Source: Patescibacteria group bacterium
GTDB taxonomy: Bacteria; Patescibacteriota; Minisyncoccia; Phycocordibacterales; UBA1006
Assembly: GCA_020428645.1 (NCBI GenBank)
Contig: JAGQMN010000005.1
Coordinates: 1 to 42,137 of the forward strand
DNA: 42,137 nucleotides
Direction of reading: 5' to 3'
The stretch's first letter is position 1. Each line of letters starts with the position of its first letter. The position numbers were made by a program, and so were the translations under genes. The notes beneath the pieces were generated by a model. It made no database searches. It was not told where the DNA came from and saw nothing but the letters and a program-made list of their open reading frames with translations. This document shows, in pieces, positions 1-42,137 of the stretch.

Positions 1-2540
1 GTAGCGGTATCTACGGGGTTCACGGTGGTGACCGTGCAGGTGGGATCGATGTCGTCAGTGCAGGTGGCGCCGGCATCGGTGTAGGTGTCATTTTGGTTTA
101 CGTTCACGGGGGTGGTGCCAAGGAGGGTGATGGTGGGAGGAACGGTATCAACATAGAGATTTACACTTTCATCGACAAATGTTTCAGCTGGCAGATTGTA
201 TGTGCTGCTGTCAGTAAGATTTCCAAGATCATTACCTGATCCGAGACTGACGGTGGCGGTGCCACTGAGTGCTGACGCGAGGGTGATAGTGACAGAATCA
301 GCATCCAAACGATCCACACTACTGATACTGACCGCAACATCATCATCTTCAACACGAAATCCTTCAATTCCAGTGGCTGGCAGAAGGGTGGTTTCGACAT
401 TCTCAAAATCAACGATGATTTCGGTCCGAGTGGAATTTTCACTGGCACTCACAAATTTTGGACCGCGTCCCTTGGTCCCATTATATAAAGCTTCATCTAT
501 AGCCGCCCACCATCGATCAGCGAGAGTTTGGATTTCAAGGTCAGTTTGAAAGTGAAGACCATCAATGGTGAGTTCAATGTCATACGTGGAAGGTCCTGCA
601 AAAATATCAGAGTTATCATCCCACGCTTCTGACTGTGCTAGGCGAATGTTATCAATTCCTTCACGGGTACGTCCCGGCACTTGTTCCCCAACTTGGCCGA
701 CTACGATTGAAGGAGCACCTACAACATCGGCTTTAATTTCTGTAGCAAAAAGATCGAGAGCGTTATTGTAATCTGCTTTTGGTATAGCACTAAACGAATC
801 AGCTTCGCCTTGATACCACAACACTGCTTTTACACCATTTACTCCTGAATCATCAATTTGTTGCAACATATTTACATATTGAGGTCCCGAAGGAGGAAGC
901 CAATCGGAATTCGCAACAAGTCCCGTTCCGCTTCGTGCTGTAGTAATGAAAGCAGTGGGTACATTTTGATCACTCATAATATTACTAGCAACAAGAGGCC
1001 ACGGTGAGCCGTCAGATGTCTCAATATCAATAGGATCGTTCGCTTTGATCCACGAATCTGATTCATCAAACGCGACAGCTTTGAGCGTTGCGTGTGTGTA
1101 ACTATTTAGCGTTTCTCCTTTTCCCACCGCATTTGATTGGCCAGCTATGACAAACACGTCACCAATCCCTATATCTAATACACTATCGTTAATGCTCGTG
1201 TTATTAGCACAACGTGCTGCGAGAGCCCCCTGTCCTACCGCTTGATCTGCGAGAGTTCCTGAAAACGTACTACCAGAAGGTGAAGCGTCAATGACGGCAT
1301 ACGAACCACCGTTGAAACTCGCTTCAACAGAAGAACAACTTCCCCCGTAAGAACCCGAGATGGTTATATCTGACTGACCCACTTCATCCCGTTGAAACAT
1401 TTGATATTGATTTAGATTTTCTATTAACAGAAAATTAGTTTCCCCGTGATTGATCCAGAGTTTGTTTTGTTCATCACTATCATTGGCAACGTAGATATCT
1501 AAATAAGTATCACCATCAACATCGCCAAATGCAGCTTGTGAAGAATTTCCCAAATCTCCGCTAATATTATTCGCGGTGAAATTACCAGATCCGTCATTGA
1601 TCCAGAGTTTGTTTTGTTCGTTAAGTTTATTAGTGACATAGACATCCAAATAGGTATCACTATTAACATCACCTAAAATACCACTAAAAGAATTCCCTAA
1701 ATCTCCTGAGATATCATTGGCGCTGAAATTACCAGATCCGTCATTGATCCAGAGTTTGTTTTGTGCGCTACTGTAATTTGCAACGTAGATATCAGGATAC
1801 GTGTCGCCATTGAGATCACCAACGCTACTATAAGTTGAATTTCCCGTATCTCCAGTAATATCATCAGCGCTGAAATTACCAGATCCGTCATTGATCCAGA
1901 GTTTGTTTTGACCAAAATTAGCTACATAGATATCAGGGTATGTATCACCATTGAGATCGGTTGAAACGGCATAAAGTGAATCTCCCAAATCTCCACTGAT
2001 ATCACCAGCGGTGAAATTACCAGATCCATCGTTGATCCAAAGTTTGTTTTGAGCACCATAGTTGGTTACATAGATATCAGGGTAGGTATCACCGTTAACA
2101 TCACCTATACTCGCCGAACGTGACAATCCTAAATCTCCGCTAATATTATTCGCGGTGAAATTACCAGATCCGTCATTGATCCAGAGTTTGTTTTGTTCGC
2201 TACTGTAATTTGCAACGTAGATATCAGGATAGGTATCACCGTTTACATCTCCATAAGCAACTCCTAATGAAAATCCTGTATCGCCACTAATACCATTTGA
2301 GGTAAAATTACCCGATCCGTCATTAATCCAAAGTCTATTTTGACCATTATTACCAACATATATGTCTAGATACGTATCGCCATTAAGGTCGGTAATAAAG
2401 ACCGCGCGGGAAGCTCCTAAGTCTCCCGTAATATCGTCAGCGGTAAATGTCTGAGCCTGAACGAGTAACGGTGTGATGAAAAAAACCATCAAACAAAAGA
2501 TCGTACTCAGGACCATGTTGTTAACCTTCCTGTATTGCAT
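1..2540 (-). CDS. Secreted FG-GAP/VCBS-repeat SASA-type esterase (partial, C-terminus outside window)
   Basis: The frame runs from 2540 off the left edge, so 846 residues are visible and the C-terminus is missing. Residues 1-30 look like a signal peptide (RK, hydrophobic stretch, VQAQ). Residues about 32-368 are seven FG-GAP/VCBS-like repeats built on GDVNGDTYPDIYV and QNKLWINDGSGNF, typical of calcium-binding propellers. An SGNH/SASA esterase domain follows, with GQSN (Ser469), WYQGE (575-579) and DGLH (Asp660, His663), the catalytic blocks of sialate O-acetylesterase-like carbohydrate esterases. From about residue 800 an Ig-like domain (DUF5011 type) starts. I chose 2540 because TATAAT lies 7 bases upstream and the N-terminus gains positive charge; the in-frame ATG at 2516 has AGGAAGG before it and is the alternative. 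The substrate is unknown; a role in surface glycan deacylation is inference. Confidence 0.88.
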   Translation of the reverse strand, partial: MQYRKVNNMVLSTIFCLMVFFITPLLVQAQTFTADDITGDLGASRAVFITDLNGDTYLDIYVGNNGQNRLWINDGSGNFTSNGISGDTGFSLGVAYGDVNGDTYPDIYVANYSSEQNKLWINDGSGNFTANNISGDLGLSRSASIGDVNGDTYPDIYVTNYGAQNKLWINDGSGNFTAGDISGDLGDSLYAVSTDLNGDTYPDIYVANFGQNKLWINDGSGNFSADDITGDTGNSTYSSVGDLNGDTYPDIYVANYSSAQNKLWINDGSGNFSANDISGDLGNSFSGILGDVNSDTYLDVYVTNKLNEQNKLWINDGSGNFTANNISGDLGNSSQAAFGDVDGDTYLDIYVANDSDEQNKLWINHGETNFLLIENLNQYQMFQRDEVGQSDITISGSYGGSCSSVEASFNGGSYAVIDASPSGSTFSGTLADQAVGQGALAARCANNTSINDSVLDIGIGDVFVIAGQSNAVGKGETLNSYTHATLKAVAFDESDSWIKANDPIDIETSDGSPWPLVASNIMSDQNVPTAFITTARSGTGLVANSDWLPPSGPQYVNMLQQIDDSGVNGVKAVLWYQGEADSFSAIPKADYNNALDLFATEIKADVVGAPSIVVGQVGEQVPGRTREGIDNIRLAQSEAWDDNSDIFAGPSTYDIELTIDGLHFQTDLEIQTLADRWWAAIDEALYNGTKGRGPKFVSASENSTRTEIIVDFENVETTLLPATGIEGFRVEDDDVAVSISSVDRLDADSVTITLASALSGTATVSLGSGNDLGNLTDSSTYNLPAETFVDESVNLYVDTVPPTITLLGTTPVNVNQNDTYTDAGATCTDDIDPTCTVTTVNPVDTA
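1435..2450 (-). repeat. Seven tandem coding repeats of about 135-150 bp
   Basis: Seven copies encode the FG-GAP/VCBS units of the secreted esterase. The stretch encoding QNKLWINDGSGNF is almost base-identical in five of them, while the linkers (SSE, GA, G, SSA, LNE, SDE) vary. The first and last copies are more diverged (QNRLWINDG and QNKLWINHG). Near-identity at silent sites points to recent tandem duplication or gene conversion. Confidence 0.9.
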
Positions 2541-2547
2541 GGATAGT

Positions 2548-2553
2548 ATTATA
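2548..2553 (-). promoter_or_regulatory. -10 box TATAAT of the esterase gene
   Basis: TATAAT is followed by exactly 7 bases and then the ATG at 2540, so transcription should start at or next to the start codon. The same TATAAT-7-ATG layout precedes the next minus-strand gene (box at 3106-3111). Confidence 0.55.
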
Positions 2554-2585
2554 ACAAAAAAAACAACTACTTCCGCACTTATTTT

Positions 2586-3098
2586 TTAATTTTCGAGGTA
2601 TTCGATCATGGCCTTCAAGGTATTCGGCCCAACCCGACCATCTCCACCGTTTAATTCTTTTTGTTGGAATTCTTTTACCAACCCCTTGGTCGTAGGACCA
2701 AAGTCTTTATCGATATTTACAGTACGGTCACTAAAGTACACAGCAAGGAACTCTTGAACAGTACCGACGCGGTCACCACTCGCACCTGAATCAATGCTCA
2801 CCTTTGCATCCACCATCGCTTGGAGGTCAGCAATGAGCTCTTCATGACTTGTGGTTAGTTCATTTTCCACAACAGGTGTTGTTGGTTCTGTATCTACTGG
2901 TTCATCTTCAACCACGAGTACCGTTTCATTATTAACAGCGTTTACCTGTTCATCAGACGATTGTTCATGCTGTACCTCAACGATTTGATCACGTGTGTAC
3001 GTAACCCCGGTATCAAGACTCGTCAACGCCCAGTAACCACCGAGTCCAAGAAGCACGAGAAAAACGAGTTGTGTAATCTGATATTTGAGTTCATTCAT
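2586..3098 (-). CDS. Membrane-anchored peptidoglycan-binding domain protein
   Basis: A 170-residue protein. Residues about 8-27 form one membrane segment (hydrophobic LVFLVLLGLGGYWAL). An acidic, Thr/Glu/Val-rich linker follows, then a C-terminal peptidoglycan-binding domain of the PG_binding_1 type (GASGDRVGTVQEFL, DFGPTTKGLVKEFQ, RVGPNTLKAMI). The likely role is anchoring to, or sensing, the cell wall from the membrane; no catalytic domain is present. The ATG at 3098 was preferred to the GTG at 3104 because TATAAT ends 7 bases before it. Confidence 0.8.
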   Translation of the reverse strand: MNELKYQITQLVFLVLLGLGGYWALTSLDTGVTYTRDQIVEVQHEQSSDEQVNAVNNETVLVVEDEPVDTEPTTPVVENELTTSHEELIADLQAMVDAKVSIDSGASGDRVGTVQEFLAVYFSDRTVNIDKDFGPTTKGLVKEFQQKELNGGDGRVGPNTLKAMIEYLEN

Positions 3099-3177
3099 AT
3101 GCACTATTATAACAAAAAACGTGCACCTGCAAAGAACAGAACACTATGGTAGAAAACACATTAGCCTATAGTCAATT

Positions 3178-3205
3178 TTGTATTTTTATGGCTTTTTGCT
3201 ACCAT
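3178..3205 (+). promoter_or_regulatory. Promoter of the secG operon
   Basis: TTGTAT and TACCAT are separated by 16 bases, 9 bases before the secG ATG. The predicted transcript has almost no leader. Confidence 0.45.
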
Positions 3206-3214
3206 ACACGATAT

Positions 3215-3448
3215 ATGACACTCATTAATGTATTGCCGGTTTTACAAATTATTCTCTCGGTACTCCTCGTTATCGTTATCCTACTGCAACGATCAGAAGA
3301 ATCTCTTGGTGGCGCTTTTGGTGGTAGTGATTCAATCGATACGGTTAAAAATACCCGGCGAGGTAGTGAAAAAACTATCTTTCAGGCAGCTATTGTTATC
3401 GCAATACTCTTCACCATAGTATCAATAGCTGTTGTGGTCACCAAGTAA
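3215..3448 (+). CDS. secG: Preprotein translocase subunit SecG
   Basis: A 77-residue protein with the SecG layout: membrane segment at about 5-23, a cytoplasmic loop with LLQRSEESLGGAFGG, and a second membrane segment at about 55-75. SecG supports SecYEG protein export at the inner membrane. The start at 3215 gives the usual family length; an upstream ATG at 3146 would add 23 residues lying across the promoter and is rejected. Its TAA overlaps the next ATG (TAATG), so the following gene is likely translationally coupled. Confidence 0.9.
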   Translation: MTLINVLPVLQIILSVLLVIVILLQRSEESLGGAFGGSDSIDTVKNTRRGSEKTIFQAAIVIAILFTIVSIAVVVTK

Positions 3449-5082
3449 TGAACATGCGATTGAGCGTTCACAATACATCTGTCTTCGTGCGTGTTTTTTT
3501 TCTCATTGTTATCATCAGCATTGTTGGTGTACTGTGGCACCTGAATCAAAACATGATGGTAACCATCAAAGCACGTGGTGGAACCATCACTGAAGGTATC
3601 ATTGGTGCTCCTCGGTTCATTAACCCAGTACTCGCCCAGTCACAAGCCGATATAGATCTAACACGATTAGTGTTCACACCAATTCTCAGTATTGATCGCA
3701 CTGGCGAAGTAACCTACAAACTCGCTGAACACATCGACACATCACCTGATGGACTCACGTACACACTCCACCTGAAACAAGGATTGTACTTTGAAGATGG
3801 TGAAGTATTAAATGCGGACGATGTTGTATTTACCGTGACATCTATTCAAGACAGTCTGATTAAGAGTCCTCTCGCAACAAAATGGCAAGGGGTTGAAGTA
3901 GAAAAAATAGATACGTATACCGTGCTCTTTAAACTTGCTCGACCATTTAGTGATTTTCTCTACAATCTCGAACTCGGCGTACTTCCAGAACATATTTGGA
4001 GTAATATTGATCCACAAGAATTTATCTTCAGTAATTACAATTCACACCCAGTAGGATCAGGTCCGTATACTGTGCGCCATATCACCACCAAAGAAACGGG
4101 GGTACCATCAGAATACGTTCTTGAACGTTCATCAGAAACCTCTGAAGAGGCGTACATTACAAAAATAGTACTTACCTTTTTTGATAATGAAGCTGACCTG
4201 ATGCGGGCATTAGTACGTGGTGATATTGATGCGGCATATGGAGTATCGGCATCTTCTATTGTTGATATGGATCCTGAACGCATTTACAGCGCAACGCTTC
4301 CTCGTGTATTTGCCCTCTTCTTCAATCAAGAATCACAACCGTTACTTAAATCATTACGTGTTCGGCAAGCAATTAACTATGCAATTGATAAGCAGGCTAT
4401 TGTTGACGAGATTTTTGCAGGATATGCATCCCCAGTTTCATCACCATTTGGATTCGCTCGTACTGAACATGAATTTGATAGTGAACGAGCACGCACGCTC
4501 CTTGAAGCAGATGGGTGGGATACAAATGATCAGGGTGTGTATACAAAACGTATCAACAAAGAACCGGTCACACTCCAGTTTGATATTTCAATACCAAATA
4601 CCGATGAAATGAAATTGGTGGCGGAACATGTACAAAACGATCTCGCGGCTGTTGGTATTTCAACGACTATCCGTAGCTACGATCAAGGTAATTTTAACCA
4701 AAACATTCTTCGTCCGCGAGAATACGAAGCGGTAATTTTTGGATATGAAATTGAAAAACCGAGTGACATGTATGCATTTTGGCACTCATCGCAAATCAGC
4801 GACCCAGGATTAAATATTAGTTTGTTTAATAATAGTAATGTTGATACACTACTCTCGAACTTACGTGCATCAAAAAATCCTGATCTCACCAATATTGATG
4901 ATGCAATTATCCAAGAACAACCTGCAGTATTCTTGTACTCCCCTTCCTATATCTATATTCTACCAACCAAGGTTCACGGGTCATCATTTTCAATTGCACG
5001 TTCATCTGATCGATTTGATACGATTCAAGACTGGTACATACGAACGAGAAACGTGTGGAAAATGTTTACTACAGATTCATGA
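3448..5082 (+). CDS. Peptide ABC transporter substrate-binding protein family 5 (membrane-anchored)
   Basis: A 544-residue SBP_bac_5 (DppA/OppA-type) protein. An N-terminal membrane segment (about 12-30) has no lipobox Cys, so it is probably anchored by this helix. The family core is clear: PRFINPVLAQSQADIDLTRLVF near the mature start, LHLKQGLYFEDGEVLNADDVVFT, and later VRQAINYAIDKQAIV. Known members bind oligopeptides or other solutes for ABC importers. No permease or ATPase gene lies nearby; it sits between secG and a pseudouridine synthase, overlapping the latter by ATGA. The actual ligand cannot be told. Confidence 0.88.
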   Translation: MNMRLSVHNTSVFVRVFFLIVIISIVGVLWHLNQNMMVTIKARGGTITEGIIGAPRFINPVLAQSQADIDLTRLVFTPILSIDRTGEVTYKLAEHIDTSPDGLTYTLHLKQGLYFEDGEVLNADDVVFTVTSIQDSLIKSPLATKWQGVEVEKIDTYTVLFKLARPFSDFLYNLELGVLPEHIWSNIDPQEFIFSNYNSHPVGSGPYTVRHITTKETGVPSEYVLERSSETSEEAYITKIVLTFFDNEADLMRALVRGDIDAAYGVSASSIVDMDPERIYSATLPRVFALFFNQESQPLLKSLRVRQAINYAIDKQAIVDEIFAGYASPVSSPFGFARTEHEFDSERARTLLEADGWDTNDQGVYTKRINKEPVTLQFDISIPNTDEMKLVAEHVQNDLAAVGISTTIRSYDQGNFNQNILRPREYEAVIFGYEIEKPSDMYAFWHSSQISDPGLNISLFNNSNVDTLLSNLRASKNPDLTNIDDAIIQEQPAVFLYSPSYIYILPTKVHGSSFSIARSSDRFDTIQDWYIRTRNVWKMFTTDS

Positions 5083-5783
5083 TGATTCGCATTGAAAAAT
5101 ATTTATCAGAACAAGGTATCATGTCGCGCCGTGAAGCAAAACGATTTATTGAATCGGGTGACATTTTAGTAAACGGAAAACAACCAAAGAGTGGTGATAA
5201 AATTAACCCTGATCGAGACATCGTAAGTTATTCAGACAACCTACGAACACACATGGAAGAGAAAATAACGGTACTCGTGTATAAACCACGTGGATGCGTG
5301 TCATCAAAAGACACTGGTGAGAAAAATATCTTTGACATATTTCCACAGTTTACACATCTCAATACCGTGGGTCGACTCGATAAAGAATCAGAAGGACTCA
5401 TTCTCTTATCAAATGACGGTATCGTGACCAAAGCGGTTACTGGTAAAGATCATCTTTTGGAGAAAGAGTATTTAGTTAGGGTACGAGAGCAGGTAACGAA
5501 CGGTATGATGAAAAAAATGTCTGAGGGCATCAAACTCGAAGACGGGTGGACTAAACCAGCTACTGCTAAAAAAGTTGATGCGCACACATTTAGTATCACT
5601 CTCAAAGAAGGTCGTAAACACCAAGTACGACGGATGGCGAATGCGTGTAATCTTACCGTTTTATCACTGCAACGTGTTCGTATTCATACCATCACAGCAC
5701 CGAGCATGCTCCCAGGAAATTTTAAACATGTACCAAGAGAACAGGTCGATGAGTTAAAACATATTGGTCTTATAAAATCATAA
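5079..5783 (+). CDS. 23S rRNA pseudouridine synthase, RluB/E/F (RsuA) family
   Basis: A 234-residue protein with an N-terminal S4 RNA-binding domain (RIEKYLSEQGIMSRREAKRFI...GDILVNG) and an RsuA/RluB/E/F catalytic domain. The catalytic Asp lies in GRLDKESEGLILLSNDG; KEYLV and the C-terminal EGRKHQVRRM are also family motifs. It converts a uridine in rRNA (the target differs within the family) to pseudouridine. The ATG at 5079 overlaps the preceding TGA (ATGA), a typical coupling signal. A strong terminator follows directly. Confidence 0.9.
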   Translation: MMIRIEKYLSEQGIMSRREAKRFIESGDILVNGKQPKSGDKINPDRDIVSYSDNLRTHMEEKITVLVYKPRGCVSSKDTGEKNIFDIFPQFTHLNTVGRLDKESEGLILLSNDGIVTKAVTGKDHLLEKEYLVRVREQVTNGMMKKMSEGIKLEDGWTKPATAKKVDAHTFSITLKEGRKHQVRRMANACNLTVLSLQRVRIHTITAPSMLPGNFKHVPREQVDELKHIGLIKS

Positions 5784-5820
5784 TTAAAATACCACATCTA
5801 GTGGTATTTTAATTATTTTT
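5782..5820. terminator. Bidirectional terminator between convergent genes
   Basis: A perfect 14-bp stem (5782-5795 with 5801-5814, loop ATCTA) is followed by ATTTTT on the plus strand. The stop codon of the minus-strand gene lies within it. Confidence 0.8.
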
Positions 5821-6367
5821 CACTTCCTGCTGAAAAATCAAGTTCATTATCACTCTCAAGTTCAAAACTTATCTCACGTTGGTTTACATTCACAACGTAT
5901 ACTCCTCTTGGAAGATTGTTAACCTGGAGATCAATGCGTGTTTCATACGGAACTAATGCTTCGGTACAGGTATCGCCTTCCCTACGTGTGTCGAGTGTAA
6001 TATAGAATACATTACCATCCCGTAGTTGTACTGGATCATTGAGATAGGTACATCCATCAGGAAGGTTTCCAGATACCACAACAGTTTGCTGAACAGGAAA
6101 TCCTTCGCTGGTCTCAATCACTACAGAATCAATTGGTGCAGCATTAAGCGGGAGTGCACCATTACCGGTACCACCATTTAGTTCAACTGGTAGAGTACCT
6201 TCGAGTTCGATGGTGCGGGTGTTAAACCAACCTGCACTGTATGCATACCACCCCGCAAGGACAAGTAGTACAATTCCAACAATCCAGTACCATAAGGTCA
6301 TTGATGACGTTTTTTTCTCCCGAATTATTGGTTGTTCCTGTTGATTATGTTGTTCGTTGTATTCCAT
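5813..6367 (-). CDS. Hypothetical single-pass membrane protein
   Basis: A 184-residue protein I do not recognise. Residues 1-22 are polar (Gln/Glu-rich, then REKKTSS), residues about 25-45 form one membrane helix (WYWIVGIVLLVLAGWYAY), and the rest is a predicted extracytoplasmic beta-rich domain with two Cys that could form a disulfide (DGCTYL and GDTCTE). The topology suggests a small sensor or adhesion-type surface protein, but no function can be assigned. It is a single-gene unit, convergent with the pseudouridine synthase. Confidence 0.75.
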   Translation of the reverse strand: MEYNEQHNQQEQPIIREKKTSSMTLWYWIVGIVLLVLAGWYAYSAGWFNTRTIELEGTLPVELNGGTGNGALPLNAAPIDSVVIETSEGFPVQQTVVVSGNLPDGCTYLNDPVQLRDGNVFYITLDTRREGDTCTEALVPYETRIDLQVNNLPRGVYVVNVNQREISFELESDNELDFSAGSEK

Positions 6368-6464
6368 ATAGCTTGTGTATTAAATGCTCCTAATTACAAC
6401 CATCATACCACGTCATACCAAAAAGATATACGGGTAATACACAGCTGTCACATATGTTTATAAC

Positions 6465-6493
6465 TTGATTCTCACTACCTTTTGTATTAGTAT
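6465..6493 (+). promoter_or_regulatory. Promoter of tRNA-Thr
   Basis: TTGATT and TAGTAT are separated by 17 bases; the -10 box ends 9 bases before the tRNA. Confidence 0.65.
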
Positions 6494-6502
6494 AAACGGG
6501 TC

Positions 6503-6575
6503 GCCATCGTAGCTCAGCTGGTAGAGCGCCACCATGGTAAGGTGGAGGTCCCGGGTTCAATCCCCGGCGTTGGCT
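6503..6575 (+). tRNA. tRNA-Thr(GGT)
   Basis: Full cloverleaf: acceptor GCCATCG/CGTTGGC (one T:T mismatch), D-arm GCTC..GAGC, anticodon stem CCACC/GGTGG with loop ATGGTAA (anticodon GGT), T-arm CCGGG-TTCAATC-CCCGG. CCA is not encoded. Confidence 0.93.
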
Positions 6576-6581
6576 CAGTCA

Positions 6582-6614
6582 AACAAAAATCACAGATAAA
6601 CTGTGATTTTTGTT
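6582..6614. terminator. Bidirectional hairpin terminator after tRNA-Thr / distal end of element A
   Basis: A perfect 14-bp stem (6582-6595 with 6601-6614, loop ATAAA), with the T-rich arm ATTTTTGTT on plus and a T-rich continuation on minus. It would end tRNA-Thr transcripts and also stop transcription coming from tRNA-Asp through element A. Confidence 0.75.
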
Positions 6615-6622
6615 CTTTGGGT

Positions 6623-6639
6623 GCGCCAGACGGGACTTG
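6623..6639 (-). repeat. Second copy of the tRNA-Asp 3' end (17 bp)
   Basis: Identical to 6823-6839 inside the intact tRNA-Asp, exactly 200 bp away. The copy covers the acceptor 3' strand and the T-arm up to the T-loop, then changes abruptly into GTCA. It lies between the element body and the outer terminator. Confidence 0.9.
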
Positions 6640-6821
6640 GTCAGGAGTCCTTATTTTTGTAAACAAAAATATAGGCTCACGACCCTGGCTCGCCCGTCTC
6701 GCTAATGCTCGACATGGCTCCGCCTTTCAAGATCCCGACGCAAGGCACGCAGGTGCCTTGCTCCAGGACGCGAAGTATTCATGAGAAAAGAACAGCACAA
6801 AACTGTTCTTTTCTCATGATG
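6639..6821 (-). other. tRNA-associated structured element A (next to tRNA-Asp)
   Basis: GC-rich relative to the genes around it. On the plus strand it begins GGTCA (6639-6643) and can fold as one long hairpin: GGTCA with CGACC (6680-6684), closing an 8-bp stem TATTTTTG/CAAAAATA (6652-6671). A second hairpin follows, stem CAAGGCA/TGCCTTG with loop CGCAGG (6741-6760), then a perfect 16-bp hairpin (6780-6818) beside the tRNA that may be its terminator. No convincing gene is present. Elements B, C and D share this plan. Whether it acts as RNA or as DNA is unknown. Confidence 0.7.
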
Positions 6822-6896
6822 CGCGCCAGACGGGACTTGAACCCGCAACCTCCCGCGTGACAGGCGGGTGCTCTAACCAAGTTGAGCTACCAGCGC
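6822..6896 (-). tRNA. tRNA-Asp(GTC)
   Basis: Acceptor GCGCTGG/CTGGCGC (two G:T pairs), D-arm GCTC..GAGC, anticodon stem CCCGC/GCGGG with loop CTGTCAC (anticodon GTC), T-arm GCGGG-TTCAAGT-CCCGT, discriminator G. CCA is not encoded. Confidence 0.94.
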
Positions 6897-6906
6897 AACA
6901 GGGATA

Positions 6907-6934
6907 ATAGTAGCACAACAAATAGTGTTTGCAA
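6907..6934 (-). promoter_or_regulatory. Promoter of tRNA-Asp
   Basis: TTGCAA (6929-6934) and TACTAT (6907-6912) on the minus strand with a 16-base spacer, 10 bases before the tRNA. Confidence 0.6.
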
Positions 6935-6946
6935 CTGTTCTCAAAG

Positions 6947-6974
6947 TTGAATTACAAAGCAAATATGCTATCTT
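6947..6974 (+). promoter_or_regulatory. Promoter of tRNA-Met
   Basis: TTGAAT (6947-6952) and TATCTT (6969-6974) with a 16-base spacer, 9 bases before the tRNA. It lies back to back with the tRNA-Asp promoter. Confidence 0.6.
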
Positions 6975-6983
6975 GGAACCTAT

Positions 6984-7057
6984 GTCGGGGTAGCTCAGTT
7001 GGTTAGAGCGTAGGACTCATAAACCTAAGGTCGTGGGTTCAATTCCCACCCTCGACA
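6984..7057 (+). tRNA. tRNA with anticodon CAT (elongator Met, or Ile2)
   Basis: Acceptor GTCGGGG/CCTCGAC is fully paired, so it is not the initiator. Anticodon stem TAGGA/ACCTA has one A:A mismatch at the loop base; loop CTCATAA gives anticodon CAT. T-arm GTGGG-TTCAATT-CCCAC. Elongator Met is the likelier call because a tRNA-Ile(TAT) is present at 40901 and may read AUA, but a lysidine-modified tRNA-Ile2 cannot be excluded from sequence. Confidence 0.9.
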
Positions 7058-7069
7058 CAATAACAAAAC

Positions 7070-7089
7070 CCTGCATAAAGCAGGATTTT
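7070..7089 (+). terminator. Terminator after tRNA-Met
   Basis: Stem CCTGC/GCAGG, loop ATAAA, followed by ATTTTATATTTTC. Confidence 0.65.
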
Positions 7090-7101
7090 ATATTTTCTTA
7101 C

Positions 7102-7365
7102 CTAACTTAAAAGGATCCATACAAAAACATAGCAGAGACAAGAACAAAATAATCCAATGAAAATAAACGTAATAATTGGTACAATCTCATATTGACTCTG
7201 GATAATGATAATAAAGAAGAAGAACATCAACATAGCAAACGATAGTGCTCGAAGGTGCTTTCCTTTGGCATATATCTGAGCACATGCTGACTGCACATCA
7301 GGCGTCAAATAATTCTCCATACGCTGCCACAAGGCTTTTGATTGTCCGGTTTTCTCAAATGACAA
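7102..7365 (-). CDS. Hypothetical two-TM membrane protein (TTG start)
   Basis: An 87-residue protein of unknown function: a polar N-terminal half (about 1-40, with CAQIYAKGKHLRAL) and two membrane segments (about 43-60 and 64-85, rich in Phe and Ile). The only start matching the frame is a TTG at 7365, which overlaps the end of a tiny upstream reading frame (7355-7426), so it may be translated by coupling or be the second half of a frameshifted gene. It is a lone minus-strand unit between tRNAs. Confidence 0.55.
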   Translation of the reverse strand: MSFEKTGQSKALWQRMENYLTPDVQSACAQIYAKGKHLRALSFAMLMFFFFIIIIQSQYEIVPIITFIFIGLFCSCLCYVFVWILLS

Positions 7366-7426
7366 AGTTAATAAAGTAGGATACTAAAAGTAAGTAAAGT
7401 CCGAGGAAAAAAGCAAAAGTGTTCAT
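7355..7426 (-). CDS. Tiny hydrophobic peptide (23 aa), possible
   Basis: Encodes MNTFAFFLGLYLLLVSYFIN and three more residues, a single predicted membrane helix. A promoter-like TTGACT-16-CATACT lies just upstream on the minus strand, 17 bases before the ATG. Its TGA overlaps the TTG start of the 87-residue protein in another frame. It could be a genuine small membrane protein, a leader for coupling, or the frame-shifted N-terminus of its neighbour. Confidence 0.4.
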   Translation of the reverse strand: MNTFAFFLGLYLLLVSYFINFVI

Positions 7427-7470
7427 TTTTACGAGTTTTTCTAAGTATGTCATATAAATATAATGAGTCA

Positions 7471-7510
7471 AACAACAACACACTAAGCAAAAGCTTAGTG
7501 TGTTGTTGTT
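7471..7510. terminator. Large perfect hairpin at the distal end of element B
   Basis: Perfect 18-bp stem (7471-7488 with 7493-7510) with loop AAAA. It occupies the position of an outer terminator, as the hairpins at 6582 and 29326 do for elements A and C. Confidence 0.7.
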
Positions 7511-7513
7511 TCG

Positions 7514-7533
7514 TGTTGCGGGGGCTCGATTCG
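7514..7533 (-). repeat. Second copy of the tRNA-fMet 3' end (20 bp)
   Basis: Identical to 7727-7746, which holds the last 18 bases of the intact tRNA-fMet plus 2 downstream bases, 213 bp away. After the T-loop bases ATTCG it switches to GTCA, as in elements A and C. Confidence 0.9.
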
Positions 7534-7726
7534 GTCACAAATAAATTTCCTGACGGAAATTTTTCGCGACCCCAGCTCGGTATGTTTGCCTTTCATCCGC
7601 CTTTCGCCGAATTCAAACAAACATATACCTGCGCTTTTCTCATCGAGTCGAAGCGTCCGCAGGGACGCTTCTCCTAACGAATACAATAATGAGAAAGCCA
7701 AGCGCGAGGCTTGGCTTTCTCATGAT
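7533..7726 (-). other. tRNA-associated structured element B (next to tRNA-fMet)
   Basis: Same plan as element A. On plus: GGTCA (7533-7537) pairs with CGACC (7567-7571), closing stem AAATTTCC/GGAAATTT (7543-7562, loop TGAC). Then comes a GC-rich stretch sharing CCGCCTTTC with element A, then hairpin GAAGCGTC/GACGCTTC with loop CGCAGG (7650-7671), then a perfect 15-bp hairpin (7689-7723) beside the tRNA. Elements A and B both end TTTCTCATGAT before the tRNA. Open frames across it (for example 7447-7677 plus) have no family resemblance and are taken as chance. Confidence 0.7.
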
Positions 7727-7728
7727 TG

Positions 7729-7799
7729 TTGCGGGGGCTCGATTCGAACGAGCGTCTTCAGGTTATGAGCCTGATGAGATACCATTACTCCACCCCGCT
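7729..7799 (-). tRNA. Initiator tRNA-fMet(CAT)
   Basis: Body resembles bacterial initiators: GCGGGGTGGAGTAATGG at the 5' side and CCCCGCAA at the 3' end. Position 1 is A facing A72, so the 1:72 pair is open as required for initiators, but A:A replaces the usual C:A. Anticodon stem TCAGG/CCTGA has only two of the three hallmark G:C pairs (29:41 is A:T). Loop CTCATAA, T-arm GCTCG-TTCGAAT-CGAGC. Confidence 0.9.
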
Positions 7800-7831
7800 G
7801 TACGTAAGATTATATTACATACAATTGTAGA

Positions 7832-8356
7832 TTAGGCAAGGTAGCCACTTTCAGAGAGTATATTCTCGTATATTTTATAGGCACGAAACGCTTCACGATC
7901 ACTAAGCGGGTATCCACTACCCTCGTGCGCGAGCTTGTTCCTGAGGAGGTGTACATCCCAGGCAGCATCTGTCCACGACACCCCGTCATCACGCAGTGAC
8001 ATGAGTTTTTCGCCAAAACTATCACCCTGATGCCCCATTTGGGTTACGAGATCTTCGAGCATACTATCAGCATCAATAATTGCCATACGCCAATCGGTCG
8101 GGTTAGATGATGAAAACATACCTCTGATACTATCCCAACGTTCACGTTGTGGTGAGGATATAAGTTGTTCATGAACATTAAAGTGCTCTTCACGACGATC
8201 ACGTTTACGTAAGCTCACATTGAGATCATTGATCCAGGCATAGATACACCCACCCAACAAAGCAAGACTAATGAGAAATCCGAGAAACCGAAAAAACGCA
8301 AGCGGACCTGAGAAATCGCCTTGAAAGAATTCAGCAATTGATCCAACGAAATCCAT
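7832..8356 (-). CDS. Membrane-anchored HEPN-like protein
   Basis: A 174-residue protein. Residues about 20-42 form one membrane helix (FFRFLGFLISLALLGGCIYAW); the rest is cytoplasmic and helical. Near the C-terminus LRNKLAHEG fits the Arg-x4-His motif of HEPN domains (seen), which in many families is an RNase or nucleotide-binding motif (known). The preceding stretch (MLEDLVTQMGHQGDSFGEKL) also resembles HEPN-like helices. It follows gatA by 2 bases with GGAGTAACT before its ATG, one of few good Shine-Dalgarno sites here. No partner nucleotidyltransferase is adjacent. A nuclease role is inference only. Confidence 0.6.
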   Translation of the reverse strand: MDFVGSIAEFFQGDFSGPLAFFRFLGFLISLALLGGCIYAWINDLNVSLRKRDRREEHFNVHEQLISSPQRERWDSIRGMFSSSNPTDWRMAIIDADSMLEDLVTQMGHQGDSFGEKLMSLRDDGVSWTDAAWDVHLLRNKLAHEGSGYPLSDREAFRAYKIYENILSESGYLA

Positions 8357-8358
8357 AG

Positions 8359-9759
8359 TTACTCCAGTATAGCACGTTCAAAGTCCTTGCCGACCTCAAA
8401 GAGCTTGTCTTCGCAAAACATTGGTGCGGTAAAGTGCATACCAAATGGCATCCCTTCGCTATTTGTTCCCGACGGGATTGAAATCGCTGGATTTCCTGTG
8501 AGGTTGTAGGGAACGGTAAATACATCTTCGAGGTACAGTGAGATAGGGTCTTTTTTAGCACCAAACGGAAATGCAACGTTAGGTGCTGTTGGTGTTGCAA
8601 TAATATCAACAGTCTCAAATACTTCACGAATCTCTTCTGTAATTTTTGCTCGCAGTTGTCGCGCTTTGTAGTAGTACTCATCATGGTACCCACTTGAGAG
8701 TACGTAGGTGCCGAGCATAATGCGTCGTTGCACTTCCCTACCAAACCCTGCGGTTTTTGTTTTTTTGTAGCTATCAATCAAATCTTCACCCTTAAGTGAT
8801 AGTCCATAGCGAACACCATCGTATCGAGCAAGGTTTGATGATACCTCTGCTGGCTGTAAAATATAGTACACGGCCAGCGAATGTTTGAGATTTGGTAGAT
8901 CTATATCAACGATAGTATATCCTGCTACCTCCATTTTTCTAATAGAACTATTAAAGTTCTCGAGTACTTCAGGATCAAGTCCATCTACTTCGAGAAATGA
9001 TCGTGGAATACCTATTACTTTAGTATTTGTATTCTTCGTTTGATACTGCTTTCGTACATCATATGAAACCGATGTATTGTCACGTGGATCGTATGTACCA
9101 ATAACATTAAATATGGTTTCAGCATCTTCGACTGAATTGGTAATAGGACCAATCACATCAAGTGAAGACGACATCGCAATAAGTCCATTGCGGGATACAG
9201 AACCGTAGGTTGGTTTTAAACCAACGACACCACAACATGCTGCGGGTTGCCGTATTGACCCTCCCGTATCACTACCAAGTGCGTACGATACCATTCCTGC
9301 TGCAACTGCAGCTGCAGGACCTCCTGAAGAACCCCCAGGTACGCGCGTCTCGTCGAGTGGGTTTCGTGTAATCCCATAGTATGAAGATTCTGTTGACGTC
9401 CCCATGGCTGAATCATCCATATTAAGACGCCCAACAATCACTGCGTGTTGTTGCTGTAAGAGTTCTACAACTGTTGCATCATAACTTGCCTGGTAGTTTT
9501 CTAGTATCTTTGATGCTGCACTAGCAATATGTCCCTTGTATAAAATATTATCCTTAACCGCCATTGGAATACCCGCGAGAACCCCAGCGGTAACATCGAC
9601 TGTTTCCTGTTGATCGTTAAACACCTCGATGAATGCATGGATGGATGCATCACGTTGATGAATAACTAATCTACTCTCAGTGAGTAACGATTCAGGTGTT
9701 ACAGTTCCTGAAACAAGTTGTTCATGAAGCTCTCTAATTGTTGTTGTTCGAAAATCCAT
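8359..9759 (-). CDS. gatA: Aspartyl/glutamyl-tRNA(Asn/Gln) amidotransferase subunit A
   Basis: A 466-residue amidase-signature enzyme. The Lys-cisSer-Ser triad is in place: Lys69 (MAVKDN), Ser144 (GGSSGG) and Ser168 (GSDTGGSIR), with the 75 and 99 residue spacing usual for GatA. GatA releases ammonia from glutamine for GatB to amidate Glu-tRNA(Gln) or Asp-tRNA(Asn). It follows gatC by 2 bases; gatB is not in the window. In the run ligA-gatC-gatA-HEPN-like gene. Confidence 0.95.
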
Positions 9760-9761
9760 AG

Positions 9762-10043
9762 CTATAAAATCTTATCTACACGAACGTATTGCCCTTCACG
9801 ATGTGGTGTAGCGTTTAACAAATCCTCGGTAAATATACCTGATTCATAGGCTTCTTCGTCATCACGCATTCGGTTTACCGTATCTCCACGTACATGATCA
9901 TCGTAGCTATCCACCTGTACCGAATTAATAGCACTGATGTAGCCTAAAATACCCTCAAAATCTTTCTGATAGTTGCTTACATCTTCATCGCTCAATTCGA
10001 GACGAGCAAGATCTGCGAGTGCTCGTATTTCATCACTATTCAT
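9762..10043 (-). CDS. gatC: Aspartyl/glutamyl-tRNA amidotransferase subunit C
   Basis: A 93-residue GatC: N-terminal helices with IRALADLARLELSDEDVSNYQKDFEGILGYI and the GatA-wrapping C-terminal tail (DDHVRGDTVNRMRDDE...NATPHREGQYVRVDKIL). It stabilises the GatA-GatB complex. TATACT lies 7 bases before the ATG, so it may have its own leaderless transcript besides readthrough from ligA. Confidence 0.93.
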   Translation of the reverse strand: MNSDEIRALADLARLELSDEDVSNYQKDFEGILGYISAINSVQVDSYDDHVRGDTVNRMRDDEEAYESGIFTEDLLNATPHREGQYVRVDKIL

Positions 10044-10080
10044 ACCTAATAGTATACAAAAAAATGACTCAAAGGCTATG

Positions 10081-12114
<2,034 letters not shown>

Positions 12115-12687
12115 TTACTGACTATACGTTGTGGTCAATCGACGTTCAAGGAGTGTGGGATCATTAAAATCAGGAATATTAACGTCTCCAGAATAGACAC
12201 CAGCACTATCGACACACGTGTTAAACCCAACAGCAGTCATACGTGTTTCTACAACAGTGAGGTCAGTACTTCGTTCATTTTTTTCAACGAGAACATACGC
12301 ACAACTGTGATCGGCAGTGTTGTATGTATTGTAATAACGGAACACGAAGGGATACTCGTAGTCTTGGGTCCCTCCTGAGCTTGAAAGGTACGATGAGGTA
12401 ATAGTATCGCCACCACAGTCAAACGTAGCATCAGCTGGAGCAACTACTGAAAATGGAGTTGCTGGAGGTGAGTTCACGCCAACAATATCTGCGTACAGTG
12501 CACATTCAAGTGCTGAATCAACAGCATAAAATGCACGTTGCGATTCACGTGCGTACGAAGAGAGTATTACCTCTTTCTGTACCACGTTAAATATTCCCGA
12601 TGATATCAAGAGAATGATTGCAGAAATAAGTACTGAAAAGAGGATAGCAAATCCACGATTATTCTTTTGTGTAGGTGAATACTGCAT
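12115..12687 (-). CDS. Minor pilin, PilX-like
   Basis: A 190-residue protein with a prepilin-like N-terminus: NNRG followed by the hydrophobic FAILFSVLISAIILLISSG, without the Glu5 of major pilins, as in PilX/GspK-type minor pilins. Then ESQRAFYAVDSALECALYAD matches the PilX N-terminal pattern. Later Cys residues (GVNSP...FDCGGD, DHSCAYV, NTCVDS) could form disulfides. It is the last pilin gene before ligA, 7 bases after the preceding one. Confidence 0.75.
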   Translation of the reverse strand: MQYSPTQKNNRGFAILFSVLISAIILLISSGIFNVVQKEVILSSYARESQRAFYAVDSALECALYADIVGVNSPPATPFSVVAPADATFDCGGDTITSSYLSSSGGTQDYEYPFVFRYYNTYNTADHSCAYVLVEKNERSTDLTVVETRMTAVGFNTCVDSAGVYSGDVNIPDFNDPTLLERRLTTTYSQ

Positions 12688-12694
12688 ATAGGTT

Positions 12695-13234
12695 CTATAA
12701 CCAAAGGAATAAATTATCGGTGTACTCTACTTCACCACCATTCCAGGTGACCACAACTTTTACGACAATTTCACTATCATTACCAGTTGCTGTGGTAAAT
12801 TTAATCTTTCGAGTAAATCCGCTATCTTTATACCCATATCCAGGTGGCTGATCGTGTCGATACGCATGTGCGCTTTCACTGTAATACACAGTACAGGTTG
12901 AACAGGGTTCAAGCACAATAGGATCATCTAATGTAAACATACATGAGGGATCACCTCCTCCTTGACTGAGACACCCATCTTGATCAAAAACATTCTGCCA
13001 GGTACTCACATCTTCAAGTGAGAGGAGTGCAGAATCTCGAAGATTACGTACAATTTCAATACCTTCAAGTGCTAAGTAATCTGCAACAACTTGATTCTGT
13101 GCCTCTTTCGCTGTCCGTAATCCACGTGAAGAAATCGCCATCAGTGCAGTCAATGATACAGTAAAGATAAAAACGGCAATAATCATTTCTATGAGTGTGA
13201 ACCCTGTATGTTTTTTTGTAGAGTAGTAATTCAT
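12695..13234 (-). CDS. Minor pilin, PilV/GspI-like
   Basis: A 179-residue protein with cleavage motif HTG/FTLIEMIIAVFIFTVSLTA and a PilV/GspI-like start (SSRGLRTAKEAQNQVVADYLALEGIEIVRNLRD). The C-terminal half is a beta-rich pilin head with Cys pairs (DGCLSQ, PSCMF, EPCSTC). It is processed by PilD and is probably part of the priming pilin complex at the pilus tip. The start lies 12 bases after the preceding gene. Confidence 0.8.
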   Translation of the reverse strand: MNYYSTKKHTGFTLIEMIIAVFIFTVSLTALMAISSRGLRTAKEAQNQVVADYLALEGIEIVRNLRDSALLSLEDVSTWQNVFDQDGCLSQGGGDPSCMFTLDDPIVLEPCSTCTVYYSESAHAYRHDQPPGYGYKDSGFTRKIKFTTATGNDSEIVVKVVVTWNGGEVEYTDNLFLWL

Positions 13235-13246
13235 ATAATATTAACG

Positions 13247-13816
13247 TTACGCATCGAGTGTACGCTGTGATACCAATGTTTGAACTGTTGTTTCTCGTGT
13301 ATCTTCACCAATAGCAGTTGCTTGGAGTTGGATCCACACTAGTGGTTGATTGTAATTCGGAGTACTCAAGGGATCGGTTCCAATAACGGTAAATCGAATA
13401 CCTTCAATAATGATCTGACCGTCATCTGAAAGTGCTTGAACACCATTTTGAGCATTCGTTGCTCCACTACGTCGCACCATTAAGACACCGTCGTCGATGT
13501 AGTACACAACATACCCGCGGTTATCTGATGCATTAAACCCAAGTGAATCTCCAATACCATCTGAAATTGAGCCCTCATCAGTTCCATCCGAATCAGCACT
13601 GGCGTAGTAATCCTTACCTAATCTAATTTCACGAGTCATAGATTCAAGCACATAATTAAGACTGTCGTGGACTTCTTTTTCCTTCTCTGAGGCTCGATAT
13701 GAAGTAATGACTGATAAAAGAGCACCAATACCAACAGTGATGATAATAGTAAAAATCGCAATGGATACCATTATTTCAACAAGTGTGAATCCTTTTGTTG
13801 TATAGTTAACCTTCAT
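13247..13816 (-). CDS. Minor pilin, PilW/GspJ-like
   Basis: A 189-residue protein with prepilin motif TTKG/FTLVEIMVSIAIFTIIITVG, then a PilW/GspJ-type region (SEKEKEVHDSLNYVLESMTREIRLGKDYY). The head includes YVVYYIDDGVLMVRRSG. Its ATG overlaps the end of the preceding gene by 11 bases, a sign of coupling. Confidence 0.8.
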   Translation of the reverse strand: MKVNYTTKGFTLVEIMVSIAIFTIIITVGIGALLSVITSYRASEKEKEVHDSLNYVLESMTREIRLGKDYYASADSDGTDEGSISDGIGDSLGFNASDNRGYVVYYIDDGVLMVRRSGATNAQNGVQALSDDGQIIIEGIRFTVIGTDPLSTPNYNQPLVWIQLQATAIGEDTRETTVQTLVSQRTLDA

Positions 13817-14465
13817 AATCTTTTTTTACGGTGATATTACCAATTGAATTTACCTCTATGTAGACATTGTAAGCTTCAGTTGAGGATCCAATCAAAATTG
13901 ATGCAAAATCGTACATAGCATACGAACCAGTATCAGAGATGTATGCATCTGGATACGGTCGTTTAAATGCAATATTTACAGGATCTGTTTCTATATTACC
14001 GCAATTTGGACTTCCATCACACAAATCAACTCCAAGAATCTCGACATTACCACTCAGAATAGAACGTGTATCAATCACACGATCGGTAGCTGAGTCGTAA
14101 CGAAGATTTCGATTAAGATCTTCAAAAATGGTTAGTGATTCATTATCAGGATCAATGTACAAACCACGAACAGACCGGTCTTCGGTAATATCTGGAATAC
14201 TTTCGTTGTATGAAAAGAGATCTTCGGGATCGATGGTATCATCACCAACAATACGATCAGTTGAGGAGAGTCCGTACACTTGCGCTTGTCTAATCGATAG
14301 AGCAATGTCTTGTGAAACATTTGTTTCCTGAACAAGATCGCGATACCTATTGTAGTTAAAAATTGAGACACTCGACATAATAGAAAAAATGACGAGCACC
14401 ACAACGAACTCAACGAGACTAAACCCTGCTTGTAGATGTAATTGTTCGGTCGTTATACGTTTCAT
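13806..14465 (-). CDS. Minor pilin, GspH/FimT-like
   Basis: A 219-residue protein with prepilin motif LQAG/FSLVEFVVVLVIFSIMSSVS and a GspH/FimT-like helix (RYRDLVQETNVSQDIALSIRQAQVYGL). The head has acidic loops (DPEDLF, YIDPDNESL) and one Cys pair (DLCDGSPNCG). TATACA lies 8 bases before the ATG, so a promoter inside the operon is possible. Confidence 0.75.
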   Translation of the reverse strand: MKRITTEQLHLQAGFSLVEFVVVLVIFSIMSSVSIFNYNRYRDLVQETNVSQDIALSIRQAQVYGLSSTDRIVGDDTIDPEDLFSYNESIPDITEDRSVRGLYIDPDNESLTIFEDLNRNLRYDSATDRVIDTRSILSGNVEILGVDLCDGSPNCGNIETDPVNIAFKRPYPDAYISDTGSYAMYDFASILIGSSTEAYNVYIEVNSIGNITVKKDYEG

Positions 14466-14495
14466 AACAAAAGTGTATACCTAATATATCCTGTA

Positions 14496-15332
14496 TCATA
14501 TTGGAAATACATGGATATATAAAATTGCTGTAATAAGTGTTCCTACAATAAGGAATGGTGCAAAGGGTAACTCTGACTTCATTATACTTTTTTTACCTTG
14601 CCGTAACAATCGTTTCTTATAGACGACATTAATAAAAATAGCTACCAAGGCAACAAACGCACCAATCCAAAACGATACGAATACGGCTGATATCCCTAAT
14701 GGGATACCAAGTAAGAAACCCATACCAACCATTAATTTAGGATCACCAAGTCCAATCCAGCGTCCTTTTGAAATCATCCAAAGAAGTACAAACGGAAGTG
14801 GTATAACGATCCCTGCCAACACGTGACTCCAATCAGGTATGTGAAGACCCACATACACAAATACACGGTCAGCCCATTCAAAAAAGAATATGCTGAATAT
14901 ACCGAGCACACCAAAAGTAACCGACAATGTATCAGGAATAATTTTATGTTTTAGGTCGTAGAGAAAAATGACTATAAGTACTGAGAATACGATGAATAAA
15001 AATAAAGTAGCGATCAGATATGGTAATGCAAGAAGAGAAACACCAAAAAACAGACCACGAGCAGTAATCAATCCGAAAAATAGTGCAGTAATTATTTCAG
15101 CGTATATGTTATCCGGCGAAATGTGACTTGAACAGTAGCGACAACGTCCACGTTGTACGAGAAAAGAAAAAACTGGAAAGAGGTCTCTCCATGAGAGTAC
15201 ATGACTACACGAGAAACATTCTGATCGACCTCCGATACTCTTCCCTGTATTAAAACGGAGAGCAACAACATTGAGAAAACTCCCAACGAGTAATCCCAAG
15301 AGTGTTCCAATAATGATAACTACGACATTCAT
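14496..15332 (-). CDS. pilD: Prepilin peptidase (type IV leader peptidase)
   Basis: A 278-residue polytopic membrane protease. The N-terminal domain keeps the zinc-binding tetracysteine motif (CFSC and CRYC), linked to N-methylation in two-function enzymes. The two catalytic Asp are present in LYDLKHKIIPD and GLGDPKL. It cuts prepilins after the Gly before Phe. Residues upstream of 15332 belong to another frame; the ATG at 15332 (NVVVIIIGTLLGLLVGSFLN) gives the normal family start, 10 bases after the preceding gene. Confidence 0.93.
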   Translation of the reverse strand: MNVVVIIIGTLLGLLVGSFLNVVALRFNTGKSIGGRSECFSCSHVLSWRDLFPVFSFLVQRGRCRYCSSHISPDNIYAEIITALFFGLITARGLFFGVSLLALPYLIATLFLFIVFSVLIVIFLYDLKHKIIPDTLSVTFGVLGIFSIFFFEWADRVFVYVGLHIPDWSHVLAGIVIPLPFVLLWMISKGRWIGLGDPKLMVGMGFLLGIPLGISAVFVSFWIGAFVALVAIFINVVYKKRLLRQGKKSIMKSELPFAPFLIVGTLITAILYIHVFPI

Positions 15333-15342
15333 ACAAAAACTC

Positions 15343-15966
15343 TTAATGAGTATCAATACTCCTAAAATCGTACAACCCATTCGCATCATCAACTTCACTA
15401 TCAAGGCTACCAAAATCAGCAACTGAACCATTACACTGACTATCATATGCTCCTTCACCTGCTTCATAGTCATGATCTTTTGAGAGCCATCCTGAAGTCA
15501 GTTCACCATTGTTTTCAGAAAATTCGAGCTCCGTTCCAAGGTGGTAATCGTAACAGGGACCATTGAGTGATGTTGATAATCCTGCATAAAAATATCCATT
15601 GAATACTGAACCTAATGAAACTGCTTCATCAATCAAGAGTGAAGTGCCAGCACGCGTTGGGGCTACTGGTATCTCAGGTATAAAATCCCCGAATGTGCTT
15701 GTACATGTTCCCGCTCTTCCATTTTGAGCATCAAGTTCAAGTGTCGCAGGAAAAACTCCGCACGTTGCACGGTAACGCTCCAGTGCAAGACGAATGGTAT
15801 CCATATCTGCAACACGAATGGTATCTCGTGTCTTCATACGATTGCGACCTAAATTTGAAAGTATGATAATTAACAGGATGGTAAAAATACCAATAACAAC
15901 TAATACTTCGGTGAGGGTAAATCCTCGTCGATTTTGTCTATTATGTAACAGTAATGTAGGTAACAT
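15343..15966 (-). CDS. Pseudopilin, GspG-like
   Basis: A 207-residue protein with prepilin motif NRRG/FTLTEVLVVIGIFTILLIII followed by RDTIRVADMDTIRLALERYRATCGVFPATL, a GspG-like layout in which the helix leads into a Cys-containing head (FPATLELDAQ, RAGTCTSTFG). The start at 15966 has TACAAT 6 bases upstream, preceded by TGG (an extended -10). It opens the run of pilD, minor pilins and ligA. Confidence 0.8.
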   Translation of the reverse strand: MLPTLLLHNRQNRRGFTLTEVLVVIGIFTILLIIILSNLGRNRMKTRDTIRVADMDTIRLALERYRATCGVFPATLELDAQNGRAGTCTSTFGDFIPEIPVAPTRAGTSLLIDEAVSLGSVFNGYFYAGLSTSLNGPCYDYHLGTELEFSENNGELTSGWLSKDHDYEAGEGAYDSQCNGSVADFGSLDSEVDDANGLYDFRSIDTH

Positions 15967-16002
15967 ACCGCTATTGTACCACACTGACACAAGGATAAAA
16001 CG

Positions 16003-16028
16003 AAAAACAACTACGTGAAGTAGTTGTT
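16003..16028 (-). terminator. Terminator of the major pilin gene
   Basis: Stem AACAACTAC/GTAGTTGTT (16006-16014 with 16020-16028), loop TTCAC on the minus strand, followed by TTTCGTTTT. Confidence 0.75.
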
Positions 16029-16051
16029 TCCGCATATACACTAAATGTATA

Positions 16052-16465
16052 TTAAGTGGTTGAACAGCTGTCTCCGTCTGCTGCCGCACCTGCCTGTTCA
16101 CCAGCGAACCCTGATGAGTCAACACAGAAGTATGTTGATCCATCTGAGAGATCAGCGTAGTAAGAGTAGGTTGCCCCACCAGATACAGAAGCACACACAC
16201 CAGTACCACCGTTGTTAGAAATTGAGTTCTGGAATGATGTGAGCGTTGCTCCACAAGTAGTTCCAGTTCCTCCATCGGTATTATAGTAATCGTTTTCAAT
16301 GAAGTATAGCTCCATTTCAGTTTGACCACCCTTAAGTGCAGCCTTAATTGCGGCATCTTTTGCACTATTACGTGCAGTTGAGAGTGAAGCCAATACCACT
16401 GAAGCCAAAATTCCAATGATCGCTACTACCACGAGAAGTTCAATCAACGTAAAACCTTTTTTCAT
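16052..16465 (-). CDS. pilA: Type IV major pilin (PilA/PilE-like)
   Basis: A 137-residue prepilin with the cleanest class III leader here: MKKG/FTLIELLVVVAIIGILASVV, with Glu5. The head has four Cys (GTTCGATL, GVCASV, YFCVDS, DSCSTT) for probable disulfides and ends Ala/Gly-rich. It is judged the major pilin because it stands alone between its own promoter (16578-16586) and terminator (16003-16028), with a leader of about 105 bases. It is the main structural subunit of the fibre. Confidence 0.85.
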   Translation of the reverse strand: MKKGFTLIELLVVVAIIGILASVVLASLSTARNSAKDAAIKAALKGGQTEMELYFIENDYYNTDGGTGTTCGATLTSFQNSISNNGGTGVCASVSGGATYSYYADLSDGSTYFCVDSSGFAGEQAGAAADGDSCSTT

Positions 16466-16525
16466 AGTTATATCTGTAAAAAAATTTAATGAATAATATG
16501 GAGCATGTGTAATGTCTCCAATTTG

Positions 16526-16586
16526 AAATAATAATTTCAATAACCGAAATTCCTTCTTCTCAGAATTGGTTACCTAGATTATACCA
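16526..16586 (-). promoter_or_regulatory. Major pilin promoter and leader with inverted repeat
   Basis: TGGTATAAT (16578-16586) is an extended -10 box; TTGTTA lies 18 bases further up. The leader holds a perfect inverted repeat, TTGAAAT-TATT-ATTTCAA, which could be a protein site or an mRNA hairpin. This is the longest obvious leader among the pilus genes. Confidence 0.5.
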
Positions 16587-16694
16587 AAAACCCTTAGTAC
16601 ATAACAACTCTTTCACATTGACAGATAATATTTTAAGTAGTATTTCAAAATACACTATAAAACACCTACCCAAATAGATGTTGTGATTTGTCTA

Positions 16695-17903
16695 TTAAGA
16701 CACCCCGCTTGCAACGTTGTAAATTGGAATCATAACTGACATGAGCAGTCCACCAACTCCAATACCAAGAAGTACAATCATGGCAGGTTCAATCATACCA
16801 ATAAGTGTATCGACTGTATCCGTAACCTCTTTATTGTAGAACCGTGCAAGTGTTTTTAAAATGGTACCAATAGAACCCGTTTCTTCTCCAACCTTGACCA
16901 TTTGGACCATAATTTGTGGCATTTCTTCATGTTTTTGAAATGCATTTGAAATACTGTTTCCTCCACGTACTTCTTCCACTGCATCTTGGAGAATATTTTT
17001 ATACACAGCATTTCCTACGACATCACCAGAAATTTCGAGTGTACGCACTACTGGAATGCCTGATGTGAGCATAGTATTAATGTTATCAGCAATACGAGCG
17101 AGATAAATTTTCTTAAACAGTTTTCCAAATCCAGGAAGCTGTAACTTTAATTGATCGAAACGATCTCGACCAGTACCTGTTTTAAGGGTACGCCATACAA
17201 GAAGTGCCGCAATAACAACAAAAATCAAAAGGAAAATTCCATAATTTACCAAGAAATCAGAAAGTGCCAAGGTCACCTTGGTGTAGGCGGGAATTTCTTG
17301 ACCTGAATCAACAATAATTTTTGCCATGTTAGGAATGACCTTTACCAACATCAATACCATAACCGTAATAAAGGTGAAAATAATGAACGATGGATACACG
17401 AGCGCGTTTTTAGTTTTTGAAGTGAGTGCATGACTTCGCTCAAGGTACTCTGCAAGAAACATAAATGTTTCGGTCAATTTACCTGATTCTTCACCAGCAC
17501 GTACCATATTGACATAAAAATCAGAAAACACCTTTGGTTGACGAGCCATGGCACCAGAAATCGATGTTCCACCACGAATATCCTCGGTTACCTGATCAAG
17601 TGCTTTTTTAATTCCTTTACTTTCAGAATTCTGACCGAGGAGCTCGAAGGTCTTCACTGCCGATACCTGAGCTTCGAACAGTGTTGATGCTTGCTTAGTC
17701 ATCAACACAATGTGCTTCATTGGTACATTATCAAAGAAAGGAATATTTGATGCGAGAAATCCTTTTTTATTATCAGGAACAAGTGACACAACAACGTACT
17801 CTCTGCGCTGCAAAGTAGCAACCGCAATATCACTACTGGCTGCTTCAATTTGACCTTTTTTTTCGATACCCTCTTTGGTAACAACTTTATAATTAAATAA
17901 CAT
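16695..17903 (-). CDS. pilC: Type IV pilus inner-membrane platform protein PilC
   Basis: A 402-residue GspF/PilC protein with two T2SSF domains (about 65-190 and 265-390) and three membrane segments (about 170-190, 215-238, 375-395). Family motifs include GQIEAASSDIAVATL, MVRAGEESGKLTETF and MVKVGEETGSIGTIL. It is the membrane rotor that couples PilB and PilT to pilin insertion and removal. TATAAT overlaps the stop codon of pilT, 9 bases before this ATG. Confidence 0.93.
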   Translation of the reverse strand: MLFNYKVVTKEGIEKKGQIEAASSDIAVATLQRREYVVVSLVPDNKKGFLASNIPFFDNVPMKHIVLMTKQASTLFEAQVSAVKTFELLGQNSESKGIKKALDQVTEDIRGGTSISGAMARQPKVFSDFYVNMVRAGEESGKLTETFMFLAEYLERSHALTSKTKNALVYPSFIIFTFITVMVLMLVKVIPNMAKIIVDSGQEIPAYTKVTLALSDFLVNYGIFLLIFVVIAALLVWRTLKTGTGRDRFDQLKLQLPGFGKLFKKIYLARIADNINTMLTSGIPVVRTLEISGDVVGNAVYKNILQDAVEEVRGGNSISNAFQKHEEMPQIMVQMVKVGEETGSIGTILKTLARFYNKEVTDTVDTLIGMIEPAMIVLLGIGVGGLLMSVMIPIYNVASGVS

Positions 17904-17913
17904 AGTGGTTCTA

Positions 17914-18978
17914 TTATATCATCGAATCAAGTAATTTTGGATTAAGCGAATGACGGTACGCATCTTCAACAGTAATGTGTCCTGCTTGAACCAACTCCAC
18001 CAGCGATTTATTCATATCGACCATACCTTGTTCAGCACCCGTTTCAATGACGGTATTGATTTCATAGGTCTTTCCCTCTCGAATAAGGTTCGCGGTTGCC
18101 GTTGTATTAATCATGAGCTCATACGCTGGTACCATACCACCACGCTGACTCTTAATGAGGCGTTGTGAGAAAATTCCAATGAGCGATCCAGCAAGCTGAG
18201 TACGCACCTGGTTCTGTTGATTTGCTGGGAATGAATCAACAATACGATCGATGGTCTGGGCAGCGTTATTCGTATGGAGTGTTGAAAATACGAGGTGTCC
18301 TGTTTCCGCAGCCGTTACTACTGTTGAAATCGTCTCTGGATTACGCATTTCACCCACCATGATAACGTTGACGTCCTGACGAAATACTGACTTCAAGCCC
18401 GTTTCAAAGGACTTGGTATCAATACCAACAGCACGTTGATCAATGATTGATTGGTCATCGTGGAAGAGGTACTCGATAGGATTTTCAATAGTGACAATGT
18501 GCTCGCGACGATTGTGATTAATCATGGAAATCATAGCAGCCATCGTGGTCGACTTTCCTTGACCCACTGGACCAACAACGAGGAAGAGTCCTTGTTCCTT
18601 TTGAGTGAACTGTTCAAGCACCTGAGGAAGATTGAGTTCGCGTAACTCTCGCACTTCTTGAATCACGCGGAACGTGATGTTGACGCCGTCACTCTGAACA
18701 TAGGCAGTCGAGCGCATCCGAAGTTCATCATGAAATGAGTACGCAAAATCAATTTCTTCAATGTTCATGACTTTGGCGAGCTGGTCCTCGGTTACCACTT
18801 CCTTGAGAATACCAATCGTATCTTCTTTTGTCAGGACATCTCGATTCGCTAGTGGTATCAACTCAGTTTCAACTCGCATAATCGGTTTACGACCAGGCGA
18901 GAGGTGGAGGTCAGATGCATTCTCACGTTGTACGGTGAGGAGTAAGTTTTCTAAAAGTTGTTTGTAATCGTTATTCAT
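17914..18978 (-). CDS. pilT: Type IV pilus retraction ATPase PilT
   Basis: A 354-residue hexameric ATPase. Walker A is GPVGQGKST, the Asp box and Walker B lie in DVNVIMVGEMRNPETI, and the His box in LVFSTLHTNNA. NLIREGKTYEI near the C-terminus matches the PilT-specific AIRNLIRE-type motif, separating it from PilB. It depolymerises the pilus. The start at 18978 has TATACT 6 bases upstream, between the pilB stop and this ATG; a longer N-terminus to 19011 would run over that box. Confidence 0.93.
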   Translation of the reverse strand: MNNDYKQLLENLLLTVQRENASDLHLSPGRKPIMRVETELIPLANRDVLTKEDTIGILKEVVTEDQLAKVMNIEEIDFAYSFHDELRMRSTAYVQSDGVNITFRVIQEVRELRELNLPQVLEQFTQKEQGLFLVVGPVGQGKSTTMAAMISMINHNRREHIVTIENPIEYLFHDDQSIIDQRAVGIDTKSFETGLKSVFRQDVNVIMVGEMRNPETISTVVTAAETGHLVFSTLHTNNAAQTIDRIVDSFPANQQNQVRTQLAGSLIGIFSQRLIKSQRGGMVPAYELMINTTATANLIREGKTYEINTVIETGAEQGMVDMNKSLVELVQAGHITVEDAYRHSLNPKLLDSMI

Positions 18979-18991
18979 AGCGATAGTATAG

Positions 18992-20707
18992 TTAAAATTG
19001 ATTAATTTCACTGAATGATACTAGGCCGTCTAAGCCTTTGAGGATGGCCGACTCTTTGAGCGTGATCATACCCTTTCGACGAGCTGCCTCGTAAATCTTT
19101 TGTTCGGTAGGATCTTCGAGGATAATTTCTTCAATCTCTTTATCGACCTTAAACATTTCCAGAATAGCAAGTCGACCTTTCATACCATCTGGCGCTTCCT
19201 TCGTTGATTGTACGTTGTACAGATTACGATCTAAATCAAGGTCTTTTTTGTACGCATCAGGAAGATCAGCAAACTGCTCTTGTATCATTTTTTTAATACT
19301 CGCTTCTTCTTCAATAGGTACTGCCGCACCATCAGCAATCTTACGTACCAAACGTTGTGCTACACCAAGGATGAGAGTTGGCGCAATAAGGTATGGATCA
19401 ACACCCATATCAACCAAACGAGGAATAATTCCGAACGAACTATTCGTGTGTAAGGTAGCAAACACAAGGTGACCAGTAAGCGCTGCTTGAATAGCAAGAT
19501 TGGCGGTTTCCTTATCACGAATTTCCCCAACCATGATGACGTCCGGGTCCTGACGAACGATCGAGCGTAGCCCTGAAGCAAAGGTGTATCCAATTTCGGC
19601 ATGCACCTGTGATTGACTAACTCCAGGGAACTGATACTCGACCGGATCTTCGAGTGATACCACGTTTTTGGTTTCCCGATCTACTTCACCAAGCATGGAG
19701 TAGAGGGTTGTTGTCTTACCTGAACCGGTTGGTCCAGTGATGAGAATGAGTCCGTGAGGTCGTTCAATGGCTTCTCGAATCATACGTTCATGCTCTGATG
19801 AGAGACCAAGGAGATTGAGTTTCCGAATACCTTTCTGTGAATCGAGAATACGAATCACCACCTTCTCACCAAAGAAGGTTGGCATGATAGAAACACGAAA
19901 GTCAATTTTCCTACCATCAATCATCGCCGGGAATCGTCCATCTTGTGGTTTACGACGTTCATCGAGCTTCATCGTTTTCGTCATAATTTTAATACGTGCA
20001 ATGACCGCACTGTGCACCGCTTTGGGTACTTCGAGGTAGGTATTGAGAATACCGTCAATACGAAAACGAACCCGTACAATCTCACCGGTATGCTCAATGT
20101 GGATATCTGACGCTCCCTGTTTTACCGCATGGCGAATGATAGCCGCAACCATTTTGGTGACCGGTGCATCTTCTTTAATTTTTCCATCTTTCTCTTCACT
20201 CTTCTCGTCATCATCTTTAATATCATCAACTGCAGCATCAATATCAATGTACTCATCAATTACATCACCCACTTCACCGGTTAACCCTGTGTACTTTTTC
20301 ATGATTTCATTGAAACCATACTCAGTGATGATGTAAATTTCATACGGTGTGCCTGTCTCAGCAGTGATAAATTGAAGAACATTTTGTGCCTCAATGTTAC
20401 GTGGATCGAGCATACCAACTTCAAGAATTCCATCATCAGTCATACCAAATGCAACCATCTGATAGGTTCGTGCGCTATCCTGTGGAATTTTTTTAACAAT
20501 TTCTTCTTCAATATCTGCGTAGTTGATAGTTTTCTTCTTCACACCAAAATACTCACTCTTGGCATCAAGAATAGCTTCATCAGAGATACCCATTTCAGAC
20601 AATACTTCTTCAATTGTTTTCTCTTCTTTGGTGGTGCGTCCAATAATCTCATCAATTTGATAACGATTAATGAGACCTTTTTTTACCAGTGTCTCTAAAA
20701 AATTCAT
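18992..20707 (-). CDS. pilB: Type IV pilus extension ATPase PilB
   Basis: A 571-residue GspE/PilB ATPase. Residues about 1-150 form the N-terminal MshEN-like domain (RYQIDEIIGRTTKEEKTIEEVL). Walker A is GPTGSGKTT, the Asp box/Walker B DPDVIMVGEIRDKETA, the His box LVFATLHTNSS. It powers pilus polymerisation. The stretch between LVRKIADG and GRLAILEMF, where most PilB/GspE carry four zinc-binding Cys, has none. An extended -10 (TGGTATGAT) lies about 20 bases upstream. Confidence 0.94.
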   Translation of the reverse strand: MNFLETLVKKGLINRYQIDEIIGRTTKEEKTIEEVLSEMGISDEAILDAKSEYFGVKKKTINYADIEEEIVKKIPQDSARTYQMVAFGMTDDGILEVGMLDPRNIEAQNVLQFITAETGTPYEIYIITEYGFNEIMKKYTGLTGEVGDVIDEYIDIDAAVDDIKDDDEKSEEKDGKIKEDAPVTKMVAAIIRHAVKQGASDIHIEHTGEIVRVRFRIDGILNTYLEVPKAVHSAVIARIKIMTKTMKLDERRKPQDGRFPAMIDGRKIDFRVSIMPTFFGEKVVIRILDSQKGIRKLNLLGLSSEHERMIREAIERPHGLILITGPTGSGKTTTLYSMLGEVDRETKNVVSLEDPVEYQFPGVSQSQVHAEIGYTFASGLRSIVRQDPDVIMVGEIRDKETANLAIQAALTGHLVFATLHTNSSFGIIPRLVDMGVDPYLIAPTLILGVAQRLVRKIADGAAVPIEEEASIKKMIQEQFADLPDAYKKDLDLDRNLYNVQSTKEAPDGMKGRLAILEMFKVDKEIEEIILEDPTEQKIYEAARRKGMITLKESAILKGLDGLVSFSEINQF

Positions 20708-20734
20708 AGCGCGTATCTATACACTTTATCATAC

Positions 20735-20766
20735 CAAAAAATAACTCCCTTAGGAAAGGAGTTATT
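20735..20766 (-). terminator. Terminator of the pilMNOP-like operon
   Basis: Stem AATAACTCC/GGAGTTATT (20740-20748 with 20758-20766) followed by T6 on the minus strand. It separates the pilM operon from pilB. Confidence 0.8.
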
Positions 20767-20774
20767 GTGTAACG

Positions 20775-21212
20775 TTAGATTGTTTCTTCAAAAAAACCAG
20801 TACCACCATCGTCAAGAACACTAGTATCACTACCAAGACCATCACCAACGATTTCAACCGTGTCAAACCCAATCGGTCGGAATGGATTTGGGCGACCAAT
20901 ACGCACTGGTTTTGGAATGGTGAATCGACTATCTTCAAGTTCTCTAAACACAGGATTTTGGAAAATATCATCATTGAGTTCGATATTTTGAATGTTTCCT
21001 AAAATACGAAGAATCTCCGCATTCGCAAGATCAGTATCAGTTTCCTGAATTTGACCAAACGACCCTGAGCCAATGAGACTTGAGAGTGAGCTTGAGCTAC
21101 CTGTTTGTGAGCTTGAGCTCTCCTTACCACTGAGTGCAGAGTAAATAATGAGTGCGCAAATCGCAATAATGAGTCCAAAAATAATATTCTTAATTGTCTT
21201 TTTATTCTTCAT
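20775..21212 (-). CDS. PilP-like inner-membrane pilus protein
   Basis: A 145-residue protein with one membrane segment (about 8-28), a Ser-rich linker and a short conserved stretch PVRIGRPNPFRPIG, similar to the GR-x-PF motif of PilP/GspC-type proteins. There is no lipobox Cys. Its place after pilM-pilN-pilO supports a PilP-like part of the alignment complex, but with no outer membrane expected in this lineage its partner may differ. Confidence 0.65.
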   Translation of the reverse strand: MKNKKTIKNIIFGLIIAICALIIYSALSGKESSSSQTGSSSSLSSLIGSGSFGQIQETDTDLANAEILRILGNIQNIELNDDIFQNPVFRELEDSRFTIPKPVRIGRPNPFRPIGFDTVEIVGDGLGSDTSVLDDGGTGFFEETI

Positions 21213-21223
21213 GGTAGTACTTT

Positions 21224-21784
21224 TTAAATATTATCTTTCAACCAGTAGGTATCAACACTAATATTGTAGCTGTAATTCGTATCAAATCCACTCGGTGGTG
21301 TAATACTGAATGAGCGAATATCGGTAATACGTAAATTCTTCTCAATATCTTTCAAGAACGAAATAAATTCTGAGTACCCACCATTAATACTGAAGTCAAG
21401 GGTAATAATACCATAATCTTTGGTTTCGATATCGAAGCTTTGAACCTGCTGACTATCACCCTCTTCTTCTTTGGTGGTAGTTGCAGCTTGAATCGACAGG
21501 TCATAGCGATCAGCAATCTGTTCAAATTCAAGAATCAGTTTAACGTTATCAGCACTTTCAGGAATGAGTTTCTCTAAACGGCGAACATCTGAATTCGTGA
21601 TAGCGTTTCTTTTTTCAAGGAGCGAATCACGGACTGATTGAAGCGTGCGTGCGTTATCAAGGACATCTTCAAGCTCTGTTCCCTTTGCCTGCATTGCCTT
21701 AATCTCAGTGTACTGTGGTTGCACAACGAGAACGAATACAGCAATGGATACGATGGTAACAATAATTGAAATAATGTTTTTCAT
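21224..21784 (-). CDS. pilO: Type IV pilus assembly protein PilO-like
   Basis: A 186-residue protein: N-terminal membrane helix (about 4-22), a coiled-coil region (KAMQAKGTELEDVLDNARTL...RLEKLIP) and a ferredoxin-like C-terminal domain (YGIITLDFSINGGYSEFISFLKDIEKNLRI), the PilO plan. It pairs with PilN to link cytoplasmic PilM to the pilus machinery. It lies 11 bases before the PilP-like gene. Confidence 0.85.
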   Translation of the reverse strand: MKNIISIIVTIVSIAVFVLVVQPQYTEIKAMQAKGTELEDVLDNARTLQSVRDSLLEKRNAITNSDVRRLEKLIPESADNVKLILEFEQIADRYDLSIQAATTTKEEEGDSQQVQSFDIETKDYGIITLDFSINGGYSEFISFLKDIEKNLRITDIRSFSITPPSGFDTNYSYNISVDTYWLKDNI

Positions 21785-21808
21785 AATGGTAGTGAAATGC
21801 GTAGTAGC

Positions 21809-22501
21809 TTACTGGGTAATTCCGTCAAAGTTAATATCAACACCGGCAGGGAGTTCATCGTTGGTTGGTGGAATGATCACCCCATCAGGTACCTCGGTGT
21901 TCGCTTCAGTGTTAACGGTGGTTCGACCAAATTTAAGGAGCTCAGGATTCAAGGTAAATTGAACAGAAAACGTAATGCGACCTGTTTCAGTGAGCGTGAA
22001 ATCAGAAAAAATATGATTTTGAATATAGTTGTTATCTTCAAAAATGTCAGACTGTTGGGCAATCTGAAGGTAGCCTCGTGCTTCACCAGTCATGCTCACC
22101 GCTGATCCTTCTAGTTCATACTCAAACGAGAGATTGTTAAAACTCACCTCAGGAAGTGTTGATTCACCAAGTGAGTCAAGAAAATCAGAAACCGCAATGT
22201 GTTTATTAAGGAGCTCAGTACCTGCCTGTAAACGAATGTCGAGTTTTTTCAAGTCCAAAATAGCTGCGGGTTCAAACGCCTTCTCAGCACGGTTAATAGA
22301 ATCAATGCGTGAATTAATCACTGATGCAAGTCGTGCCTTGTATAGATATACACCCGCAGTAGAAATGAGTGCGGTCACGAACAAAAGAATCGACAAAATA
22401 CCAAAGAGACTGCGACGTGCCTTGCTACCTTTTGACTCAGGAGCTTTCACACCGCCAGGATTTTTCTTTGGGATAAATGTTGTTTTAAATTCTTTGTCCA
22501 T
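21809..22501 (-). CDS. pilN: Type IV pilus assembly protein PilN-like
   Basis: A 230-residue protein with a basic cytoplasmic tail (EFKTTFIPKKNPGGVKAPES), a membrane helix (about 33-53), a coiled coil, and a C-terminal domain. The N-terminal tail should bind PilM, as known for PilN. The usual INLLP motif is not obvious and the sequence is diverged, so the call rests on order (pilM-pilN-pilO) and topology. Confidence 0.78.
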   Translation of the reverse strand: MDKEFKTTFIPKKNPGGVKAPESKGSKARRSLFGILSILLFVTALISTAGVYLYKARLASVINSRIDSINRAEKAFEPAAILDLKKLDIRLQAGTELLNKHIAVSDFLDSLGESTLPEVSFNNLSFEYELEGSAVSMTGEARGYLQIAQQSDIFEDNNYIQNHIFSDFTLTETGRITFSVQFTLNPELLKFGRTTVNTEANTEVPDGVIIPPTNDELPAGVDINFDGITQ

Positions 22502-22543
22502 AGATATGTTTATTATAGTTCTTTTTAATAAAAAATGAAAAGG

Positions 22544-23677
22544 TTACTCAAGACCTTGGAGCGCAAGACCAACTGCTACTGCAAATTCAGGTCCAGCTTG
22601 TCTCAGTACTTCCTCAAGAAAATCAGGTGACAGAGCTTTTGAAAATGGATCAGCAAAGGTGGTGGTAATGTTGTACTTTGACTCAATTTGCTCTTTAAAA
22701 CTAGGCATCGCTGAACCACCACCAGTCAAAATAATTTTACTAATTGGTTTTCGATACTCTTTTTCAAAGTCCAAAATGACATTCTGAATTTCAGAAAAAA
22801 TGTAATTCACACCAGTACTTATAATGTTGTATGCCTCAGTGTTCGGATGAGTCTTGTTGAGTCCAACTTCACGCTTAAGTTTTTCTGCATCTTCAAACTC
22901 AAGCTCAAGTGATTTTTGGAGCGATGATGAGAGGTAGGCAGAACCACGGTTCACTGCTCGGAATTTACGTACGACACCATGTTCAATGATGCTCATCCGA
23001 ACACCTGATGCACCAAAATCAATGAGCATGACAGGAGCAAGTTCATGTTTAAATGAACCGCGAATAGCACTGAATGTTTCGATTTCATACGCAACTGATG
23101 AGAACTGACCAAGTGAGTTTGATACGGTATTGTAGCGTTCAACAACCTCGTTCCGTACCGCAGCTACAAGTACATCAATTTCTTTCTTCTTTGGCGCACC
23201 AATCTCTTCATCTTCACCATACACTTCCTTTTCAGGAATAATCCACCAATCGAGCGATACTTCAGTGAGCGGTACCGGAATGTACTTACGTGCTTCGTTC
23301 TGTACCACACCACCGAGTTCACGTTGTCCAATAGGTGGTACTTGCAGAATAAAAATAAGACTCGTGGATGATGACACTGAAATCAACGCTTGCTTTGCAT
23401 TCACGTTTGCTTGACCAATCAAATTTTTGAGTGCATCAGTAAGCTTATCTATTTCTAGATTAGTGAGTTGACCAGCAACACCTGGTTCACCCGCATCATT
23501 CATTTGATATGGGCCGAGTGCGACTTCTCCGTAGGTTTCAAGCACAATGCGCCCTTTATCTTTCTTGAGCTGTGCGATTTTAATCGATGAAGAACCAATG
23601 TCGATACCAACATATCGATCAGAACGTGGGTTCGTTAATCCAGAGAAAATGTTTTTCAACGTGTCTTGTATACTCAT
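22544..23677 (-). CDS. pilM: Type IV pilus assembly protein PilM (actin-like ATPase)
   Basis: A 377-residue actin-like protein with phosphate-1 motif YVGIDIGSSSIKIAQL, PilM-type segments (SSSTSLIFILQVPPIG, RKYIPVPLTEVSLDWW) and later VMLIDFGASGVRMSI and ILTGGGSAMPSF. It is the cytoplasmic hub of the PilMNO complex. The start at 23677 is preferred because TGGTATACT, an extended -10 box, ends 7 bases before it; the longer frame to 23722 would cross the promoter. It is divergent from comF. Confidence 0.92.
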   Translation of the reverse strand: MSIQDTLKNIFSGLTNPRSDRYVGIDIGSSSIKIAQLKKDKGRIVLETYGEVALGPYQMNDAGEPGVAGQLTNLEIDKLTDALKNLIGQANVNAKQALISVSSSTSLIFILQVPPIGQRELGGVVQNEARKYIPVPLTEVSLDWWIIPEKEVYGEDEEIGAPKKKEIDVLVAAVRNEVVERYNTVSNSLGQFSSVAYEIETFSAIRGSFKHELAPVMLIDFGASGVRMSIIEHGVVRKFRAVNRGSAYLSSSLQKSLELEFEDAEKLKREVGLNKTHPNTEAYNIISTGVNYIFSEIQNVILDFEKEYRKPISKIILTGGGSAMPSFKEQIESKYNITTTFADPFSKALSPDFLEEVLRQAGPEFAVAVGLALQGLE

Positions 23678-23720
23678 GGAAAATAGTATACCACATATGC
23701 TCTGTGGTAGACTAGAACTC
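23678..23720. promoter_or_regulatory. Divergent leaderless promoters of pilM and comF
   Basis: Only 43 bases separate the two start codons. On minus, TGGTATACT is 7 bases before the pilM ATG; on plus, TGGTAGACT is 7 bases before the comF ATG. Both are extended -10 boxes and their core promoter regions overlap, so the two genes may compete for polymerase or be controlled together. Confidence 0.6.
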
Positions 23721-24338
23721 ATGAAATGGTTGCGTCAAATCGTAGCACTCGTCTTCCCTGCCCGCTATACACGAGCACAGCTCAAGATCATACCGCGAGC
23801 ACCGAATCCTGACATACGGAATGTATTTGCATGCTTTGATTATCACCACACAAAAGGAAAAGCATTAGTATACGCACTAAAGCGAACACGCGATCGAATA
23901 CTCACGCAGTATGTCGCTGAACACATGGCTGAACATGTATATGAATACCTCGCCGAACAACAACAGTTCTCGTATTTTTTGAATCCCATAGTAGTTCCTG
24001 TTCCTATTACAAAACGTCAACGACAGGTGCGAGGTTTTAATCAAACCGAAGCGTTGGCTCGTGAGTTTGCACAATTGATAGGTGGATCATATACACCCTA
24101 CCTCGCATACAAACACAGAGAAACCGAAAAACAAGCGCTGGTGAAATCGCGTAGCCAACGTTTCATTAATGTACAAAACTGTTTTTCACTATCACGAGAA
24201 CAACAATCTGATCTTCTACACAAAGACATCATTATTATTGATGACCTCGTCACAACAGGTGCAACGATTGCATCATTGGAAAAAACGCTCCGGGCAGCTG
24301 GTGCACGAAACGTTATTGCGATTACGGTCGCTCACTAG
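23721..24338 (+). CDS. comF: ComF family phosphoribosyltransferase-like protein
   Basis: A 205-residue ComF/GntX protein: VPVPITKRQRQVRGFNQTEALA and the PRPP-binding loop DIIIIDDLVTTGATI. The N-terminal zinc ribbon found in many ComF proteins (CxxC pairs) is absent here. In competent bacteria ComF is needed for DNA uptake or processing; its place beside the pilus operon fits that. The 3' end overlaps the convergent 7-TM gene by 17 bases. Confidence 0.9.
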   Translation: MKWLRQIVALVFPARYTRAQLKIIPRAPNPDIRNVFACFDYHHTKGKALVYALKRTRDRILTQYVAEHMAEHVYEYLAEQQQFSYFLNPIVVPVPITKRQRQVRGFNQTEALAREFAQLIGGSYTPYLAYKHRETEKQALVKSRSQRFINVQNCFSLSREQQSDLLHKDIIIIDDLVTTGATIASLEKTLRAAGARNVIAITVAH

Positions 24339-25056
24339 GTCTAGTTACGGTACCTAGTTTTTGGTAATAAATAGGAAGGATTTTACCAACGACCACGAGT
24401 GCTGCAAGTATCGCAAAACCGCACAGTATTGATGGTACATCCTTACCAGTAATAACTTGTAGTACGACGAGGGTGTACGTTGGTATCAGAAATAACAAGT
24501 AGGCTACAAGCATCCACACGTTCAATCTACGTATGTGTTGTTTACGTTTTGAGAAAATATATACGAGCAATATGAAAAGAGAGCTTCCAACAATGACTAT
24601 GTAGTGCCATAGATAGACACGATGAAATACTGATGTAACCGTAAACTGAACGTACGTGCCTAAGCATGCATATCCAAAATAAGGATCAGAAGGCAAAAAG
24701 AAACCTATGGCGAGTAATATCGTTAGGATGTACAGAAGTTTAAGTAACCATGTTTTTGTAATTGAATTAATGTAGTAAATGTAGTGCAAACCAATTACCG
24801 GCAAAAACGCAGTTGATGCAAAACCGATGCGTGACCATATAGGAGCACCAACATGCGTACCACAGATAACAAATTCAGCTAGTTGAAATAGTGCGAGACT
24901 AACCAAAAAACCAATCGACAATATTCCAATGGTTGTTTTCCGATACTTAACAAGCACGAAGAGGGCTAGAATAATTTCAATAGCAAATGTTGCTAATGCT
25001 ACCAGTGGAGTGAAACAACGTAGGATCATATGCTTATTTTTTTGTTTGATCTTCAT
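24322..25056 (-). CDS. Seven-TM membrane protein of unknown function
   Basis: A 244-residue protein with about seven hydrophobic helices and short loops, and little outside the membrane. The layout resembles the 7-TM sensory input module found in front of some bacterial histidine kinases, but no kinase or other output domain follows, so the function is open. TGGTATAGT ends 6 bases before the ATG at 25056, supporting this start and a leaderless transcript. Confidence 0.7.
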   Translation of the reverse strand: MKIKQKNKHMILRCFTPLVALATFAIEIILALFVLVKYRKTTIGILSIGFLVSLALFQLAEFVICGTHVGAPIWSRIGFASTAFLPVIGLHYIYYINSITKTWLLKLLYILTILLAIGFFLPSDPYFGYACLGTYVQFTVTSVFHRVYLWHYIVIVGSSLFILLVYIFSKRKQHIRRLNVWMLVAYLLFLIPTYTLVVLQVITGKDVPSILCGFAILAALVVVGKILPIYYQKLGTVTRPSERP

Positions 25057-25093
25057 ATGAATACTATACCAGTAATACTTATAATATTAATGG

Positions 25094-25525
25094 TTAACCT
25101 CGATGATAAGGATGATTCTCGAGGATAGAAAAACCGCGGTATAGTGCTTCGAGCGTCAACATAGTAGCGATGTCATGTGGAAAGGTTAATCCTGACAACG
25201 ACCACATCACGTCACCACGCTCTTTCAGTACTTCGGTATGACCGTCCGGTCCACCAACAACAAACGACAGATTGGTGCCATGGTTTTTTTGCATATCCAA
25301 AAATTGAGCGAGCCCCTTGGTATCGTAGCTCCCTCCTGTTTCATCTAAGAGTATACACACATCATTTCCAATGAGGTTGATAACTTTATGTTCGGTATCT
25401 TTGTTCTCTTTCACGTGGTGTACTGACACATCAACAAACCGACCGAGACGTTTTGTGTACTCTTCAATACCATCTTTAGCAAACGACAGGTGTGGTTTTC
25501 CAACAGTAATAATCTGTACTTTCAT
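25094..25525 (-). CDS. rlmH: 23S rRNA (pseudouridine1915-N3)-methyltransferase RlmH
   Basis: A 143-residue SPOUT methyltransferase. The knot and SAM-binding motifs are clear: LSFVVGGPDGHTEVL, MWSLSGLTFPHDIATMLTLEALYRGFSI and the C-terminal HPYHRG. It methylates pseudouridine 1915 in helix 69 of 23S rRNA, acting on the 70S ribosome. TATAGT lies 6 bases before the ATG. Confidence 0.95.
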   Translation of the reverse strand: MKVQIITVGKPHLSFAKDGIEEYTKRLGRFVDVSVHHVKENKDTEHKVINLIGNDVCILLDETGGSYDTKGLAQFLDMQKNHGTNLSFVVGGPDGHTEVLKERGDVMWSLSGLTFPHDIATMLTLEALYRGFSILENHPYHRG

Positions 25526-25603
25526 AAAAACACTATATCAAAAACATATAATCATTGTAGTAATACTTGCAACTTAAAATTATTAACTCTAAACTTGTAG
25601 TAT

Positions 25604-26359
25604 ATGTATTTACTCTTCAGAGATATAGACGAACATAATAAAACTAAAGCAATCGATTCACTGGTAGTCGATTCAACACCTAAACCAGCATTTTTCTTTA
25701 TGGTGGTGATGTCTGTGTTAATGGCGAGTTTTGGGCTCCTCATCAACAGCGCATCGGTAATTATTGGTTCAATGTTGATTGCACCAATCCTCTCTCCTAT
25801 TCTCTCAGTAGGACTTGGTATTACACTTGGTGATAACACTTTGATTAGACGATCTGGGTTCACGATTATTAAATCAGTGTTGTATTCAGTCGGTCTTTCT
25901 GCAGTGACAACTTGGTTGTTGTGGAGTCAAATTGGTGGAAATGATTTACGTAACAACCTCAATCCCGAAATTCTCTCGCGTATTGAACCAAACATTGTGT
26001 ACCTCTTTATCGCCATTGTTGCAGGACTCGCAACTGCGTACGCTCGGGTAAAACCAGAAATGAGCGATACGCTTCCAGGAACCGCAATCGCAGTTGCGCT
26101 CGTTCCCCCAATTGCAACAATTGGTATCGGGCTCGCGTTTCTTGATCTCACCATCATTTCTGGGGCACTCTCACTCTTCATACTCAATGGTATCGGAATT
26201 ATCATCGCAGCAATGTTTATGTTCTCGCTCATGAATATCTATTCCAAGAAACACGTTGTCGAGAAAACCATAGAAAAAGTCGACAAACAACAAGAAGAAC
26301 TCGCCATGAAAGCCGAAGCTGAAAAAGCTCGAAAAGAAGATGATAGCAACCTACGCTAA
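25604..26359 (+). CDS. DUF389 family membrane protein
   Basis: A 251-residue protein with the DUF389 (TIGR00341) core of about six membrane helices: ASFGLLINSASVIIGSMLIAPILSPILSVGLGI and the Pro-rich GTAIAVALVPPIATIGIGLA. The C-terminal 35 residues are a charged Lys/Glu-rich tail (KVDKQQEELAMKAEAEKARK). The family function is unknown. Here the N-terminal cytoplasmic domain seen in longer members is absent. A strong terminator follows. Confidence 0.85.
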   Translation: MYLLFRDIDEHNKTKAIDSLVVDSTPKPAFFFMVVMSVLMASFGLLINSASVIIGSMLIAPILSPILSVGLGITLGDNTLIRRSGFTIIKSVLYSVGLSAVTTWLLWSQIGGNDLRNNLNPEILSRIEPNIVYLFIAIVAGLATAYARVKPEMSDTLPGTAIAVALVPPIATIGIGLAFLDLTIISGALSLFILNGIGIIIAAMFMFSLMNIYSKKHVVEKTIEKVDKQQEELAMKAEAEKARKEDDSNLR

Positions 26360-26389
26360 GTGACAGGTTTTTTATTAACAATACAAACG

Positions 26390-26411
26390 AAAAGCGCCTA
26401 GGGCGCTTTTT
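26390..26411. terminator. Bidirectional terminator between convergent genes
   Basis: Stem AAAAGCGCC/GGCGCTTTT with loop TAG; A- and T-runs on both sides let it work both ways. Confidence 0.8.
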
Positions 26412-27039
26412 AAACATATTGCAAATACAGACCAATTGGTCCCACGAGTAAGTGGAATATAAATGACATTGGCTGATTTTTGAAAAAAATTGTTAGTGTA
26501 GCACATGGTATTCCCACCATGAACAACGCGGCAAGAACTGTTGGAAATCCATAGTAAACATGTGCCATCCCAAAGAAAAGTGTGCAGTATAAGAACCGAA
26601 ACGCAATATTGTAATTCCTAAAAATTACGTTTGGTGCCAACATGTACAGAAACTGTTGAACAGCAACAAAAATTGGATACAGTACAATTAAAAAATTAAT
26701 ATCGGTTTTGGTTCTCACAACAGGTATTACATAAATAGATTCTAGATATGAAAAGAGTACATACCCAACACATGAAATAACAAAGCCAATAAACAAGTGT
26801 TTCAAATCTAGTAGTGAAGCATGAGGGGCAAGGTTTTGTTTTGCGATTAATACAAAATCTCTAAATGATAGAGATACCAGTACTGCAATTGCAAAGCCAA
26901 TAACAATAATGCTGTACTTACCGAGGTTAAAGTATCCAAAGTAGTAGAGCAATATAATGGCAATTACATTTAAAATAAAAAATGTTAGTTGCTTAAACGT
27001 TCGGGGAACGAACGCAGTCAGAGAATATATCTGTTCCAT
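26410..27039 (-). CDS. CPBP-like (CAAX protease-like) membrane protein with altered active site
   Basis: A 209-residue protein with about six to seven membrane helices. The C-terminal half follows the plan of CPBP intramembrane proteases: a helix with paired acidic residues (here QQFLYM, so Glu-Glu is replaced by Gln-Gln), FGMAHVYYG with the first His, and FIFHLLVG with the second His. Losing the glutamates suggests an inactive or scaffolding member. The assignment is by pattern only and could be wrong. Confidence 0.5.
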   Translation of the reverse strand: MEQIYSLTAFVPRTFKQLTFFILNVIAIILLYYFGYFNLGKYSIIVIGFAIAVLVSLSFRDFVLIAKQNLAPHASLLDLKHLFIGFVISCVGYVLFSYLESIYVIPVVRTKTDINFLIVLYPIFVAVQQFLYMLAPNVIFRNYNIAFRFLYCTLFFGMAHVYYGFPTVLAALFMVGIPCATLTIFFKNQPMSFIFHLLVGPIGLYLQYV

Positions 27040-27112
27040 AGGGTTAGTGTGTTGAGTTAATATATTTTTTTAAATTATATAACCTTTCCCTAGAAACTCA
27101 AAATTCACCGTA

Positions 27113-28117
27113 TTAAAAATGTTTCCAAACCTTTAGATCCTCTTGTCCCAGTGCCCATGCAGAAATTCCGCGAAGCCCTGTATCGTGCACGAGGTCGAGT
27201 TTCGCTTCAATACTTTGTTCATTGTCACACCAAATGTAGTTTACGCGCCCATTTTTCACAAAGGCAAAGATCTCTGCCTCGAGTGCATCAAAGTATGCTG
27301 AAAATACTCCTGCGTCTTTATACTTTTCCTGAGTATTGGCCGAAATTTCGTAGGTCACGTTCGCAATTTTCTTTGAGTTACCCAATTCGTACTGCCAACA
27401 GTAAAATGGAATACCGAGAGAAATTTTTTCAGCCGGGGTGTCTTTCAATGTCTGATCGAGAACCTTGTTGAGATAGGTCATTGATGACACAGGGCCAATT
27501 GATTTCGGATCGTCGTACGACATGATGCTGACAAAATCACTGGTATCAGCAATCGCACCAATGTCGTATCCTGAACTCCAGTCTTGGTCGTAACTATTTT
27601 GCACGTACGGTGTGGTTCGTGGAATCACCGCAACACTCAATACGAGATCACGTTTTTTAAATTCTTTGTACACTTTTTTTACAAAATCAACGTACCGCTG
27701 TCGGTCAAAATGATTGATGTTTTCAAAATCAAGTTGCCACCCGATGTAGTCTCGGTGTCGCGCCTCGTCAATCATGTCGTCAATGAGATCATCTTGTACG
27801 TCCTCATTTGCGAGCAGTTGGCTCATGAGGTTAATGTCAAAGTTCGCGTTAACTACCAGTGGCATCACGTCAACGCGTTTTTTCTTGGCGAATTTAATCG
27901 CGTCGTCACTTTCTATGTCGCCAAGTTTCAAATCATACCCAAAGGTATAAATCTGTGGTGCCAAAATATCGATGTCACGGTAGTGGTCTTCGAGGCTTTG
28001 GTATCCCATCGTATTTGGGAAGTAGTAAAAGATATTCTCGCTGGTATCAGCAAAAACTGGCGTTGCAAAGAACACTCCGAATAGAATAAATGTGGTAATG
28101 GTAAAAAGTCGCTTCAT
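27113..28117 (-). CDS. Secreted GH18-like (YaaH-type) glycosidase
   Basis: A 334-residue protein with a signal peptide (MKRLFTITTFILFGVFFATPVFA). The body is a TIM barrel of the GH18/YaaH type: ILAPQIYTFGYDLKLG near the start, GWQLDFENI carrying the catalytic Glu of the D-x-D-x-E motif (only DFE kept), and FVSIMSYDD and WCDNEQSIEAKL near the end. Known relatives hydrolyse chitin-like or peptidoglycan-related glycans, so a wall-modifying role is plausible. No LysM domain is present. Confidence 0.82.
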   Translation of the reverse strand: MKRLFTITTFILFGVFFATPVFADTSENIFYYFPNTMGYQSLEDHYRDIDILAPQIYTFGYDLKLGDIESDDAIKFAKKKRVDVMPLVVNANFDINLMSQLLANEDVQDDLIDDMIDEARHRDYIGWQLDFENINHFDRQRYVDFVKKVYKEFKKRDLVLSVAVIPRTTPYVQNSYDQDWSSGYDIGAIADTSDFVSIMSYDDPKSIGPVSSMTYLNKVLDQTLKDTPAEKISLGIPFYCWQYELGNSKKIANVTYEISANTQEKYKDAGVFSAYFDALEAEIFAFVKNGRVNYIWCDNEQSIEAKLDLVHDTGLRGISAWALGQEDLKVWKHF

Positions 28118-28166
28118 ACTGTATATGACGTTTGAGAGAATAGTTTATTACGTGTTTCTTTTAACT

Positions 28167-28195
28167 CGTGGGCCAACTCGGGTTAAGTGCCCACG
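28167..28195. other. Intergenic hairpin upstream of the GH18-like gene
   Basis: A perfect 7-bp stem CGTGGGC/GCCCACG surrounds a 15-base loop; an alternative 8-bp stem TTAACTCG/CGGGTTAA overlaps it. The two are mutually exclusive. There is no T-run, so it is not a plain terminator. It lies in the 141-base gap between the methyltransferase end and the GH18-like start. Confidence 0.35.
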
Positions 28196-28258
28196 CCTCG
28201 AAACACCATGGGGTTTTCCAAGGAGTATTTCAAAATAGAAAACTAGGCAATTGGGTTG

Positions 28259-28879
28259 CTATTTCTCAAAAACCAACAAGAATAAATCGTGTTTATCATC
28301 AATCGGCGTCGATTTTTCAAACACTTTTTTAAAACCAGCTCCTATTGCTAATTTTTTTAACTCACCTGGACTTATTGGATCAATCAATGTATTAAGATCA
28401 TTTTTACTTTCATTAAACTGATTTTCACTATCTGAATTGATAAAAGGATGTTCTTCAAAAAAGATCAATTTTCCGTTTTCAGTTAATAGTTCATACCAAC
28501 GCTCTAGTGCCTTTTCTCTGTTTTTAATGTAATAAAAAAGATTACAGCAAAAAAGGGTTTCAAAAGATTTTTCAGAATATTCGCTCAAGACTTCAACGTC
28601 GTTATTTGATAAGGAGACAGAGTTTAATCGGCTACTAGCTTCTTCGATCATTTTTTCAGAAAAATCATTACCGCTTATATTTCTATAGTTTTTTTGAATT
28701 TCTGAGATAAGGAAGCCTGTACCACACGCAAGATCTAGAATTGGTTCTTTAATAAAACTGTCAATTATTCTAAGACCGTTCTTTTGAGCTTCATAATGAT
28801 TCGTCTCTAACATATGTAAATCATACGCATTTAAATTTTGATCCCAAAATGTTTTTACCTTTTGCTTATGAAGAGACAT
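28259..28879 (-). CDS. SAM-dependent class I methyltransferase
   Basis: A 206-residue protein with methyltransferase motif I (ILDLACGTGFLISEI), the acidic strand 2 end (GNDFSEKMIEEA), and motif IV around FETLFCCNLFYYI. The substrate is unknown. The start at 28879 follows the preceding TAA by one base (TAATATG), so it is probably co-translated with the editing-domain gene. A longer frame to 28951 lies inside that gene and is rejected. The sequence is more AT-rich than that of its neighbours. Confidence 0.85.
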   Translation of the reverse strand: MSLHKQKVKTFWDQNLNAYDLHMLETNHYEAQKNGLRIIDSFIKEPILDLACGTGFLISEIQKNYRNISGNDFSEKMIEEASSRLNSVSLSNNDVEVLSEYSEKSFETLFCCNLFYYIKNREKALERWYELLTENGKLIFFEEHPFINSDSENQFNESKNDLNTLIDPISPGELKKLAIGAGFKKVFEKSTPIDDKHDLFLLVFEK

Positions 28880-28880
28880 A

Positions 28881-29300
28881 TTAAAATTCACGGAAACGAA
28901 TATTGCCGGTATGCCCCGGAATATCCAAAAGTAATGATTTATGAGAGCCAAAGTGTACTCGAGTAATGTCTAACTCCTTTTGTTTTAAGCCCTCTTCTAA
29001 ATAATCTAAGAAAGATAGGGCGTCTTTATAATTTGCAATATTGCTTGATAAGTGAGCAAATGGAATAAGTACAACCTTTTTACGACCAAACTCATTTGCG
29101 ATTAAATACAATTCTTCCACCATTAATTGAGAAACTTCTTTGATGCGATCTCTATCTTCAACAGTGATAAACGCAACAACTGCTTCGGTTTCTTGCCACT
29201 TATCTTCTTTTAGCTCTTGCGGAACGATCCCTTGAGGACGATCAGCAAAACCATCAAATTCTGATTTGAAATTTCTACAATGAGTTATTAAAGATTTCAT
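28881..29300 (-). CDS. Free-standing archaeal-type threonyl-tRNA editing domain
   Basis: A 139-residue protein matching the N-terminal editing domain of archaeal ThrRS (tRNA_Thr_ED, a D-aminoacyl-tRNA deacylase-like fold). Conserved segments: AVVAFITVE, VVLIPFAHLSSNIA with His83, and VHFGSHKSLLLDIPGH with Lys121, the positions I recall as functionally important in the Pyrococcus domain. Such domains hydrolyse Ser mischarged on tRNA-Thr. Bacteria normally use a different, built-in ThrRS editing domain. Here it stands alone, downstream of tRNA-Ser(GCT) and coupled to a methyltransferase. The biochemical role here is inferred. Confidence 0.8.
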   Translation of the reverse strand: MKSLITHCRNFKSEFDGFADRPQGIVPQELKEDKWQETEAVVAFITVEDRDRIKEVSQLMVEELYLIANEFGRKKVVLIPFAHLSSNIANYKDALSFLDYLEEGLKQKELDITRVHFGSHKSLLLDIPGHTGNIRFREF

Positions 29301-29325
29301 GCTTTTGTTTTAACTTAATTTAAAC

Positions 29326-29359
29326 AAAAAAGTACTCGGATCACTCCGATACTTTTTTT
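29326..29359. terminator. Outer terminator of the tRNA-Ser locus
   Basis: A near-perfect hairpin, AAAAAAGTACTCGGA with TCCGATACTTTTTT (one bulged C), loop TCAC, with T-runs in both directions. It directly follows the second tRNA-Ser 3' end on the minus strand. Confidence 0.75.
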
Positions 29360-29360
29360 A

Positions 29361-29381
29361 ATGCGGAGAGTAAGGGATTCG
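29361..29381 (-). repeat. Second copy of the tRNA-Ser 3' end (21 bp)
   Basis: Identical to 29552-29572, which holds the last 18 bases of the intact tRNA-Ser plus 3 downstream bases, 191 bp away. After the T-loop bases ATTCG it turns into GTCA, as at 6639 and 7533. Confidence 0.9.
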
Positions 29382-29551
29382 GTCACCACGATGGGTCACG
29401 GCTCGAATCAAAGATTCACCTTTGACCTCATCGTCTCGACCCCGTCGTCGCCTACGGACTACGTCCGGCTCCGCAGGTGAATTTTTTCGAATCCCCCATC
29501 TCAGGTAAAACAATATCATCGCAATACATTCGTATTACGACAATTTGTTTT
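29381..29551 (-). other. tRNA-associated structured element C (3' side of tRNA-Ser)
   Basis: On plus: GGTCA (29381-29385) with CGACC (29437-29441) closes a long hairpin that continues as ACGATG/CATCGT (29388-29393 with 29429-29434) and GGTCA/TGACC (29394-29398 with 29423-29427). CGCAGG is at 29472-29477 but is not flanked by a perfect stem as in A, B and D; instead AGGTGAAT can pair with an upstream ATTCACCT. CGAATCCC further on is complementary to the duplicated tRNA end. A hairpin TAAAACAA/TTGTTTTA lies next to the tRNA. Confidence 0.65.
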
Positions 29552-29554
29552 ATG

Positions 29555-29641
29555 CGGAGAGTAAGGGATTCGAACCCTTGAAGGGCGTTAACCCTTACTT
29601 CGTTAGCAGTGAAGCGCTTTCGACCACTCAGCCAACTCTCC
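29555..29641 (-). tRNA. tRNA-Ser(GCT)
   Basis: A class II tRNA of 87 bases: acceptor GGAGAGT/ACTCTCC, D-arm GCTGAGTGG..., anticodon arm CTTCA/CGAAG with loop CTGCTAA (anticodon GCT), long variable arm (AAGGG..CCCTT), T-arm AAGGG-TTCGAAT-CCCTT, discriminator G. CCA is not encoded. Confidence 0.94.
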
Positions 29642-29765
29642 GTTATATATTTTTATTTCTGTGAAGAGTGGTCGAACGAGTTCGTCCGTTTTGGTCTGTT
29701 CGCACATGCTCACAACAACCAATCGCTTCGCGACCTCCTGAAATAGTACGCAGGTACTATTTCAG
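29642..29765 (-). other. tRNA-associated structured element D (5' side of tRNA-Ser)
   Basis: Carries the family motifs in the same order: on plus, GGTCG (29670-29674), CGACC (29731-29735) and a perfect hairpin CTGAAATAGTA/TACTATTTCAG with loop CGCAGG (29738-29765). GAAGAGT (29663-29669) can pair, with one G:T, with the acceptor 5' strand of the partial tRNA copy at 29777-29783, so D plus that copy could fold as a tRNA-like three-way junction. Confidence 0.6.
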
Positions 29766-29783
29766 CCACTCAGCCAACTCTCC
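29766..29783 (-). repeat. Second copy of the tRNA-Ser 5' end (18 bp)
   Basis: Identical to 29624-29641 in the intact tRNA, 142 bp away. It covers the acceptor 5' strand and the D-arm up to GAGTGG. The best promoter lies upstream of this copy, not of the intact tRNA. Confidence 0.9.
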
Positions 29784-29793
29784 AATAGAAGCC

Positions 29794-29821
29794 ATCCTAC
29801 CATTTCGAGCGTGCATTTCAA
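29794..29821 (-). promoter_or_regulatory. Promoter of the tRNA-Ser locus
   Basis: On the minus strand TTGAAA (29816-29821) and TAGGAT (29794-29799) have a 16-base spacer and end 10 bases before the partial tRNA copy. The intact tRNA is over 150 bases downstream of it. Confidence 0.6.
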
Positions 29822-29970
29822 CTCATACAAAAGACATGATATAATTTCCATGAAGCATCAAATGAATTACATATATCTTCAGTATCACATACACTTATGG
29901 GAGTGTTTAATTGCTGTAACACAAGTTAACGCGAATACGCAAACTCCTATACCGCGACCGCGGTTTTTTT
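29817..29970 (+). ncRNA. Candidate small RNA with own promoter and terminator
   Basis: TTCAAC (29817-29822), a 17-base spacer and TATAAT (29840-29845) predict a start near 29852. Stem ACCGC/GCGGT with loop GACC (29951-29964) and a run of seven T follow. The transcript would be about 120 bases. An ATG frame from 29850 runs through the terminator into the convergent gene, so it is unlikely to be the product; a ten-codon frame (MGVFNCCNTS) is inside. Its -35 overlaps that of the tRNA-Ser promoter. Confidence 0.45.
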
Positions 29971-29989
29971 ATTTAATGATGATTTCAAA

Positions 29990-31450
29990 TTATTTTATAA
30001 TAATTACTACCCCATTCACTGCATCAACCTCAACAACCATACCATTCGTTAAAACTTGAGTAGCATTTCCTGTTGCAACAATAGTTGGGATTTTCATTTC
30101 TCGTGCAACCGTTGCTACATGAGATATGATGCCGCCCCCATCAGTAATAATAGCGCCAGCCTGACGAAGTAAAAGGGTAAGTTCTGCTGAACCATCATGG
30201 CTCACCAAAACATCACCTGGATTAAAATTTTTTTTATCATTAATTGAATTAATGACTTTTACCGTTCCAGTGTACGAACCCTCAAACGCAACAACTCCCT
30301 TAATAGTTTTTGAATCTAAGACACTATCAGGAAAAAGTATGCGTGCCTGCTCTTCTGCAAGAGAACCCTCGTACACAGAAATTTCACCATCTTTCAAAAG
30401 AGTGACGCGACACGTTTTTCTTTTATCAATTAGTGTTTGGTCAGCGGGTGTATGAGTTTGTAGGTAGTCAACAATTTCTGGTAGTGTAAGCATTAATAAA
30501 TCAAGACGAGAAACATGCAGACGTTGAGCAATTTCTAAAAATAGTGGTGTACTCATGAAGTGACCCCGCACGGTGATTTCTTTACTGTGATCAAGTATCC
30601 GAGCACACTGTTGCATAAAGTATGAGAGTTTCTGCAATGTATCGTTCTTTGTACCCTGGTAATTCTTAAAAAATTCTTCCTGCTCTTTGATAAGTTTGTT
30701 TTTTCTTTCTATAGATGGAATGTATTTATCAATAGATTGAACAGCTATCTGTACGAGGTTTTTGTAATCTGAAACGCTAAAGGGTTGTTGTGCATATTCC
30801 ATATGAAACCACCCATACTGATTGACAAGATTTTGAAATAACTCCTGGTGGGAGGAGAAGAAATTTTCAAAATCTTGGTCTGTATCTTTGGTAAAACTAA
30901 CTGCAATTTCATGTATCGCATCGCTTTCTTTATCTGGTAATCCAATATGTTGCGGAGTTAATAATAAATTTTTAATTTGGTTAACCTCTACAGATGAAAG
31001 ATCGTCACCGACGATATCAATAATTGATTGATGTATAAAATCATCTAAATATCGCGTATAGAGTGCAAATAACATAGGTGTGTGCGTTGTCCCTATGACA
31101 TTAAAAACATCAGTACATAGACGTGCTAATTCTTCATTTGTTAAATGTACTAGGTCTTTTTTTGCTAACTGCTGTACCAAGGTTTCATAGGGATCAGTAT
31201 AGACATGTATTAATTCATCAAAAAATTTTAGTGTGTATACCCCTTTGCTAAACTCGGTTTTAAAAACTTCTATGTTCGATGATATATCAGAAAGACTATG
31301 ACAATGGTTGTTTGCATCACCTTTTCCAATTTCTGCAAGATTGGTAATTTTAAAATCGGTATTTGGTAGACGTGTACGAGAAAATGCATAGGCTGCCATG
31401 TAACCCCAAAAAGTCCCCTTATTTCTTTTACCTAGATCGACGAATGTCAC
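29990..31450 (-). CDS. PEP-utilising-enzyme mobile-domain protein
   Basis: A 486-residue protein ending in a phosphohistidine (PEP-utiliser mobile) domain: NPGDVLVSHDGSAELTLLL, then TDGGGIISHVATVAREMKIPTIVAT with the phospho-acceptor His at about 444. The N-terminal 350 residues are helical and lack the ATP-grasp and PEP-binding domains of PEP synthase, so this is not a full enzyme. The GTG at 31450 is the first usable start, but the frame stays open for about 6 codons upstream (SNAKLWS), so the N-terminus is uncertain and may be shortened. Partner and substrate are unknown. Confidence 0.75.
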   Translation of the reverse strand: MTFVDLGKRNKGTFWGYMAAYAFSRTRLPNTDFKITNLAEIGKGDANNHCHSLSDISSNIEVFKTEFSKGVYTLKFFDELIHVYTDPYETLVQQLAKKDLVHLTNEELARLCTDVFNVIGTTHTPMLFALYTRYLDDFIHQSIIDIVGDDLSSVEVNQIKNLLLTPQHIGLPDKESDAIHEIAVSFTKDTDQDFENFFSSHQELFQNLVNQYGWFHMEYAQQPFSVSDYKNLVQIAVQSIDKYIPSIERKNKLIKEQEEFFKNYQGTKNDTLQKLSYFMQQCARILDHSKEITVRGHFMSTPLFLEIAQRLHVSRLDLLMLTLPEIVDYLQTHTPADQTLIDKRKTCRVTLLKDGEISVYEGSLAEEQARILFPDSVLDSKTIKGVVAFEGSYTGTVKVINSINDKKNFNPGDVLVSHDGSAELTLLLRQAGAIITDGGGIISHVATVAREMKIPTIVATGNATQVLTNGMVVEVDAVNGVVIIIK

Positions 31451-31488
31451 TGACCACAGTTTAGCATTAGACTAAAGTACAGGCGAAC

Positions 31489-31511
31489 AAAAAACACCGC
31501 AGGACGCGGTG
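31489..31511 (-). terminator. Terminator of the coiled-coil protein gene
   Basis: Stem CACCGC/GCGGTG (31495-31500 with 31506-31511), loop GTCCT and T6 on the minus strand. Confidence 0.75.
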
Positions 31512-31558
31512 GGTTAATTTCAGAGAACCTGAAATCATAGTGTGAAGTTTTTATATTA

Positions 31559-32011
31559 TCAGGCTGGCATTTCTAAAAGTGGTACCTTCAGAAACTTAAA
31601 GTTTTTAATGATACTATTACCTGTTGCTACTGCAGTTTCAACATAGACATTCCTCACCTTGTGAGTTTCCTCTGCCATCTTCAACAGCATGGGTTGATCT
31701 TTGTACTTTTCTCTCGCTTCATTCAAAGCCGTTTCAGACTTTTTCTCCATCTCAAGATCTTTCTCCACAGCTTGGTCAACCTTGACCATAACCTGTTTGT
31801 ATATTTTTACCTCTTGGAGGTAGAGTCGTTTCTGGTTGTCTCTCTCCAAGGCATTCAATTGTCCTTCTTGTTCAGCTTCGAGTTGAGTGAGTAAATCTTG
31901 AAGGTAACTTGTGTATGTAGTTAAGTTTTCCATAACGGTAGTTTTTTTGATTGATATTAGGTTGTATGTATCCGCGACTCTCGTGGACACATTAAACCTA
32001 ATATTTCCCAT
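31559..32011 (-). CDS. Coiled-coil hypothetical protein
   Basis: A helical protein rich in Glu, Lys and Leu (LQDLLTQLEAEQEGQLNALERDNQKRLYLQEVKIYKQ...), mostly predicted coiled coil, with no family recognised. Two starts are possible. The ATG at 32011 (150 residues) has GAGG four bases upstream and lies 14 bases after a strong promoter. The ATG at 31933 (124 residues) would leave a leader of about 90 bases with a perfect 10-bp inverted repeat, and the extra 26 residues look unlike the rest. I list the longer form but cannot decide. Confidence 0.6.
   Translation of the reverse strand: MGNIRFNVSTRVADTYNLISIKKTTVMENLTTYTSYLQDLLTQLEAEQEGQLNALERDNQKRLYLQEVKIYKQVMVKVDQAVEKDLEMEKKSETALNEAREKYKDQPMLLKMAEETHKVRNVYVETAVATGNSIIKNFKFLKVPLLEMPA
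31954..32004 (-). promoter_or_regulatory. Inverted repeat in the leader or early coding region
   Basis: ATATTAGGTT (31954-31963) and AACCTAATAT (31995-32004) are perfectly complementary and enclose a smaller imperfect stem (TGTATCC with GGACACA). It starts five bases after the ATG at 32011 and ends about 20 bases before the ATG at 31933, so it would shape translation from either. Confidence 0.5.
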
Positions 32012-32025
32012 ACTACCTCATTAAT

Positions 32026-32053
32026 AGAATACATCATTTATAAATAATGTCAA
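32026..32053 (-). promoter_or_regulatory. Consensus promoter of the coiled-coil protein gene
   Basis: TTGACA (32048-32053) and TATTCT (32026-32031), spacer 16, on the minus strand, right behind the terminator of the upstream gene. Confidence 0.7.
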
Positions 32054-32084
32054 TAAAAAAACCCTGAGTACAAAACAGGGTTTT
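32054..32084 (-). terminator. Terminator of the 268-aa protein gene
   Basis: Stem AAAACCCTG/CAGGGTTTT (32058-32066 with 32076-32084) followed by TTTATT on the minus strand. Confidence 0.75.
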
Positions 32085-32110
32085 CGGTCGTAGTTAATGC
32101 ACTACTTATG

Positions 32111-32917
32111 CTATTTTTCTTGATTCATCAACTTCTTTTGAACCCCCTTCAACATTGCATACTGTGCAACACCTTCCACCATTTCATTGGTCAGCGCAGA
32201 CAAGAAATCACTACCTTGAGCTAGGTGAGTGTCCCATGCTCTCATGTACGTGAGTGCACTGAGGTTCTGGGGATGTATTCGATCTGCACCAAGCTCCATC
32301 CGATAGTCAATGAAACGTTCATAAAAATCAGGTTGTCGATGGTAACGTTCCATCAATTCCATCATGCTAGCAATGCAATCTTTCCCTTTACTCTCAGATC
32401 TTTCTGCAGTAGGTAAACCGCATGCATCAAACACATAGGCGGCAATATCAGCAGCAACAAAGCCACAAAAATCATCACCGTAGTCACCGCTTGAACCAAA
32501 CGGGTTCAACAATCCATCATCAACCTGCACGTGTCCACCCAAACAAATAAATGGGGTGTGGTAATTTCTGTCCGCAGAACTAGGATTGTTGGGATCGAAA
32601 CACCAGCCAACATTTTGAATATGTCTTGCAAAAATGTCTCTGTGATATTCTAACGGAAGAGAAACTACATCAACGGTTGCCATATCTCCAAACGAGTAGA
32701 ATCGAATAGCGATAACAAATTTTTGACTACCGTTTTTTTGCAGTTCAGCTGAATCTTCAATGTGGGCTCGTATGGTTACCAACCCTTTTTCAGGATTTTG
32801 GTCATTTACCACAAGGGCTTGACTGGAATACTTTCCAGAATATCGTTCCTTAAAGGTCTGGACTGTCCAAACTTCTTTTAAGCTATCAGCGTCATTAATA
32901 ATGGTCATACTGTTCAT
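32111..32917 (-). CDS. Hypothetical protein, 268 aa
   Basis: I recognise no family. It has no signal peptide or membrane helix. An N-terminal alpha/beta part (VWTVQTFKERYSGKYSSQALVV; KFVIAIRFYSFGDMATVDVV) is followed by a Cys- and Gly-containing middle (NVGWCFDPNNP, FICLGGHVQVDDGLLNPFGSSGDYGDDFCGF) and a helical C-terminus (ALTNEMVEGVAQYAMLKGVQKKL). It has its own strong promoter (32948-32975) and terminator. Conserved-looking His, Cys and Asp could bind metal, but this is a guess. Confidence 0.7.
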   Translation of the reverse strand: MNSMTIINDADSLKEVWTVQTFKERYSGKYSSQALVVNDQNPEKGLVTIRAHIEDSAELQKNGSQKFVIAIRFYSFGDMATVDVVSLPLEYHRDIFARHIQNVGWCFDPNNPSSADRNYHTPFICLGGHVQVDDGLLNPFGSSGDYGDDFCGFVAADIAAYVFDACGLPTAERSESKGKDCIASMMELMERYHRQPDFYERFIDYRMELGADRIHPQNLSALTYMRAWDTHLAQGSDFLSALTNEMVEGVAQYAMLKGVQKKLMNQEK

Positions 32918-32947
32918 GGGTCTATTTTTTTATGTTAGTCTTTTAAT

Positions 32948-32975
32948 ATTATATTGTATAATATATAATTGTCAA
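32948..32975 (-). promoter_or_regulatory. Consensus promoter of the 268-aa protein gene
   Basis: TTGACA (32970-32975), 16-base spacer, TATAAT (32948-32953) on the minus strand, 30 bases before the ATG. Confidence 0.75.
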
Positions 32976-33046
32976 TAAATCTTATGTAAGTATAAAAAAC
33001 ATTAAATGAGCACAACATTATAAGGATTTTAGTTTATACTGTATCC

Positions 33047-33400
33047 ATGCCACACCGACAAAAAATACTCATTCTCGAAAAAGACGACTTCCTCCGAGAA
33101 ATACTTGGAAACCTCCTCCACAAAGAAGGCGGATACCTGTTTAGTGAATTTTCGCTCGATGAAGGATTGAAGGCAGTACACGGACACCAACTCGACACAA
33201 TTATTCTCGGTACCTCGTGTAGCGAATTTAAGGGAAAAGAAACACTAAAATACATTACTAAACAGTTAAACCAGGCTACCCCACCCCAGTTTTATATTCT
33301 GAACGATGGCGATGAGGAACTTGATATTGTTCCACCCGAACAGCAAATAAAAATTAGTAACCTGTCTATTGAAAAGGTTATTGATGCAATCCCTGTGTAG
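33047..33400 (+). CDS. Receiver-like protein without the phospho-acceptor Asp
   Basis: A 117-residue protein shaped like a CheY receiver: strand 1 ILILEKDDFLREIL with the acidic pair, HQLDTIILGTS at strand 3, where the phosphorylated Asp is replaced by Gly, and YILNDGDEELD at strand 5, lacking the usual Lys. It is therefore probably a pseudo-receiver that binds a partner without phosphorylation. No output domain is present. TATACT lies 6 bases before the ATG. Confidence 0.6.
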   Translation: MPHRQKILILEKDDFLREILGNLLHKEGGYLFSEFSLDEGLKAVHGHQLDTIILGTSCSEFKGKETLKYITKQLNQATPPQFYILNDGDEELDIVPPEQQIKISNLSIEKVIDAIPV

Positions 33401-33410
33401 GGGTTTTAAT

Positions 33411-33439
33411 TTGACAAAATAAATCATATTGTATATAAT
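33411..33439 (+). promoter_or_regulatory. Consensus promoter of the 64-aa protein gene
   Basis: TTGACA (33411-33416), 17-base spacer, TATAAT (33434-33439), 29 bases before the ATG: the closest match to a sigma-70 promoter in the window. Confidence 0.8.
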
Positions 33440-33468
33440 ATAATTACAAATCAATAATCACAAAGACA

Positions 33469-33663
33469 ATGAAGACATCACGTATTATTTCTGCAGTTTT
33501 AATGGTAATAGGTGCCATAATGATTGGTTCCCAATTACCTACAGTTTACAAGCAAATTGAAGGATTTGCTGTAAACAAATTGATTTTCATAGGAATTGTG
33601 TGTATCACTGTGCTACTAATCGTAGGTAGTGTTGTACAATTTGCCAAAGCAAGAAAAGCTTGA
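33469..33663 (+). CDS. Hypothetical two-TM small membrane protein
   Basis: A 64-residue protein with two membrane helices (about 5-25 and 38-57) and a basic C-terminus (AKARKA). No family is recognised. It has a consensus promoter, a leader of about 22 bases, and a hairpin terminator directly after the stop, so it is a well-defined, probably well-expressed unit. Confidence 0.7.
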   Translation: MKTSRIISAVLMVIGAIMIGSQLPTVYKQIEGFAVNKLIFIGIVCITVLLIVGSVVQFAKARKA

Positions 33664-33665
33664 TG

Positions 33666-33690
33666 AAGAGGTCTTAGATGAGACCTCTTT
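33666..33690 (+). terminator. Terminator of the 64-aa protein gene
   Basis: Stem AAGAGGTCT/AGACCTCTT, loop TAGATG, short T-run. Confidence 0.6.
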
Positions 33691-33727
33691 CCTATTGAAA
33701 TAACACGAGATGGTATAATAGCTAAAC

Positions 33728-35941
33728 GTGAAAAATCTAACGCTACAATCAAAGATTGAAGGAAATTTCAGAATTACCGACACACAGAAAAAGGCGTTAA
33801 AACGAATCGGTATTGAAACTGTTCGTGATCTCCTCTATCACTTCCCTACGCGCTACAGCCACATGTCCGAGGTGGCCACGATTGAACGCGCACCCATTGG
33901 TGAACCCGTAACGCTCTACGGAATCATCGATAAACTGAAGACCGGTAAAACGTACACCAGTCGCGTTCCTACCGCGAGCGGTGTCCTGACCGACATCAAC
34001 GGTGATACGGTAAAGGTAACCTGGTTCAACCAAGCCTTCATTGCCAAGAAACTTGAAAACGGATCAAGCGTAAAGCTCACAGGAACCATAGCTGAGGGTA
34101 CCTACGGTAAAATGATGGCAAACCCTGAATTTGAAGAATTGCCTGACATGCCGATTGATAACCACGATTCACTGTTTAAAAATGAATCATCTGATGTAAC
34201 TGAATTTGGGTATCCTATCTACCCTGAATCGCGTGGTATCACCAGTAAATGGATGTACCACACCATTGTAAAAATTATGGGTTCAGGATTGCTCGATACG
34301 CTCGAAGATCCGCTACCTGAATACCTTCTCAAAAAATACCAATTGCCGACTCTGAAAACGGCGCTGGTGTGGATTCATGCACCGAAACGACAACGTGATG
34401 CAGACGCGGCGAAAAAACGTTTCGCCTTCGAAGAAATTTTCTTTATCCAGTTGCGCAACCAGCAACGCCGAGCACAGCATCGAAAGGTACACGCATACGA
34501 TTTAGCAGTCGATGATACAAAAACGGAAAAATTTATCAGTTCGTTTCCCTTCACACCAACTGATGGTCAATCATCAGCAATTGCATCAATCCTGAACGAT
34601 ATGACGAGCGACACACCAATGACGAGGCTCCTTGAGGGTGACGTTGGTTCAGGTAAAACCTTTGTCGCAGCGGTAGCTGCCCACGCAACCATACAAAACC
34701 GACCTCTCAAACGTTCCACGTTCGGGCAAACAAAAAAAGAACAACAAACATTCGGAAGATTACAGGTCGCCTACATGGCACCTACCGAAGTATTGGCAAC
34801 GCAACTCTTTGAAAACTTTATTGAGTATTTTTCAGGTACGGGTATTCAGATTGGACTACTGACGGGTTCAGGATGTCGCAAGTTCCCTTCAAAGGTGCAA
34901 TCAGAATCATGGACAAATATTTCACGTACTCAGCTCTTGAAATGGGTGAAAAACGGCGAGGTACCAATCGTCATTGGAACCCATGCACTGATTCAGAAAA
35001 AGGTTGAATTTCAAGACCTCGCCTTGGTTATTATTGACGAGCAACATCGGTTTGGAACAAAACAGCGTATGAAGTTGTCAGCCAAAGACGATCGCCTACC
35101 CCACTACCTGTCGATGACGGCAACACCAATACCACGAACACTCGCGCTGACGATCTACAGTGATCTTGATTTGTCAGTGATCGACCAGATGCCATCAGGA
35201 CGAAAACCAGTCATTACTGAAATCGTTCCGCCGATTGATGACGCACGTGAACGTGTGTACGCCAATATACGTGACCAACTCGACGAAGGTCGCCAGGTCT
35301 ACGTCATCTGTCCACGTATTGATGAACCTGATCCGAGCAAAGCAAATGCACTGCAGTTAAAATCAGTCAAAGCCGAAGCGAAACGATTGTCTGAAACGGA
35401 ATTTAAAGATTACCACATCGACATCATGCACTCGAAAATGACCAAGGCTCAAAAAGAAGAAGTGATGAACCGGTTCTACAACCACGACATTGATATATTG
35501 GTATCAACGTCGGTGGTTGAGGTTGGGGTGAACGTACCGAACGCCACCTCAATCATCATAGAAGGTGCCGAACGGTTTGGACTTGCTCAACTCCACCAAC
35601 TACGAGGTCGCGTGATTCGTTCAAACCATCAGGCATACTGTTACCTGTTTGCTGATGCAAAATCTGATAAAACGGTCGATCGACTCAACGCAATAGTTGA
35701 GGCAAAGAATGGGTTTGAATTGGCAGAGATTGACCTCTCGCTCCGTGGGGCTGGAGACCTCGCTGGTCAGAAACAATGGGGTATGTCAGACCTCGCCATG
35801 GAGGCAATCAAAAACATCAAAATGGTCGAATTTGCACGAGACGAAGCCAAAAACATCATTGAGAACGACGAAGCACTTGAAAGTTATCCTGAATTAAAAG
35901 AAGTTATCGATCAAGATACGTACCATATTCATTTTGAATAA
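33728..35941 (+). CDS. recG: ATP-dependent DNA helicase RecG
   Basis: A 737-residue RecG: N-terminal wedge/OB domain (GEPVTLYGIIDKLKTGKTYTSRVP...VKVTWFNQAFIAKKL), then superfamily 2 helicase motifs: Walker A LLEGDVGSGKTFVAA, MAPTEVLATQLFENF, DEQHRFGTKQR, SMTATPIPRTLAL, VSTSVVEVGVNVPNAT and QLHQLRGRVIRS. It remodels stalled replication forks and Holliday junctions. A short insertion (about PLKRSTFGQTKKEQQTFG) lies between motifs I and Ia. It starts with GTG; TGGTATAAT ends 8 bases before it. A 7-bp hairpin with T-run follows. Confidence 0.95.
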   Translation: MKNLTLQSKIEGNFRITDTQKKALKRIGIETVRDLLYHFPTRYSHMSEVATIERAPIGEPVTLYGIIDKLKTGKTYTSRVPTASGVLTDINGDTVKVTWFNQAFIAKKLENGSSVKLTGTIAEGTYGKMMANPEFEELPDMPIDNHDSLFKNESSDVTEFGYPIYPESRGITSKWMYHTIVKIMGSGLLDTLEDPLPEYLLKKYQLPTLKTALVWIHAPKRQRDADAAKKRFAFEEIFFIQLRNQQRRAQHRKVHAYDLAVDDTKTEKFISSFPFTPTDGQSSAIASILNDMTSDTPMTRLLEGDVGSGKTFVAAVAAHATIQNRPLKRSTFGQTKKEQQTFGRLQVAYMAPTEVLATQLFENFIEYFSGTGIQIGLLTGSGCRKFPSKVQSESWTNISRTQLLKWVKNGEVPIVIGTHALIQKKVEFQDLALVIIDEQHRFGTKQRMKLSAKDDRLPHYLSMTATPIPRTLALTIYSDLDLSVIDQMPSGRKPVITEIVPPIDDARERVYANIRDQLDEGRQVYVICPRIDEPDPSKANALQLKSVKAEAKRLSETEFKDYHIDIMHSKMTKAQKEEVMNRFYNHDIDILVSTSVVEVGVNVPNATSIIIEGAERFGLAQLHQLRGRVIRSNHQAYCYLFADAKSDKTVDRLNAIVEAKNGFELAEIDLSLRGAGDLAGQKQWGMSDLAMEAIKNIKMVEFARDEAKNIIENDEALESYPELKEVIDQDTYHIHFE

Positions 35942-35946
35942 AAAGA

Positions 35947-35976
35947 AGCCTAGATTGTACCTAGGCTACTATTTTT
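35947..35976 (+). terminator. Terminator of recG
   Basis: Stem AGCCTAG/CTAGGCT (35947-35953 with 35961-35967), loop ATTGTAC, followed by ACTATTTTTT; it overlaps the end of the convergent MFS gene. Confidence 0.7.
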
Positions 35977-37181
35977 TCTTTTACTATTATTTGATTTTTT
36001 AATATAAACATAGCAATCATGACTATGACCACAGTGACGTATCCATAAATCAAGAAACTGAGTTCGTAATTGTCATGTATGATAATCATACCGACTAAAA
36101 AACTAAATAATGAAGAAAATATTTTCTGCACAAAGTTATTGATAGACAAAAAGCTTGCCTTATAACATGAGTGTCCGATGTGGTCTAAATATAAATTATA
36201 TTTGAGAGCATCAAATCCCCACATACCAATAGCTCCCACCATTAAACATACGGCAACCACCCACTGATTTTCAAAATAACCAGCGCCGAGTAATGAAACG
36301 GTAAAGGTAGTTCCTTGAAGTATGATTAACCGTTTGAAATTCATGTAGGGTTTCAACACGCCATTACACCGTAATGCAAGAAAGATACCAACCCTTGAGA
36401 GTGCAAAAAATATGCCGATCATTGATAATGAGAAACCTACTTTTTGTTGAAGTGGGTCTCGAAAAGCAGCAATAACAGCAAACGCTATGGCAATAATAGA
36501 CTCTAAAACGAACACATAACGTAACCACCCTAATTTCATGTAACGAATAAAAATATTATCCTTTAAATTAAAGAGTGTGCTATTGAGGACACGGGTTTCT
36601 TTTTGGGAAACTGGTCGAAGCATAATCGTCATGAGGAGACCAATACAATCCAACACGAACACAATGGTAAATGCATAACGATAGTTCACTTCGGACATAA
36701 ACGCTACCGCAACAATTGCAAGAATTGAAGCAATAAAACCATTTGATTTTATTTTGCCAAGTATTGAAGTGAACTCTGATTCTCTCCCTAAAAGAATAAG
36801 TGTTTCTTTTATAAAAACAGAAGAGGTTCCACTGAGCATTGCTCCTGCAAGGGCAAAAAATATTGCTCCAAAAATAAAAAATACCGTTCCACTCGCAACA
36901 ACATACATGAGTGTTGAGAGTACAAAGAACGATTTTCCTATAATCAACGCATTTCGATGTCCCATTGTATCTGCAAGGTATCCACTTGGAATTTCAAAAA
37001 CAAATCCAATAAGTTGGGCAATACCGAGTACGATACCAACTGTTTGGGTCGTTGCATCTGGCATAAGGAGGAGGTAGATCGTAAAGATCGGAGCGTACGT
37101 GCGTTTATTTGTAATATAGATAATCACGCATTTCCAAATATTTCCAGCCACTCCGGCGTTCTTTGGTGAAAATACATTCAT
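35961..37181 (-). CDS. MFS transporter (paralog of the one at 38519)
   Basis: A 406-residue major facilitator protein with about 12 membrane helices. The motif A-like loop after helix 2 is GYLADTMGHRNAL. The N-terminus NVFSPKNAGVAGNIWK and the following YITNKRTYAPIFTIYLLLMPDATTQ match the second MFS protein closely, so the two are paralogs. The substrate is unknown; such proteins export drugs or small metabolites. It has a longer AT-rich leader with a possible TTTTAC-17-TATAGT promoter. Confidence 0.85.
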   Translation of the reverse strand: MNVFSPKNAGVAGNIWKCVIIYITNKRTYAPIFTIYLLLMPDATTQTVGIVLGIAQLIGFVFEIPSGYLADTMGHRNALIIGKSFFVLSTLMYVVASGTVFFIFGAIFFALAGAMLSGTSSVFIKETLILLGRESEFTSILGKIKSNGFIASILAIVAVAFMSEVNYRYAFTIVFVLDCIGLLMTIMLRPVSQKETRVLNSTLFNLKDNIFIRYMKLGWLRYVFVLESIIAIAFAVIAAFRDPLQQKVGFSLSMIGIFFALSRVGIFLALRCNGVLKPYMNFKRLIILQGTTFTVSLLGAGYFENQWVVAVCLMVGAIGMWGFDALKYNLYLDHIGHSCYKASFLSINNFVQKIFSSLFSFLVGMIIIHDNYELSFLIYGYVTVVIVMIAMFILKNQIIVKEKIVA

Positions 37182-37274
37182 AGTTTTAGTTATTTAAATT
37201 AGTTAGTGTAAATTTTTTAAACTATATCATTTATATTATAAAAGTAAAATATCAAGAATGGGGTTAGGTCTTAG

Positions 37275-37310
37275 AAAATTAAAAACTTGTTGGGACAAGT
37301 TTTTAATTTT
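37275..37310. terminator. Terminator of the MFS-DMT-cupin operon
   Basis: Perfect 16-bp stem (37275-37290 with 37295-37310), 4-base loop, A/T-rich ends. The cupin stop codon lies in the stem. Confidence 0.8.
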
Positions 37311-37644
37311 CGACAACAATACGACTTGGTTTATTATGACTTCCAATAACCACAAATATGCATCCTTGTCCACCAACACCAATAGTTCGGTACACCTCCA
37401 TAGATGAAACTTCTAGCATCGCATCTTGATTCACAATTATTTCTTTACCTTCAACTTCTACAATCAGCATACCGTCAAGTACGCAAAAATAGGTCGTTCG
37501 ATCGTTGTGGTAATGTTTTGGATCAGGATGAAATACTTCCCCAGCTCGAAACGTACCAAAGTTAATTCGAATATCTACCTCCCCACGTTCACCCCAAACA
37601 TGTACTCCTGGTAAATCGTGATTAAATTTCTTGTGTAATTTCAT
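37303..37644 (-). CDS. Cupin-fold protein, WxcM/sugar-isomerase-like
   Basis: A 113-residue single cupin: VHVWGERGEVDIRINFGTFRAGEVFHPDPKHYHNDRTTYFCVLDGMLIVEVEGKEI shows the metal-site pattern (H-x-H and later E), then DAMLEVSSMEVYRTIGVGGQGCIFVVIG. Cupins of this size bind or isomerise small acids or nucleotide sugars. It is the last gene of an operon with an exporter and an MFS protein, so it may handle the exported metabolite. An in-frame TTG at 37653 would overlap the upstream stop; the ATG at 37644 one base after TAA is preferred. Confidence 0.65.
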   Translation of the reverse strand: MKLHKKFNHDLPGVHVWGERGEVDIRINFGTFRAGEVFHPDPKHYHNDRTTYFCVLDGMLIVEVEGKEIIVNQDAMLEVSSMEVYRTIGVGGQGCIFVVIGSHNKPSRIVVEN

Positions 37645-37645
37645 A

Positions 37646-38509
37646 TTAGCCAATTTTAATTAAAATAATTCCAACAACAATACCCAAAATTATGAGTAAT
37701 TTTTTAAATCCGAGCTTTTCCTTAAAGAAGAGCGATGTCAAAAGTGTTACCACAACAACGTACACGGGATGAATCGCGAATACTTGTGAGAGTTCCCCAA
37801 TATTCAGAGCACTGACAAGAAAGTATGCACCGACGAATAATGGTACCGCTATAATAGTTCCACTTTTAATTTCTTGTTTTTTAATAAGCGCAGTCATAAA
37901 GTTTTTCTTGTAGAAAATATACCCAAATATGAATGCAAATAGTGAAGCACTGATGTATTCTGGTAACATCACCGCGATAGGATCACCACTGAGGTCAATG
38001 AGTACTTTTTGGAAGTACTTAACGAAAAATGATGTTATAACGATTCCTAGAAAATAGAAACTGAGATTTTTATTTAATACAATTTTTCCACCTTTTTTGT
38101 TAAGGAGGTAGACAAAGGCAAGAATAACCATAATACCTGCAAGTTTCATAAACGAAACCGTGTCTGATAAAAACAAGAATCCAACTCCTACGACGAATAC
38201 AGTACTGATGGCACTCGCAATCGGAAACAGAACATTGGCATACATCTCCTTGAGAGCACTTATATAAAAGAACATGTTCAAACTGAACACGAGACCCCAC
38301 AACAAACTGAACCATACAACGTTAGTGGTAATCAGGGTTAGTGAACTTGGTGAAAAAAAGAGAATAATCACGCCAACAATAACAGAACTAACGAGATTAG
38401 ACCAAAACGTCGAAGCAAATCTGTTTTGATTATGAAGTGCTGGGAACTTGAACAGGGTATATCCGATACCGAGGGCTAACACAGACAATATTGTATAGGT
38501 GAACCACAT
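37646..38509 (-). CDS. DMT (EamA-like) exporter
   Basis: A 287-residue protein with ten membrane helices in two repeats, the EamA/DMT layout: VVWFSLLWGLVFSLNMFFYISALKEMYANVLFPIASAISTVFVVGVGFLF in the first half and YFLVSALNIGELSQVFAIHPVYVVVVTLLTSLFFKEKLGFKKL in the second. DMT proteins export amino acids, nucleosides or drugs. It sits between the MFS gene (9 bases before) and the cupin. Confidence 0.85.
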   Translation of the reverse strand: MWFTYTILSVLALGIGYTLFKFPALHNQNRFASTFWSNLVSSVIVGVIILFFSPSSLTLITTNVVWFSLLWGLVFSLNMFFYISALKEMYANVLFPIASAISTVFVVGVGFLFLSDTVSFMKLAGIMVILAFVYLLNKKGGKIVLNKNLSFYFLGIVITSFFVKYFQKVLIDLSGDPIAVMLPEYISASLFAFIFGYIFYKKNFMTALIKKQEIKSGTIIAVPLFVGAYFLVSALNIGELSQVFAIHPVYVVVVTLLTSLFFKEKLGFKKLLIILGIVVGIILIKIG

Positions 38510-38518
38510 AGCCGTAGA

Positions 38519-39715
38519 TTAACGAATTTTCTTTTCGCGCACAAGAAACATACCTATCAATGTCACCAAGAAGGCAAGAATACCAAAAAAGAGGAAACCA
38601 TACTCATAACTCCGAACGGTTACTAAATATCCCATGACGAGCACAAGTCCTGTCGTAATAATTTTTTCAATAAAGGTATTGATAGATAGCATGCTTGCTT
38701 TGTAACGTGATTCCTCTATGTATTCAAGGTAAAAGTGACTCTTTGTTGCACCAAGACCCCACATTGCCATAGTACCAATAATAAAGAGCACGGCGATCAT
38801 CCATTTATTTGAAAGTGTACCCACACCAATTAATACACCTGCGTATACAAAGCCTTCAATGAGAACGAGTTGTTTAAGGGTAAGATGTTTTTTAAACCAA
38901 TCGTTCAACAGAAGGAGTCCTGCAATACCAATCCGTGAAATACCCCACAGTACGCCAAGCATCGAAAGCGAGAAACCAATGTGTTCTTGAAATGGATTTT
39001 TAAAATCAACTGTTCCCGCCATTAGTGTAGAAAAGACGAGGCTAGAAAAAATGACAATAGGTAACCAGCCGACCTGAGAGTACTCGTGAAAAATATTTTT
39101 TGTTTTTGTTATCTGAAAGTCCTTGATGGTTTCAGGTTCTGGAACCGGTGTGAGATAACATGCCGTAATGAGACCTATGACATCGATTACTAATGCTACT
39201 AAAAATGCGAGACGGTAACTTTCTTCTGCAAGAATAGGTAGGAGTAAAATAAAAATCACAGGAATCGAGAAACCAATCGATCTAATTTTTCCAGAAATGC
39301 GACTATATTGTTCGCCCTTACCGAGATGGTCTAAGGTTTCTTTTACAAACGATGATGAGGTTCCGCTCAACATTGATAGTCCAAGTGCAAAAAATATAGA
39401 TGCGATAAAAAAGTATATGATTGAAGTCGCCAACAAGTAGCATAATGTTGAGATCAAAAGTGAGGCTTTCGCAATAATGAGAGCATTTTTATGACCAATT
39501 CTATCTGCAAAATAGCCACTCGGTACCTCAAAAACAAATTCAAGAAAAAAGCTGAGTGCTGTCGCAAAACCAACTATTTGTGCGGTTGCATTTGGTATCG
39601 ACAGAAAAAAAATAGACAAAAAGGTCATATACGTTCGTTTGTTGGTAACGTACATAATGGTCATTTTCCAAATATTACCGGCCACTCCGGTATTGTTAGG
39701 AGAAAAAAGATTCAC
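38519..39715 (-). CDS. MFS transporter (paralog of the one at 35961)
   Basis: A 398-residue major facilitator protein with about 12 helices; loop 2-3 is GYFADRIGHKNAL. The start was set at the GTG at 39715 (NLFSPNNTGVAGNIWK), which aligns with the paralog N-terminus and has TGGTATGAT 6 bases upstream. A frame from 39739 would run through the promoter. First gene of the MFS-DMT-cupin operon; the substrate is unknown. Confidence 0.85.
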   Translation of the reverse strand: MNLFSPNNTGVAGNIWKMTIMYVTNKRTYMTFLSIFFLSIPNATAQIVGFATALSFFLEFVFEVPSGYFADRIGHKNALIIAKASLLISTLCYLLATSIIYFFIASIFFALGLSMLSGTSSSFVKETLDHLGKGEQYSRISGKIRSIGFSIPVIFILLLPILAEESYRLAFLVALVIDVIGLITACYLTPVPEPETIKDFQITKTKNIFHEYSQVGWLPIVIFSSLVFSTLMAGTVDFKNPFQEHIGFSLSMLGVLWGISRIGIAGLLLLNDWFKKHLTLKQLVLIEGFVYAGVLIGVGTLSNKWMIAVLFIIGTMAMWGLGATKSHFYLEYIEESRYKASMLSINTFIEKIITTGLVLVMGYLVTVRSYEYGFLFFGILAFLVTLIGMFLVREKKIR

Positions 39716-39736
39716 AAAAGTATCATACCAAGAACA

Positions 39737-39764
39737 CAAAAAAAAGCGTACATCTACGCTTTTT
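39737..39764 (-). terminator. Terminator of the CNNM/CBS copy 1 gene
   Basis: Stem AAAAAGCGTA/TACGCTTTTT (39741-39750 with 39755-39764), 4-base loop and T-run on minus; the stop codon overlaps it. Confidence 0.8.
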
Positions 39765-40818
39765 CTTCATCTAACTCAATCCTATCTTCAGATTCTTCAA
39801 CGGTTAAATCCGATTCTTCTGCCTCACGTTTTGCTTCTTCACGGGTATCAACTACCTCGTCAGTTTCGTCAACAATCTCACCTACCAATTGTTCGAGCAC
39901 GTCTTCTAGGGTTACAAGACCGCTCGTACCTTCAAACTCATCTTTCACAATAGCAATGTGTTCACGTCGCGAGAGGAAAAGTTGCAAGAGGTCATCAACA
40001 CGCATGTCTTCGTGGACATATAGTACGTCCTGCATGAATGATTCAATCGGGCGATTATCTTCGTCCTTGGCGAGTGCAATCAGGAGGTTACGACGATAAC
40101 ACAATCCAACAATTTCATCGTAGTCTTCACCATACACGGGAATACGCGTATTTACGAGATCAAAAATTTCTTCGCGTAAATCGTGAAGTACAGAATCTTT
40201 TTGAAATCCGACCATCTGCGTACGCGGGGTCATGATATCGTGAGCTGTCAGGTCATTCAAGGTAAAAACCTTTTGAATAATGTCGCGTTCATCTTCCTCG
40301 ATGCTTCCCTCGCGATGTCCTAATTCCGACAAAATATGGAGTTCTTCCTCTGAAACAATTTTACGTGTGGTCGTGAACTGCTTAGTCAACTGTTCCAGTA
40401 ACCACACGAGTGGGGTGAAAATAGTAATAGCAACGAGTAATGGTCGCGCCACGAATAGTCCAATTTTCTCTGCATTATTTTCTCCAATCGTTTTTGGAAG
40501 AATTTCCCCAAAAATGATAATTAATAAGGTGAGTATCGCTGAAACAATACCGATCATCGCATCACCAAACGTGTTAGCGGCAACAAATCCAACAAAAATA
40601 GACCCAACGATATTTACAATGTTGTTTCCAATTACCACAACGATGATAGCTTTTTGGATGTTGTCTTTTATCTTTGAAAGCGCGAGTCCGTTGAGACCTC
40701 CCTGCTCTTTTAATACTAATACGCGCGAATGTGGCACTGCAAAGAGTGCTGCTTCAATACCAGAGAACAACCCCGAACCAATAACAACGGCTAGGGCTAA
40801 TATAATGAGTGTTGTCAT
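39754..40818 (-). CDS. CNNM (DUF21)/CBS domain membrane protein, copy 1
   Basis: A 354-residue protein: DUF21/CNNM transmembrane domain (ILALAVVIGSGLFSGIEAALFAVPHSRV; VVIGNNIVNIVGSIFVG; IIFGEILPKTIGENNAEKIG), a linker helix (IVSEEELHILSELGHREGSIEEDERDII) and a CBS pair (DIMTPRTQMVGF...IPVYGEDYDEIVG; REHIAIVKDEFEGTSGLVTLEDVLEQLVGEI). The C-terminal CorC_HlyC domain of full-length family members is missing; an acidic tail replaces it. The family is tied to Mg2+/Co2+ efflux or tolerance. It is inverted relative to copy 2. Confidence 0.9.
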   Translation of the reverse strand: MTTLIILALAVVIGSGLFSGIEAALFAVPHSRVLVLKEQGGLNGLALSKIKDNIQKAIIVVVIGNNIVNIVGSIFVGFVAANTFGDAMIGIVSAILTLLIIIFGEILPKTIGENNAEKIGLFVARPLLVAITIFTPLVWLLEQLTKQFTTTRKIVSEEELHILSELGHREGSIEEDERDIIQKVFTLNDLTAHDIMTPRTQMVGFQKDSVLHDLREEIFDLVNTRIPVYGEDYDEIVGLCYRRNLLIALAKDEDNRPIESFMQDVLYVHEDMRVDDLLQLFLSRREHIAIVKDEFEGTSGLVTLEDVLEQLVGEIVDETDEVVDTREEAKREAEESDLTVEESEDRIELDEEKA

Positions 40819-40856
40819 ATATGGTTAGAGTATAGCTATTTGTTCTGATATATCAA
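40808..40856. repeat. Left arm of a 49-bp inverted repeat
   Basis: Complementary to 40986-41034 with one mismatch; it covers the first coding bases, the TATACT box (10 bases before the ATG) and upstream DNA of copy 1. The arms enclose 129 bases that hold tRNA-Ile. Confidence 0.9.
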
Positions 40857-40900
40857 TAAGAATATTGAATTATTTGTCTATTTAGCTATCCTATCTACAT

Positions 40901-40974
40901 GCGCCTATAGCTCAATTGGCTAGAGCGCCGAGCTTATTCCTCGGATGTTGGGGGTTCGAGTCCCTCTGGGCGTA
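40901..40974 (+). tRNA. tRNA-Ile(TAT), unusual base at position 37
   Basis: Acceptor GCGCCTA/TGGGCGT (with G:T pairs), D-arm GCTC..GAGC, anticodon stem CCGAG/CTCGG perfect, loop CTTATTC so anticodon TAT, T-arm GGGGG-TTCGAGT-CCCTC. UAU reads AUA, which most bacteria read with a lysidine-modified CAU tRNA. Position 37 is T, where a purine is almost universal, and 38 is C. Promoter-like TTGAAT-16-TATCCT lies upstream. Confidence 0.85.
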
Positions 40975-40985
40975 CTCTATATTTG

Positions 40986-41034
40986 TTGATATATCAGAAC
41001 AAATAGCTATACTCTAACTATATATGACAACACT
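40986..41034. repeat. Right arm of the 49-bp inverted repeat
   Basis: Mirror of 40808-40856. It holds TATACT 10 bases before the copy 2 ATG, so both genes have practically the same promoter in divergent orientation. Confidence 0.9.
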
Positions 41035-42073
41035 GATCATCCTCGCCCTTGGGGTCGTCGTCGGTTCGGGGGTATTCTCTGGTATCGAAGCCGCTCTCTT
41101 TGCGGTGCCGCACTCGCGCGTGCTTGTCCTTAAGGAAGAGGGAACACCAGCGGGTCTGGCCTTGGCAAAATTAAAATCTGGCATCCAGCGCGCCATCATC
41201 GTAGTGGTCATCGGTAATAACATCGTCAACATTGTTGGCTCTATTTTTGTTGGAGTCGTCGCTGCACGAACATTCGAAAATCCGAATCTTGGGATTGTAT
41301 CCGCCTTATTGACCATCTTGATTATTATCTTTGGTGAGATTTTGCCAAAAACCATCGGTGAAAATAATGCTGAAAAAATCGGCCTGGTGGTAGCGCGGCC
41401 GCTGTTGTTTGCGACCCGGGTCCTCGCACCTTTGATTTGGTTGTTTGAACGTTTTACTAGCCGATTCACGACTATCAAAAAAATAGTATCCGAAGAAGAA
41501 TTGCACGTTCTATCAGAATTAGGTCACCTCGAAGGAAGTATCGAGGAAGATGAACGCGATATTATTCAAAAGGTCTTTACCTTGAACGACCTGACGGCGC
41601 ATGACATCATGACCCCACGAACCCAGATGGTTGGATTCCAAAAGGATGCCACCCTGCAAGGTCTTCGTGATGAAATTTTTGATTTGGTGAATTCACGTAT
41701 CCCTATCTATGACGAAGACTATGACGAGATCATCGGACTATGTTATCGTCGCAACCTGTTGATTGCGCTAGCACGGGACGAAGATGACCGACCGATTGAA
41801 TCGTTCATGCAGGAGGTGTTGTATGTCCACGAAGACATGCGCGTTGACGACCTCTTGCAATTATTCCTTTCGCGGCGTGAACACATCGCTATCGTAAAAG
41901 ATGAATTTGAAGGTACCAGCGGCCTGGTTACCCTCGAAGACGTTCTTGAACAATTAGTAGGAGAAATTGTCGACGAAACTGATGAAGTTGTTGATACTCG
42001 AGAAGAGGCACAACGTGAAGCTGAGGAATCAGAAATTATTGTTGAACAACCCTTTGATAGGCAAGAAAAATAA
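41024..42073 (+). CDS. CNNM (DUF21)/CBS domain membrane protein, copy 2
   Basis: A 349-residue paralog of copy 1 with the same domains and length. By eye most residues are identical, above all the CBS region (for example DLTAHDIMTPRTQMVGFQKD and the stretch RREHIAIVKDEFEGTSGLVT), with most changes in the first membrane helices and the acidic tail. Its codons in the first third are clearly more GC-rich than those of copy 1. It also lacks CorC_HlyC. The pair may form a heterodimer, since CBS proteins dimerise (inference). Confidence 0.9.
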   Translation: MTTLIILALGVVVGSGVFSGIEAALFAVPHSRVLVLKEEGTPAGLALAKLKSGIQRAIIVVVIGNNIVNIVGSIFVGVVAARTFENPNLGIVSALLTILIIIFGEILPKTIGENNAEKIGLVVARPLLFATRVLAPLIWLFERFTSRFTTIKKIVSEEELHVLSELGHLEGSIEEDERDIIQKVFTLNDLTAHDIMTPRTQMVGFQKDATLQGLRDEIFDLVNSRIPIYDEDYDEIIGLCYRRNLLIALARDEDDRPIESFMQEVLYVHEDMRVDDLLQLFLSRREHIAIVKDEFEGTSGLVTLEDVLEQLVGEIVDETDEVVDTREEAQREAEESEIIVEQPFDRQEK

Positions 42074-42108
42074 TAGTTTTTGTTACTCTTTTAATTTAGA
42101 ATAAGAAT

Positions 42109-42137
42109 ATGGATGAAAAGTTTAAACCAGAATTTAG
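42109..42137 (+). CDS. Start of a gene running off the right edge
   Basis: ATG followed by DEKFKPEF; nine codons are visible. TAGAAT lies 6 bases upstream, as at other starts here. Too short to identify. Confidence 0.5.

What the first reader, a model, noticed from the sequence alone, without database searches (positions are those of the whole stretch)
6623..6839. Family of about 140-210 bp structured elements bounded by tRNA ends (tRNA-Asp, fMet, Ser)
Seen: at 6623/6823, 7514/7727 and 29361/29552 a 17, 20 or 21 bp copy of a tRNA 3' end lies 200, 213 or 191 bp from the intact tRNA. Each copy breaks off inside the T-loop and switches to GTCA, giving GGTCA at the junction. The body has the same order in all: GGTCR, CGACC, CGCAGG, then (in A and B) TTTCTCATGAT beside the tRNA. 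Outside each copy is a strong terminator hairpin, as if it were the tRNA's original terminator, and a new hairpin lies right after the intact tRNA. Known: site-specific integrative elements often use tRNA 3' ends and restore the tRNA. Inference: these are very small non-autonomous elements, or a tRNA-derived RNA family, not previously named as far as I know.
Basis: partly seen in the sequence, partly recalled or inferred. Interest (0 to 1): 0.88.

Follow-up and report, generated by a model that had tools for sequence, protein, structure and literature searches.

The report
Tiny gene-less elements in tRNA ends
In Patescibacteria and Elusimicrobia, hundreds of DNA pieces of roughly 130-215 bases that carry no genes sit in the 3' ends of tRNA and tmRNA genes, rebuild the gene they interrupt, and share a three-armed fold with an arm complementary to that same tRNA; this looks like an unnamed family of minimal mobile elements whose moving machinery is not yet known.

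Summary
At tRNA-Asp, tRNA-fMet and tRNA-Ser the window holds units of 200, 213 and 191 bp, inserted between tRNA nt 56 and 57. Each unit restores the tRNA and displaces its old 3' end and terminator. A covariance model finds 9 copies in this genome and copies in 41 of 61 relatives (up to 23 per genome), nearly all just 3' of a tRNA or tmRNA. An exact pattern also finds them in Elusimicrobia. Same-genus genomes show empty sites, an independent insertion at the same tRNA, and reciprocal occupancy of neighbouring tRNA-Lys and tRNA-Leu genes. Each unit folds, as the tRNA-sense strand, into a closed three-way junction with its two ends abutting. One arm is complementary to the host tRNA. Where the intact tRNA and the displaced copy differ, that arm follows the intact tRNA (86 positions against 4), so the displaced copy is a decaying scar. 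No Rfam family matches. No integrase, reverse transcriptase, serine recombinase or IS110 gene co-occurs, and a RAYT-like gene that partly does has its own palindromes. Best reading: gene-less integrative elements, probably moved as a folded single strand by an unidentified enzyme.

The parts
6821..6896 (-). intact tRNA-Asp(gtc), host gene whose 3' end (nt 57-73) is supplied by element A
   Evidence: ARAGORN, Rfam RF00005
6639..6838 (-). Element A, unit of 200 bp from tRNA nt 57 to the terminal GACC
   Evidence: empty site in G009
6779..6819 (-). H1 of element A: 17-bp perfect hairpin next to the tRNA
   Evidence: inverted repeat I7
6740..6761 (-). H2 of element A: hairpin with CTGC loop (GCAG on plus)
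   Evidence: sequence; I13
6726..6736 (-). Guide arm of element A (GGGATCTTGAA in tRNA sense), complementary to tRNA-Asp TTCAAGTCCC apart from one extra base
   Evidence: sequence; general rule
6639..6728 (-). Core of element A (GAAAGGCGGAG - P2 - P3 - TGACC); the whole R1 match is 6626-6740
   Evidence: E 8.6e-28
6623..6638 (-). Displaced old 3' end of tRNA-Asp (scar), followed at 6582-6614 by the original terminator shared with tRNA-Thr
   Evidence: the same terminator directly follows tRNA-Asp in G009
7728..7799 (-). intact tRNA-fMet(cat), host gene of element B
7533..7745 (-). Element B, unit of 213 bp at tRNA-fMet (R1 match 7520-7650, E 1.6e-9)
   Evidence: G007 has the same H1/H2 arm with another core, G009/G010/G006/G005 are empty
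7514..7532 (-). Displaced old 3' end of tRNA-fMet; the old terminator is at 7470-7511
29554..29641 (-). intact tRNA-Ser(gct), host gene of elements C (3' side) and D (5' side)
29381..29571 (-). Element C, unit of 191 bp at tRNA-Ser, second core subfamily (not matched by R1)
   Evidence: absent at tRNA-Ser of G008, G005, G003 and G010
29361..29380 (-). Displaced old 3' end of tRNA-Ser; the old terminator is at about 29325-29358
29642..29783 (-). Element D, related but different: copy of the tRNA-Ser 5' end (29766-29783), hairpin with CCTGCG loop, and an inverted copy of the D-arm sequence (29666-29676)
   Evidence: present with compensatory changes in G008 and G005, absent in G003, G002 and G010

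Best explanation
These are gene-less, non-autonomous integrative elements (about 130-215 bp) that insert into tRNA and tmRNA genes between C56 and nt 57 of the T-loop. The unit starts with a copy of tRNA nt 57-73, so the host gene is restored; the original 3' end and terminator are pushed downstream as a scar that decays (shown by comparison). The tRNA-sense strand of the unit folds into a closed three-way junction: P1 (tRNA 3' end paired with the guide arm, usually capped by the H1 hairpin and often branched by H2), P2 and P3. Its two ends, GACC and nt 57, meet at the P3/P1 junction (shown by folding and covariation). Inferred: the folded single strand is the form that moves. P3 stacked on P1 would present the unit's end as a duplex-like recombination site, and an unidentified enzyme acting in trans would exchange that single strand into the tRNA T-loop, in the manner of integron attC sites or the folded attP of CTX phage. 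The guide may be kept matched to, and refitted to, the adjacent tRNA by selection or by hairpin-mediated (quasi-palindrome) template switching.
For: Insertion: G009 has the identical tRNA-Asp 3' part followed directly by the terminator that in the window lies beyond element A, and seven more genus members lack an element there. G007 has a different core at the same tRNA-Asp. G008, G005, G003 and G010 lack element C. In the Lys(ctt)-Leu(tag) cluster G009 is occupied after Lys only and G000 after Leu only. Site: in 61 of 65 well-preserved loci the copy starts right after TTC54-56; tRNA types Val, Arg, Ser, Leu, Glu, Gly and others, and tmRNA. Scar: where intact tRNA and displaced copy differ, the guide matches the intact tRNA 86 times, the copy 4, neither 12. 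Guide specificity: 7.74/9 against own tRNA, 5.28/9 against other isotypes. Fold: 404 compensated cells against 111 shuffled; units folded as circles have median z -7.3, with both ends paired in 38 of 45; G.T wobbles exceed A.C 168 to 25 on the tRNA-sense strand.
Against: No mobilising enzyme was found. Tyrosine recombinase count is one per genome in most element-rich genomes and zero in G037, which has three elements. RVT_1, Resolvase and IS110 families do not track the elements. RAYT-like Y1 proteins occur in 25 of 41 element-bearing and 0 of 20 element-free genomes but are missing from rich genomes such as G014, G050 and G057, and are flanked by their own palindromes. A proteome comparison gave no candidate. 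No copy was found in viral contigs, phages or plasmids. No excised form or movement has been seen. Precise loss by slippage between the direct repeats could explain some empty sites. How a unit acquires a new tRNA end is not shown.
Confidence: 0.55

Rival explanations
1. Minimal satellites of ordinary double-strand tyrosine integrases: the unit is an attP-like core moved in trans by a phage or island integrase, and the fold only serves binding or replication.
For: An intact tRNA plus a displaced 3' fragment is the hallmark of integrase islands (Islander, PMC4383910), and the T-loop is a known crossover place (Ms6, PMC1762012; both found). tmRNA is used too.
Against: Most element-rich genomes have a single tyrosine recombinase. 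The same core occurs at many unrelated tRNAs with the tRNA part changed, while an integrase island carries one fixed tRNA end. The covarying single-strand fold with a G.T bias is not needed for double-strand recombination.
Confidence: 0.15
2. A functional structured RNA (or tRNA 3' accessory) inherited with tRNA genes, spread by duplication and gene conversion rather than transposition.
For: A strongly conserved sense-strand fold. Some units are vertically inherited, for instance at Glu and Leu(caa) in G000/G009, with the guide changing together with the tRNA. Found in two phyla.
Against: Seven of 12 genus members had no match. Units are inserted at different tRNAs in close relatives. 74 of 84 have a strong hairpin between tRNA and guide, 30 of them with a T-run, so many lie behind a terminator. 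Pairing guide and tRNA in one transcript would unfold the tRNA.
Confidence: 0.12
3. Product of replication template switching: a forward-inverted-forward duplication of the tRNA 3' end and terminator, without a dedicated enzyme, the inverted arm arising by fold-back at the terminator hairpin.
For: The layout is forward tRNA 3' end and terminator, inverted tRNA 3' end, core, forward tRNA 3' end. Identity of the two copies can run past the tRNA, up to 40 nt. The guide tracks the intact tRNA, as quasi-palindrome correction would do.
Against: It does not explain the conserved P2/P3 core shared over Patescibacteria and Elusimicrobia, nor H2 placed between acceptor and T-stem complements, nor the constant insertion point.
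Confidence: 0.12
4. REP-like elements moved by a RAYT (Y1 HUH transposase), with the guide arm acting like the guide sequences of IS200/IS605 ends.
For: Y1 RAYT-like proteins in 25 of 41 element-bearing and 0 of 20 element-free genomes. Single-strand hairpins are their usual substrate (from memory).
Against: Absent from element-rich G014, G050, G057, G022 and the window's own genome. These genes are flanked by their own palindromes such as AAGGTTCAACCTT, and only one of 42 Y1 loci has a confident R1 match.
Confidence: 0.05
5. Assembly artefact.
For: Contigs C14 and C13 end inside or near elements, so the repeats do disturb assembly.
Against: Many independent assemblies, including the single-chromosome record CP066682.1 and G045:C7 (680 kb), hold copies with different sequences and compensatory changes.
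Confidence: 0.01

Closest known systems
Genomic islands and phages integrated in tRNA/tmRNA genes by tyrosine integrases (Islander, PMC4383910; Ms6, PMC1762012)
   Same: Target is the 3' part of tRNA and tmRNA genes; the host gene is restored; the displaced 3' fragment marks the far end; the T-loop is the break point.
   Different: Here about 0.13-0.215 kb, no gene, no co-occurring integrase, many different tRNAs served by one core, and an internal arm complementary to the target.
Integron attC sites and cassettes (PMC4792948 for single-strand by double-strand recombination)
   Same: Short, variable in sequence, conserved as a folded single strand with a strand bias, present in arrays.
   Different: No RYYYAAC/GTTRRRY core at the ends, a three-way junction and not a hairpin, target is the tRNA T-loop, no integron integrase gene seen.
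Folded single-strand attP of CTX phage (Xer-dependent; from memory)
   Same: Two inverted copies of the target about 100 nt apart fold into the recombination site.
   Different: Target is the T-loop and not dif; no phage genes; Xer involvement not shown.
REP sequences with RAYT, and IS200/IS605 ends with guide sequences (from memory)
   Same: Gene-less palindromic elements moved in trans as single strands; target read partly by pairing inside the element.
   Different: Guide of 9-16 nt against about 4; tRNA-specific; the RAYTs here have other palindromes.
Self-splicing introns in tRNA genes (from memory)
   Same: Internal sequence complementary to the joined flanks across the insertion point.
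   Different: No Rfam match; the would-be 3' exon decays, so splicing is not needed.

Membership tests
tRNA-gene integrative island (tyrosine integrase type) | intact target gene plus displaced 3' fragment bounding the insert | tested here: met
tRNA-gene integrative island (tyrosine integrase type) | integrase gene in the element, or one co-occurring in the genome | tested here: not met
   no room for a gene; PF00589 one per genome in most, zero in G037
Integron attC/cassette | conserved single-strand fold with strand bias | tested here: met
Integron attC/cassette | R boxes RYYYAAC/GTTRRRY at the recombination point | tested here: not met
   recombination point is TTC|GA or GACC|GA; T-loop GTTCRA has C where R is required
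Integron attC/cassette | IntI integrase | tested here: inconclusive
   PF00589 shows one protein per genome, presumably the single Xer; no IntI-specific model was run
REP/RAYT | RAYT gene flanked by the element | tested here: not met
REP/RAYT | GTAG at the hairpin foot | not tested
IS110/bridge RNA | IS110 transposase in trans | tested here: not met
   3 of 61 genomes only, one of them element-free
Retroelement (RT-dependent) | reverse transcriptase co-occurs | tested here: not met
Serine-recombinase element | Resolvase-family recombinase co-occurs | tested here: not met
   absent in G000, G007, G009, G014, G057 and G059, present in element-free G003, G010 and G024
Known structured RNA (Rfam 15) | match to a curated family | tested here: not met
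Self-splicing intron | functional 3' exon retained | tested here: not met
   distal copy decays

The most novel reading that the evidence does not exclude
A categorically new kind of minimal mobile nucleic acid: a gene-less closed three-way junction that carries a base-pairing guide to its tRNA target, has the guide rewritten from whatever tRNA it lands beside, and is moved as a single strand by a general host activity. That would be a guide-directed element without its own enzyme.
Probability: 0.3. Interest if true: 0.95.

Novelty: new variant of a known kind. Interest (0 to 1): 0.82.

Why it matters
If right, these are among the smallest site-specific integrative elements in bacteria, in organisms with very small genomes, with one shared core serving most tRNA species plus tmRNA. 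They would show a way of choosing an insertion site (a self-complementary arm that tracks the target) not described for tRNA-gene islands, raise the question of which host enzyme moves them, and explain odd repeats and assembly breaks next to tRNA genes in many Patescibacteria genomes. The covariance model makes the family searchable at once.

Tried and rejected
Rfam families: none at gathering score, and the weak matches are chance. 'Second tRNA copy turned into a tRNA-like structure' was considered after the Elusimicrobia examples and rejected: the arm is the complement of nt 57-65, including T-loop 57-60, and not the tRNA's 49-53 strand. Intron splicing was rejected because the distal copy decays. 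Reverse transcription, Resolvase, IS110 and tyrosine integrase as dedicated partners were rejected by distribution. RAYT was first attractive, then rejected as cognate. The proteome comparison G022+G045:C7 against element-free G006 gave 88 shared ORFs, mostly housekeeping, with no clear candidate; it covers one contig of G045 and one negative genome only. Three 17-mer hits in viral contigs are not elements. An Elusimicrobia-wide model search could not be run because the tool wants a genome handle.

Full report
Observation. The three copies of tRNA 3' ends, their spacing and the GGTCA junction are as reported. Read in tRNA sense, each locus is: intact tRNA, hairpin H1, hairpin H2 with loop CTGC, a guide arm complementary to the tRNA T-arm, a core beginning GAAAGGCGGAG, helices P2 and P3, TGACC, then a second copy of the tRNA 3' end starting at nt 57, then the old terminator. 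The units are 6639-6838, 7533-7745 and 29381-29571. Element C departs from this scheme in its core, which belongs to a second subfamily.

A family. A DNA search of the own genome found further copies; they lie 3' of tRNA-Leu, Tyr (two in tandem), Glu, Val and Ala, with a partial copy at a contig end. Model R1, built from six copies, finds nine good matches in the genome, adding tRNA-Leu(caa) and tRNA-Phe. In 61 relatives 41 have matches at E <= 0.01, up to 23 per genome; 7 of 12 genus members and several near-complete genomes of the order have none, which also serves as a specificity control. Over the phylum 27 of 287 evenly drawn genomes match at E <= 1e-6 (the tool scored only 11 candidates per genome, so this is a lower bound). 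An exact pattern in a collection of named genomes gives at least 116 stretches in Kaiser-, Nomura-, Taylor-, Zambryski-, Yonath-, Lloyd-, Wolfe-, Moranbacteria and others, and in Elusimicrobia, where the eight inspected copies also follow tRNAs. tmRNA genes are used as well.

Insertion. In G009 the tRNA-Asp with the same 3' part is followed directly by the terminator that in the window lies beyond element A; G001, G002, G005, G006, G008, G010 and G011 also lack an element there, and G007 has a unit with a different core at the same tRNA. At tRNA-fMet, G000 and G007 share the H1/H2 arm but have different cores, and G005, G006, G009 and G010 are empty. Element C is absent from tRNA-Ser in G008, G005, G003 and G010. 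In the Lys-Leu cluster G009 has a unit after Lys and none after Leu, G000 the reverse. Gain is the simpler reading; precise loss between direct repeats cannot be excluded for single sites.

Anatomy. Of 118 exact-pattern loci 92 have a tRNA within 400 bp upstream. The distal copy matches the own tRNA end in 16 of 16 bases in 45 loci and at least 13 of 16 in 65; distal copies from other isotypes reach at most 12. The copy starts after TTC54-56 in 61 of 65. The guide complements nt 57-65 of the own tRNA at 7.74 of 9 positions, against 5.28 for other isotypes. With the constant GAA that follows, the guide is complementary to an empty target across the insertion point. Where intact tRNA and distal copy differ, the guide agrees with the intact tRNA 86 times and with the copy 4 times. 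So the maintained pairing lies inside the unit, and the distal copy is a scar.

Fold. On 77 copies, 93.3% of pairing cells are standard pairs, 26 of 28 pairs show changes on both sides, and the covariation score is 0.488 against 0.175 shuffled and at most 0.09 slid. That alignment was fitted to the model, which favours it somewhat, but the margin is large. G.T pairs outnumber A.C pairs 168 to 25 on the tRNA-sense strand, so that strand is the one that folds; a near-invariant G.T in P3 accounts for 69 of them. Folded as circles, 45 units have a median z of -7.3 and 38 form the junction with both ends paired; two sequences folded with DNA parameters, one complete unit and one 5' part of a unit, gave z near -7.2. 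Because 74 of 84 units have a strong hairpin between tRNA and guide, 30 with a T-run, many lie behind a terminator, which makes single-stranded DNA at least as likely as RNA; this is inference.

Machinery. Tyrosine recombinases, reverse transcriptases, Resolvase and IS110 proteins do not track the elements. RAYT-like Y1 proteins track them partly (25 of 41 against 0 of 20), but they are missing from several element-rich genomes and have their own flanking palindromes. One proteome comparison gave no clear candidate. Nothing was found in viral contigs, phages or plasmids.

Interpretation. The scar logic is that of tRNA-gene islands (PMC4383910) and of T-loop integration (Ms6, PMC1762012). The folded single strand with abutting ends works like attC (PMC4792948), but the defining boxes and enzyme are not there. 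I therefore describe it as gene-less integrative elements, probably exchanged as a folded single strand, enzyme unknown. Mosaic units (Tyr and fMet in G000 and G007) show that cores are exchanged while the target arm stays. The guide following the tRNA over time fits selection for the fold or hairpin-mediated template switching, and the latter could also explain how a core acquires a new target arm.

Novelty. No Rfam family and no paper found in the open-access library. Papers outside that library were not searched. The papers cited were read as abstracts in the search results, not in full.

Noticed in passing
L144-L150, L152 (relatives of the window genome): RAYT-like Y1 transposases of this order are flanked by short palindromes of the type AAGGTTNAACCTT that vary with the host: a candidate Patescibacteria RAYT/REP pair.
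   Followed up: partly
window 29642-29783: Element D duplicates the 5' end of tRNA-Ser with an inverted copy of the D-arm; it is shared with G005 and G008 with compensatory hairpin changes and may be a D-loop counterpart of the family.
   Followed up: partly
G000 C14 end (L010) and C13 end (L012): Contigs break inside or near elements, so assemblies of these genomes probably fragment at them and copy numbers are underestimated.
   Followed up: no
G000:C13:4952-5593: A divergent reverse transcriptase domain lies about 0.6 kb from the tRNA-Glu element in the own genome.
   Followed up: no
L060, L061, L069: ARAGORN missed tmRNA genes that Rfam finds, each followed by an element.
   Followed up: yes
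G022:C5:160985-161548 and G045:C7:218099-218641: A NYN-domain-like protein sits near the single Xer recombinase in both element-bearing genomes and had no tblastn match in element-free G006.
   Followed up: no
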